The notes beneath the pieces are model-generated. The model saw only the letters and a list, made by a program, of their open reading frames with translations. It was not told the origin of the DNA and did no database searches. Below are positions 1-45,710 of a DNA stretch of 45,710 bases, piece after piece (within the stretch, counting starts at the first letter, position 1; every line of letters begins with the position of its first letter). Source of the DNA: Acidobacteriota bacterium (lineage in GTDB: Bacteria > Acidobacteriota > Polarisedimenticolia > J045); contig RFHH01000125.1 in NCBI GenBank assembly GCA_003696075.1, positions 1 to 45,710 of the forward strand, given 5' to 3'. A program made the translations under genes and the position numbers.

Positions 1-108
1 GCCCTCGGGGCGGGAGGGCGGGGCGTGCAGGAGCCGCTCCGCGGGGGCGGGAAGTGCGGCGGCGGCGAGCAGCGGAACCAGGAAGGCGGCACCACGAACA
101 CGCGTCAT
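1..108 (-). CDS. Partial exported protein (N-terminal 36 residues)
   Basis: Only the first 36 codons lie in the window; the gene runs off the left edge. The translation begins MTRVRGAAFLVPLLAAAALP, a textbook Sec signal peptide: two arginines, a hydrophobic stretch of about 14 residues, then a small-residue region ending near PAPAE. GGAGG lies seven bases before the ATG. The ATG follows the TGA of the cyclophilin-like gene after a single base (TGAGATG), so the two are very likely co-transcribed and translationally coupled. The mature domain is not visible, so no function is proposed. Confidence 0.7.
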   Translation of the reverse strand, partial: MTRVRGAAFLVPLLAAAALPAPAERLLHAPPSRPEG

Positions 109-109
109 C

Positions 110-1000
110 TCACGATCCTCCAGGGTCGCGGACCGTTCCGTTCGCGACCGCCGTCGCCGCGATGGGCGCGGCCGAACGGATCCGGATCGGTTCGCGGGGG
201 CGGTGATCCTTGTCGACCGGCGCGGCGGCGATCGCCGCCAGCGCCGGCCAGCCCGAGGCGACGTGGCCGTAGACGGTGGCGCGTCCGTCGCGCTCCGGCA
301 GGTCGGTGAGGGCGATCAGGATTCGAGCATCCGCCTCCCCCGGCCAGACCGAGGCCGTGGCCACGGACCCGCGGCGCACGGGGAGACCCGATCCGCGCAG
401 CGGGTAATCGAATCCGATCGCGTGGAGGTACCAGAGCCGCGACTTGCCGAGCAGGATCCTCGTCGCCGCGGTGCCTTCCGCACGGAGCCTGGCGATCAGG
501 CCGGCCAGGCCGGGCGGCACCGGCTCGCCGCGCTCGAGCAGTTCGAGATACCGGGGGTAGATCTCCAGCTGCCACAGCAGGTCGATCTCGCGCGGCCCAC
601 CGAGGGGGCGCCGGTCGAGACCGAGGGCCCGCGGATCGATCTCGTCGGGCCATCCGGCGGGGGAGGGGACCGCTTTCGGCGCCTCGCCCGGAAGGGTTTC
701 GGGGAGGCAGCCGAGCACGACGAACCCGCCCGCGCGCGACTCGCAGACCACCGAGCCGTCGTAGGCACCCCCGGCCGCCAGGGCCACCACGCGCGAGACC
801 GTCCGCGGTGCCGCGTCGGCGGCGAGCTCGAGGGTCAGGCGCCCGAGGTCGGTGTCCAGAACGAGCCGGGGGTTTCCGCCCGAATCCGCCGTCGCCGCGG
901 ACCACACCGCTGCGGCCGCCATGGCCGCCCCGACGACGGACGTCCGGCGCGCCGCGCCCCTCCGGGGCGGGGCGGCCGGCTGCTCACCCGGGCGGTGCAC
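110..1000 (-). CDS. Exported cyclophilin-like protein, probably catalytically impaired
   Basis: A 296-residue protein with an arginine-containing N-terminus and a hydrophobic segment at about residues 21-38, so probably exported. The cyclophilin fold is recognisable. There is a first strand LVLDTDLGRLTLEL (about 46-59), then AP-TV, then YDG (80-82) followed by GGF, an insert with IDPRALGL, and a C-terminal ILIALTDLPERDGRATVYGH block matching the family's P-x-LDG-x-YTVFG region. Cyclophilins normally read YDG-T-x-F-H-R after the YDG. Here it reads YDGSVVCES, so His and the catalytic Arg are replaced by Cys86 and Glu87, and the usual Gln of GFMxQG is also lost. The start is a GTG with a weak ribosome site; an ATG at residue 27 is possible but would shorten the signal. 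The gene is the first of a pair with the partial gene downstream. Fold is fairly sure, activity doubtful. Confidence 0.72.
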   Translation of the reverse strand: MHRPGEQPAAPPRRGAARRTSVVGAAMAAAAVWSAATADSGGNPRLVLDTDLGRLTLELAADAAPRTVSRVVALAAGGAYDGSVVCESRAGGFVVLGCLPETLPGEAPKAVPSPAGWPDEIDPRALGLDRRPLGGPREIDLLWQLEIYPRYLELLERGEPVPPGLAGLIARLRAEGTAATRILLGKSRLWYLHAIGFDYPLRGSGLPVRRGSVATASVWPGEADARILIALTDLPERDGRATVYGHVASGWPALAAIAAAPVDKDHRPREPIRIRSAAPIAATAVANGTVRDPGGS

Positions 1001-1128
1001 CGTGCCCGGAAGATACGCGGGGCGGCGGGACCCTGCCAGCGCGGCGCCGGGACGGCGGCACCCTCTCCTCCGCCGGTCGCCGGCCGGAGTCCGCGCTCGC
1101 CCGACGCGCTCGGGGGGCGGGGCGGGGA

Positions 1129-2148
1129 TCAGATGCTCCGCAGCGCGAGCACTTCCGGCGTCGTCGTCGCCGGCCCGTCATCGATCGCCCGCCATCTCCG
1201 CCGCAGGCGTTCTCGTGCCCTCTCCAGCGCCTCTCGCGCCCGATCGAGCGCCTCGCGCAACGCGCGCTCGACTTGCTCGTCCATCTCCTCCGGCGATCGC
1301 CCTCCGGCGCCCGGCGAGGATGCCCGGTCGTCACACCCGGACCCGGCCAGCTCGGCGCGCACGCTCAGCTCCTTCCCGTCGCGAAGGAGCCCGATCGTCA
1401 CCTCCTCGCCCGGACGGTGCCCGGCGATGGCGCGCCGGAGTTCCCGGGCGCTCGTCACGGTGGTGCCGTCGACCGAGAGGATCAGGTCCCCCGCGGCGAT
1501 CCCCGCGTGCTGCGCGGGGGAGTCGTCGATCACCTCGTTCACCAGGACACCGACACCCGGCTCCGCCCCGAATTTCGACCGCAGGGCGTCGCTCGGATCG
1601 ATCGGAACCACCCCGAGGAACGCGTGCCGGCGCTCTTCGCAGTGGCCTTGCGTCCAGCCGAACATCTTTCCGAAGCGGCCGAACCGCTCCGCCAGGCCCG
1701 CGAGCCCCGGAACTCCGCCGGGGCAGCGGAAGACGAAGGCACACGGCGCTTCGGCCAGCTCCACCTCCACCTCTTCGGTCTGCCCTCCCTCGTGTCTGAT
1801 CAGGAGGCGGACGCGCTCACCGGGCTTCCGGGCCTCGATCATGCGGGCGAGGTCCTCGGGCCCTCCCACCGGCTCGCCGTCGACCTGCTCGATCACGTCC
1901 CCCTTCTCGAGACCGGCGCGCGCCGCGGGACTCCCTTCGGCGATCCCCGACACCAGAGCGCCCTCTTCCGCGGGAGAGACGAGAACGCCCAGCCAGGCGC
2001 CGTCCCCCTCCCCTTCGGCCCCGATAACGAACGCCTCGACGTCCCTCTCGCCGCCGCACGCCACGACCGGCGCGATTGCCGCGGCGGCCAGGACCGCCGC
2101 CACGAGCGCCCACCGGCTCCACCGGAGTGCTTTCGTGCACCGACCCAT
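1129..2148 (-). CDS. Double-PDZ-domain lipoprotein
   Basis: 339 residues. The ATG has an AGGAGG-type ribosome site seven bases upstream, and the extra N-terminal length of the open frame lacks any such signal. Residues 1-30 form a signal peptide ending VVAC, so Cys31 could be a lipidated cysteine. PDZ domain 1 covers about 43-125 (WLGV, then GSPAARAGLEKGDVI). PDZ domain 2 covers about 155-245 (FLGVVPID, then DSPAQHAGIAAGDLI and the usual VDG turn). A short Cys-containing linker (CAF-FRCPGG) separates them. The last 50 residues are an Arg/Glu-rich helix likely to form a coiled coil. No protease domain is present, so this is a binding protein of the HtrA/RseP PDZ type rather than an enzyme. It is transcribed toward the cyclophilin-like gene, 128 bases away, and divergently from the esterase. 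Confidence 0.82.
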   Translation of the reverse strand: MGRCTKALRWSRWALVAAVLAAAAIAPVVACGGERDVEAFVIGAEGEGDGAWLGVLVSPAEEGALVSGIAEGSPAARAGLEKGDVIEQVDGEPVGGPEDLARMIEARKPGERVRLLIRHEGGQTEEVEVELAEAPCAFVFRCPGGVPGLAGLAERFGRFGKMFGWTQGHCEERRHAFLGVVPIDPSDALRSKFGAEPGVGVLVNEVIDDSPAQHAGIAAGDLILSVDGTTVTSARELRRAIAGHRPGEEVTIGLLRDGKELSVRAELAGSGCDDRASSPGAGGRSPEEMDEQVERALREALDRAREALERARERLRRRWRAIDDGPATTTPEVLALRSI

Positions 2149-2432
2149 CGCTGTGCCTCCTTCCATCCCGCGGGGCCGTCCGGCGGGCCCCGCCTGCGGT
2201 TGTCGTCCCGAGAGCCTGTCTCGGCCCGCCGGAAGACGGGCCGGCCGTTCCCGCCGCGGCGAGGGCCGCGACGGACCGTCCCGGGAACGCCCGTATGGGA
2301 AACGCCGCCGCCGGAGAGTCCGTTCCCGCACCCGCGCCGGTCCGATCGCGCTTGCGGGGCGCCGGGCTTCGCCGTACAGGCCGGGAGACGGCCGCGGGCC
2401 GGGGTCCCGCCCGGCCGGGAAGGAGGTTCCGG

Positions 2433-4859
2433 ATGCTGGGCCGACGGAGCCGCCGGTGGCATCTCCCGCTTCTCGTCGCGTTCTTGTCGTCCGCGTCCGC
2501 TCCGGCGGTTCCACCGGGGGACGTGGGTCCGACCCTGCGCTTCGACGCCGACCGGATCACCCTGCGCTGGGGAGCCGCCGCGGGCGCGGAGAGCTACAAC
2601 GTCTACCGCGGCACCGCCCGGGACGGCAGCGACCTCGACTGCTTCGTCTTCCGCACCCCGCTGACGGAGGCCACCGATCCCGAAGTGCCGCCGGTCCTCT
2701 TCACGTATCTCGTCGCCGGCTGGAACGCCGACGGCGAAGGTCCGCTCGGTGACGCATCCGACGGGACGGCCCGAGCGCCCCGCGTCGCCTGCCGGGACGA
2801 CGATGGCGACGGCGTGCGGGACGACCGCGACAACTGCCCGGGCCTGGCCAATCCGCAGCAGCTCGACCAGGACGGGAACGGGGCCGGCGACGCCTGCGAC
2901 CCGCGCACCTACGACTTCGAGCAGGACATCGCCGGCCAGCGGCCGGCCGGGATGACGCAGGACGGCGCGGCCGAGCCCTCCTTCCTGGTGCGGGACTACT
3001 CCGGCGACCAGGGGGTGGCCTACGACGGTGGCGCGACCGCGAACGATCTGTTCGACCGCCTCTCGGCCGACACGCGTTTCCAGGACCTCGACGTCTACCT
3101 CGACACGGCCGATCTGGCGGGGGAGACGCTGACGCTCGAGCTGTGGTCGGAGGGCACGTACGCGGAGGACGCGGGGAGCGCGCTGCAGTTCCGCATCCTC
3201 GGCGACGGGACGATCGAGGTGCGCCAGCGCGAGGGCAACAGCCTGCAGACGCTCGGCCAGCAGTCGCTCGCCGCGGCCACCCGGCTGCGGCTCCGGCTGA
3301 GGAAGGGGCCCGAACTCGCATCGACGCTGTACGTCGACACCTGGAACGGCGCGGGATGGGACCCGGCGGCGCAGTTCGACGTGAGCGACGACCACCTGCT
3401 GCGCGGCCGCCTCCTGTCCCTCGTCAACCACGACGGCGGCCGGCGGCCCGCGCTGCGGGTCACCGGCGTCGCTCTGCATCCGCCCGACCCGTTCCGGATC
3501 GACCGGGCCTTCGATACGCTGGACGACTGGAAGCTCTTCCAGCGCGGCCCGGCCGACACCGCTCCCGTCCCGCTGCCCTTCAGCTACCGGGCGAGCGGCG
3601 AGGTGCGGCTCGAGGCGCGCCTGGTGGACAGCGCGAGCGGGGCGGTCGTGCCCGGCTTCGACTACGCCGACCTGCAATGGTCGTTGCCGGCGGCCCCCGA
3701 AGGCGCGGCCGACTCGGTGGAGGTCGCGGACGTCCCCGCCGGCGGCAACTACGATCTCGAGGCGCGAATCGTCGATCCGACGACGGGCGAGATCCTCGGG
3801 AGCGACACGGTCCTGTCGATCGCGGTCGGCGACGTCTTCCTCGCCGCCGGGCAGTCGAACATGTCGGGCTACTCCGGCTCGCTGGCCAACGCCGAGCCTC
3901 CGGTGCCGGAGGTGCACCTGTTCGGCAACGACTACGTCTGGAAGCAGGCGGCCGAGCCGATGGACGACGGGACGGACCAGGTCGACCGGGTCAGCAAGGA
4001 GTTCCCCCAGCACACGCTGATGCTCCGTTTCGCGAAGGAGGTCTCGGCGGCGATCGGCGTGCCGGTGGCGGTCATTCCCGCTCCCCTGGGAGGGACGAAC
4101 CTGCACACGCAGTGGCAGCGCGACGACTCCGACCCGACCAACCGAGGCACCCTCTACGGGTCGTCGGTCCACCGCGTGCTGGCGCAGAACTACGCCTACC
4201 CGATCCGCGGCGTCATCTGGTACCAGGGGGAGTCGGATGTCGGCCGCGGCACGGACCTCTACCGCCAGGATCTCGAGCGTCTCGTCGCGAACTACCGAAA
4301 CGACCTCGGCAACCCGGAGCTGTTCTTCGGGAACTGCCAGCTGGCGACCTACCTCTACGCCGACCTGCCGCAGTGGGTGGCGATCCAGGAGGCGCAGCGC
4401 CAGCAGGCGGAGGCCGATCCTCTGTCCGGGATCGCGGCGCTGGTCGACCTGACCCGCAACGACACGATCCACCTCGACGTTCCGGGTTACAAGGAGGCGG
4501 GCCGGAGGCTGGCGCAGGTCGTTCTCCGGGGATCGTACGGCCTCGACGTGCCGATCGGCCCCCAGCTCGTCTCGGTCACTTTCGACGGGGCGGATCGGAG
4601 CCGGATCGTCGTCACCTACGACAAGCCGATCACGGGGGGCGATGCGGTGCTCTACCGGGTGACCTCCGACGGGACGCCGATCAACATCGTCTCTTCGGTG
4701 ACCTCCGGCAACACGGTGACGCTGCAGCTCCAGCGGAACGCCCTCGGCACGACGCTCCTGAGCTACGGCTACGGGAGGACGCCCCAGGCTCCCTGGGTGG
4801 TGGCCACCGACGGCACCGGCGCCGCGCTCGCCTTCGGCTCCTATCCCGTCGGTCCCTGA
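2433..4859 (+). CDS. Secreted sialate O-acetylesterase-like (SASA/SGNH) protein with TSP3 repeats
   Basis: 808 residues. The ATG is preceded by AGGAGG at six bases. Order of parts: signal peptide (1-26); a fibronectin-III-like segment (about 32-100, SYNVYRG); thrombospondin type 3 calcium-binding repeats (about 121-155, DDDGDGVRDDRDNCPG and DQDGNGAGDACD); a beta-rich lectin-like region; a carbohydrate-esterase domain of the SASA family (about 465-710); a C-terminal Ig-like domain. SGNH hallmarks are visible: GQSNM with nucleophile Ser475, the GVIWYQGESD block (to Asp602), and the D-x-x-H motif with Asp677 and His680. The family removes O-acetyl groups from sugars such as sialic acid or xylan; the substrate here cannot be read from sequence. 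The TSP3 repeats suggest a surface or secreted, calcium-stabilised protein. It has no operon partner. Confidence 0.85.
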   Translation: MLGRRSRRWHLPLLVAFLSSASAPAVPPGDVGPTLRFDADRITLRWGAAAGAESYNVYRGTARDGSDLDCFVFRTPLTEATDPEVPPVLFTYLVAGWNADGEGPLGDASDGTARAPRVACRDDDGDGVRDDRDNCPGLANPQQLDQDGNGAGDACDPRTYDFEQDIAGQRPAGMTQDGAAEPSFLVRDYSGDQGVAYDGGATANDLFDRLSADTRFQDLDVYLDTADLAGETLTLELWSEGTYAEDAGSALQFRILGDGTIEVRQREGNSLQTLGQQSLAAATRLRLRLRKGPELASTLYVDTWNGAGWDPAAQFDVSDDHLLRGRLLSLVNHDGGRRPALRVTGVALHPPDPFRIDRAFDTLDDWKLFQRGPADTAPVPLPFSYRASGEVRLEARLVDSASGAVVPGFDYADLQWSLPAAPEGAADSVEVADVPAGGNYDLEARIVDPTTGEILGSDTVLSIAVGDVFLAAGQSNMSGYSGSLANAEPPVPEVHLFGNDYVWKQAAEPMDDGTDQVDRVSKEFPQHTLMLRFAKEVSAAIGVPVAVIPAPLGGTNLHTQWQRDDSDPTNRGTLYGSSVHRVLAQNYAYPIRGVIWYQGESDVGRGTDLYRQDLERLVANYRNDLGNPELFFGNCQLATYLYADLPQWVAIQEAQRQQAEADPLSGIAALVDLTRNDTIHLDVPGYKEAGRRLAQVVLRGSYGLDVPIGPQLVSVTFDGADRSRIVVTYDKPITGGDAVLYRVTSDGTPINIVSSVTSGNTVTLQLQRNALGTTLLSYGYGRTPQAPWVVATDGTGAALAFGSYPVGP

Positions 4860-5009
4860 GTTCGGGACCCGTCCCCCGGCCGAAGAGGCGCTCGGTCCCG
4901 GAGACCGGATGCCGTTCCGGCCTGCCGGTGCCGCGGCAGCCGGCGGAACGTGCCCGACTCGGCCGGAGGGTCCCGGGAGGCCTGCCCCCGGTACGGGCTC
5001 GGGCGCCGC

Positions 5010-5027
5010 AAGCCCGGTCCCGGGCTT
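5010..5027 (+). terminator. Hairpin with short T run after the esterase gene
   Basis: AAGCCCG, loop GTCC, CGGGCTT: a perfect 7-bp stem followed by TCG, about 150 bases past the esterase stop codon. It is the best terminator candidate in this gap, but the T run is only three bases and the distance is long. Confidence 0.35.
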
Positions 5028-5397
5028 TCGCGACTCGGCGGCGCGATTCTTCCGGCAGGGCCGCTCCTCCCCGGCGGCCCGCTCGCCGCGAGCGCCGAAC
5101 TGGGGGAGAGGGGGCCGCCCGACGCCCGTTCGTTCCCTCGCTTCCGGCGGCGCGGAACCCGCGTGAGGCGGCACCCCCGGCGGAACGCAGCGCCGCGCAA
5201 CTCGCCGGCCGATCGGCACTTGGCCTCGATCTCGAAACGAGCGAACCGATCGAGCCCGCAACTTCCGGCGCCCCGCGAGTGGGGTGCGGTGGCGCACCGT
5301 CCGGGAGGCACTCCGGGACCATCGGCGCTCGCGTCTGACCGCGCCGCCGGGGCCGGTTCGCCGGCCGCCGGAGGGCGGGCTATCCTCCCGTCGCCGG

Positions 5398-5421
5398 CCG
5401 CCGGGCGGTTCTGCCCGGCGG
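5398..5421 (+). promoter_or_regulatory. Perfect 9-bp hairpin in the leader of the small Cys-rich gene
   Basis: CCGCCGGGC, loop GGTTCT, GCCCGGCGG. It ends 58 bases before the ATG at 5480. It could be part of a 5' leader or a protein-binding palindrome. In sequence of this GC content such hairpins also arise by chance. Confidence 0.3.
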
Positions 5422-5479
5422 TGCCCAGGCGAACGGGGAGGGGAAAGCGCTCCCCTGACCCGAAAGGAGAGAGGACATC

Positions 5480-5821
5480 ATGAAGCGAACGATGACGCTG
5501 GCCGTGGCGGTGCTGGCCGCGTTGGCCGTCACCGGGATCGCCTTCGCGGGCGATGCGGGCAAGGAGGTCACGCTCGAGGGGACGATCCTCTGCGCCAAGT
5601 GCTCACTGAAGGAAAAGCGCGACGGATGCCAGAACGTTCTCGCGGTGGGTAGCGGAGACGAGGTCGAGTACTACTACCTGGTGAAGAACGACGTCTACGA
5701 GAAAGTGGGCGATGTGTGCACCGCCAAGAAGCGGGCCCGCGTGACCGGCATTCTCAGCGATAGGGACGGCAAGCACTGGCTGGAGCCGAAGGAGATCGTC
5801 CCGATCGAAAAGAAGTCGTAG
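5480..5821 (+). CDS. Small exported protein with a CxxC motif and two further Cys (DUF6370-like)
   Basis: 113 residues. The ATG is preceded by AAAGGAGAGAGG. A clear Sec signal peptide covers residues 1-24 (cleavage near AFAG). The mature part has Cys38-Ala-Lys-Cys41, Cys50 and Cys80 with a short beta-rich layout (TLEGTILC, EVEYYYLV, ARVTGIL). This resembles small periplasmic proteins with a CAKC-SLKE signature found in Acidobacteriota and Planctomycetota; I believe the family is DUF6370, but that name is from memory. The four cysteines suggest two disulfides or metal binding. No enzyme motif is seen. It is a single gene, convergent with the FAD oxidoreductase, whose stop lies 47 bases on. Confidence 0.75.
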   Translation: MKRTMTLAVAVLAALAVTGIAFAGDAGKEVTLEGTILCAKCSLKEKRDGCQNVLAVGSGDEVEYYYLVKNDVYEKVGDVCTAKKRARVTGILSDRDGKHWLEPKEIVPIEKKS

Positions 5822-5868
5822 ACGCCCGGATCGCCGCGGCCGCGCCGGTGTCGGCGGAGGTCCTCCGC

Positions 5869-7065
5869 TCATGGGCCGCGCGCCTGTCGGCTGCGGCTCA
5901 TGAAGCGGCGGTCGATCCGATCCTTGAGGACCCGCGCCCAACGGGCGCGGACCGCCCACCGCCCGCGGAGCAGCAGTCCGGTACCGTCGCCGAGATTGAG
6001 GATCAGCAGATAGCGCCGTTGCGGCCGGTAGGGCCGCAGCGGCCGCCCCTCGGCGGCCGCCAGCAGGTTGTGGAACAGCACCGGAGCCTGCCGCACCGCG
6101 TGGACACCCACGCGGGCGAGCGGCCGCCCACCCGGAGCCACCGCATCGCCGCCGCCGAAGATGGCGGGGTCCTGCGGGCTCCGCAGGCACTCGTCGACGA
6201 CGAGCGCGCCGTCCTCCGCGGTCGCGAGGCCGCTTTCGCGAAGGAGCGGAGGCGGGGCGACGCCCGTGGCAGCGATGACGACGTCGGCCGGGAGCGGCTC
6301 GCCTCGCGCCGGCCGGAGGACTCCCGGAGCGGATCCGGCGATCCGCACGCCGGTGACAAGGCGGACGCCTTGCTCCGCGAGCGCGGAGGCCGCCAGCCGC
6401 CCGGCGCGGGGTGGATGGCTGTCGAGAAGGCGGGGTCCCGCGGTGACGAGGGACACCTCTCCGATCCTCCCGCCGCGCCGGCGAAGAGCTGCGGCCGCGC
6501 CGGCGAGTTCGCATCCGGCCGCCCCGCCCCCGACCACCACGACCCGATGGAGCGGCGCTGTCCCCGGGGGTGCCGCCAGCAGGCGTTCCCGGAGTCGGGC
6601 GAGCCCCTCCACCGGTTTGGCCGGGACGACGAAGTCGTGGCGGCCGGGAAGAGCCGGCACGGCGCTGCCCACGTTGAGCGACAGGAGATCGAACGGGACG
6701 ATCGAGCCGTCGTCGAGCACGAGGCGCCGCCGGGCGGCGTCGACCCTCCGCACCGAACCCCGCACGTAGGTGCCGCCCCGCGCCTGGACGAGGGCTCCTG
6801 TGTCGATCGACCCCTCGTCCGCGCGGTATTCCCCCGAAAGGAGTCCCGGCCCCATCCCCGAGTAGTGGAAGGGCCCGGGCGCGACGAGCGTCAGGTGGTG
6901 CCCCCGGCTGGCGAACGTCCCGGCGCGGGCGATCGAGAAGAGGTGGGCGTGGCCCGAACCCACGAGGACGATGCGCCGGCCGCCCGTTTCCGGTCCTCCG
7001 CCCCCGGTCAGCCGCGTTCGGTGTGCCCCTCGCCCTCGATCCTGCGCCGGGCGCGTTCGATGCAC
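5869..7065 (-). CDS. FAD-dependent pyridine-nucleotide oxidoreductase of the SelD-associated type (TIGR03169-like)
   Basis: About 398 residues with two Rossmann motifs: VLVGSGHAHLF for FAD near the start and VVVGGGAAGCELAGAA for NAD(P)H in the middle. IFGGGDAVA is the second FAD-binding site. The GHAH signature, YSGMGPGLLSGEY, the KPVEGL block and the C-terminal KDRIDRRFM are characteristic of the NDH-2-like family that is usually encoded as the N-terminal half of selenide, water dikinase (SelD) fusions. Here the kinase half is absent, so the protein stands alone. The reaction is unknown; a redox step in selenium handling is an inference from the family. The start is uncertain: the GTG at 7065 is used here and overlaps the upstream gene by 58 bases. 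A CTG overlapping the upstream TGA is the only alternative close to the domain. It is third in the operon with the sigma factor. Confidence 0.75.
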   Translation of the reverse strand: MHRTRPAQDRGRGAHRTRLTGGGGPETGGRRIVLVGSGHAHLFSIARAGTFASRGHHLTLVAPGPFHYSGMGPGLLSGEYRADEGSIDTGALVQARGGTYVRGSVRRVDAARRRLVLDDGSIVPFDLLSLNVGSAVPALPGRHDFVVPAKPVEGLARLRERLLAAPPGTAPLHRVVVVGGGAAGCELAGAAAALRRRGGRIGEVSLVTAGPRLLDSHPPRAGRLAASALAEQGVRLVTGVRIAGSAPGVLRPARGEPLPADVVIAATGVAPPPLLRESGLATAEDGALVVDECLRSPQDPAIFGGGDAVAPGGRPLARVGVHAVRQAPVLFHNLLAAAEGRPLRPYRPQRRYLLILNLGDGTGLLLRGRWAVRARWARVLKDRIDRRFMSRSRQARGP

Positions 7066-7310
7066 CGCTCGAGCAGGTCCTCCGCGCCGGGATCGGCGGG
7101 CCCCCGTTCGCCGCACTCCCGGAGGAGCCGAATCGTGGCCTCCAGGGTGTTCTTGTAGGCGTGGAAGGGCTGGCAGTCGGCGAGGAGGTCCGCCACCTGC
7201 TCGCACAGATCGGGCGGCGCCTCGCCCTCCACGAGATCGGACAGGCTCTCCATCACGCGCCGGCAGAAGGCGATCCGTTCCTGCCGGTCCATGCGATCCA
7301 ATCGGCTCAT
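7008..7310 (-). CDS. Anti-sigma-factor-like small protein, zinc motif degenerate
   Basis: 100 residues. The ATG overlaps the TGA of the ECF sigma gene (ATGA), the usual arrangement for a sigma/anti-sigma pair. The central part (VMESLSDLVEGEAPPDL, then CEQVADLLADC, then TIRLLRECG) matches the layout of the HxxxCxxC zinc-binding anti-sigma domain, in which LADCPPC is followed by a helix ending TVRLLR. Here the second cysteine of the CxxC is missing (DCQPFHAY), although Cys residues occur nearby. No transmembrane segment is present, so it would be a soluble anti-sigma factor. The assignment rests on position and pattern. Confidence 0.65.
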   Translation of the reverse strand: MSRLDRMDRQERIAFCRRVMESLSDLVEGEAPPDLCEQVADLLADCQPFHAYKNTLEATIRLLRECGERGPADPGAEDLLERCIERARRRIEGEGHTERG

Positions 7311-7909
7311 CCGGCTTCCCCGCCGCGCGGCGTTCGCCCTTCCCGGTAGGCGGCGAGCCGCTCCCGCAGGTGCATCCGGGCGCGGTGCAGCCGCATCTTC
7401 ACGGCCGGCACCCCGAGCCCCAGGACATCGGCCGTTTCCCGCGTACTCAAGCCTTCCACGTCGCGCAGGAGCACCACCGCCCGGTGCTCGGGCGGAAGCG
7501 CTCCGATGGCCCGCTCGAGCTCCGCCCGCAACTCCGCCCGTTGCGCTTCGTCGTCCGGAAGCGCCGACCAGTCGGGGATCTCGCCCGCCAGACCGTCTTC
7601 CCAGCCGGACGGCTTGAGGGCGTCGAGCGACAGTTCCCGCGCCGAGTTCTTCTCCGACCGGCGCTTCATCAGGCACTGGTTGGCGGCGACCCGGTAGAGC
7701 CAGGTCCGCAGCGCGCCGGGATCGCGCAGAGAGGCCGCGGCGGCGTACGCCTTGAGCAAGGTCTCCTGGAACACGTCCTCGGCATCCTCCCGGTGGCCGC
7801 ACATGCGCAACCCGAACGCCAGCAGCCGCTTCCCGTAGCGCTCGACGAAAGCGTCGAACGCCCCGGCCCGCCGTTCGCGGATCGCCTCGAGGAGCTGAGC
7901 GTCGGTCAC
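7307..7909 (-). CDS. ECF-family RNA polymerase sigma factor
   Basis: 200 residues, normal for the family. Sigma region 2 (about 15-80) shows DAFVERYGKRLLAF and the EDAEDVFQETLLKAY core followed by LRTWLYRVAANQC. Region 4 (about 133-190) shows the LPPEHRAVVLLRDVEGLS helix and the STRETADVLGLGVPAVKMRL helix-turn-helix. The start is a GTG with GGAGG six bases upstream. A good promoter (TTGGCC, 17 bases, TATAAC) sits 34 bases upstream of the start. It leads an operon with a soluble anti-sigma-like protein and an FAD oxidoreductase, so its regulon may be a redox or envelope response. The promoter read here is of the housekeeping type, so there is no sign of self-activation. Confidence 0.93.
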   Translation of the reverse strand: MTDAQLLEAIRERRAGAFDAFVERYGKRLLAFGLRMCGHREDAEDVFQETLLKAYAAAASLRDPGALRTWLYRVAANQCLMKRRSEKNSARELSLDALKPSGWEDGLAGEIPDWSALPDDEAQRAELRAELERAIGALPPEHRAVVLLRDVEGLSTRETADVLGLGVPAVKMRLHRARMHLRERLAAYREGRTPRGGEAG

Positions 7910-7942
7910 CAGGCCCTCCGCCTAGCTTGGGTGCCGGTGGCC

Positions 7943-7971
7943 GTTATAGCGCGCGGGGCGCCGGAGGCCAA
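7943..7971 (-). promoter_or_regulatory. Sigma-70-type promoter of the ECF operon
   Basis: On the minus strand: TTGGCC, a 17-base spacer, then TATAAC. The -10 box ends 33 bases before the GTG start at 7909. Four of six bases match at -35 and five of six at -10, which stands out in this GC-rich background. Confidence 0.55.
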
Positions 7972-8060
7972 CCGGCCATCGCGGCGATCCGGGGCGACAT
8001 TGCGAGGGATGCGGCCCGGTCCCGGCGGGTCACATCGTGCCCGAGGGCATGGTAGCCTTG

Positions 8061-8087
8061 TCGACCGGCCGCGGGGACGCCGGTCGA
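8061..8087 (+). promoter_or_regulatory. 9-bp inverted repeat in the citrate synthase leader
   Basis: TCGACCGGC, nine bases, GCCGGTCGA: perfect arms, centred about 73 bases before the ATG at 8147 and directly after TAGCCT, a weak -10 candidate. It could be an operator or an mRNA hairpin. No regulator is assigned. Confidence 0.4.
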
Positions 8088-8146
8088 GATGTCCCGCGCC
8101 GTCGGGCGGCGCGTCCGTCAACCGAGCAGCGAGGGAGAGCGGTGCC

Positions 8147-9433
8147 ATGAGCGACAAGGCGATCCTGACCGTTGACGGTCGGCAGCACGAGTTCGACATC
8201 ATCGAGGGCACGGAGCACGAGCGCGCGATCGACATGCGCAAGCTCCGGGCGCGCACCGGACTGATCAGCTTCGATCCCGGCTACGGAAACACGGGATCTT
8301 GTCGCAGCGCCATCACGTTCATCGACGGCGAGAAGGGAATCCTGCGCTACCGGGGGATTCCGATCGAGGAGCTTGCGGAGAAGGCGACGTTCCTCGAAAC
8401 GGCGCTCCTTCTCATCAACGGAGAGCTGCCGAAACAGGACGAGCTCGACCGGTTCGTCGAGGACGTGCGCCACCACACGATGCTCCACGAGGACGTCAAA
8501 CGCTTCTACGGCGGGTTCCCGAAGCGCGCCCACCCGATGGCGGTCTGCTCCGCGGTGGTGGCGGCGCTGTCGGCGTTCTACCCGGAGTACCTCAATCCGC
8601 GGGAGGATCACCAGGTCAACGGGGCCGTCGTGCGGCTCATCGCGAAGTTGCCCACCATCGCCGCCTACTCGTACAAGCATTCGATCGGCCAGCCGTTCAT
8701 GTACCCCTCCAACCGGCTGGACTACGCGAGCAACTTCCTCTGGATGATGTTCGCCACGCCCTGTGAGGACTACGAAGTCGATCCGGTGATCGCCAGGGCC
8801 CTCGACCTGCTCCTGATTCTGCACGCCGATCACGAGCAGAACTGCTCGACCAGCACCGTGCGAATGGTCGGCAGTTCGATGTCCAACCTGTTCGCGTGCA
8901 TCTCGGCGGGAATCAGCGCCCTGTGGGGCCACCTCCACGGCGGTGCCAACCAGAAGGTCCTGGAGATGCTCCAGAGCATCGCGGAGGGGGAGGGCAGCGC
9001 CGAGAAGTTCGTCGAGAAGGCGAAGTCGCGGGACGACACCACCCGCCTGATGGGCTTCGGCCACCGCGTGTACAAGAACTACGATCCGCGAGCGAAGATC
9101 ATCAAGAGGGTCTGCACCGAGGTGATCGAGCGGCTGGGGATCCACAGCAAGCTGCTCGAGATCGCGATGCGCCTGGAGGAGATCGCCCTCAGCGACGAGT
9201 ACTTCATCTCGCGCAAGCTCTACCCCAACGTGGACTTCTATTCCGGGATCATCTACCAGGCGATCGGCATCCCGGTGAACATGTTCACGGTTCTCTTCGC
9301 CATGGGCCGCCTGCCCGGCTGGATCGCGCAGTGGATCGAGCTGCACCGCGACGGCGACTTCCGTATCGCCAGGCCACGGCAGGTCTACGTCGGGCCGAAG
9401 CTGAGGTCCTACGTGCCGATCTCGGAGCGCTGA
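8147..9433 (+). CDS. gltA: Citrate synthase, type II
   Basis: 428 residues, the length of the Gram-negative type II enzyme. It condenses acetyl-CoA and oxaloacetate to citrate in the cytoplasm, the entry step of the TCA cycle. Catalytic residues are all in place: His264 in GHLHGGAN, His306 in FGHRVYKNYDPRA and Asp363 in NVDFYSG. The substrate-binding HADHEQN block is at 226-232. The N-terminal beta domain characteristic of the NADH-regulated form is present (LTVDGRQHEF). The ATG has GAGGGAGAG upstream. It is a single gene, divergent from the ECF operon. Together with KorAB further along the window it gives two steps of the oxidative TCA branch. Confidence 0.97.
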   Translation: MSDKAILTVDGRQHEFDIIEGTEHERAIDMRKLRARTGLISFDPGYGNTGSCRSAITFIDGEKGILRYRGIPIEELAEKATFLETALLLINGELPKQDELDRFVEDVRHHTMLHEDVKRFYGGFPKRAHPMAVCSAVVAALSAFYPEYLNPREDHQVNGAVVRLIAKLPTIAAYSYKHSIGQPFMYPSNRLDYASNFLWMMFATPCEDYEVDPVIARALDLLLILHADHEQNCSTSTVRMVGSSMSNLFACISAGISALWGHLHGGANQKVLEMLQSIAEGEGSAEKFVEKAKSRDDTTRLMGFGHRVYKNYDPRAKIIKRVCTEVIERLGIHSKLLEIAMRLEEIALSDEYFISRKLYPNVDFYSGIIYQAIGIPVNMFTVLFAMGRLPGWIAQWIELHRDGDFRIARPRQVYVGPKLRSYVPISER

Positions 9434-9440
9434 GCGGCGG

Positions 9441-10394
9441 TCACGGAGCGCCGTTGTCCGCGTCCGGGGGCATCCGGGTGGCGAGCACCGGGATGCCCCC
9501 CGCGCGCACGAGCCGGTCCGCGACGCTGCCGAACGCCCAGCGGTCGAGGCCGCCCCGGCCGTGCGTGCTGAGAGCGAGCATGTCGATGTCTCCGGCCTCC
9601 TGGCGGGCGAGCAGGGCCTCGGCGACGTCGGCCCCGCCGAGGATCTCGGTCCGCGCTTCGATCCCCTCCCGCCGCAGGCGCTCCGCCGTCTCGCCGAGAT
9701 AGGTCTCGGCCCACCTCCGGTACCGCTCCTCCATCGCCCGGCCGCCCTCGCCGCGGTGACCCCACGACAGCCGGCGCAGATCGGGGAGGACGTGCGCGAG
9801 CACGGTCTCGCTCGCGCAGGCGGCGGCGAGCCGCGTCACGATCGGGAGGACCGATTCCGCGGCGCGCGACCCGTCGAGGGGAACCAGGATGCGCCGGGGC
9901 GGCCCGCCGACGCGGGCCATCCCCGCCCGGACCAGCAACACGGGACAGGATGCGCGCCGGAGCACCTTGTCGGCGACGCTGCCGAGCGCCCACCGGGAGA
10001 CGCCGCCCCGGCCGTGGGTCGCCATGACGACCAGCAGAGCCCCCGTTTCGTCCGCCGTGGCCGTGATGGCCGGCGCCGGCTCACCGCGGCCGATCCGGCA
10101 TTCCACCTCCCGTCCTTCGCCGCGAAGACGCGCGGCCTCGGCCTCGAGGTGCGCCCGGGCGACCCGCTCCGCCTCCTCGGCGAGCTCCTCGGCGGGCGCG
10201 GCCCCCGGCTCCCCGGCCAGCGGGAGGGCGGCCTCACCGCACCAGACGAACTCGAGTCCCGAGGGTTGAGCCACGCTGAACAGCACGAGTTTGGCGTCCA
10301 GCCGCTCCGCGAGCGACGAGGCGAGGGGCAGGGCGCGGCGGGCCAGATCGGAGCCGTCCAGTGGAACCAGGATCGTCTCGGGAGTGGACGGCAT
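9441..10394 (-). CDS. Tandem universal stress protein (two UspA domains)
   Basis: 317 residues made of two UspA domains, about 6-155 and 165-308. Each starts with the ILVPLDGS strand and ends with the ATP-binding signature: THGRGGVSRWALGSVADKVL in the first and THGRGGLDRWAFGSVADRLV in the second. Both keep the G-x2-G-x9-GS pattern, so both halves could bind ATP. Cytosolic stress proteins of this kind support survival under starvation or oxidative stress; the exact role is not readable. The gene starts 11 bases after the stop of the YjbQ-like gene and is probably in one operon with it. It is convergent with citrate synthase, with only 7 bases between the stops. Confidence 0.9.
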   Translation of the reverse strand: MPSTPETILVPLDGSDLARRALPLASSLAERLDAKLVLFSVAQPSGLEFVWCGEAALPLAGEPGAAPAEELAEEAERVARAHLEAEAARLRGEGREVECRIGRGEPAPAITATADETGALLVVMATHGRGGVSRWALGSVADKVLRRASCPVLLVRAGMARVGGPPRRILVPLDGSRAAESVLPIVTRLAAACASETVLAHVLPDLRRLSWGHRGEGGRAMEERYRRWAETYLGETAERLRREGIEARTEILGGADVAEALLARQEAGDIDMLALSTHGRGGLDRWAFGSVADRLVRAGGIPVLATRMPPDADNGAP

Positions 10395-10405
10395 CGGGGC
10401 GCCTC

Positions 10406-11476
10406 TCAGCGGAAGCGGGTCAGCACCACGTCCAGCTTGCGCGCGTCGCCGCCGCCGCGCTCCCACTGGACCAAGATCGGGCTCTGGTACCGGCCCTGCA
10501 CGATCGCTCCCTTGCCGGAGCCGCGCTCGCGCGAGACCAGCAGGCTGATGCTGTCCCGCATCCGGAAGAAGCGCGACGCCGGCCTCGCGATGAACTTCGC
10601 CAGGTAGCGCTCCAGTCGCGATTCGCTGATGTGCAGGGCGTCCAGGAGTTCCTTCATCACCTGGACGAGATCGTACTGGGCGTAGTTTCGGGTCTTGTTC
10701 GGCACCGCGCGCGGGTCGCGGATCGCGTGCCGGATGCGGTCGGCGACGAATCGCAGCGGGTCGTGCAGGACCTCCGCCAGATCGTGCCTCATCAAGAGCG
10801 TCTCGTATTCGTTCACCGTGAGCCCGGCGTGCCGCTCGGTCGGCGCGAGAGAAATCCGGATGCGGCCGCGGTCCACACCGCACCGCGTCAGTTCCTCCTC
10901 GAGCCGCGGAAACAGACCGAGCCGCGGATCCTTCAGATTGACCGAGTCGATCGGGTGCCGCGAAACGGGCACGGGGATCCTCAGCCGCCGCACGACCTCC
11001 TCCCGGTCGAACCCGACGACGGTGGTCTTGCGCCGCCTTCGCACCTCGCCGTTCACACCGTCGAGGTCGATGAAGTAGACGGGCCGCTCGGGCCGGTTGA
11101 CGTAGGTCACGCAGCTCCGGAGCCCCGAGCCGATGAACTTGAGATGCGAATCGGCGTTGCGCGGCTCGCGCCGCCGCTGTTCCTCGCTCAGCTCGGCGCG
11201 CAGCTCGAGGCGGTCGTGCTGGTACGGCGCTCCGCGGGGGAACAGCCGGTCGAACACCCGGAAGAAGCTGTCCAGGCGCTCGCGGTCCCGCGCGAGTCGG
11301 ACGGTCAGGCCCTGTTCCAGATAGCCGGCCGTCGTGTGCAGCGAGCAGTAAAGGGCGCGCCGATAGCCCTCCAGCGCCGGTCCGTGCCGGCGCCGGAGCA
11401 GCTCGTTGACGTCGATCGCGTCGAAACGTGCCCTCGGTTCCAGCTCGAGGACGAATTCGCAGGGCGGAGGGCTCAT
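10406..11476 (-). CDS. YjbQ/UPF0047-like protein with long unknown C-terminal part
   Basis: 356 residues. The first 170 follow the UPF0047 (YjbQ) plan, usually a stand-alone protein of about 140 residues: SLHTTAGYLEQGL with His47 matches the family's HTSA/HTTA block; a RLFPRGAPYQHD segment matches RLVPENEPYYEHD; DSHLKFIGSGL matches the AHIKSSLLGSS block; YFIDLDG-x-R-R matches the C-terminal strand. In some bacteria this family has been linked to a thiamine-phosphate synthase side activity. The remaining 185 residues (from about DREEVVRRL) match nothing I recognise; they are charged, partly helical and end in beta-like sequence. The GTWQ motif of typical members is absent, so activity is uncertain. 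A GGGAG site precedes the ATG. It is upstream of the UspA gene. Confidence 0.6.
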   Translation of the reverse strand: MSPPPCEFVLELEPRARFDAIDVNELLRRRHGPALEGYRRALYCSLHTTAGYLEQGLTVRLARDRERLDSFFRVFDRLFPRGAPYQHDRLELRAELSEEQRRREPRNADSHLKFIGSGLRSCVTYVNRPERPVYFIDLDGVNGEVRRRRKTTVVGFDREEVVRRLRIPVPVSRHPIDSVNLKDPRLGLFPRLEEELTRCGVDRGRIRISLAPTERHAGLTVNEYETLLMRHDLAEVLHDPLRFVADRIRHAIRDPRAVPNKTRNYAQYDLVQVMKELLDALHISESRLERYLAKFIARPASRFFRMRDSISLLVSRERGSGKGAIVQGRYQSPILVQWERGGGDARKLDVVLTRFR

Positions 11477-11709
11477 CGCGCTCCCGCCGGCGGGCGGCCC
11501 GGCGCCCGCCTTCCCGGCGCCGGTACCGGTCGATCCGCCGCGGCCGAGCCCAGGCTAGGAAGCGGTCCTCCGCTTGTCAATCGCCGCACCCGTCCGAGGG
11601 CCGGCGCCGGGACTGGACCGCGGGGGGCGGCATTGGGTAGAGTGTGCGCGACTGAGTGCCCCCGCGCGACCGGCGTTCCCCGGCAGCGGAGGGCGACCCG
11701 GTTCGGGCC

Positions 11710-12216
11710 ATGGGCAACCGCCTTTTTGTCGGAAATCTGCCGTACTCCGCGACTGACGAGCAGATCCGGGCGCTGTTCGCACCGCACGGAACGCTCACGG
11801 ACGTCCATCTCGCCGTGGACCGCGAGACGGGGAGGCCGCGCGGGTTCGGGTTCGTCTCCTTCGCCACCGAAGAAGAAGCGCGGCGGGCCGCCGAGGCGCT
11901 GAACGGCCGGACGTTCGGTGGCCGCCCGCTGGTGGTGAACATCGCGCGCGAGCGCGGCGCCCGGCCGGTCTCGGGCGACGGGCACCGGGCTCCCGCTCCG
12001 CGGCCTGCGCCGCGGCGCCCACCCGTCGCCGCGGCCGTACCCGAGCCGATGCCCGAGGAGGAACCCTCGAGGCGCCACCGAGCCAAGAAAAAGCCGCACA
12101 AGGAGAGGGAGCGCGGGGCGCCCCGCCGGCGACACCTCCTCGAGGAGGACGACGACACCCGGGCCGCGAACTGGCGGCAGTGGCTGGACGAGCTCGACGA
12201 CGAAGAGGACGTCTGA
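11710..12216 (+). CDS. RRM-domain RNA-binding protein
   Basis: 168 residues. One RNA recognition motif covers residues 4-80: RNP2 is LFVGNL (5-10) and RNP1 is RGFGFVSF (44-51), with all the aromatic RNA-contacting residues kept. The tail (85-168) is Pro/Arg-rich and then acidic (LDELDDEEDV), probably disordered. Bacterial RRM proteins of this type bind single-stranded RNA and in cyanobacteria are cold-inducible; here the tail is longer than usual. The ATG is chosen because it sits directly before the first strand. A TAGAGT box lies about 70 bases upstream. It stands alone and is convergent with the cation exporter. Confidence 0.9.
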   Translation: MGNRLFVGNLPYSATDEQIRALFAPHGTLTDVHLAVDRETGRPRGFGFVSFATEEEARRAAEALNGRTFGGRPLVVNIARERGARPVSGDGHRAPAPRPAPRRPPVAAAVPEPMPEEEPSRRHRAKKKPHKERERGAPRRRHLLEEDDDTRAANWRQWLDELDDEEDV

Positions 12217-12263
12217 CCCGGATCCTCCGTCCAACCTCGAGGCGAAACGCCGCAGGGACCGCT

Positions 12264-12300
12264 GGACGGCCCGCCCCATGGCCGGGCGCCCGGGCCGTCC
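12264..12300. terminator. Bidirectional hairpin between convergent genes
   Basis: GGACGGCCCG and CGGGCCGTCC form a perfect 10-bp stem, with a further GCCC/GGGC pairing inside the 17-base loop region. It lies 48 bases after the RRM gene and in the gap before the exporter gene's stop, where a shared terminator would be expected. It has no T run. Confidence 0.45.
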
Positions 12301-12456
12301 CTCGGCACCACTCCGCAGGCGCGGTTCCCGCCGCCGGATCCGCCGCGCGGAGCGCGGCCCGGCGGAGCACCGGACGGGCCGGCGGGGCCGGAGGCCACGG
12401 CGAGCGAGCCGATGAGGCGCCGTCGCCCGGGGGCTTCGCGAACGGACCGGGCCGAG

Positions 12457-13374
12457 TCACTCCGCCGGGTAGGCGGGAAGGCGGTGTCCGCTGGCCAGTC
12501 CCTCCGGCGGCTCGATCTGGATCGTCGCGTGGTAGATCCCGAACCTCTCTCTCAGGAGGGCACGCGCCCGCTTGAGCGTTTCGGTCCCCGTCACGGTCCG
12601 CTCGACGCGCAGGTGGACCGAAAGGGCGATCCGATCGGGAGTGATCGACCACACGTGGAGATCGTGCACGTCGATGACGCCCGGCAGATCCTCGAGCGCC
12701 GCTCGGATGCGCCGCGGATCGACCCCGCGCGGTGCCACCTCGAGCAGCACCGCCGTCGCCTCCCCGAGGACGCGCCACGCCGACCAGGCGATCACCCCCG
12801 ACACCACGAGGCTGGCGATCGGGTCCGCCTCGAGATGGCCGCCCCAGTAGACGAGGAGGCCGGCGACGACCGCGGCCACCGAGCCGGCCAGGTCCCCGAA
12901 CACGTGCGCGGCAGCGGCGCGGAGGTTCAGGTTCGGGCGCTCGCCGCCGTGCGGGTGCAGGATGCCGAGCACCAGGAGGTTCACCGCCAGGCCGGCCGAA
13001 GCGACGGCGAGCATCGGCCCTCCGGCCACGGGCGGCGGGGACACGATCCGCCCGATCGCTTCCCAGGCGATCCGCAGGACGATCAGGGCGAGCAGCAGCG
13101 CGTTCGCCAGCGCTGCGAGGATCTCGGCGCGGTGGAAGCCGTACGTGGCCCGCGGCGTGTGGGGCCTTTCGGCGATGACGGCGGCGGCCAGCGCCATGCC
13201 CAGTGCCGCGGCGTCGGCGAGCATGTGCGCCGCGTCGGCGAGGAGGGCGAGCGATCCGCTCAAGTAGCCTCCCGCCGCCTCCACGGCGGCGAAACCGAGG
13301 GTGATTCCCAGGCCCCAGCCGAGACGGCGGCGGGGGCTCCGGCCGCGCCGGGCGGCCCGCCCCGCCCCCCTCAC
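12457..13374 (-). CDS. Cation diffusion facilitator (CzcD/ZitB-type zinc exporter)
   Basis: 305 residues with six predicted membrane helices and a cytoplasmic C-terminal domain. The metal-site motifs are both present: His50-x3-Asp54 in LLADAAHMLAD of helix 2 and His157-x3-Asp161 in AHVFGDLAGS of helix 5. YGFHRAEILAALANALLL is typical of the CzcD branch. The C-terminal domain contains DVHDLHVWSI. Such proteins export Zn(II), and sometimes Co, Cd or Ni, in exchange for protons across the inner membrane. The GTG start overlaps the stop of the upstream TPR gene by four bases, so it is translated from the TPR transcript. Confidence 0.92.
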   Translation of the reverse strand: MRGAGRAARRGRSPRRRLGWGLGITLGFAAVEAAGGYLSGSLALLADAAHMLADAAALGMALAAAVIAERPHTPRATYGFHRAEILAALANALLLALIVLRIAWEAIGRIVSPPPVAGGPMLAVASAGLAVNLLVLGILHPHGGERPNLNLRAAAAHVFGDLAGSVAAVVAGLLVYWGGHLEADPIASLVVSGVIAWSAWRVLGEATAVLLEVAPRGVDPRRIRAALEDLPGVIDVHDLHVWSITPDRIALSVHLRVERTVTGTETLKRARALLRERFGIYHATIQIEPPEGLASGHRLPAYPAE

Positions 13375-15263
13375 GGGGAACGCTCCGCCGGCCCGGTCAG
13401 CTCGTCCAGGAGATCGCGGTCGAGATCCCTCGCCACGACCGGGGTTCCGTCGAGCGTTTCCAGGTCTTGCTGGCTGAGATCGATGCGGGGGGCGAAGACC
13501 GCGTCGAGGAGAGCCCGCGCGCGTGCGGCGTCATCCCGGCCGGACCCGCACCCGAGGAGGCTTCCTCCGGGGCCGGACAGGCAGACCCGCTCCCCGCGGG
13601 ATTCCAGGGCGAAAGGGCTATCGGGCGCCGCGTGGAACCGGGGGGTGGACAGCAGCCGGCGCACCGCGGGATCCTTCCCGGGCCGCACGGGAAGGCTGAT
13701 CCCCAAGCGCCGCAGCGCACCGGGATCGGTTTCCAGGACCTCCGCGAAGAGCTCGGCCGCCGTCGCCGGACCGGCCGATTCCCACGCCGCCTCGGCCATC
13801 CGCGCGGCGAGCCGGGCGCGGAGCAGTCGGAGCCCCCGGGGGAGTTCCTCCCGTGCCGCCCGCCCGGCGCGGAGCGCCGCCCGGCCCTTCCCGGCGAGCG
13901 CCGCCGCTTCGCACTCGAGCGCGTCGAGGAGTCCTTCGCGGAGCCGGTGCGGGATCAGGCCGGCACCGTCGGGGTCGCGGGCGCGCTGCTCCGCGACGAG
14001 GGAACGGGTCGGCCCCGGGCCCAGCAACGCCACCGCGTCCAGGGTGAGCCAGGAGGGACCCGAGAGCTCCGGCCGATCGCGCTCTCCTCGCTTCTCCCGG
14101 AGGCGCAAGCCGCCCCTCAGGAGCAGCGGCATCAGCCGGCGGCCGGCGAGCCACGCCTCGACGCGCCGGCGCCACGCGCGGAGGCGGGCCGCCAGGCTCC
14201 GCGGCAGCGCTTCCAGCGCGGCTTCCTCCTCCGCCCTCTCGGCGAGGTCGAGCAGGACCGCCCGGTGCAGGAGGAAGCCTTCCGCCCGGATCTCCTCCGG
14301 GGTTCCGGACCAGTGAGAAGCGCGGTCGGGTTGCGCGATCGCTCGGGACACGGCGGCCAGCGCCCGCTCCGGATGGCCGGCGAGCAGGAGGAGCTGGCCG
14401 GCGGAGACGAGCTGTTCGGCCCGGACGTACTGCCGCTGCCGCGGCGGCATCCGCCGGCCGAACTCGATCATCCGGCGCGCGGCCTCGACCGCCTCCCCGA
14501 GGCGGCCCTCGGCGAGGTACAGGTCGGTGAGGTCCCGCCACGGGTCGGCGTCGTCCTCCGGATGAGCGGTCGACTCGACGAGGAGGCGCTCGGCCTCGTC
14601 GAGATGGCCGACCATGAGCGCGCTGACCGCCGCGTTGCGCAGCGCCAGCCCGGGGGACAGGCCACTGACCCGCTGCACCGCCTCGAGCATCGCCAGGCAG
14701 GCCTCGTACCCGTCGAGAGCGCACTCGCCGTTGCGCGCGACGATCTCCTCGAAGGGGTCTCCGGTCGCCAGCGCCTTCGCGATCGCGCGGCGCGCCTGAT
14801 CGATTCTGCCGAGCTTCATCAGCGGCCACACGTCCGCGCTGAAGCGCTCGGGATCGTACAGCTCGCGATAGAGGGCGTTCGCCCGGAGGAGTTCCTCGTA
14901 CAGCCCGAGGTCGGCCAGCGCGACGCACTCGTTGGCGAGGATCCGCTCGTGCAGTTCCCGGAAGCCGGGCCGCGGGCGGTGCGCGGGCCCTTCGGCGAGC
15001 GCGCGGGCTCTCCTGTAGTGCCGGAGCGCGATCGGGAGGTATCCCTCCCCGCGGTGGAGCGCCAAGGCGAGCACGAACTCGCCGACGGCCGAGTCAGGAT
15101 CTTCGGTGAGGATCGCGGCGGCGAGCTCGCGGGCACGCACGTAGCGCCCCTCGTCGACCGCCTTCAAGGCGCGGGCGACGAGGTCCTCCTCGGCCGCGGC
15201 GGCCGCGGCCGGCGCGGAGAGGGCGATGGCGGCGCAGAAGAGAAGGGCGGAGCGCTCGCGCAT
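13371..15263 (-). CDS. Exported TPR-repeat protein
   Basis: 630 residues. A signal peptide covers 1-24 (ALLFCAAIALSAPAAAAAA). The mature part is almost all alpha-helical with repeated TPR-like pairs, for example ALKAVDEGRYVRARELAAAI, DLTDLYLAEGRLGEAVEAAR and AGHPERALAAVSRAI. The C-terminal 120 residues are less repetitive and contain a CLSGPGGSLLGCG segment. No catalytic motif is seen; it is likely a periplasmic scaffold. The ATG lies six bases after a TAGAAT box, so the mRNA may be leaderless. It overlaps the downstream CDF exporter by four bases; a functional link to metal export is only inferred from this. Confidence 0.8.
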   Translation of the reverse strand: MRERSALLFCAAIALSAPAAAAAAEEDLVARALKAVDEGRYVRARELAAAILTEDPDSAVGEFVLALALHRGEGYLPIALRHYRRARALAEGPAHRPRPGFRELHERILANECVALADLGLYEELLRANALYRELYDPERFSADVWPLMKLGRIDQARRAIAKALATGDPFEEIVARNGECALDGYEACLAMLEAVQRVSGLSPGLALRNAAVSALMVGHLDEAERLLVESTAHPEDDADPWRDLTDLYLAEGRLGEAVEAARRMIEFGRRMPPRQRQYVRAEQLVSAGQLLLLAGHPERALAAVSRAIAQPDRASHWSGTPEEIRAEGFLLHRAVLLDLAERAEEEAALEALPRSLAARLRAWRRRVEAWLAGRRLMPLLLRGGLRLREKRGERDRPELSGPSWLTLDAVALLGPGPTRSLVAEQRARDPDGAGLIPHRLREGLLDALECEAAALAGKGRAALRAGRAAREELPRGLRLLRARLAARMAEAAWESAGPATAAELFAEVLETDPGALRRLGISLPVRPGKDPAVRRLLSTPRFHAAPDSPFALESRGERVCLSGPGGSLLGCGSGRDDAARARALLDAVFAPRIDLSQQDLETLDGTPVVARDLDRDLLDELTGPAERSP

Positions 15264-15269
15264 GGGGAG

Positions 15270-15275
15270 ATTCTA
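15270..15275 (-). promoter_or_regulatory. -10 box TAGAAT six bases before the TPR gene's ATG
   Basis: Minus strand reads GGCAC-TAGAAT-CTCCCC-ATG. With the usual spacing, transcription would start at or next to the A of the ATG, giving a leaderless mRNA. No clear -35 box. Confidence 0.5.
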
Positions 15276-15319
15276 GTGCCGGCCGGTCCGTCGAACCGAG
15301 ATGGCGCCGGACGTGCGAA

Positions 15320-15341
15320 GGGCCCCCGCCGCCGGGGGCCC
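15320..15341 (-). terminator. Strong GC hairpin downstream of the small secreted protein gene
   Basis: GGGCCCCCG, loop CCGC, CGGGGGCCC: a perfect 9-bp stem 34 bases past the stop at 15375 (minus direction), followed by TTCGC. It also insulates the TPR promoter at 15270. Confidence 0.55.
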
Positions 15342-15374
15342 CCGCAGGTCGGTACGAGCCGGAGAGTGGTGCGC

Positions 15375-15809
15375 TCAGCGTCGCGCGAGCCGCTCCTGGA
15401 TCTGATGCCGAGGCATGTCGGCGGTGGCGAGACCTCGGGCGACTGCGGCCACCCGCAGGATGGCGTCGGCCGGCGGCTGCCCCGGCCGTCCCTGCCGGCG
15501 CACTCCGACGAGGTGCAACAGCCCTCGGGCGTCCCGCCTGAACAGCAGAGCCGGCGCGCCCCCGCCGGAGGACGGTTCGAGGAACATCGTCGCCACCTGC
15601 CGCCCGTCGATCCGCACGGCCATCACGCCCGAGCCCGTGACGGGCACGAGTTCGATCTCTCCGCCGGAGAAAACCTGGCCGCCCACGACCACCGGCTGGT
15701 CGACGTAGGCGACGATCGTCGAGGCTGCAGCGGCGGGCGTCGCCGCCGCGGCGAACGCGGCGAGCATCACGAGGGAGAGGCAGCGAAAGGAGCGGCTCGT
15801 CTTTGCCAT
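15375..15809 (-). CDS. Small exported protein of unknown function
   Basis: 144 residues with a Sec signal peptide (1-29, LVMLAAFAAAATPAAAAS). The mature part begins with beta-like strands (IVAYVDQPVVVGGQVFSGG, then EIELVPVTGSGVMAVRIDG). A basic segment and a helix ending in MPRHQIQERLARR follow. No family is recognised. The ATG has GAGGAGG eight to nine bases upstream. It follows the MoxR gene on the same strand after 188 bases, which contain a small GTCCG/CGGAC hairpin at 15947-15961, so it may have its own promoter. A strong terminator hairpin follows it. Confidence 0.65.
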   Translation of the reverse strand: MAKTSRSFRCLSLVMLAAFAAAATPAAAASTIVAYVDQPVVVGGQVFSGGEIELVPVTGSGVMAVRIDGRQVATMFLEPSSGGGAPALLFRRDARGLLHLVGVRRQGRPGQPPADAILRVAAVARGLATADMPRHQIQERLARR

Positions 15810-15997
15810 GGTCCGTGTCCTCCTCGCCCGCGCCTCGTGCAACGGGGGTGCCACGCGGCGGAGACCGCGCGGCGCAAGCAGCGAGAAGGATGCGGACAGT
15901 CCCGGAGCCCGTTCGCGGAACCGGCGCCGTGAAGCCCCTCCGGCCTGTCCGAATTCCGGACGGTCTCCTTGTCCAGGTGGCCGGACGAGCGTCCCGG

Positions 15998-17035
15998 TCA
16001 GCGGCGGAGCGTCGCGCGGCTCGCCCGTTCGAGAGGGACCTCCGCGGCCTCCCGGAGCACCTCGTCCGCCTGCCGGACACCCGGCGCCAGCGCAAGGCGA
16101 TGGGCGAAAAGGGGGATCAGGAGGGCATCGAGATCCTCGGTGCCCACGTAGTCCCGCCCGTGGAGAAGAGCGCGCGCCTGGAGGGCGGGCATCGCCTGCA
16201 CCAGGGCGCGCGTCGAGAGCCCTTGCGCCACCCGCTCGTCCTCGCGAGTCCGCCGGGCGAGGTCGACGGCCGCCTCGAACAGCACTTCCGAGACGTGCAC
16301 GTGATCCTCCATCGCCCGCCGGGCCTCGACGATGGCGTCCCGGTGGACCGGCGGCAGGCCCGAGGGGCGGGGGCGGAGCCTCTTCCGGAAGGTCCGGACC
16401 ACCTCCAGTTCGGCGTCCCGGTCGATGTGTTCCATGCGGATCTTGAACAGGAACCGGTCGAGCTGCGGCGCCGGCAGCGGAAAGGTCCCGGCGAGGCCGA
16501 GCGGGTTCTGGGTGGCGAGGACGAGGAAGAGTTCGTCCAGAGGGTGCGTCACGTTGTCCACCGTGACCTGCCGCTCCGCCATCGCTTCGAGGAGCGCCGA
16601 CTGGACCTTCGGCGAGGTGCGGTTGATCTCGTCCGCGAGCACCACGTGCGCGAAGACCGGGCCCGGCATGAACTCGAAAACACCCCGGTCGGGATCGAAC
16701 ACCGAAACGCCCGTGATGTCGGAGGGGAGCAGGTCCGGTGTGAACTGAATGCGGCGGAACGGAGCGATCCGCCCGCGCTCCTCGCCCGGTTCGATGGCCG
16801 CGCCCAGCGCTCGCGCCAGGAGTGTCTTGCCCGACCCCGGGTAGTCCTCGAGGAGAACGTGGCCGCCGGCGAGCAGGGCGATGACGACCAGCTCGATGAC
16901 GTCGTCCCGTCCGAGGATCGCCGCCTTGAGGTGATCGGCGACGCGCGTCGCCACCGCCTCGGCTTCGGCGAGCCGCCGCTCGCGCTCGCTGGGGCCGCGC
17001 GACTCCGCTTCCGGTTCCACCGTCGGTCCGTTCAC
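15998..17035 (-). CDS. MoxR-family AAA+ ATPase
   Basis: About 345 residues. Walker A is DYPGSGKT (64-71), Walker B is VVLADEINR, and the MoxR signature TPDLLPSDITG lies between them. Sensor 1 is in LVLATQNP. MoxR ATPases act as chaperones that mature protein complexes together with VWA or DUF58 partners. The GTG at 17035 is preferred because GGAGG lies nine bases before it; a GTG at 17068 without a ribosome site would add 11 residues. It is third in the operon DUF58, transglutaminase, MoxR, in the same direction. The order, with MoxR last, is reversed compared with the common MoxR-DUF58-transglutaminase arrangement. Confidence 0.92.
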   Translation of the reverse strand: MNGPTVEPEAESRGPSERERRLAEAEAVATRVADHLKAAILGRDDVIELVVIALLAGGHVLLEDYPGSGKTLLARALGAAIEPGEERGRIAPFRRIQFTPDLLPSDITGVSVFDPDRGVFEFMPGPVFAHVVLADEINRTSPKVQSALLEAMAERQVTVDNVTHPLDELFLVLATQNPLGLAGTFPLPAPQLDRFLFKIRMEHIDRDAELEVVRTFRKRLRPRPSGLPPVHRDAIVEARRAMEDHVHVSEVLFEAAVDLARRTREDERVAQGLSTRALVQAMPALQARALLHGRDYVGTEDLDALLIPLFAHRLALAPGVRQADEVLREAAEVPLERASRATLRR

Positions 17036-17103
17036 TCGTGCCGGCCTCCGGGCGGTCCCCGCCGCCACGGGTCATCATCGGTCCCGGCGGGGCCCGCCGC
17101 CAA

Positions 17104-19269
17104 TCAGCGCGACCGCAGCCAGGAGAAGGGGTCGAGCACGCCGAGGATCCGGCCTCTCAGCCCTCGCCTGGCGAGCTGGCGCCCCACCTCCCGGCTGAGC
17201 CTGGCCGCCAGGCGCCCGTCCGCGGGTGCCGTGCCGAGGCGCGCGCGCAGGTGGAGACTCGTGAGCCGCTCGAACGCCGGCGCGGCGGCCGCGACCCGGC
17301 GCGCGAAGCTCTCCCGCGTCTCTCCCCAACCACGCCGCCACCCCGCCTCGGCGAGGCGATCGAGAGCGGCCCGGTAGGCGGTGCGGGCCGCCCGGTCGCG
17401 CCGGGCCCAGAACGGAGCGAGACGGCGCCAGATCTTCACCGCCTGTCCGGCGGCGAACAGAGCGGCGATCGCGGCGAGGAGGACCGCCGCCCACGCCCGC
17501 GCCCCGCTGCGCCGCTGGGCCGCCGCGGGCGGCACCCCACCCGAGTCTCCCCGGGCGAGCTCCCCGAGCATCCGCTGCAGGTCGAGATCGGGAGCCGGCA
17601 TCGGCGGGTCGAGCGAGGGGGGCGCCGGGTCGATCGGAACCCAGCCCACTCCGTCCAGGTAGACCTCCGCCCAGGCGTGCGCATCCCCCGAGCGCAGGAG
17701 GATCGCCGAGCCCCCCGCGCGGTTCTCCGCGACGTAGGCGTACCCGGCCGCCACCCGCGACGGGAGCCCCAGCGCGCGCATCAGGTACGCCGCCGCGTGC
17801 GCCAGGTGCACGCAGTAGCCGATCCGGTCGCCGAAGAGGAACGACGCCGTCGGATCGGCGGCCGAGGCGTGATGGGATCGGAGCGAATAGCGCGTGTTCC
17901 GCTCGAGCCACAGGGCGACGCCGCTGGCGAGCGCCCACGGATCGCGCCGGTACTCCGGCCGGAGCGCTTCGGCGGTGCGGCGGGCGAGGTCTCGGTACCG
18001 GCGGTCGGGTGGCAGCTCGAGGTAGATCCGGCGCACGCGCTCGGGCCACCGGGGATCGCCCGGGCGCCGGCCCAGAAGCTCGCTGGCGCTCCCCGTCAGG
18101 ACCGCGCTGGAGGCCCGGTAGCTCGTCCGGAACAGGGTGCGGTCCGGAACCGGAGCGGGGGCGATCCAGGTCCCCTGCACGAGGACCGGCGGCTGCGCGT
18201 GCTCCCTGATCAGCGATACGGTCGTCGGAACTTCCCGGCGCAGAGGGCTCGGAGGCGGGGGCGCCGCGTCGATCCGGTGCAGGTACGGGAACCGGCGGAA
18301 CAGGTCGACGTCGACGCCGCGCGCCGACGAGCGGACGAGCCTCCGGCCGTTCCACACCGAGAAAGCGACCTGCCGGAAGTAGAAGACGCCGCCCATGGGT
18401 TCGACGTCGTCGTGAAGCGTCACGACGGCCACGGGCGCCTGCTCGCCCTCCCGGGGGTACTCGTCCCGGAAGGGGGCCATCTCGTCCTGTCCGCTCCTCA
18501 CCGAGTCGCCCCGGGCGGTGAGGCCGAGCCGGTCGCGTCCCCTCTCCGGCTTCCCGCCCGCGGCCGGCGCTTCGTCCCCGGGCCGCGAGCCGCCGAGCCC
18601 GAGGGGGTCGGCGACCGAGAAGACCAGGCCGATGCGCGGCGCAAGGTGCAGGAGAACCGCGGCCACCGCGAGGAGCACGGCCGCGTCCCGCAGGCCCCGG
18701 CGCCATCGCGATCGGAGGGCGAGCGCTCCGGCGAAGGCCGCCGCGAGGCCGAGACCGGCGAACGCCGTCACCGGATGCCAGCCGTGAAGCCAAGCGGGAT
18801 CGGCGACCGCGTGCGGGCGGTGGATCGATCCACCCCGGTGCGCGGCCACGAGCCTCGCCACGGCCAGGACCAGCAAGGCAGGCACGACGGGGCGCGCGGC
18901 CGGGTGCCGCGCCACGAGGGCTCCGAAAGCGAATGCGGCGCCTAACGTCAGCGAGGCGACGAGCAGCAGATCGCGGACCGCCGAAGCCGCTTCCGGGGAG
19001 ACGAACGGCACGGGAAGGAGTGCGGCGGTGCTGCCGAGACGAAGGGCGAGCGCTGCGGCGAGGAGCGGAAGGAGGACCAGCCAAGGGGTCCGGACCCGCG
19101 AGTCGGCCGCCCGACTCCCCCAAGAAGCGCCGGCGAACGCCGAGACCCCGGCCGCGATCAGGCTCCCGGCGGGCGCGTGCGGCCACCAGCCGATCACGGC
19201 TGCGGCCGCGATCGCCGCCGCGAGTCCGGCCGCCCGGTCCGCGGCCCCATGCCGCGGTCTCCCGGTCAT
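17104..19269 (-). CDS. TgpA-like membrane transglutaminase-fold protein
   Basis: 721 residues. The N-terminal part (1-215) holds about six membrane helices (DUF3488-like). A periplasmic region follows, then a transglutaminase-like core with the full triad: Cys486 in GYCVHLAHAAAYLM, His531 in DAHAWAEVYLDG and Asp547 in VPIDPAPP. After it comes one more membrane helix (about 587-610, VLLAAIAALFAAG) and a cytoplasmic tail with DUF4129-like helices. This is the TgpA layout; TgpA of Pseudomonas is a periplasmic transglutaminase needed for viability, while the substrates here are unknown. The ATG overlaps the stop of the DUF58 gene (ATGA), and MoxR follows, so the three proteins probably act together at the envelope. 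Confidence 0.9.
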   Translation of the reverse strand: MTGRPRHGAADRAAGLAAAIAAAAVIGWWPHAPAGSLIAAGVSAFAGASWGSRAADSRVRTPWLVLLPLLAAALALRLGSTAALLPVPFVSPEAASAVRDLLLVASLTLGAAFAFGALVARHPAARPVVPALLVLAVARLVAAHRGGSIHRPHAVADPAWLHGWHPVTAFAGLGLAAAFAGALALRSRWRRGLRDAAVLLAVAAVLLHLAPRIGLVFSVADPLGLGGSRPGDEAPAAGGKPERGRDRLGLTARGDSVRSGQDEMAPFRDEYPREGEQAPVAVVTLHDDVEPMGGVFYFRQVAFSVWNGRRLVRSSARGVDVDLFRRFPYLHRIDAAPPPPSPLRREVPTTVSLIREHAQPPVLVQGTWIAPAPVPDRTLFRTSYRASSAVLTGSASELLGRRPGDPRWPERVRRIYLELPPDRRYRDLARRTAEALRPEYRRDPWALASGVALWLERNTRYSLRSHHASAADPTASFLFGDRIGYCVHLAHAAAYLMRALGLPSRVAAGYAYVAENRAGGSAILLRSGDAHAWAEVYLDGVGWVPIDPAPPSLDPPMPAPDLDLQRMLGELARGDSGGVPPAAAQRRSGARAWAAVLLAAIAALFAAGQAVKIWRRLAPFWARRDRAARTAYRAALDRLAEAGWRRGWGETRESFARRVAAAAPAFERLTSLHLRARLGTAPADGRLAARLSREVGRQLARRGLRGRILGVLDPFSWLRSR

Positions 19270-20579
19270 CCCGCCCTCCTCCGGTTCGCGGCCGCCGGAC
19301 CGGGGGCGACGGGGACGATCCTTCCGCCGGCGCGGTCGGCGAGGAGAACGCGGGCGCCCGCTTCCGTCAGGATCCCGAGCTTCCGGGCGAGCGCGGGGAC
19401 CGGACGCCCGCCTTCGGGGGGCGGGCGGAAGAGGATCCGCCGCCAGCCGGCCGGGGTCCGGGCCGGCGGGTGCGCGTCGGCGGCGGCGAGCACGACGAAA
19501 CGGGAAGGATCGGCCGCCACCGTGCCGGCCACCTCCGCCATCCAGGCCTCGTCCGCGGCGGGGCCGACGATCACCACCGGATCTTCCGGCGAGAGGGAGG
19601 GATGTCCGAGAGCCGTCGAGAGGTCGCGTCCGCCCCGCTCCCGGAACGACGACGATCTGGCGATCGCGTCGCGCACCGCCTCGGGATCGCGCGAGGGATC
19701 GGGGCTCCCGTCGGCGGCGAAACGCGCGCCGGGGCCGAGCAGCCCGCCTTCGAGGAGGAGCAGCACCAGCGCCGCCGCCGGGGCGTCCTCCCGCCCCGCC
19801 GCGAGGAAGATCAGCGGAGCCCGCTCCGGCGACCGCGCGGGTTCAGGGACGCGCACCATCAGCTCGCGGGTGCGCGCATAGACCTTCCACAGGATGAACC
19901 GCGCCGGGTCCGAGCGCGTGTAGGTGCGCGAATCGACGCGGTCACCGGTCGGGCGGCCGAAGGGGTAGGGCATCAGGTCGGCGGAGGCGAGACAGGCCAC
20001 GAGCTCGGCGGCGCTCAGGCGTCCGGGGTCGGGGAGGACGCGCACGCGCACGTCATCACGCGCCCGGAACCGGATGCGCCAGAACCCGAGGACATCCTCG
20101 GCGACCAGCTCCCGGACCGCCTCGGTGACGAGGGCGCGGTCCCGAAAGACGACCGTCTCCGCCAGGCCGCCGGGCACCCGCCGCAGCCGCGCCTCACCGG
20201 GAGGGACCCGCCAGGCGATCCGGATCGGCGCCGCCAGCGGCACCCACGCGTCGGGCCATCGCCGACCCGTCTCGGCCGGCCGCCCCTCCACCGCCCGAAG
20301 CGGCGCGAGCGCCTCCTTCCCTTTGGCCGCGTGCCGCCTCGCCAGGAGCCCCTGCGCCAGCGCAGCGAGGCCGGAGAGGACGAACAGCGCCAGGCCGCCG
20401 GCGCCGGCCGTCGCGAGCACGAAGTCCTGGAGGTGCCGCCCGGCCGCCAACGCGATGGCGGCGAGGGCCGCCGCCGCGACACCCGAGCCCGTGACCGGTG
20501 ACCTTCCGGCGAGACCGAACGCTCGCGAGAACAGGGCCGCGGACGAATGCCGCAGGCGAGCCGACCGGGACGGCGCCAT
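19266..20579 (-). CDS. DUF58 protein
   Basis: 437 residues. Two hydrophobic segments near the N-terminus (about 31-76) anchor it in the membrane. The DUF58 signature is visible at about 210-245: GDRVDSRTYTRSDPARFILW followed by KVYARTRELMVRVPE, matching the family's GD-x-R-x-Y-x-x-SD-x-R-x-IxWK-x-xAR pattern. The rest is a VWA-like fold. DUF58 proteins work with MoxR ATPases, often for envelope or polymer processing. It is first in the operon. A TAGACT box ends six bases before the ATG, so the mRNA is probably leaderless. Confidence 0.85.
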   Translation of the reverse strand: MAPSRSARLRHSSAALFSRAFGLAGRSPVTGSGVAAAALAAIALAAGRHLQDFVLATAGAGGLALFVLSGLAALAQGLLARRHAAKGKEALAPLRAVEGRPAETGRRWPDAWVPLAAPIRIAWRVPPGEARLRRVPGGLAETVVFRDRALVTEAVRELVAEDVLGFWRIRFRARDDVRVRVLPDPGRLSAAELVACLASADLMPYPFGRPTGDRVDSRTYTRSDPARFILWKVYARTRELMVRVPEPARSPERAPLIFLAAGREDAPAAALVLLLLEGGLLGPGARFAADGSPDPSRDPEAVRDAIARSSSFRERGGRDLSTALGHPSLSPEDPVVIVGPAADEAWMAEVAGTVAADPSRFVVLAAADAHPPARTPAGWRRILFRPPPEGGRPVPALARKLGILTEAGARVLLADRAGGRIVPVAPGPAAANRRRAG

Positions 20580-20585
20580 GGGGCA

Positions 20586-20591
20586 AGTCTA
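20586..20591 (-). promoter_or_regulatory. -10 box TAGACT six bases before the DUF58 gene's ATG
   Basis: Minus strand reads GGCAC-TAGACT-TGCCCC-ATG, almost the same arrangement as upstream of the TPR gene at 15263. It implies a leaderless mRNA for the DUF58-transglutaminase-MoxR operon. Confidence 0.5.
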
Positions 20592-20637
20592 GTGCCTCCC
20601 CGCCGGAAGGACCGGGGCGGGCGGCTCCGATCCGCGC

Positions 20638-20643
20638 TAGAAT
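20638..20643 (+). promoter_or_regulatory. -10 box TAGAAT of the parvulin lipoprotein gene
   Basis: Reads CGCGC-TAGAAT, 32 bases before the ATG at 20676. GGAG (20665-20668) lies in the short leader. No -35 box is clear. Confidence 0.4.
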
Positions 20644-20675
20644 CGCCCGCTTCCGACGGTTTACGGAGTCCGACG

Positions 20676-21833
20676 ATGCGCCTGAACCGAGCCCGCGACC
20701 CGTTCCCCATCCGCGCCGCCGCCGCCCTCGCGGCCGCCGCTCTCCTTCTCCCGGCCGGGGGGTGCGGCAAGCGGCCGGAACCGACGCCGCTGCAGAAGCT
20801 CCGGCACATCCCGAGAGAACTCCCGGTCGTCCGCATCGGAGACGCGAAGATCTCCGCCTCCTGGTTGTTCAACTGGTGCGCCATGCAGGAGATCCAGATG
20901 ACGGCCTCCGGGCCGTTCCAGGTCGACGAGTACTCGCTCATCGACGCGGGCCGGAAGCTGCTGACGAAGATGGTCGCCATCGCGCTGGAGGCCGAGCGAC
21001 GCGGGCTCGAGGTTTCCGACGCCGAGGTGGAAGAGCAGCTCGCCAAGGAGATGGCCCGCTACGACTCGACGGAACAGTGGAGGAAGCAGCTCGAGGCGGC
21101 GGGACTGTCGGTGGACGAGCGCAAGGAGCAGATCAGGATGGAGCTGCTCTTCAACAAATACCGGGACGAGCTCGTCGCGCCCCGCGTGCGGAAGGAGAAG
21201 GCGACCCGGGAACTGGCGCGCAAGTTCTACGACATGCACCGCGACGACTTGTTCCGCGTGCCGCGGCGCATCCACCTGTTCCACCTCCTCCGGTCGGTCG
21301 CCAAGGACGCCCCGGAGGAGGAGCAGAAGCGCGAAAGGGAGATCATCGAGAAGGCCCGGCGCCGGATCGCCGGCGGGGAGGCCTTCGAGGACGTGGCCCG
21401 CGAGCTGTCCACCGATCCTTCCGCGATCAAGGGCGGCGATCTGGGCTGGATCACCCGGGACGCGCCGATGCTGCCCGAAGTGCGGGACGTGGTTCTCAAG
21501 CTCGACGAAGGGGAACTGAGCGAGATCGTCCGCAGCGCGCACGGGTTCCACCTTTTCCTGGCGAAGGAGGTGGAACCGGAACATGTGCGGCCGTTCGAGG
21601 AGGTCGAAAAGGACATCCGGGAGCGACTGTTCAAAGAAGCGCTCAAGATCGCTATGGAGCGGGAAGCGGCGCAGCTCATCGCGCAGTACAAGCCGGAGTT
21701 CCTCAACCTGGAACCGTATATCGGCAAGCCCGCGGCCGCGCCCGCACCCGCGGCTGCCGGCAACGCGGGCGGGCCCGGATCCGAGGCGGGAGAAGCGGCG
21801 GAGAAAACGCCCCCGGCGCCGCCCGGCGGTTGA
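20676..21833 (+). CDS. Parvulin-type (PpiC/SurA-like) peptidyl-prolyl isomerase lipoprotein
   Basis: 385 residues. The signal peptide ends LLLPAGGC with Cys30 as the probable lipidation site. A SurA-N-like helical region (about 45-180) precedes the parvulin domain (about 190-300). Hallmarks of that domain are HLFHLLR, GEAFEDVARELSTDPSAIKG, GDLGWI and the ending VRSAHGFHLFLAKE. A low-complexity Ala/Pro/Gly tail ends the protein. It should help fold outer-membrane or secreted proteins from a membrane-anchored position, as PrsA or SurA do. The start is supported by GGAG eight bases upstream. Its stop directly abuts the stop of the DUF4340 gene from the other strand, forming TGATCA, so there is no room for a terminator. 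Confidence 0.9.
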   Translation: MRLNRARDPFPIRAAAALAAAALLLPAGGCGKRPEPTPLQKLRHIPRELPVVRIGDAKISASWLFNWCAMQEIQMTASGPFQVDEYSLIDAGRKLLTKMVAIALEAERRGLEVSDAEVEEQLAKEMARYDSTEQWRKQLEAAGLSVDERKEQIRMELLFNKYRDELVAPRVRKEKATRELARKFYDMHRDDLFRVPRRIHLFHLLRSVAKDAPEEEQKREREIIEKARRRIAGGEAFEDVARELSTDPSAIKGGDLGWITRDAPMLPEVRDVVLKLDEGELSEIVRSAHGFHLFLAKEVEPEHVRPFEEVEKDIRERLFKEALKIAMEREAAQLIAQYKPEFLNLEPYIGKPAAAPAPAAAGNAGGPGSEAGEAAEKTPPAPPGG

Positions 21834-23210
21834 TCAGTCGCCGGTTTCGCCGTCGGGTCCGCGGTGCAGCCGTTCGGCGTCGAGAAGACTGCGGGCCTTC
21901 TCTTCGATCACGAACGGCTGCGGCCGGTCGGGACGCCGGGCGAAGAGGCCCCCATCCGTCTCGCCGCCGACGATCAGCTCGAGGCTCCTCCCGTCGCGGT
22001 CCCCGAGCGTGAGCGCGATCCGCGCCAGCGGTTCCTCGAACGCCGCGCCGGCGCGCCCGGCATCGTCGACGAAGCGGACGATGGCGATTCCCGACAGGCC
22101 GTCCAGCCACGGATCGACCTTTTCGGGGGCGAGGTCGAAACCGTCCGGCTCGCGACAGACCCATTTCCGCGCAGGCTCGTACTCGCCGGCGTTTCGCTCC
22201 ACGACGACCCTGCGGCCGTCCCTTTCGAGCGTGACCGATCGGACCTCGTAGGGGACGAAGTCGAGGGCCAGCCGCGAGCGGAGCTTCTCTGCGCCCGACG
22301 CGAGGTCCTCGATCAGATCCTCCGCCCGGAGTTCGAAGGGGGCCGGCCGTCCGGTCACCTTCGCGTACCTCGCCTCCCCGCCCGAGCGCGCTCCGCCGAT
22401 GGCGAGCACCTCGGGTCCTTCACTCGATCCGTGGTCGATGGTCACGACCCACTCGGGGGCGGCGAGAACGGAATCGGCGCCGGGGTCGTCGACGAACCGC
22501 TCGGCGCGCAGGGCCGCCAGCGCGCCGGCGATGCGGGAGGCGGTGCTCTGGTCCGCTTCGTCCTCGACGGGGCTCGTGAGCCACCAGCGCCCCGAGTCCC
22601 GCTTGGCCAGCTCGAAGAGGGTCCGACCGTTCTTTTCGACCCTGATCGCCTTCATGTCGAGGGTCGAGAAGTGGAAGAGGTCCCGGTCGCGCAGCGATTC
22701 CGCCGGCCGCTCCACGGCCCTGGCCACGGCTTCGTCGACGACCGCGAGGCGGTCGTCCCCAGCAACCCTCACGTAGCGCACGCGGCCGGGGGCCGCCACG
22801 GTCCCGACCCGGAGCACGAAGCGCCGGGAGCCGGCGACCAGCGTCACCTGGGGCGCGGCGCCGCCCAGCCCCGTCGCCTCGTCGCCTCCCTTAATCTCCC
22901 CCGCGGGCACCCGGGTCCGGACGTGCGCTTCGATCAGGTCCCGGAGCAGCGCCTCCACCTCCCACGAGTCCGCGCGGTCATCCACCGGTTCCCGCAGGCG
23001 CCAGTCTTCTCCGGCGCGCTCGAGCACGAGCCGGCCCGAGGGCCTTTCGATCTCGATCCGGGAGACATCCTCGACCGCCAGGTACGGGACGAGACGACCC
23101 TCCTGTTCCCGCCGCTCGTCGGTGCCCGGCAGGCGGCGCTCCCACAGGAGCACGACCGCCGACGCCACGGCGGCGGCCGCGAACAGGAGGAGTGCCGTCC
23201 GTGGCCTCAT
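21834..23210 (-). CDS. DUF4340 protein, last gene of the GldG-type ABC operon
   Basis: 458 residues with one N-terminal membrane helix (residues 4-22). The rest is extracytoplasmic and rich in beta strands, made of at least two DUF4340-like units. Each has the pattern I-x-R-x-G-x-L-x-L-x-R, then a Trp-containing W-x-L-x-x-P strand (for example VLERAGEDWRLREPV and FELAKRDSGRWWLTSPV). DUF4340 proteins nearly always accompany GldG-like ABC systems, where their role is unknown. The ATG overlaps the GldG-like gene's TGA (ATGA). The product probably forms a periplasmic complex with that protein. Confidence 0.85.
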   Translation of the reverse strand: MRPRTALLLFAAAAVASAVVLLWERRLPGTDERREQEGRLVPYLAVEDVSRIEIERPSGRLVLERAGEDWRLREPVDDRADSWEVEALLRDLIEAHVRTRVPAGEIKGGDEATGLGGAAPQVTLVAGSRRFVLRVGTVAAPGRVRYVRVAGDDRLAVVDEAVARAVERPAESLRDRDLFHFSTLDMKAIRVEKNGRTLFELAKRDSGRWWLTSPVEDEADQSTASRIAGALAALRAERFVDDPGADSVLAAPEWVVTIDHGSSEGPEVLAIGGARSGGEARYAKVTGRPAPFELRAEDLIEDLASGAEKLRSRLALDFVPYEVRSVTLERDGRRVVVERNAGEYEPARKWVCREPDGFDLAPEKVDPWLDGLSGIAIVRFVDDAGRAGAAFEEPLARIALTLGDRDGRSLELIVGGETDGGLFARRPDRPQPFVIEEKARSLLDAERLHRGPDGETGD

Positions 23211-24748
23211 CGGCTCCCTCCCGTCTCCCGCCGCCGCCACCAGACCCCGAGGCCTGCCGCCACCGCGGCCAGCGGAATCACCAGAACGAGAAGCGGGAGC
23301 AGCTCGAGATAGAGCTGGTCCGCGGTGAGAAAGAGGCGAGTCAGCGTCCGCTCCTTCGGCGGGATTCCGAGGCGCCGGTCTCCCTCGAGCAGCCATTCCG
23401 CCAGGTTCAGGGCGAGGGCCCGGTTGGAAAGCTGGTCGAGAGATCCGTTCAGGAGAAAGTCGACGTCTCCGGCGACGATCATCCTCCCGCCGCGGCCCGA
23501 GCGGCTGCCCGCTTCTTCTTCATCCCCCTGCGGTTCCGTGCCGCCGGCTTCCTCGCCCTCCCGCCGTTCCGCCGCCACCACGACGGGGAGCGGGCCGCGC
23601 GGCTCGTCGTCGTCCCGCTCCACCCGCCGGGAAAGCGCGTCGAGGTCCTGCTCGCTCCACGCTTCGCCCGTGGAGGAGACCAGCGCGGTGAGAACGACGC
23701 CTTCCGGCGGAGGATCGTCCATCGCGATCGAGCGCGCCAACGTGAACAGGGCCCGCCGGGAGCCGAGATTCCGGGTGCTCGGATGGTCGGGCGAGATGTC
23801 GGCGAAGAACGTCTCGGCGCCGACGAGGGGCACGGTGGCGGCGGGGTCGATGACGATGTCCTCCCGCGGTGTGAGTCCCCACCGCTTCAGCACCGGTTCC
23901 AGCCCGCTCGGAACCAGGTTCCCGCCGCCCGCCCGCCGGAAGGTCGGCTCCAGCAGAATCAGCGCGGCGCCCCCCGACTCGAGATAGCGACCGAGTGCGT
24001 CGCGTTCCGGCGCCAGCCAGGGCTGGGAAGGCCCGGCCACGATGACCAGGTCGGTGCCCTCCGGCACCGCCTCGGCACCGAGCGCGTCCCATTCGACGAT
24101 CTCGGTGTCTTCTCGCTCGAGGGCCTCGATGAAGTGCCCGAGCGCCCCCTCCTCACCGCCCCTCATCGGACGTTCCCCGTGGCCGACGGCGTACTGCACG
24201 AGCGGGCGCCGGGAACGGGTCACCGCCACGACGGCTCCGGTCAGGGCCGCCTCGGCGGTGAGGCTCTTCACCCCGCCGGGCAGCCCGAATCCGCCTTCGT
24301 CGTATTCCAGCATTTCGTCGAGCCGCACCTGCTTTCGCCGGTCCCCCGACGCGACCATCACGATGTCGGTCGCGTCGGTGAGAGGGTCGAGATCGAACTC
24401 GTTGAGCAGGGCGCGGGTCCGCGCCGGATCCCGGCGAGGATCGATGATCTCCACCGAAACCATGCCGGGGTTGGCCGCGCGGTACGCTTCGAGCAGGACG
24501 TGGATCTGTTCCACGGCGTCGGGGTTGAGTTCTTCTTCGGGGACCAGGAACGACACGAACCTGACCGGCCGGTCCAGTTGCTCGAGGACGAGCTCGGTCC
24601 TCTGGGAGAGCGTGTACAGCCCGCCGGCCGTCCAGTCCCACTGCACGTAGTGCTTGGCCCCCAGGTAGTTGGCGATCACCACGAGCACCGCCACGCTGAT
24701 CAGCGAGGTAGCGGAGGACAGCTTCTTGACGCGCTGCTGGGTCCACAT
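23207..24748 (-). CDS. GldG-like ABC system component
   Basis: 513 residues. Membrane helices at both ends (about 13-30 and 482-503) flank a large extracytoplasmic domain of the GldG family. It begins with YTLSQRTELVLEQLDRPV and contains YAVGHGERPM and SGGAALILLEPTF, all typical. An acidic linker (EEAGGTEPQGDEEEAGS) interrupts the domain. In Bacteroidota GldA/F/G support gliding; in other phyla this cassette is found without gliding genes and its cargo is unknown. It begins one base after the permease stop (TGAAATG) and overlaps the DUF4340 gene at its end. Confidence 0.88.
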   Translation of the reverse strand: MWTQQRVKKLSSATSLISVAVLVVIANYLGAKHYVQWDWTAGGLYTLSQRTELVLEQLDRPVRFVSFLVPEEELNPDAVEQIHVLLEAYRAANPGMVSVEIIDPRRDPARTRALLNEFDLDPLTDATDIVMVASGDRRKQVRLDEMLEYDEGGFGLPGGVKSLTAEAALTGAVVAVTRSRRPLVQYAVGHGERPMRGGEEGALGHFIEALEREDTEIVEWDALGAEAVPEGTDLVIVAGPSQPWLAPERDALGRYLESGGAALILLEPTFRRAGGGNLVPSGLEPVLKRWGLTPREDIVIDPAATVPLVGAETFFADISPDHPSTRNLGSRRALFTLARSIAMDDPPPEGVVLTALVSSTGEAWSEQDLDALSRRVERDDDEPRGPLPVVVAAERREGEEAGGTEPQGDEEEAGSRSGRGGRMIVAGDVDFLLNGSLDQLSNRALALNLAEWLLEGDRRLGIPPKERTLTRLFLTADQLYLELLPLLVLVIPLAAVAAGLGVWWRRRETGGSR

Positions 24749-24749
24749 T

Positions 24750-25499
24750 TCAGCGGCCCTTCACCAGCTCGATCAGGCGGGCACATGCGAAGAGGAGCGC
24801 GGCCGTCCCGGTGACGGGGTAGACGATGCGGTTCGACTTCACGATCCCGCGCGCCATCTCGTCGAGGGCGGTGAGAAGGTCGAGCTGGTCCCAGAATCGG
24901 AACCAGTCCGTCCCCTCGGTGAGCCGGGCGCCGAGGTAAGGGGTCACGAACAGCGCCATCACGAGGATGAAACCGGTGATCGCGGCGACGATGGCGCTGC
25001 GGGAGAGCGCGGAGGCGCACATCGCGGCGGCGAGCAGGTAGGCCCCGGTGAGGGCGAGCGACAGGAACCCCGCGGCGGCCGCCCTCCAGTCCACTTCTCC
25101 ATAGGTGTCCAGCAGGACGAGGTCCACGAGGAGCGGCGCGAGAAGCACGAGGAAGAACGCGTAGGCGCCGAGGAACTTGCCCACCGCGACCTGCCCCTCG
25201 GTCACCGGAGCGGTGAGGAGCGCCTCGAGCGTTCCGCTCTGACGTTCCTCGGCGATCAACCGCATCGCGGCGACCGGGATGGCCACCAGCAGCGGAAGCC
25301 AGAACAGGAGGGAGCTGAACAACAGCCGCGCAACTTCGACGAACGACGCCCCGGCACCGTTGGAGAGCGCGATGACATACCAGAAATTCAGACCCTCGAC
25401 GAGGAGCATGGTGGTGAGCACGATCCAGGCCAGAGGCTGCAGGAAGTAGGCCCGGAGTTCCCGCCCGGCCACCGCCAGCGTGACGCGGAGCGCATTCAT
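24750..25499 (-). CDS. ABC-2 type permease (GldF-like)
   Basis: 249 residues with six membrane helices. It starts with the cytoplasmic segment AGRELRAYFLQPLAWIV and contains the ABC-2 family motif EERQSGTLEALLTAPVT in the cytoplasmic loop. This is the membrane channel of the transporter driven by the ATPase encoded upstream. The ATG overlaps the ATPase gene's stop (ATGA), and the GldG-like gene follows after one base, so stoichiometry is probably set by translational coupling. Confidence 0.92.
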   Translation of the reverse strand: MNALRVTLAVAGRELRAYFLQPLAWIVLTTMLLVEGLNFWYVIALSNGAGASFVEVARLLFSSLLFWLPLLVAIPVAAMRLIAEERQSGTLEALLTAPVTEGQVAVGKFLGAYAFFLVLLAPLLVDLVLLDTYGEVDWRAAAAGFLSLALTGAYLLAAAMCASALSRSAIVAAITGFILVMALFVTPYLGARLTEGTDWFRFWDQLDLLTALDEMARGIVKSNRIVYPVTGTAALLFACARLIELVKGR

Positions 25500-26455
25500 C
25501 GGCCGGATTCCTCCCCCGCGTTTTCTCGCGGCGTCTCGTCGGCGGTCAGCTCGTGGAAGACCTCTTCCAGGCTCAGCCGGCGGCGGGTGAGCTCCCGCAG
25601 GACGACGCCCGAAAGGGCGGCGCGCCGGAAGATCTGTTCGCGCGGGTCGCTGTCCGCCGCGAGGGTGAGCCGGAGCCACCCGTCTTCGAGTCGCTCGCTG
25701 GAGCGGATCTCGGCCACTCCGGCGGCGAGCTCCTCGGCGCGATGGGCATCGCCGGGGGCGATCTCGGCCGTCACGAGGGCTCCCCGTCCGAGGCGGCCGC
25801 GAAGCGCGTCCGTCGAGTCCTCCGCGACGATGCGCCCCCGGTGGAAGATGACCACCCGGTCGCAGGTCTGTTCGACCTCGGCCAGGACGTGGGACGAAAG
25901 GAGGACGGTGCGGTCGCGCCCCAGCTCGCGAACGAGTCCCCGCACCTCCCGAACCTGGTTCGGATCGAGTCCGACCGTCGGCTCGTCGAGAATCACCACC
26001 GGTGGGTCGGCGAGCAGCGCGTCGGCCAGACCGACACGCTGGCGGTATCCGCGGGACAGCCGCCCGATCACCCGTTCGAGGACTTGGGCCACCCCGCAGC
26101 GCCCGGCCACCGCCGCGATGCGCTCGTCGCGACTACGGCGCGGGATTCCCTTGAGAGCGGCGCGGAAGCGCAGGTATTCGCCCACCCGCATTTCGGGGTA
26201 GAGGGGATTGTTTTCCGGGAGGAAGCCGAGCCGGCGGCGGACCGCCAGCGAGTCCCGGAGCACGTCGATCCCGTCGACGGCGACGCGGCCCGAGCTCGGC
26301 TCGAGGAACCCGGCGACGATCCGGAGAGTGGTGGTCTTCCCGGCGCCGTTCGGCCCCAGCACGCCGAGAATCTCTCCGGGGCGGGCGGTGAACGAGACGC
26401 CGTCCACCGCGACGACGGTGTCGAACCGTTTCGTGAGTCCGCTCACCTCGACCAT
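25496..26455 (-). CDS. ABC transporter ATPase (GldA-like)
   Basis: 319 residues from the ATG; a GTG 12 bases upstream would add four residues. Walker A is GPNGAGKTTT, the Q-loop is near LPENNPLY, the signature is LSRGYRQRVGLADAL, Walker B is VVILDEP and the switch His is in LLSSHVL. The signature reads LSRGY rather than LSGGQ, common in this GldA/NatA-type branch. The C-terminal 80 residues form the extra domain of this branch. It leads the four-gene operon. A perfect TATAAT box lies 30 bases upstream. Confidence 0.93.
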   Translation of the reverse strand: MVEVSGLTKRFDTVVAVDGVSFTARPGEILGVLGPNGAGKTTTLRIVAGFLEPSSGRVAVDGIDVLRDSLAVRRRLGFLPENNPLYPEMRVGEYLRFRAALKGIPRRSRDERIAAVAGRCGVAQVLERVIGRLSRGYRQRVGLADALLADPPVVILDEPTVGLDPNQVREVRGLVRELGRDRTVLLSSHVLAEVEQTCDRVVIFHRGRIVAEDSTDALRGRLGRGALVTAEIAPGDAHRAEELAAGVAEIRSSERLEDGWLRLTLAADSDPREQIFRRAALSGVVLRELTRRRLSLEEVFHELTADETPRENAGEESGR

Positions 26456-26485
26456 GTTCGCGGCCACCGGCTAAAAGGATGGCGG

Positions 26486-26491
26486 ATTATA
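26486..26491 (-). promoter_or_regulatory. Consensus -10 box TATAAT of the ABC operon
   Basis: Minus strand reads TGTCGC-TATAAT-CCGCC. It is the only perfect consensus -10 I found between genes. Transcription would begin about 24 bases before the ATG at 26455. No TTGACA-like -35 lies at 17 bases, and no ribosome site is evident in the short leader. Confidence 0.5.
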
Positions 26492-26549
26492 GCGACAGGA
26501 GCCCAGGGGGGAGGAGGACCCGTTCGTGACGCGGGATGCGGTCCTTCGA

Positions 26550-27431
26550 TCAGCGGCCGTCGGCCACCTCCGCCCGCGGATCGAAGAGCAGCGGTGGGAT
26601 CTCGTCGTGGATCTCCGTGCCGAAGAAGCGGTAGTCCACGTAGCGCACCGTCTTCCGGCTCACGGTGGAGCGGGCGGTCCGGCTCACCTGCCGGAAGGTG
26701 TGCAGCTCCACCTCGGTCGGGTAGGTGAACCCCTCGTGCTCGTAGCCGTACCGGACCGTGAGCTCTTTTCCGACGGGCGGGGCGGCCAGCGAGAAGCCCA
26801 GGATGCGGAACGCGGTGAGATACCGCTCGAGCTCCTTTTCCATCCTCGAATCCTGGAGATTCGGGCGCGCGGTGATCTCGATCAGGTTCCCCGTGCGGTA
26901 CTCGATCTGGGCCGTTCCCGACCACTCGGTGATCCGCCGGCCGGTCGCGACCGGGGCCGAAGAACGCCAGTGAATCGGAATCGCCAGCTTGTACGGCGTC
27001 GTGTGCCAGCTTCCGACGGCGAAACGGAGGGTGGACCGGATCGCCGGATCGAACAGCTGCGTCCAGAGGTACGGTTCGGGGAAGCCGTGCTCGGCCTCGA
27101 CCTCCCGGCGACCGGCGGAGCCGATCCGGCTGCGGAGGGCCCGGAACCCCCCGGGCTCGCGGTCGTCGCGCACGAGCAGGTACTCGACCGCGGAGCGATC
27201 CTGCGCCCCCGCTTGGTCGCCGCGATAGGAAGCGCTCCTGGTCTGCTCGATGCAGGTGAACTTGAGCGCACGCCTCCGGTAGCCGGCGCTCTTGGCTTCC
27301 AGCACCGCCACCAGCTCCTGGGGGAGGGGGCCCCAGCGATCGGGCTCCGGCGGCTCCTCCTCCGGAGCCGCGGCGGCCAGCAGCGCCGCCGCCGTCGCCG
27401 CGAGCGCGGCCGCGATCCGGCCCGGGCGCAT
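26550..27431 (-). CDS. Exported protein of unknown function
   Basis: 293 residues with a signal peptide (1-22, IAAALAATAAALLAAAAP). The mature protein is rich in beta strands and aromatic residues, with TCIEQTRSASY near its start, a central YLWTQLFDP and a C-terminal VRYVDYRFFGTEIHDEIPP. The repeated pattern of charged strands ending in YRxF is common in uncharacterised Acidobacteriota secreted proteins, but I cannot name the family. The ATG shares one base with the deaminase stop (TGATG), so it is the last gene of a three-gene operon. Confidence 0.7.
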   Translation of the reverse strand: MRPGRIAAALAATAAALLAAAAPEEEPPEPDRWGPLPQELVAVLEAKSAGYRRRALKFTCIEQTRSASYRGDQAGAQDRSAVEYLLVRDDREPGGFRALRSRIGSAGRREVEAEHGFPEPYLWTQLFDPAIRSTLRFAVGSWHTTPYKLAIPIHWRSSAPVATGRRITEWSGTAQIEYRTGNLIEITARPNLQDSRMEKELERYLTAFRILGFSLAAPPVGKELTVRYGYEHEGFTYPTEVELHTFRQVSRTARSTVSRKTVRYVDYRFFGTEIHDEIPPLLFDPRAEVADGR

Positions 27432-28459
27432 CAGTCGTTCTCGACCGAGGGTCTCGGTTCGATGAAGCTGTGTCGCGCGGCCACGCGGTAGATCTCGCGC
27501 AGGAGATCGATCCCTCGGTGCCCCGCCTCGCGGGCGAAAGCGGCGGCTTCCCGGTCGTGGTCCGTCCGGGACACGGTGGTGTTGTCGGTGCAGAGCGCGA
27601 CGGGAACGCCGTACTCCAGGAACGTGTGGATCGGGTGCCGGGCCCCGCGCGGCACCGCCCCGGTTTGGCGGTTCGATGTCGGGCAGCACTCGACGAGAAT
27701 GCGGTCCCGCGCGAGCCGGCGAAGCAGCTCCTTGTCGGCCACGGCGGCGCAGCCGTGGCCGATCCGGTCGGCGCCCAGGTCGTCGACGGCCTGCCAGATG
27801 TAGTCCGCCCCCGCCGCCTCGCCGGCATGGACCGTGAGGCCCAATCGTCCCTTCCGCGCCACGTCGAACGCTTCCCGGAACAGGCGCGGCGGATTTCCCG
27901 CTTCGGGACCGGCGATGTCGAAGCCCACCACGCCGGTGCGCTCGTGCAGGTGCTGCGCCTCGGCGAGCGCCTGCCGGGCGAGAATCTTCGCGATGTGCGG
28001 TCCATGCTGGCGCATCGCGATGACGATGAGTCCGCACCGGATCTCGGGATGCTCCTGCCGGACCCGGTTGAACCCCGACAGCACGGCCCGGATCGCCTGC
28101 CGGACCGTCAGGCCGCCGTAGGTGTGGATCAGCGGCGAATAGCGCAGCTCGAGGACCCGAACGTTGTGCCGCAGCGCGTCCCGGACGATCGCCTCGGAGA
28201 CCGCTTGGATGTTCTCGTAGAACTGCGTGATCCAGAGGGGATAGTGGAACTTGTCGAGATAGGCGAGGAGCGAGCCTTCCTCCTCTTCGCGGAGCTCGAG
28301 CCGGTCGAGCATCTCCTCGAAGGTCTCGACCGGATTCAGCTCGTGGGAGCGGAGCATCTCCCACAGGGTCCGGGGCGGGATCGAACCGTCCACGTGCTGG
28401 TGCAGCTCGACCTTCTGGAGCCGGCGGATTTCCTCCGGCACGTCCGCGGGTGCGGCCAT
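27431..28459 (-). CDS. Adenosine deaminase-family metal-dependent hydrolase
   Basis: 342 residues, a typical length. It is a TIM-barrel amidohydrolase with the zinc ligands His20 and His22 (ELHQHVDG), His211 (LTVHAGE, with catalytic Glu214), His235 (RIGHG) and Asp292. The CPTSN motif is at 269-273. In classical adenosine deaminase the metal Asp is followed by a second Asp (TDDP) that contacts the purine; here it is Asn293 (CTDN). TDN variants are known in actinobacterial members, and the superfamily includes aminodeoxyfutalosine deaminases of menaquinone synthesis, so the exact substrate is open. It starts two bases after the small Cys-rich gene and overlaps the exported-protein gene. Confidence 0.85.
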   Translation of the reverse strand: MAAPADVPEEIRRLQKVELHQHVDGSIPPRTLWEMLRSHELNPVETFEEMLDRLELREEEEGSLLAYLDKFHYPLWITQFYENIQAVSEAIVRDALRHNVRVLELRYSPLIHTYGGLTVRQAIRAVLSGFNRVRQEHPEIRCGLIVIAMRQHGPHIAKILARQALAEAQHLHERTGVVGFDIAGPEAGNPPRLFREAFDVARKGRLGLTVHAGEAAGADYIWQAVDDLGADRIGHGCAAVADKELLRRLARDRILVECCPTSNRQTGAVPRGARHPIHTFLEYGVPVALCTDNTTVSRTDHDREAAAFAREAGHRGIDLLREIYRVAARHSFIEPRPSVEND

Positions 28460-28461
28460 CG

Positions 28462-28704
28462 TCAGCGGGCGGCGCCGCGGATCCGGCGGAGGACGCGGCG
28501 GCGGGAAACGGAGAGGATCTCCGCCCAGCGCGGAGGAGGCGGCGGCGATCCGAGGACCTTGAGATTGGCGGCGCCCTGTTCGCACGCCGCGCAGTCTTCC
28601 GTCGTGCCGTACGCGTGCCGGAACGCGCAGTCCTCGAGGTTGTACCAGACGCGGAACTTCCAGCAGAAGAAGTCGTCTCTGGGCCCGCGCGCACCGCTGG
28701 TCAC
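28462..28704 (-). CDS. Small Cys-rich protein upstream of the deaminase
   Basis: 80 residues. The GTG start has GGAGA eight bases upstream. The first half carries four cysteines and two tryptophans: FFCWKFRVWYNLEDCAF, then TTEDCAACEQG. The spacing suggests a small zinc-binding or Fe-S fold. The second half has a PPPPP stretch and a basic C-terminus (RRRVLRRIRGAAR) that could bind nucleic acid. I do not recognise a family. It lies two bases from the deaminase start, so it is almost certainly co-translated with it. It is below the size many annotation pipelines trust, but the ribosome site and Cys pattern support it. Confidence 0.65.
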   Translation of the reverse strand: MTSGARGPRDDFFCWKFRVWYNLEDCAFRHAYGTTEDCAACEQGAANLKVLGSPPPPPRWAEILSVSRRRVLRRIRGAAR

Positions 28705-28801
28705 ATCCGGTTCTCCGCCGCCGGTCCCGGCGCCCGGACGGCCCCGGACCGGGCCGAGAGGAGAATAGCAGCGCGCAGCGGAGGACTCCAGGCGGGATCG
28801 C

Positions 28802-29029
28802 TCAGCCGGTCCGCGACCGGATGCGCGACAGGACGTCGGCGGTGTCCGGAAAATCCCCTTCCTCGTGCTTGCAGAAGATGCGCTCGCCGTCCACCCACAC
28901 GTCGAACACGCCTCCGCTCCCTCGCACGAGTTCCGGCTCGACCCCGAATTCGTCTTTGATCGCGGCCGCGAGACTCGCGGCCTTGGGGTAGTAGTTTCAA
29001 ACGCCGCAGTAGTCGATGCGGATGTGCAT
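28802..29029 (-). CDS. SelW/SelT/SelH (Rdx) family selenoprotein with in-frame TGA
   Basis: 75 residues if the TGA at 28997-28999 is read as selenocysteine (U11). The protein then starts MHIRIDYCGVUNYYPKAAS, continues KDEFGVEPELVRGSGGVFDV and VDGERIFCKH and ends DVLSRIRSRTG, a full-length match to the thioredoxin-fold Rdx family. The redox motif is Cys8-Gly-Val-Sec11, exactly where the family has CxxU or CxxC. The ATG has GGAGGAG about six to eight bases upstream and a TATCAT box 22 bases upstream. Directly after the TGA lies a SECIS-like hairpin (annotated separately). The reading frame is intact on both sides of the TGA. Ordinary gene finding would report only a 10-residue stub. A Cys-to-stop mutation is the alternative, but the hairpin and conserved frame argue against it. 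Confidence 0.88.
28964..28982 (-). promoter_or_regulatory. Candidate bacterial SECIS element
   Basis: On the minus strand, 14 bases after the TGA, GGCCGCG-AGTCT-CGCGGCC forms a perfect 7-bp stem with a 5-base loop. The loop contains G and U at positions 23-24 after the UGA. In the E. coli fdhF SECIS the essential loop GU lies at about positions 20-21. Position, stem and loop therefore fit SelB recognition. Confidence 0.75.
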
Positions 29030-29051
29030 GGATGTCTCCTCCGGAGGCGAG

Positions 29052-29057
29052 ATGATA
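29052..29057 (-). promoter_or_regulatory. -10 box TATCAT of the selenoprotein gene
   Basis: Minus strand reads AAGCGC-TATCAT, 22 bases before the ATG at 29029, with GGAGGAG in between. No -35 box is clear. It suggests the gene has its own promoter. Confidence 0.42.
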
Positions 29058-29340
29058 GCGCTTCCGGCCCCCGCCTCGCATCCGGGAAGGATCGCTCGCG
29101 TGGCGGTTTCCGCGAGGCGGGCCGCCGCCGCGGCGCTCGCCGGCCGGCCGCCCTCGCCGGCTCGTTCGCCGGAGCCGCCGGGCAGGACCGGCGCGACGCC
29201 GGTCACGGCCGTCCGGGCCGAACTCGAAGGCGGCGCCGGACCCTGCCGGCACCGCGGAAGCGGGCGCTCGGAGCTTCGGGATGCCGGGCCTGCCGCGAGG
29301 CTGGCGGGAGGTGCGCTGCGGTGGCGCGGGTCGATCGGGG

Positions 29341-29400
29341 CCCGCGTCCGGGACGCGGGAGACGGAGGCGGACGGGCCCTGGCGCCGGTCTTTCCGGCGC
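29341..29400 (-). terminator. Two tandem hairpins downstream of the diguanylate cyclase gene
   Basis: First in the minus direction: GCGCCGG, loop AAAGA, CCGGCGC (29382-29400), 25 bases past the stop codon. Second: CCCGCGTC, 3-base loop, GACGCGGG (29341-29359). Both stems are perfect. There is no T run, so if they terminate they do so by structure or with Rho. Confidence 0.4.
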
Positions 29401-29425
29401 GCCCGAGCACCTTCCCGGCGGCACC

Positions 29426-30367
29426 TCAGAGTTGCAGGGCGGGTGTGCGCCAGGCGCGGACCGCGTTGCGCCCCGAGCGCTTGGCCTCGTACATGGCCTG
29501 GTCGGCCCGGCCGAGGAGTTCCTCGGGGGTGATCAGCGCTCCCGGTTCCAGCGCGTAAGCCCCCGCGCTGATCGTGACCACGCCGAAGGGTGGATTCCCG
29601 GGGTGCGGCAGTCCGGCATCCCTCACCCGGTCCCGGAGGCGCTCGGCCACGATCAGAGCACCGTCCAGCGTCGTTTCCGGGAGCAGGCAGACGAACTCCT
29701 CCCCGCCGTACCTGAAGCAGAGATCCCCCGTCCGCACCGACTCCTTGAGAATCCGCGCCACGGCCCGCAGCGCGTCGTCACCGGCTTCATGACCCTTGGT
29801 GTCGTTGTAGGCCTTGAACCTGTCGATGTCGGCCATGATCAGGCCCAGCGGGTGGCAGAAGCGCCGGCTGTGTTCGTGAAGCCGGCGCAGAGACTCGTCG
29901 AACGCCCGCCGGTTTCCGATCCCCGTCAGCTCGTCGATCAGCGTCAGGCGTCTGAGCTGCTCGTTCCTCCGCGCCAGCTCCTCCTCGAGGCGGACCACAC
30001 GCTCTCCCGCACGAATGCGCACCATCAGCTCGTCCCTGTCGAACGGCTTGACCACGTAGTCGTCGGCACCGGCCGCCAGTCCGGCGACGACGTCCTGCTT
30101 TTCGTGCCTGGCGGTGAGGAGGATCGTGTAGATGTAGCTGCTGTCCGGCATCGCCCGGATGCGGCGGACCAACTCCAACCCGTCCATCCCGGGCATCATC
30201 CAGTCGGCGATGACGATGCGCGCGCGGTGCCGGCGGATCGCTTCCCACGCGGCGAGACCGTCCGAGGTGGCGATGACGCGATGGCCCATCTCGCGCAGCG
30301 CGCTCTCCAGAAGGCGCCGCGTCACCGGCTCGTCCTCGGCGATGAGAATGGGGAGGGGGCGGCTCAC
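29426..30367 (-). CDS. Response regulator with diguanylate cyclase (GGDEF) output
   Basis: 313 residues. The receiver domain (6-120) has acidic residues Glu11/Asp12, the phospho-acceptor Asp55 in IVIADWMMPGMDG, and Lys107 in VVKPFD. A coiled linker (125-142) leads to the GGDEF domain (about 143-305) with GGEEF at 221-225, the active form, and an RxxD inhibitory site (RTGD, 212-215) five residues before it. It should make c-di-GMP when phosphorylated and be feedback-inhibited. The GTG start overlaps the HPt gene's stop (GTGA); the layout resembles PleD/WspR-type regulators paired with a phosphotransfer protein. No sensor kinase is in the window. Confidence 0.93.
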   Translation of the reverse strand: MSRPLPILIAEDEPVTRRLLESALREMGHRVIATSDGLAAWEAIRRHRARIVIADWMMPGMDGLELVRRIRAMPDSSYIYTILLTARHEKQDVVAGLAAGADDYVVKPFDRDELMVRIRAGERVVRLEEELARRNEQLRRLTLIDELTGIGNRRAFDESLRRLHEHSRRFCHPLGLIMADIDRFKAYNDTKGHEAGDDALRAVARILKESVRTGDLCFRYGGEEFVCLLPETTLDGALIVAERLRDRVRDAGLPHPGNPPFGVVTISAGAYALEPGALITPEELLGRADQAMYEAKRSGRNAVRAWRTPALQL

Positions 30368-30711
30368 AGTTCCCCGGCGAACGCTCGGAGTCGTTCGCCC
30401 TCCTGCTCGAGGTCGGTGATGAGAGGGGCGATCCCGTCCGGCCGGCCGGATCGGGCGAACGTCTCGATCTGGAACGCCAGTTCCCGCGCCGTCCCCGCCG
30501 CAAGGGAGGCGGCGGCCCCTTTCACGGCGTGCGCGGTCCTGCGGAGCGCCTCCAGGTCCCCGCGCTCGAGGGCGGTGCGCATCTCGGCCGCCTGGCGCGG
30601 CAGGTCCGCCACGAGCATCTCCAACAATTCCTTGTAGAAGGCGCGGTCGTTGCCGGCCCGCTGGAGGCCCTCGGCCAGATCCACGGGGGCGACCGCCTGG
30701 ATGTCCGGCAT
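30364..30711 (-). CDS. Histidine phosphotransfer (HPt) protein
   Basis: 115 residues forming a helical bundle. The phospho-accepting histidine is His61 in the canonical AHAVKGAAASL motif. It starts with ATG at 30711. Such proteins shuttle phosphate between a hybrid kinase and a response regulator. The overlap with the diguanylate cyclase gene indicates that the downstream receiver Asp55 is its partner. The cognate hybrid kinase is not in the window. Confidence 0.9.
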   Translation of the reverse strand: MPDIQAVAPVDLAEGLQRAGNDRAFYKELLEMLVADLPRQAAEMRTALERGDLEALRRTAHAVKGAAASLAAGTARELAFQIETFARSGRPDGIAPLITDLEQEGERLRAFAGEL

Positions 30712-30877
30712 ACGCTGAGCTCCTTCGGCCCTCCGGCCCGGTACGGAGTCCCGGCACTCTCATCGGCCGGACCGTCCCCCGGTTGACCCCTGTCTTGGGG
30801 GGAACGCTCCCGGACGGGGACGGGGCGTCCAACTCCTCTTCCCGCGCGGGGTTGCGGGAGAGCGGCTTCGCCGTCAT

Positions 30878-30900
30878 CCTCCCCGCTGTCCTGCGGGAGG
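30878..30900 (+). promoter_or_regulatory. Hairpin that buries the queF ribosome site
   Basis: CCTCCCCGC, loop TGTCCT, GCGGGAGG, with one bulged C. The right arm contains the GGAGG that serves the ATG at 30905. Folding would block translation. An upstream CCCC-TGTCTT-GGGG hairpin (30787-30800) has nearly the same loop. Confidence 0.4.
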
Positions 30901-30904
30901 TCCG

Positions 30905-31312
30905 ATGGCTGCGCCGTCGCGAGAACTCGAGGTCGTCCCCAATCCCGCCCCGGACCGGCCGTATCTCGTCAGGGTCGTGGCGCCCGAGTTCACCTGCGTG
31001 TGCCCGCGGACCGGACAGCCGGACTTCGCCACCATCGTCCTGGAGTACGTGCCGGCCGCGTCCATCGTCGAGTTGAAGTCGTTCAAGCTCTACCTGTGGT
31101 CTTGGCGCGACGAGGGGGCTTTCCACGAGGCGGCCGTCAACCGCATCCTCGACGACGTGGTGGCGGCGTGCGATCCCGCGTGGGCGCGCGTCACCGGGTT
31201 CTTCCGGGTGCGCGGGGGGCTCTCCACGACGGTGGTCGCGGTCGCCGGGCGCCTGCCGGAGGGGGTCAGCGGGCCCGCGGCCGTCCCGAGGCCGCTCGAC
31301 ACGGAGCTCTGA
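30905..31312 (+). CDS. queF: NADPH-dependent preQ0 reductase
   Basis: 135 residues, the unimodular (Bacillus-type) form. It reduces 7-cyano-7-deazaguanine to 7-aminomethyl-7-deazaguanine in queuosine synthesis. The catalytic block is [17 protein letters not shown] with nucleophile Cys33 and Asp40. The QueF motif [13 protein letters not shown] and the substrate-binding FHE follow, then RGGLS. GGGAGG lies four to five bases before the ATG and is inside a hairpin. It is followed 13 bases later by the DUF971 gene and is divergent from the HPt gene. Confidence 0.95.
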
Positions 31313-31325
31313 GCGGAGGGAAGCC

Positions 31326-31637
31326 GTGGGCGAGGTGGTGCCGCGGGCGATCGAGATCTTCCCCAACGGGGAGATCGGCATCGCGTGGAGCGACGGGAGG
31401 GAGGACATCCACCCGCCGGCCCGGCTCCGCCGCGCCTGCCCCTGCGCGGAGTGTGTCGACGAGCTGACCGGCCGGCGCCGTTACGATCCCGCTCGGATTC
31501 CCGACGACCTGCGGGCGACCGGCTGGAAGGCGGTGGGCGGCTACGGGGTGCGCTTCGACTGGAGCGACGGCCACGACACCGGCATCTACTCCTTCGAGTA
31601 CCTGCGCGCTCTCGGTGAGGCGCCTCACCCGGCGTGA
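31326..31637 (+). CDS. DUF971 protein
   Basis: 103 residues. It matches DUF971 throughout: IAWSDGREDIHPPARLRRAC, then CAECVDELTG, the IPDDL block, VGGYGVRFDWSDGHDTGIYS and a final EYLRAL. The CPCAEC cysteines are conserved in the family. The domain occurs at the N-terminus of gamma-butyrobetaine hydroxylases and, alone, beside Fe-S assembly genes such as Mrp/ApbC, so a role in Fe-S or metal handling is often suggested but unproven. The GTG start has GGAGG six bases upstream. It is in an operon with queF, and its last 13 bases overlap the convergent XRE gene. Confidence 0.9.
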   Translation: MGEVVPRAIEIFPNGEIGIAWSDGREDIHPPARLRRACPCAECVDELTGRRRYDPARIPDDLRATGWKAVGGYGVRFDWSDGHDTGIYSFEYLRALGEAPHPA

Positions 31638-32767
31638 CGGCGCGAAGGCTGCCCCAGGCGGGCGGCGAGCTCGGGGGCCGCGGCCGGAAGCCGCTCCACG
31701 CAGCGGGCCAGATGCCGGAGGGAGCGCAGGCAGGCGCGCGCCGATGCCTTGTCGCCTTCCCGTTCGGCCAGCCGCCACAGCTCGGCGTAGACCTCGCATA
31801 GCTCCTCCCGGAGGCCGAGTTCGCGCGCACTGCGCCGGGCCTCGGCCCACGCCCGGCGGGCCGAGGCGGTGCCCCCGCGGCTGGCGTGCACCCGCCCCAA
31901 CTCGATGAGGGCCGCGACCCGTCCGCGGTGCTCGGACGAAGTCCCCGCGGTGCGCAGAGCCTTCCTTGCCCAGAACAGCGCCTCGGACCATCGCCCGCGC
32001 CGGCGCTCCAGCGCGGCGAGCGAGACGTAGCACCGGATTTCCTCCGCGGGGTGGCCGGCACGCTGGGCCGCTCCCGCCGCCTCCATCCAGGCCTCGCCCG
32101 CGCGGGCGAGGTCTCCCTGCGCCGTGGCCAGTTCCGCCGCCACCAGCGCCTTGTCGAGCTCGACGTCCTCGGGCAGGGGACCGGGGAGGTCGTCCAGGCA
32201 GCGGGCGAAGCCGATCGCGGCGAGAGTCTCTCCGCTGCCGATCGCGGCCGCGGCGAGGAGAGCCACCGCCCGGGCGCGATCCTCCGGGCCGAGCTCCTCC
32301 AGGCGCAGCTCCTCCAGGATCACCTTGGCGAGGCGCGGCCGGCGGGCGGACAGCAGGGCCCGGGCCAGCGAGAGGCGCGCCTGGACGGCTGCACCCGGTC
32401 CCGGTCCCATCGCCCGCTCGTGAAGCATCAGGGCCTCGCGCAGGTCCCCGGCTTCCGCCGCGCGGCGCGCCCGGTCGACCAGTTCGCTTCGCGGCGCCGC
32501 CGCGGCCGCCCGGCGGACCCGCTCGGCGGCGTGGGCCAGCTCCAGCCGATCGGCGAGAACACCGACGCTCACCCGGTACACGCGGGCGAGCGCGAGGAGC
32601 TTCAACAGCGACACGCGCGCCTTGCCGTTCTCCAGGCGGGATAGCAGGCTTCGCGTGACCGGCTCGGGGTCACCGGAGGTCATCCGCTCGACGTCGTCGA
32701 GCGTCAAGCGGCGTGCCAGTCGCAGAGCTCTCAGGTATCCGCCGAAACGAACGCTGCCAGCAAACAC
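31625..32767 (-). CDS. XRE-type regulator with C-terminal TPR repeats
   Basis: 380 residues. The N-terminal helix-turn-helix (about 7-75) has LRALRLARRLTLDDVERMT, then SLLSRLENGKARVSLLKLLA and LARVYRVSVGVLA, the Cro/CI pattern. The remaining 300 residues are helical TPR-like repeats, for example AGDLREALMLHERA, RGRWSEALFWARKAL and RGGTASARRAWAEA. This layout resembles Rgg/PlcR-type regulators, where the repeats bind a peptide, but a peptide gene is not seen here. The GTG start has GGAGG five bases upstream. Its 3' end overlaps the DUF971 gene by 13 bases. Confidence 0.82.
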   Translation of the reverse strand: MFAGSVRFGGYLRALRLARRLTLDDVERMTSGDPEPVTRSLLSRLENGKARVSLLKLLALARVYRVSVGVLADRLELAHAAERVRRAAAAAPRSELVDRARRAAEAGDLREALMLHERAMGPGPGAAVQARLSLARALLSARRPRLAKVILEELRLEELGPEDRARAVALLAAAAIGSGETLAAIGFARCLDDLPGPLPEDVELDKALVAAELATAQGDLARAGEAWMEAAGAAQRAGHPAEEIRCYVSLAALERRRGRWSEALFWARKALRTAGTSSEHRGRVAALIELGRVHASRGGTASARRAWAEARRSARELGLREELCEVYAELWRLAEREGDKASARACLRSLRHLARCVERLPAAAPELAARLGQPSRRHAG

Positions 32768-32967
32768 GAGCCCTCCCTTCCGGGCGCTGATGGCGGGAGG
32801 GCTCCGCCGCGTCTGCCGGTCGACTCTCCGGTCCGGGCCGATTCTCTCGCAAAACGCGCGCGAAGGGAAGGGGGTTCCCGGCGCGCGCCGACACCCCTCG
32901 CGCTTCCCGCCGGGGCGTGCGGGGAAGCGCGGGTCATACCGATCCCACGCGGGGAACGCGCGGCGGG

Positions 32968-33297
32968 TCAGGCGTCGGCGGACCCCTCCTCACGGGGAGC
33001 GGTCAACCGCTCGCGCACGGCGCTCACCGCGTGGCGGACCTTCTGTCCCGCTTCGCCGGCGAGCTCCTTGACCTTCTCCCCCTTCTCGGCCGCCACGTGC
33101 CGGACCCGTTCCGCGCGCTCCTGCAGATCGCCGAGGCGCTCCCGCGCCTTCTCGCGCGCGCTGTCGGCCCAGCGCGCGAGGTCCTCTCGGGTCTCCCTTC
33201 CCGGTTTCGGGGCCGTCAGAAGGCCGATCGCCACGCCGACGATGGTTCCCAGCAGGAATCCGGCCAGCACCGAACCACCCGAATCGTTGGCTGCCAT
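32968..33297 (-). CDS. YtxH-family membrane-anchored protein
   Basis: 109 residues. One N-terminal glycine-rich membrane helix (about 9-28) carries the YtxH signature FLLGTIVGVAIGLLTAPKPG followed by RETREDL. The rest is a long charged amphipathic helix (ARWADSAREKARERLGDLQE and on) likely to form a coiled coil on the cytoplasmic or periplasmic face. YtxH proteins are general-stress-linked in Bacillus; the molecular role is unknown. AAGGAGG sits five to six bases before the ATG. It follows the DUF948-like gene after 76 bases that contain a GCCGGTC/GACCGGC hairpin. Confidence 0.85.
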   Translation of the reverse strand: MAANDSGGSVLAGFLLGTIVGVAIGLLTAPKPGRETREDLARWADSAREKARERLGDLQERAERVRHVAAEKGEKVKELAGEAGQKVRHAVSAVRERLTAPREEGSADA

Positions 33298-33373
33298 GGT
33301 GTCCTCCTTGCTTGCCGGTCGAGGGGGACCGGCCTGAAGGGCGGCGCGGCACCGGCGGCGCCGCCCGGTCGAG

Positions 33374-33754
33374 TCAGGAAACGATGCGCTTGCCCCGCTG
33401 CCGGCCCTCGGGGCGAGCCCGCCGCGCGGTGCGATAGGCCGCCAGGGCGCCGAGGAGTCCGGCGGCGGCCGGCAGGAGGCCGCCGTGCCGGCCGAGCCAT
33501 TGCGCGATGGGCCCGATCTGCCCGCCGAGACGTTTGACCTGCCGCGTGGCGTCGGCAGCCGTCCGCGAGACCTCCCTCAGCCCCTCCAGCGTCTCCTCCG
33601 CCGGTGGCGTCAGGCGCTCGAGCGTGTCGCGAAGGCGCCGCGCCGCGCCGCGGACCTCCAACAGGGTCAGCACCAGCGCCCCGCTGAGTACGGCCAGCAG
33701 CGTGACGGCGATGGTTCCCAGAACGAGTCCGATCGCGGGCCACAGCGCGTCCAT
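33374..33754 (-). CDS. DUF948-like membrane protein
   Basis: 126 residues. An N-terminal membrane helix (about 6-32) is followed by a coiled-coil region (LEVRGAARRLRDTLERLTPP, then TLEGLREVSRTAADATRQVK) and a second hydrophobic stretch (about 88-108). This is the DUF948 layout, and genes of that family often neighbour ytxH, as here. GGAGG is five bases before the ATG. The two genes probably form an operon acting in the envelope; no enzymatic function is implied. Confidence 0.75.
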   Translation of the reverse strand: MDALWPAIGLVLGTIAVTLLAVLSGALVLTLLEVRGAARRLRDTLERLTPPAEETLEGLREVSRTAADATRQVKRLGGQIGPIAQWLGRHGGLLPAAAGLLGALAAYRTARRARPEGRQRGKRIVS

Positions 33755-33962
33755 CGTCCCCTCCGCGGGCGGGATTTCCGCTCCGGCCGGTCCGCGGGCG
33801 CGGAGGGCCGCCTCCCCGCGGGCCGTTCACCCCACCGGGACGGCGCTCCGGATCGGTGGACCGCCTCCGCGCGGGAAACCGGCCGCGCTGCGCCGCGGCG
33901 CCGCTACCTCGACCGGCTTGTAGGGTTCCCTTCCGCACCTGTCAAGCTAGCACGACCGCGGT

Positions 33963-33968
33963 CATAAT
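33963..33968 (+). promoter_or_regulatory. -10 box CATAAT close to the dehydrogenase start
   Basis: CTGTCA (33939-33944), 18 bases, CATAAT, then nine bases to the ATG at 33978. Transcription would start within a few bases of the ATG. No ribosome site is present between box and ATG. Confidence 0.42.
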
Positions 33969-33977
33969 CGCCCGCCG

Positions 33978-34922
33978 ATGAGACCTTCGAGAACCGTTCT
34001 CCTCGCCCCACCCCCCGAGCCGGGACTGCCCGAACGCCTCGCCGCGTACGGCGATCTGCGGATCATCGTGCCCGCGTCAGGGGAATGGCGGGCGGCCGTG
34101 TCGGCCGCCGAGCTGATCGTCACCCGGACCGTCCACCGGGTGGATGCCGGGTTGCTCGCGGCCGCCCCGAGGCTGCGGGCTGTGATCCAGGCGAGCGCGG
34201 GGATCGACAACGTCGACACCGGGGCGGCCCGGGAGCGTGGCGTGGAGGTGATCCAGGTCGAGCCGGAGAATGCCGCCGCCGTCGCCGAATTGACGCTGAT
34301 GTCGATGATCGCCCTGGCACGCGGCGTCCGGGACCACTGGCGGTCGCTCGCCGGGGGGACATGGCCGGACCGCGACCGGTGCGCGGGCCGGCAGCTCCAC
34401 GGGGCGGCCGTCGGCATCGTCGGTCTCGGCCGGGTCGGGACCCGAGTGGCCCGCCTCGCCGGCGCCGCGGGAATGAGGGTGATCGCCGTCGATCCCTACG
34501 TGGAGGACGAGCGGTTCGCGCTGGTGGGGGCCGAGCGGCGGTGGAGCCTCGAGGCGCTGCTGCCCGAGGCGGAGTTTCTCACCCTCCACTGCCCCCTCAC
34601 GCCGGAAACGCGTGACATGATCGGTCCCGCGGAACTCGACCTCCTGCCCGCGGGGGCCTTCGTCGTCAACACCGCCAGGGGCGAGATCCTCGACGAGGCC
34701 GCCTTGTACGAAGGGATCGAAAAGGGAAGGATCGCCGGCGCCGCTCTCGACGTCTTCCGCGGGGAACCCGAACCCGACCCGCGGCTCGTCGGCCACCCGG
34801 CCGTCCTGCCCACGCCGCACATCGCCGGCCACACCGTCCAGTCGCGCGAGCGGCGCCTGGCGAACCTCGAGAAGGCGGTGGTGGACGCGGCGAATCGCCT
34901 GCTCCGGGGCGCGAGCCGGTGA
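33978..34922 (+). CDS. D-isomer-specific 2-hydroxyacid dehydrogenase
   Basis: 314 residues. The NAD-binding motif is GLGRVG (149-154) followed by Asp172 that prefers NAD over NADP. The catalytic triad is Arg234 (NTARGE), Glu263 (FRGEPEP) and His281 (PHIAGH). The substrate domain contains QASAGIDNVD and the AELTLMSMIALAR segment. The family includes phosphoglycerate, glyoxylate and lactate dehydrogenases; there is no ACT domain and the exact substrate cannot be assigned. Its last codon overlaps the next gene (GTGA). The dehydrogenase heads a run of four same-strand genes ending in KorAB. Confidence 0.9.
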   Translation: MRPSRTVLLAPPPEPGLPERLAAYGDLRIIVPASGEWRAAVSAAELIVTRTVHRVDAGLLAAAPRLRAVIQASAGIDNVDTGAARERGVEVIQVEPENAAAVAELTLMSMIALARGVRDHWRSLAGGTWPDRDRCAGRQLHGAAVGIVGLGRVGTRVARLAGAAGMRVIAVDPYVEDERFALVGAERRWSLEALLPEAEFLTLHCPLTPETRDMIGPAELDLLPAGAFVVNTARGEILDEAALYEGIEKGRIAGAALDVFRGEPEPDPRLVGHPAVLPTPHIAGHTVQSRERRLANLEKAVVDAANRLLRGASR

Positions 34923-36835
34923 GCAGCAGTCCGGTGCCCCGCCTGGCGGTCCTCACCCTCCTGCTCGCCTCGGGCGGCGGTTTCGTGGCCGCCGCGCCGG
35001 GCCTGGAGGCCTCCGGAAAGCGGGGAGGCGGTGCGGTCCTGATCTGGCCGGACGCGGAGCCCCCCGAGGCGGGCCGCGTCGCCTTGGAAGCGGTGACGCG
35101 GACCCTGGCCGCCGATTCCGGAGGAGTGCGGCCCGTGGCCGGCATCCTCCCGTGGGGACCGGCCGGGGGCTTCGTCGCCGAACCCGGCCGGGAGGAGGAA
35201 GTCGTCCAGTTGCTCGGACGGCTGGCCGAGCTTCCGGATCCGGGTCCGGAAGCGCTCGGGGCCGCGATCGCCGATGCGGCGCGGGCCGACGGGCCGGGCC
35301 GGCTGGCGCGCGATGCCGCGGTCGCCATGCTCGTTCCCTCCGGTGCCGGACGCGGCCTCCTCCCGGGGGAGCGAGACGCGCTCACCCCCGAACGGCTCGC
35401 CGATTGGCTCGAGGCGGCCCGCGGAAGCCCGGTCCTCGTGCGGGAGGCGGGAGACCCGCGCCTCGCGGCACGGATCGCCGAGACGCTGAGGGGGCTGCCC
35501 CGCGCGGAGGGACCCGGGCCGGTCGCGCTGGGAAAGGGCGGCCGGGTGGTGCTCGACCAGGATTCCTCCCGCTGCGGCCTCGCGCTGGCCATCCCCGTGC
35601 CGGACGAGACGGCCGGCCGGCACGGTCCGGCGTTGGCTTTGCTGGCGGAGCTGCTGGCGGAAGGACCCGGCTCCATCGCCCAGCGCCTGTCCGTCGCGAC
35701 GGGTGGCCGGGCCGAGGCGCACGCCGAGCTGATCGGCGCGGGGACGGCGGCCGTTCTCGCGCTCTCCGCGGAAGTGCCCTGCGAAAGGGTGCAGGACGCG
35801 TGGCGGACGATGCTCGCCGGCCCGCCATCGTTTCGCGAACTGCCACCGAGCCAACCGGCGCTCGTGGCGGCACGGCGGAGGCTGGACGCGCTCGCCGAGT
35901 CCCTGGAACCTGCCGAGCGCCTCCTCGACGGGGCCGCGGGCGCCACCCCTTGGCGTTGGCCTCCACCGCGGCGCTGGAGCGCGCCGCCCGGCGCGCCGGA
36001 GGTGGCGGCGGCGGCGAGGGATCTCCCGCCGCCGGCGGCGATGGCAGCCGTGCTCGCGCCGGGGCTCGCGGCTCCACCGGCTCTCGCGGAAGCGCCGCGC
36101 CTTCCCGCGGCCGATTTCTGTCCACAGGCACCGGACCTCCGCTGCCCGCCCGGGGATGACGACGAAGCGGGAGAGGCGTCGGCGCTCGCGCGCCGGCTGC
36201 TCGACCGCCTCGCTCCCGGCGGTTTCGCCGGATCTCCCTTCGAGGCGCGCTACGCGGCCCGCGAGGAAACGCCGGCCGGGCCCGCCGAAGCGACGCTCGA
36301 GCTCCGGGCGGATGCCGAGCAGCTCCGGCTCCGCGTCAGCGGCGCGGGCTGGACGATGGAGGCGGCAGCCCCCGGGAACAGCGCGCGGGTCGTCCGAAGG
36401 GGCCGCCCGCCGGCCTCGGCCTATCTCGGCGGAGCGGAGCGCGTGGAGGCATTCGCCTACCGGCAGCCGGCGGTGCTCGCCGCGGCCGTGGCGGGCGGAG
36501 TGCTCGCGGGGCGAGCGGAGGAGGCCTCCTGCGGGGACCGGAACTGCCCCGCTCTGGCGGCGGACCTCCCCGGCGGGGGGGAGCTGCGGCTCGTCCTGCG
36601 CCCGGAGGGCGGGGGGATCGACCGGCTGGAAATCTGGTTCGGCGGGGCCCGCGGGAGCGGCAAGGTCCCGGACGAGGTGGTGCGGTACGAAGAATGGCAC
36701 CGGTACGGCGGGGTCGAACTCGCCTCGCGCCTCGTGATCGAGCGCTCCACGCAGCCGGTCGAGACTTGGGAACTCGTCGAATGGCGCTGGGGATCGTTCC
36801 CGGGGGCCGGGGCGCCCGCCCCCGATCCGCGTTAG
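34919..36835 (+). CDS. Exported protein with a decayed M16-peptidase-like region
   Basis: 638 residues with a signal peptide (1-25, LAVLTLLLASGGGFVAAAP). Around residues 219-300 the sequence (GLALAIPVPDETAGRHGPAL, then LLAELLAEGPGSIAQRLS) resembles the non-catalytic half of M16 (insulinase/pitrilysin) peptidases, which reads AL-x-VLxxLLGxGxxSRL. No HxxEH zinc motif exists anywhere, so it is not an active protease. Eight cysteines are present, some in pairs (FCPQAPDLRCP and SCGDRNCP), suggesting disulfides. The C-terminal third is beta-rich with VVRYEEWHRYGGVELASRLV, a pattern seen in outer-membrane lipoprotein-like domains. The GTG overlaps the dehydrogenase stop. The M16 relation is weak. 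Confidence 0.6.
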   Translation: MSSSPVPRLAVLTLLLASGGGFVAAAPGLEASGKRGGGAVLIWPDAEPPEAGRVALEAVTRTLAADSGGVRPVAGILPWGPAGGFVAEPGREEEVVQLLGRLAELPDPGPEALGAAIADAARADGPGRLARDAAVAMLVPSGAGRGLLPGERDALTPERLADWLEAARGSPVLVREAGDPRLAARIAETLRGLPRAEGPGPVALGKGGRVVLDQDSSRCGLALAIPVPDETAGRHGPALALLAELLAEGPGSIAQRLSVATGGRAEAHAELIGAGTAAVLALSAEVPCERVQDAWRTMLAGPPSFRELPPSQPALVAARRRLDALAESLEPAERLLDGAAGATPWRWPPPRRWSAPPGAPEVAAAARDLPPPAAMAAVLAPGLAAPPALAEAPRLPAADFCPQAPDLRCPPGDDDEAGEASALARRLLDRLAPGGFAGSPFEARYAAREETPAGPAEATLELRADAEQLRLRVSGAGWTMEAAAPGNSARVVRRGRPPASAYLGGAERVEAFAYRQPAVLAAAVAGGVLAGRAEEASCGDRNCPALAADLPGGGELRLVLRPEGGGIDRLEIWFGGARGSGKVPDEVVRYEEWHRYGGVELASRLVIERSTQPVETWELVEWRWGSFPGAGAPAPDPR

Positions 36836-36876
36836 ACTCCGACCCTTTTCGCAACCGATCCGACGGGACCACCGCG

Positions 36877-38745
36877 ATGACGAGTTCTCACGGCCCGAAG
36901 GCGACGCCGCCGAACCGGCAGCGGCTGACCGAGGTGACGGTCCGGCTGGCCGGCGATTCCGGGGACGGAATTCAGGTCGCCGGGAGCCAGCTCACGGCCA
37001 CCTCGGCCCTCGCCGGCAACGACGTGGCCACTTTCCCCGACTATCCGGCGGAGATCAGGGCGCCGGCCGGGACGCTCCCGGGCGTGTCCGGGTTCCAACT
37101 GCAGTTCTCGTCCCACGATGTCCGGACTCCCGGCGACCGTCCCGATGCGCTGGTGGCCTTCAACCCCGCCGCGCTGCGCGTCAATCTTCCCGAACTGAAG
37201 CGGGGAGGTGTCCTCATCGTCAACGAGGACGCGTTCGACGAGACCAGCCTGAAAAAGGCGGGCTACTCGCGCAACCCGCTCGACGGGGACGAGCTGTCGG
37301 AATACCGGCTCTTCCGCGTTCCGCTGACACGCCTCACGCGGGAGGCGCTGGCGGACTCCGGCTTGACGACACGGCAAGTCGATCGGTGCAAGAACTTCTT
37401 CGCGCTCGGGATCCTGTACTGGCTGTACAGCCGGAATGTCGAGCCGACCGTCGGCTGGCTCCGGGAGAAGTTCGCGCGCCGGCCCGAGCTGGCCCGGGCC
37501 AACGAGAAGGCGCTCCGGGCCGGGTACAACTACGCGGAGACCGTCGGGATCTTCCAGACCGTCTACGAGGTGCCGGCGGCGGATTTCCCGCCGGGGACCT
37601 ACCGCAACCTCGACGGCAACGAAGCGGTCGCCCTGGCGCTGGCGACGGTGGCGCAGAAGAGCGGTCTGAAGGTGGTCCTGGGTTCCTACCCGATCACGCC
37701 GGCGTCGACGATCCTGCACCGCGCGAGCCGGTTGGCGCGATTCGGCGTGCTCACGTTCCAGGCGGAGGACGAGATCGCGGCGGTCGGCGCGGCTGTCGGC
37801 GCCTCCTTCGCCGGTGCACTCGGAGTCTCCACGACGAGCGGCCCGGGAATGGTCCTGAAGAGCGAGATCATCGGCCTGGCTGGGATGGTCGAGCTGCCGC
37901 TGCTGGTGATCGACGTACAGCGTGCCGGGCCGTCCACGGGCATGCCGACCAAGACGGAGCAAGCCGATCTCCTGATGGCGCTGTACGGGCGCCACGGAGA
38001 GCTGCCTCTTCCGGTGTTCGCCGCCGGGAGTCCCGGGGATTGCTTCTGGACCGTGCTCGAAGCGGCCCGGGTCGCGATCCGGTTCCGCACGCCCGTGATC
38101 GTTCTCTCGGAGGGTTATCTGGCGAGCGGAGCGGAGCCGTGGCGCGTCCCGGACCCGGAGGAAATCGAGCCGATCGATCCCGGTTTCCTCGTCGACGCGG
38201 CCGAATTCTCCGGTGTCTACGCGAGGGACCCCCGGACGCTCGCCCGGCCGTGGATCAAGCCGGGAACGCCGGGCCTGGAACATCGCATCGGTGGACTGGA
38301 GAAGAACGAGAAAGGAGAGGTCTCGTACGATCCGGCCAACCACGAGCGCATGGTCCGGCTCCGCGCAGCCAAGCTCGAGGCGATCGCGCGCGAGTTGCCG
38401 CCGGCGAAGCTCGACCAGGGCGAGGAGGGTGACGATCTCCTGGTCCTCGGGTGGGGCGGGACGTACGGAGCGGTTTCGGAGGCCGTCGCGCGGTTGCGGG
38501 ACCGCGGGCGCCGCGTGGCCAGCCTGAACCTGAGGCATCTCAATCCCCTGCCGCGCGGACTCGGGGAGCTGATCCAAAAATTCTCGAAAGTGCTCGTCCC
38601 CGAGTTGAACAGCGGCCAACTCCAGCGCGTTCTCGAAGCGACCTTCCACCGCCCGCTCGACGGCCTGCACAAGATCCAGGGCCAGCCGTTCCGGGTCTAC
38701 GAGATCGAGGAGCGCGCCGAAGCGATGCTGGGAGCGCAACCATGA
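36877..38745 (+). CDS. korA: 2-oxoacid:ferredoxin oxidoreductase, fused gamma-alpha subunit
   Basis: 622 residues, the length of the fused form. The N-terminal gamma domain (about 15-190) begins VTVRLAGDSGDGIQVAG. The alpha domain has SYPITPASTILH, FQAEDEIAAVGAAVGASFAG and TSGPGMVLKSE, all hallmarks of the 2-oxoglutarate/2-oxoacid type. Together with KorB it oxidatively decarboxylates a 2-oxoacid, most likely 2-oxoglutarate, to the acyl-CoA and reduces ferredoxin. No 4Fe-4S delta domain is present, as usual for this two-gene type. The stop overlaps the korB start (ATGA). A TAGACT box overlaps the upstream gene's stop at 36833, 39 bases before the ATG. Confidence 0.94.
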   Translation: MTSSHGPKATPPNRQRLTEVTVRLAGDSGDGIQVAGSQLTATSALAGNDVATFPDYPAEIRAPAGTLPGVSGFQLQFSSHDVRTPGDRPDALVAFNPAALRVNLPELKRGGVLIVNEDAFDETSLKKAGYSRNPLDGDELSEYRLFRVPLTRLTREALADSGLTTRQVDRCKNFFALGILYWLYSRNVEPTVGWLREKFARRPELARANEKALRAGYNYAETVGIFQTVYEVPAADFPPGTYRNLDGNEAVALALATVAQKSGLKVVLGSYPITPASTILHRASRLARFGVLTFQAEDEIAAVGAAVGASFAGALGVSTTSGPGMVLKSEIIGLAGMVELPLLVIDVQRAGPSTGMPTKTEQADLLMALYGRHGELPLPVFAAGSPGDCFWTVLEAARVAIRFRTPVIVLSEGYLASGAEPWRVPDPEEIEPIDPGFLVDAAEFSGVYARDPRTLARPWIKPGTPGLEHRIGGLEKNEKGEVSYDPANHERMVRLRAAKLEAIARELPPAKLDQGEEGDDLLVLGWGGTYGAVSEAVARLRDRGRRVASLNLRHLNPLPRGLGELIQKFSKVLVPELNSGQLQRVLEATFHRPLDGLHKIQGQPFRVYEIEERAEAMLGAQP

Positions 38746-39752
38746 ATCCCACCGGAGCGCCGGGCCTGCGGAAGAAAGACTTCGCCAGCGACCAGGAGGT
38801 TCGCTGGTGTCCCGGTTGCGGGGACTACGCGATCCTGAACGCTGTCCAGACGGTCTTCGCCGAGCTGGGTCTTCCGCGAGAGCGCTTCGTGGTGGTGTCG
38901 GGAATCGGGTGCGCGAGCCGGTTTCCGTACTACGTCGAGACGTACGGTTTCCACACGGTTCACGGGCGCGCGCCGACGTTCGCAACGGGGGTCAAGCTGG
39001 CGAACCCCGAGCTGTCGGTCTGGGTCATCACCGGCGACGGCGACGCCTTGGCGATCGGGGGCAACCACTTGATCCATGCGCTCCGGCGGAACGTCGACGT
39101 GAACATCCTGCTGTTCAACAACCGCATCTACGGGCTCACGAAAGGCCAGTACTCGCCCACCTCCGAGCGGGGAAAGCGCACACCTTCGTCTCCGGACGGC
39201 TCCCTCGACCGGCCGTTCAACCCGGTGTCGGTGGCGCTGGGGGCGAACGCCACGTTCGTCGCACGGTCGATCGACCGCTTCGGCGCCCACCTGCGCGCGG
39301 TCCTCAAGCGCGCCGCGGAGCATCGGGGAGCCTCCTTCGTCGAGATCTACCAGAACTGCAATATCTTCAACGACGGCGCGTTCGCGCCGCTCACCGACAG
39401 GGACGGCAGGCACGAGAACGTGCTCTATCTGGAGCACGGGAAGCCGATGCGCTTCGGCAAGGCGCTCGAACGCGGGATCGCGATCGGGCCCGACGGCCTG
39501 CCACGGATCGTCGACGCGGACAAGGACGACGCGGCCGTGCTGATCCACGACGAAAGCCAGGAGAGCCCGGCCACGGCCTTCATGCTCGGTCAGATGTCGC
39601 CGCCGGAGTTTCCGCTTCCCATCGGTGTGCTCCGGGCCGTGCAGGCTCCGGTCTTCGACCGGGAGCACGCGTCGCGGATGGAGCGCGCTGCCGCGACTCC
39701 CGGGCCGGATCTGGCGGAGCTCCTCCGGGGGCCGAACCCCTGGCGCGTGTGA
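38742..39752 (+). CDS. korB: 2-oxoacid:ferredoxin oxidoreductase, beta subunit
   Basis: 336 residues. WCPGCGDYAIL (22-32) holds Cys23 and Cys26, which bind a 4Fe-4S cluster with another cysteine, probably Cys57 in GIGCASR. The thiamine diphosphate motif is GDGDALAIGGNH (98-109) continuing to LLFNNRIYGLTKGQ. The chain length and the GLTKGQYSPTS segment are typical of KorB and related 2-oxoacid enzymes. It is translated by ATGA coupling with the alpha subunit. Ferredoxin would carry the electrons; no ferredoxin gene is in the window. Confidence 0.95.
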   Translation: MNPTGAPGLRKKDFASDQEVRWCPGCGDYAILNAVQTVFAELGLPRERFVVVSGIGCASRFPYYVETYGFHTVHGRAPTFATGVKLANPELSVWVITGDGDALAIGGNHLIHALRRNVDVNILLFNNRIYGLTKGQYSPTSERGKRTPSSPDGSLDRPFNPVSVALGANATFVARSIDRFGAHLRAVLKRAAEHRGASFVEIYQNCNIFNDGAFAPLTDRDGRHENVLYLEHGKPMRFGKALERGIAIGPDGLPRIVDADKDDAAVLIHDESQESPATAFMLGQMSPPEFPLPIGVLRAVQAPVFDREHASRMERAAATPGPDLAELLRGPNPWRV

Positions 39753-39850
39753 GGGGGGTGTTCAGTTTCCGACACCCGGATTGCCCCGCAGGCGGCTCCA
39801 GGCCACATTCGACAGCGAGGGTCGACACCCGTTCGACGGGAAAGGGCGGC

Positions 39851-41644
39851 TTGCACGACGAGCAGAGCAGCGAACGGCGCGAAGAGCGTTTGGAGGCCGG
39901 GTGGGAGCGCACCCCGAAGGTGCCGCTCTTCCTGGTCCTTCTCCTCGTGGTCCTCGGCGTCGCCCTGACCCCTCTGGCCCTATTCGGCTGGCTGACGGTC
40001 CGGGGGATGCGCGAGTCGCTGGTGACCGCGCAGCAGGAGCGCCAGCTCCAGGTCGCCGCCTCCGTTGCCCAGCGGTTCGATGCCTTCCTCCAGCAGACCG
40101 GACGCGAGGCGGTCAAGCTGGCGGAGCTGCTCGGCAGCCGGGGGGGTGTACCGGCGCTCGAGGAGTTCCTTGACCGCACGGTGGTCCTGGCCCGCTTCAC
40201 GCCGGTGCGGGGCCGCCCCGCGGCGGTGATGGCCCCCGAGCTCGTCCTCACCGACGAACTGCGGGATGCGCTCGACCGCGACGGCCGCATTCTCCTTGAG
40301 AGCGGCGCCGCGCCGGTCCCGGCGGCCGCCCGCGAAGCGGTTCTCGGCGGGCCCTACGCTCTGGGACCGAGCCGGATCCTCGCCGTGACCGTGTCCGCCC
40401 CCGTGCAGCGCCGCGGCGAGCTGCTCGGGGTGTTCCAGGAGATCGCCCTGCTGCAGGAACTGTGGGCCGAGGTGAAGTCGTCGGTCCCGCCTCCCACACG
40501 CGTTCTCCTGATCGACCCGACCGGGCAGGTGGTGGCTTCGTCGGGAGACGGGCCGTCCGGGACGCTCGCCGAGCGCGGGATCGTGGCCGAGCTGCTGCGC
40601 GCGGCGGGCGGAGCGCGAGGAGCCCGCGCCTACGAGATTCGGCAGCCGGACGGGCGCACGCGGCGCGTGCTCGGCTCGTTCAGCACCACCGATCAGGGGT
40701 GGGGCGTTCTGGTGGAGGTCGACGAAGCCCTGGCGCTCGCGCCGGTGCGCCGCATGCTCGAGGACGTCACGTTCGGCGGAGCCCTGGCGGCGGGGCTGGC
40801 GCTCGTGGCTGCGCTGGTGCTGGGCGGGGCGATCAGCCGGCCGATCACGAGGCTCGCGGGAATCTCCCGGCGCCTGGCTCGCGGCGACTTCTCCGTCGAC
40901 GCCGCCCCCTCGAGGGTCCGGGAACTCGATCAGTTGGCCCGGAGCTTCAATCGCATGGCCCGGCAGCTCGGCGAGCTGGTGGAGCGGTTCCGCGCCGGTG
41001 CCCGCGAGGCCAACGCGATGTTCCTCGGCGTCATCCGGGCCCTCGCCGACGCGATCGACGAGAAGGACCCTTACACCAAGGGTCACTCCGTGCGCGTCAA
41101 CCGCTACGCGGTGGTGATCGGCCGGTATCTCGGGCAGAGCCGGGACGTGCTGCGCGAACTCCACGTCGCGTCCCTGCTCCATGACGTGGGGAAGATCGGG
41201 ATCGACGACGCCATCCTCAAGAAACCCTCGGCGCTCACCCCCGAGGAGTTCGAGGTGATGAAGACCCACACCGACAGGGGGGCGAAGATCATGGGGCGGA
41301 TCCCGCAGATGAAGGGGATCATTCCGGGGCTCCGCTTCCATCACGAGCGCTGGCAGGGCGGGGGATATCCTGCCGGTCTTCGGGGCGAGGAGATTCCCCT
41401 GCAGGCCCGGATCATCGCGGTGGCCGACGCGTTCGACGCCATGACCACCGACCGGCCGTACCAGAACGCCCTCGACGTGGAGAGCGCGGTGGCCCGGATC
41501 AACGACCTGAAGGGGATCGCCTTCGCGCCGGAGGTCGTCGAGGCGTTCAACAGGGCCTACGAGGCGGGCGAGTTGGACGAGATCCTCGCCTCCCGTCCCG
41601 GCCCGCGGCGCGTAACCCCGGCCCGGGCGGGGGCGCGCGCCTGA
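39851..41644 (+). CDS. Membrane sensor with HAMP and HD-GYP c-di-GMP phosphodiesterase domain
   Basis: 597 residues from a TTG start, which is the only plausible start giving a charged N-terminus before the first helix; GGAAAGGGCGG precedes it. Membrane helix 1 is about 25-50, then a periplasmic sensor domain (about 55-290, Cache-like), membrane helix 2 (about 300-325), HAMP (326-378) and HD-GYP (about 395-570). HD-GYP residues are complete: His412, His444-Asp445 in LLHDVGKIG, His497-His498 in HHERWQGGGYP, and VADAFDAMTTDRPYQ. It should hydrolyse c-di-GMP in response to an external signal. It follows KorB after 98 bases and converges with the HEAT-repeat gene, eight bases between stops. Confidence 0.9.
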   Translation: MHDEQSSERREERLEAGWERTPKVPLFLVLLLVVLGVALTPLALFGWLTVRGMRESLVTAQQERQLQVAASVAQRFDAFLQQTGREAVKLAELLGSRGGVPALEEFLDRTVVLARFTPVRGRPAAVMAPELVLTDELRDALDRDGRILLESGAAPVPAAAREAVLGGPYALGPSRILAVTVSAPVQRRGELLGVFQEIALLQELWAEVKSSVPPPTRVLLIDPTGQVVASSGDGPSGTLAERGIVAELLRAAGGARGARAYEIRQPDGRTRRVLGSFSTTDQGWGVLVEVDEALALAPVRRMLEDVTFGGALAAGLALVAALVLGGAISRPITRLAGISRRLARGDFSVDAAPSRVRELDQLARSFNRMARQLGELVERFRAGAREANAMFLGVIRALADAIDEKDPYTKGHSVRVNRYAVVIGRYLGQSRDVLRELHVASLLHDVGKIGIDDAILKKPSALTPEEFEVMKTHTDRGAKIMGRIPQMKGIIPGLRFHHERWQGGGYPAGLRGEEIPLQARIIAVADAFDAMTTDRPYQNALDVESAVARINDLKGIAFAPEVVEAFNRAYEAGELDEILASRPGPRRVTPARAGARA

Positions 41645-41652
41645 GCGGCGCT

Positions 41653-43554
41653 TCACGAGGGGTCGCGCAGCTCCTCCCACGGGATCGGACGGCCCGTCCG
41701 GAGCAGCCGGAGCGCCCAATTCACTTTCTCGTGCCGGAGCACCTGCAGGCGTCCCCTGCGGCGGAGCAACTCGCGCTTGAGCATCATCAACCGGGGGATC
41801 CCCTCGCGCCCCACGATGTGCGCGTAGGCGAGCAGAGGCGTGACCGTCCTTGCGTGCTCGGCCCGGAAGGCCCGCTCGAGCTCCTGGGCGACGTGCTTCG
41901 AGCGGGCATAGCGCGCCAGCGCCCGGACCGCTTCCTCCCGCGTGCGGCGGAGTTCCGGATCCCGGTACGACTCCTCCGTGAGGAGGGACACGAGAAACGA
42001 CGTGGCCCGCTCGCTACCGATCCGTCCCAGCGCCTGTGGCACCAGATGAGCTCGAGCCGGCTCGAGCCTCCCGATCAGGCGGCAGAGCGGCTCGACCGCG
42101 CGGGCATCGCCCAGCTCTCCCAGCCACCGGATCGCGAGGTCGATCTCCTCTGCGGTTCCCTGGTTCAGCAGAGCCAGCCACGGGTCGACCTCCGCGCCCA
42201 ACCGCTGGACCGTGCGGATGGCGGAGGCCGCCGAGGAAAGGTGGTACCGGATCGCCGGAGCGCGCACCGCATCCGCCATCGTCTCCAACGCTTCCGCTGC
42301 GCCCGGGGGAGCGAAGAGAGGGAGCTCGGCGAGCATGGCGCTCGCTTCCGGTGACAGGCCGTTGCGCCGCTCCACCTCCTCGCGCAGCAGCTTCAGCACG
42401 CACGGCACGGATCGCGGGTCCCTCCTCCGGACCAGCTCTCCCGCGGCGCGCTCGCGGGTCTCGTGCGAGCCCGCACCCGAACAGGCGGCGAGAAGAGCCG
42501 CGCTCGACGCGGGGCCGTGGAGGCGCGACAGGGCATCCACCGCGAGCGAGGCGAGCTGCGTGTCCTCCCCGCGGGCGATCTCGCCCAGGAGGGGGGCCGA
42601 TTCGGGGTCCCCGGCCCGCCCCAGGGCCTCGACGACGAGCGGCTTCTCCAGTTCCGAGACATCGGTCCAGCTCGCGCGCAGCGCGGCGGCGGCCTCCGGT
42701 CCGCCGATGAGACCGAGGGACCAGATCGCTTTCGGCCGCAGCACGGACGGCTTGCCGAGAAGGGCGGCGAGGCGGGGGATCGCCTCCTCGGCGCGGAGGT
42801 AGCCGAGCCCCTCGGCGGCGGCGACCCGCACGTCCAGATCCGGGTCCTCGAGAGCCTCGATGAGTCTCGGGGCGGCTCGGGGGTCTCCGATTCGGGCGAG
42901 CGCCATGAGCGCGAAGCGGCGATCGAGCGGCTCCGGCTGTCGAGACCACCGGAGGAGGAACGGCACCGCCGACGCATCGGCGATCGTCCCGAGGGCTCCG
43001 AGGCCGGCCACCCTCGAGTTCTTCGCGCGCCGGGGGATTTCCTCGATCAGCGTGGGCACGGCGTCCGGACCGAGCGCTCCCGCGATGTAGTCCACGGCGG
43101 TCGTCCCCTGCTCGAACGAAACCGTCGCGTGGGTGCTGCGGAGAGCGTCCACCAGAGCCCGGCGGTCACCCGCCAGGGCGAGCGCGTAAAGCACGTCCAT
43201 CGCGGGCCTCCCGCGCAGGCCCTTCAGCTCCTCCCGCAGGCGAGGGATCACCCTCGGATCGCCGATCGCCCCCAGCGCCTGGATGCCGAGGCTCCACGTG
43301 CGCGGGTTCCGCTTCTCGATCTCCGCGAGGAGGATCGGGATCGCCTCCGAACCGGCGTCCACGATCTGATCGAACAGCGCATCCCGCTCCGCCGGCTTCA
43401 CCTCGCGTCCCAGGCGTTCGATCGTTGCCGCGAGCCTCCGCGCGACGGCCGGAGGGGGGGGAGGGAAAAGAACGTCGCCCGAGGCACCGCGCGCGACACC
43501 GGTCGCGGCGGCGAGGAGGACGAGGAGGAGGCACCGCGGCGTCGTCGTCGGCAT
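41653..43554 (-). CDS. Exported HEAT-repeat protein
   Basis: 633 residues from the ATG (a longer upstream frame lacks a signal peptide layout). Signal peptide about 1-23 (CLLLVLLAAATGVARG). The rest is a chain of HEAT/PBS-lyase-like repeats of about 30 residues with the pattern GDPRxxPxLxxAL, for example AIGDPRVIPRLREEL, RIGDPRAAPRLIEALEDP, AGDPESAPLLGEIA and LGDARAVEPLCRLIG. The C-terminal 80 residues are basic. Such proteins are scaffolds; no enzyme motif is visible. Its partner is unknown. Confidence 0.87.
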   Translation of the reverse strand: MPTTTPRCLLLVLLAAATGVARGASGDVLFPPPPPAVARRLAATIERLGREVKPAERDALFDQIVDAGSEAIPILLAEIEKRNPRTWSLGIQALGAIGDPRVIPRLREELKGLRGRPAMDVLYALALAGDRRALVDALRSTHATVSFEQGTTAVDYIAGALGPDAVPTLIEEIPRRAKNSRVAGLGALGTIADASAVPFLLRWSRQPEPLDRRFALMALARIGDPRAAPRLIEALEDPDLDVRVAAAEGLGYLRAEEAIPRLAALLGKPSVLRPKAIWSLGLIGGPEAAAALRASWTDVSELEKPLVVEALGRAGDPESAPLLGEIARGEDTQLASLAVDALSRLHGPASSAALLAACSGAGSHETRERAAGELVRRRDPRSVPCVLKLLREEVERRNGLSPEASAMLAELPLFAPPGAAEALETMADAVRAPAIRYHLSSAASAIRTVQRLGAEVDPWLALLNQGTAEEIDLAIRWLGELGDARAVEPLCRLIGRLEPARAHLVPQALGRIGSERATSFLVSLLTEESYRDPELRRTREEAVRALARYARSKHVAQELERAFRAEHARTVTPLLAYAHIVGREGIPRLMMLKRELLRRRGRLQVLRHEKVNWALRLLRTGRPIPWEELRDPS

Positions 43555-43660
43555 GAGCGTGATGCGACGGACGGTACCACCGCCCCCGTTCCCCCGCAAA
43601 GTCCCGCCGGCCGGGCGTTTCGGCCGGGGAGCGTCCGGCCCGCTTTCGATTCGCTTTTGC

Positions 43661-43666
43661 TATACT
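43661..43666 (+). promoter_or_regulatory. -10 box TATACT of the LexA-like gene
   Basis: Reads TTTTGC-TATACT in an AT-richer island, giving a leader of about 90 bases before the ATG at 43761. The leader contains two copies of TCGCCGGCCG 16 bases apart (43692-43701 and 43708-43717), a possible operator. No typical GAACnnnnGTTC or CTGTn8ACAG LexA box is seen. Confidence 0.45.
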
Positions 43667-43760
43667 GCCGTCGGAACATCGGCCCCGGGGCTCGCCGGCC
43701 GTCGGGGTCGCCGGCCGGTCCGCCTCCGACCGGGCGGGAGGGCCGCCGGGAAGGGACGCG

Positions 43761-44348
43761 ATGGCACTGACCCGGCGCCAGAAGCAGATCTACGACTTCG
43801 TCCGGTCCTTCATCGAAGAGCGGGGTTACTCGCCGAGTCTCGAGGAGATCGGCCGCCACTTCGGCCTCTCGTCGGTGGCCACCGTGCACAAGCATGTGAC
43901 GAACCTCGTCCGCAAGGGGCTTCTCCGTCGTTCCTGGAACCAGAACCGCTCCATCGAGGTGGTCGGGGAGAACGAGGCGCCCCGGGCGGTCGAGGTGCCC
44001 CTGCTCGGGCGGGTCCACGACGCCCGGCCGGTGGAGACCGGAGTCGGCGACCGCACCATCGCCCTGCCGGCGTGGCTCGTCGGTTCGGGACGCACTTACG
44101 CCCTGCGGGCGGCTGACGATTCGCTCCGCGGTGAAGCGATTCGGCGGGGAGACGTGGTGGTCATCGAGGAGCGCCGGAGCGCTCATCGGGGCGACCTCGT
44201 CCTCGCTCTGGTACCGGGAGGCGAGGTCCGGTTCTTCCGGTTCGACGGCCGGGCCGTGGAGGAGCCGGACCCGGCGGGGATGCCCCGCCTGCCGGAGGAG
44301 GAGGTCGAGATCCGCGGGGTCGTCCGCGCGGTGGTCCGGCGATGCTGA
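43761..44348 (+). CDS. lexA: LexA-like repressor with degenerate self-cleavage residues
   Basis: 195 residues. The winged helix (1-66) is a very good LexA domain: LTRRQKQIYDFVRSFIEERG, SPSLEEIGRHFGLSS, then ATVHKHVTNLVRKGLLRR. The C-terminal peptidase-S24 domain is clear (VPLLGRV at 79-85; RRGDVVVIEE). The nucleophile Ser121 is present in ADDSL, where typical LexA has GDSM. However, the Ala-Gly cleavage pair is Asp87-Ala88 (RVHDARP instead of RVAAGxP), and the catalytic Lys position is Phe159 (VRFFRF instead of ATVKRF); residues 71-195 contain no lysine at all. Self-cleavage is therefore unlikely. Its last seven bases overlap the GNAT gene. Confidence 0.85.
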   Translation: MALTRRQKQIYDFVRSFIEERGYSPSLEEIGRHFGLSSVATVHKHVTNLVRKGLLRRSWNQNRSIEVVGENEAPRAVEVPLLGRVHDARPVETGVGDRTIALPAWLVGSGRTYALRAADDSLRGEAIRRGDVVVIEERRSAHRGDLVLALVPGGEVRFFRFDGRAVEEPDPAGMPRLPEEEVEIRGVVRAVVRRC

Positions 44349-45298
44349 TCCGGAGGCCACGCCTCGTTTCGAGCGCCCGACCGGAAGAAGGCGGCGAGCT
44401 GCTCCTGGGGCCGCCGGCGCCCCGGGACGCATCCCGGCTGCGGCGGCTCGCCGAAAGCCGGCCATCCGAGCACGTCCACGTCGCGGCGCTGATCGACGGG
44501 GCGCTCGTCGGGGTCGCCCCTCGGCTCCTGGTCGTCAAACGCGGCGGCCTGCCGGCGGCGGTCGCGGCACGCCACCGGGGGCTGGCGGTGGCCGTGGATC
44601 CGGATCTCCGCCAGGACCCTGCCGTGCTCTCCGCGCTGGCCCGGGCGATCGCACGACTGGCCGGTCACGAAGACGTGCTGTTCGGCCCCCGAACGGTGAT
44701 CGCTCCTTTGCTCGAACGCGCGGGGTCGGTCGGGCTGGCGGTGGTGGAGGTCCGCGACCAGATCCTCATGACCCTGCCCTCGGAGCCCCGGGAACCGGCG
44801 CCGCCCCCTGGCTGGCGTCTCCGCCGCGCGCGGCCCGAGGACCACCGGTGGCTGCTGAGAGCCCACGCCGCGATGTGCCGGGAGGATCTGGGCGTGGACC
44901 AGGTCAGCGGGAACCTCGCCGCCTACCGGAGGTACTTCCGCGACCTGATCCGCGCCGGGGCCAGCCACGTCGGCGAGCGATGGGATCGTCCGGTGTTCAA
45001 GGCGGAGACCCCTGTCGAGAGCCGGTCGCGGATCCTGCTCGAGGGCGTGTACACCGTCCCGTCGGAGCGGTGCGCCGGCTGCGCCGGCGCCGCGGTGGCC
45101 CAGCTCGGCCGAGAGGCGCTCCGGAGGAACCGGAAACTCTGCCTGTACGTCCAGGCCGGCAACGACCGCGCTCGCCGGCTCTACCGCCGGCTGGGTTTCG
45201 AGCCGGACGGTTTCTGGGTCACGGCCGTGCTGAGAAGGCGCCGCGGAGCCTGGCCCGCGGGTCCCTCGATACCGGCTGCGGGGCGGCGGGGGGCGTGA
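44342..45298 (+). CDS. GNAT-family acetyltransferase, two-domain
   Basis: 318 residues. An N-terminal half resembling the DUF4081-type partner domain (LFGPRTVIAPLLERAG) is followed by a GNAT domain (about 160-300). The latter contains RRARPEDHRWLLRAHAAM, EGVYTVPSERCAGCAGA and LCLYVQAGNDRARRLYRRLG, ending FEPDGF; the VYTVPxxRxxGxA and N-x-x-ARxLYxxLGF elements are the acetyl-CoA-binding hallmarks. Such proteins acetylate amino groups; the substrate is unknown. It overlaps the LexA-like gene by seven bases, so both are made from one transcript. Confidence 0.85.
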   Translation: MLIRRPRLVSSARPEEGGELLLGPPAPRDASRLRRLAESRPSEHVHVAALIDGALVGVAPRLLVVKRGGLPAAVAARHRGLAVAVDPDLRQDPAVLSALARAIARLAGHEDVLFGPRTVIAPLLERAGSVGLAVVEVRDQILMTLPSEPREPAPPPGWRLRRARPEDHRWLLRAHAAMCREDLGVDQVSGNLAAYRRYFRDLIRAGASHVGERWDRPVFKAETPVESRSRILLEGVYTVPSERCAGCAGAAVAQLGREALRRNRKLCLYVQAGNDRARRLYRRLGFEPDGFWVTAVLRRRRGAWPAGPSIPAAGRRGA

Positions 45299-45334
45299 TA
45301 GCATCCCGCCCGCGAATCGACGGGGAGCCGTCCA

Positions 45335-45478
45335 ATGGAACTCGACCCGATCACGCGGATCTGCCTGAGCTTCGTCGGCTTGTGGGCCATCGCGGTCGTC
45401 GCGCACGCCCTCGCACAGGCGCGTTCCGCGTCGGGCGATCCGGCCCCCCCGACCCCCCCGGAGGAGCACGGACACTGA
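45335..45478 (+). CDS. 47-residue single-pass membrane peptide
   Basis: Short gene not large enough for usual cut-offs. The product starts MELDPITRICLSFVGLWAIA, with a membrane helix at about 9-28, then AQARSASGDP and a Pro-rich acidic end (PPEEHGH). GGGGAG lies about seven bases before the ATG and a TAGCAT box is further upstream. Stop codon at 45476-45478, 50 bases before the next gene, same strand. Small membrane peptides of this kind often assist larger membrane complexes; no family is recognised. Confidence 0.55.
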   Translation: MELDPITRICLSFVGLWAIAVVAHALAQARSASGDPAPPTPPEEHGH

Positions 45479-45528
45479 GCCGCCCGGGCCGGCGGCGGGG
45501 CGGTCGGAAGTCGTAGAGGAGCGATCGG

Positions 45529-45710
45529 ATGAGGAGCGGCGTGAGGGCGTTGTTCGGGCTGGCGCTGTTCACTGCCTTGGCGGCGGGCGCGTGCCACGTG
45601 TTCGACGAGAGCGATCCACTCACCGGAGCCGAGGCGCAGGGAGCGGCCGGCCCGGCCGAGCTCGGCATCTACCTGTCGAGCTTCGAGACCGATCCGAGCG
45701 GCTTCGACCC
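45529..45710 (+). CDS. Partial lipoprotein (N-terminus only)
   Basis: The window ends within this gene after 60 residues. The N-terminus MRSGVRALFGLALFTALAAG is followed by AC, so Cys22 fits a lipoprotein signal peptide. The mature part begins HVFDESDPLTGAEAQGA and has GIYLSSFETDPSGFD near the edge. GAGGAG is seven to eight bases before the ATG. The domain cannot be identified from this fragment. Confidence 0.65.
   Translation, partial: MRSGVRALFGLALFTALAAGACHVFDESDPLTGAEAQGAAGPAELGIYLSSFETDPSGFD

Follow-up and report, generated by a model that had tools for sequence, protein, structure and literature searches.

Selenoprotein genes are easily misread because their selenocysteine codon, TGA, is also a stop codon. 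The question raised by this locus is whether a short minus-strand frame that is interrupted by one TGA encodes a complete selenoprotein. The window, which is the whole stretch of 45,710 nucleotides analysed here, is a contig of a 3.29-Mb Acidobacteriota assembly of 231 contigs that is 98.56% complete. The locus is almost certainly a gene for a small SELENOW-like (Rdx-family) selenoprotein. Comparison with homologues and known structures shows the frame, the hairpin, the machinery and the predicted fold on which this reading is based.

Reading frame and upstream signals

The gene and its immediate signals are as follows.

28802..29029, minus strand: SelW/Rdx-family selenoprotein gene, 75 codons plus stop, recognized by profile and fold model
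28997..28999, minus strand: in-frame TGA read as selenocysteine, the U of C-G-V-U, from comparison with homologues
29006..29008, minus strand: TGC codon for the partner cysteine, C8 of the CxxU motif, seen in the sequence and invariant in alignments
29036..29042, minus strand: Shine-Dalgarno sequence GGAGGAG, seen in the sequence 6 nt 5' of the ATG
29052..29057, minus strand: TATCAT hexamer, earlier proposed as a -10 box, unsupported

The frame starts at an ATG (29029-29027), ends at a TGA (28804-28802) and reads ATG ... TGC GGC GTT TGA AAC TAC ... TGA. It is interrupted by a single TGA, at the U of CxxU. An earlier note on this DNA, made from the letters alone, gave the coordinates of the frame and of this codon exactly. 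With selenocysteine at the TGA, the product is MHIRIDYCGVUNYYPKAASLAAAIKDEFGVEPELVRGSGGVFDVWVDGERIFCKHEEGDFPDTADVLSRIRSRTG (75 aa), and a Cys-Gly-Val-Sec redox motif falls at the family CxxU/CxxC site, as the note had said; C8-G-V-U11 are invariant positions in homologue alignments. Annotation under the standard code stops the protein at residue 10. Two upstream signals had also been proposed, of which the ribosome-binding sequence GGAGGAG is well placed before the ATG and the TATCAT box does not stand. The hexamer is present, but a promoter scan found no sigma-70-like pair and no -35 partner around it, and it is absent from the upstream stretches of relatives. It was therefore rejected as a promoter and is not evidence for the gene.

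Family membership and predicted fold

Profile searches place the protein in the Rdx family. PF10262 matches at 68.3 bits (cut-off 22.6, E 7e-19), with residues 3-71 on profile positions 2-73, and NCBIfam TIGR02174 scores 52 against a cut-off of 34.2. The gene is the sole Rdx match in its genome by profile search and has one TGA inside. NF041051 SelTWH_Campy, a SelT/SelW/SelH family (seleno)protein, aligns to residues 3-70 (E 3e-21) at 75.5 bits, below its cut-off of 88, and represents a relative from a different subfamily.

An AlphaFold2 model of the window protein with 11 homologues has a pLDDT of 95.7 and a pTM of 0.85. It comprises a strand (residues 3-8), a loop and a helix (residues 14-28), with the CxxU motif after the first strand. 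Foldseek recovers a thioredoxin-like Rdx fold, with a TM score of 0.90 to the SelW-related structure 2fa8 and of 0.90-0.93 across the SelW-related crystal structures 2fa8, 2obk and 2ojl. SelW-related structures rank first, MIEN1 and mouse SelW next, and thioredoxins after; a PDB sequence search agrees. The bacterial structures 2fa8 (Agrobacterium), 2obk (Pseudomonas) and 3dex (Streptomyces) share the fold (TM 0.90-0.93) and are, as far as is known, Cys forms, whereas the window protein is the predicted Sec form. Mouse SelW (2npb) has a TM of 0.65 to the model. The proposal that the frame encodes a complete Rdx-fold protein if the TGA is selenocysteine is thus borne out by a PF10262 match over nearly the whole model and by an agreeing fold model.

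Selenocysteine machinery in the genome

Lack of the selenocysteine genes had been named as the main finding that would overturn the selenoprotein reading, and a search for selA, selB, selC and selD had been proposed. All four are present in the genome. SelB scores 328 bits (cut-off 242), selA and selD are found at E 4.3e-123 and E 3.2e-105, respectively, and the tRNA-Sec has the anticodon TCA and a foldable long variable arm. The selD gene (L030, G000:C209:4208-5134, minus strand) is itself a selenoprotein gene, with an in-frame TGA at SGG-U-AAKIGP, where SelD usually has its selenocysteine, followed by a hairpin.

The SECIS hairpin

A bacterial SECIS element, not sought in the earlier note, was found directly after the TGA, and it covaries.

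28964..28982, minus strand: bacterial SECIS hairpin GGCCGCGA-GTC-TCGCGGCC, apical loop 22 nt 3' of the TGA, supported by covariation

The hairpin has an 8-bp stem, a 3-nt loop starting with G, an A-GUC-U pattern and an MFE of -16.1. The published bSECIS model sets a distance of 16-37 nt between the UGA and the apical loop and asks for a G among the first two bases of the loop; the window hairpin agrees with every constraint of that model (PMC13188914). Members of the window's family share TGAAACTAC..CC..GGCCGCGAGTCTCGCGGCC, or a close variant, directly 3' of the TGA.

Pairing was counted with the T of the TGA as zero and bases i and 52-i tested against each other. The six core pairs are formed in 91% of cells in 97 TGA genes compared with 55% in 10 Cys genes. 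In other registers the share drops to 24-65%. For a 7-bp helix in 91 aligned TGA sequences, 87.4% of cells are paired and 58 cells are changed on both sides, compared with 13.3 after shuffling, a control that ignores relatedness, and no more than 22 after sliding, a control that does not. Under a synonymous-codon null, the paired count of the TGA genes lies far above all 500 replicates and that of the Cys genes lies within range. AGT encodes the loop serine in 43/43 cases, compared with 12/322 elsewhere in these genes. Applied to the full alignment, RNAalifold recovers only a 3-bp stem, because some lineages have lost outer pairs; the controlled count over the 7-bp helix tests the hairpin better. 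Taken alone, the window hairpin has an unexceptional energy given its codon content, with 133 of 1000 synonymous recodings matching it; the case for a SECIS element here rests on sequence comparison across homologues.

When a covariance model was trained exclusively on sequences that do not belong to the window's family, the window site scored 56.3 bits, with E 6e-14 for a search of the window, and was the best site in the genome. The second genome-wide match, at C168:8188 with 26 bits, is not preceded by a TGA within 25 bases and was dismissed as a chance hairpin. The window hairpin resembles the E. coli fdhF SECIS, which likewise follows the UGA and carries G-U in a short apical loop. It differs in that its apical loop is a few nucleotides farther from the UGA and that nothing equivalent to the bulged U was found.

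Homologues across Acidobacteriota

The gene occurs in 10 of the 12 genomes of the window's family, with a TGA inside every time, and the family proteins are 57-69% identical to the window protein. Loss of similarity past the TGA in close relatives had been proposed as a second way to refute the reading. Identity 3' of the TGA is 59-69% in these relatives, all of which have the TGA, and is about the same as on the 5' side. In a phylum sample of 396 genomes, Rdx was found in 115, with a TGA inside in 105 and a TAA or TAG in none; in the other 10, the matched stretch contains no stop. The TGA occupies the identical codon in all 97 aligned TGA-containing Rdx genes. Two otherwise matching homologues of Nitrospirota type have Cys at the Sec column (L043, CGACNYRP; L044, CGVCNYRP), so that alignment gives U or C at this position as had been anticipated. 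Most Cys-form Rdx proteins (L045-L052) belong to a distinct subfamily with CTQC-RWLLRAAW, and their genomes mostly keep SelA. A second, divergent Rdx paralogue with a CEQU motif, an in-frame TGA and a different C-terminal half occurs in two genomes (L027 in G008 and L028 in G007). Searches of mobile-element records gave no phage matches, five distant plasmid matches (<40% identical) and no PHROG family, and a phage or plasmid origin was rejected.

SelA is present in 98 of the 105 genomes with a TGA-containing Rdx gene, compared with 153 of the 291 genomes without one (Fisher p 1.6e-15, a value that overstates independence because the genomes are related). The other seven TGA-Rdx genomes lack a strong SelA; each has tRNA-Sec and/or SelB over the cut-off. 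A point against the selenoprotein reading is that two close relatives called 99-100% complete (G005 and G008) have the TGA-Rdx gene, SelB and tRNA-Sec, and SelA was absent by profile and protein search; this may reflect an assembly gap or another route to Sec-tRNA. One genome with a Cys-form Rdx (G071; 99% complete, 10 contigs) has no convincing SelA, SelB or tRNA-Sec: SelA is matched only weakly, the SelB-like matches fall well short of the cut-off, and the best match to the tRNA-Sec model scores 47.9 bits, a value like those of serine tRNAs in the window's genome.

Alternative explanations

One alternative is a broken gene, in which a Cys-type Rdx gene has been hit by a TGC-to-TGA change, either as a pseudogene or through a sequencing or assembly error. 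The assembly is fragmented (231 contigs), which would be compatible with an error. Against this, the TGA-split gene recurs in 105 genomes of the phylum from independent assemblies, never with TAA or TAG, the coding sequence past the TGA is conserved and the SECIS hairpin covaries. Because the TGA recurs at this codon in many genomes of the phylum, a pseudogene or error is refuted, and we regard its probability as negligible. A chance reading was rejected on the same recurrence, which extends to the same codon in the 97 aligned genes.

Decoding of UGA without selenium, by genome-wide or partial recoding to Trp, Gly or Cys or by simple readthrough, would also leave the frame open, whichever residue was inserted. 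It is very unlikely, because the gene itself terminates in TGA, its relatives stop at the same place with either TGA or TAG, Cys stands at the aligned position in homologues, and both the Sec machinery and a SECIS element are present, with SelA co-occurring with the TGA. The earlier claim that the organism decodes UGA as selenocysteine is supported by the complete machinery, the hairpin and this association. Pseudogenization, an error in sequencing, a changed code and chance can all be regarded as practically excluded. Selenocysteine insertion in bacteria competes with termination, and the locus might therefore yield mainly a truncated 10-residue peptide, with the UGA acting as a selenium-responsive regulatory stop and not as a route to a working enzyme. 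This is highly improbable given conservation of the part past the UGA, which is in line with a folded, functional domain.

Gene neighbourhood

Three neighbouring genes lie on the same strand.

28462..28704, minus strand: small ORF with four conserved Cys, downstream, syntenic in most family genomes
27431..28585, minus strand: adenosine deaminase gene (add), next downstream, start uncertain, with the conserved part beginning nearer 28460
29426..30400, minus strand: response regulator-GGDEF (diguanylate cyclase) gene, upstream, start approximate

The small ORF (RGPRDDFFCWKFRVWYNLEDCAFRHAYGTTEDCAACEQGAANLK...) encodes a protein of about 60 aa with four conserved Cys and an RH pair; it has no Pfam or NCBIfam match. 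At most family loci, the SelW gene is followed by this four-Cys protein and then by adenosine deaminase, and the response regulator-GGDEF gene lies upstream in 9/9 family loci examined. An Hpt-domain gene (30364-30711) precedes the response regulator-GGDEF gene. The Sec-SelW protein and the adjacent four-Cys protein might act as a fixed redox pair, beside the response regulator-diguanylate cyclase and adenosine deaminase, but we consider such a pairing unlikely.

Proposed mechanism and significance

In the selenoprotein reading, the UGA in the mRNA is followed immediately, within the coding sequence, by the bacterial SECIS hairpin, to which SelB with Sec-tRNA-Sec would bind to insert selenocysteine. 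Insertion would give a thioredoxin-like fold with Cys8-Gly-Val-Sec11 in its active-site loop, where the Sec11 selenol would most likely attack a disulfide or peroxide and Cys8 would resolve the intermediate. Motif and fold suggest that the protein is probably a small thiol/selenol oxidoreductase.

SELENOW-like CxxU proteins are among the high-confidence predicted bacterial selenoprotein families (PMC1794560, PMC13188914) and are the most abundant selenoprotein family in Global Ocean Sampling data (PMC2398784). SelW-like CxxU proteins, which the earlier note counted with SelT and SelH among the commonest bacterial selenoproteins, have long been known as such. The protein family has been known in bacteria for about twenty years and the window gene is one more example, which leaves the understanding of selenoproteins unchanged. 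Its size, fold, CxxU motif, in-frame UGA and bSECIS after the UGA are all as in other SELENOW-like bacterial selenoproteins, and it differs only in its gene neighbourhood and in its lineage, which is an Acidobacteriota family represented here by assemblies of uncultured bacteria. A literature search of partial coverage for SelW in Acidobacteriota gave a 2006 census only, which listed three selenoprotein families and four selenoproteins for Acidobacteria (PMC1794560), and no description in the lineage. Sec-type SelW genes are spread over much of a phylum that was credited with four selenoproteins in that census, and annotation can draw on roughly 100 aligned SelW genes in which an in-frame SECIS covaries.
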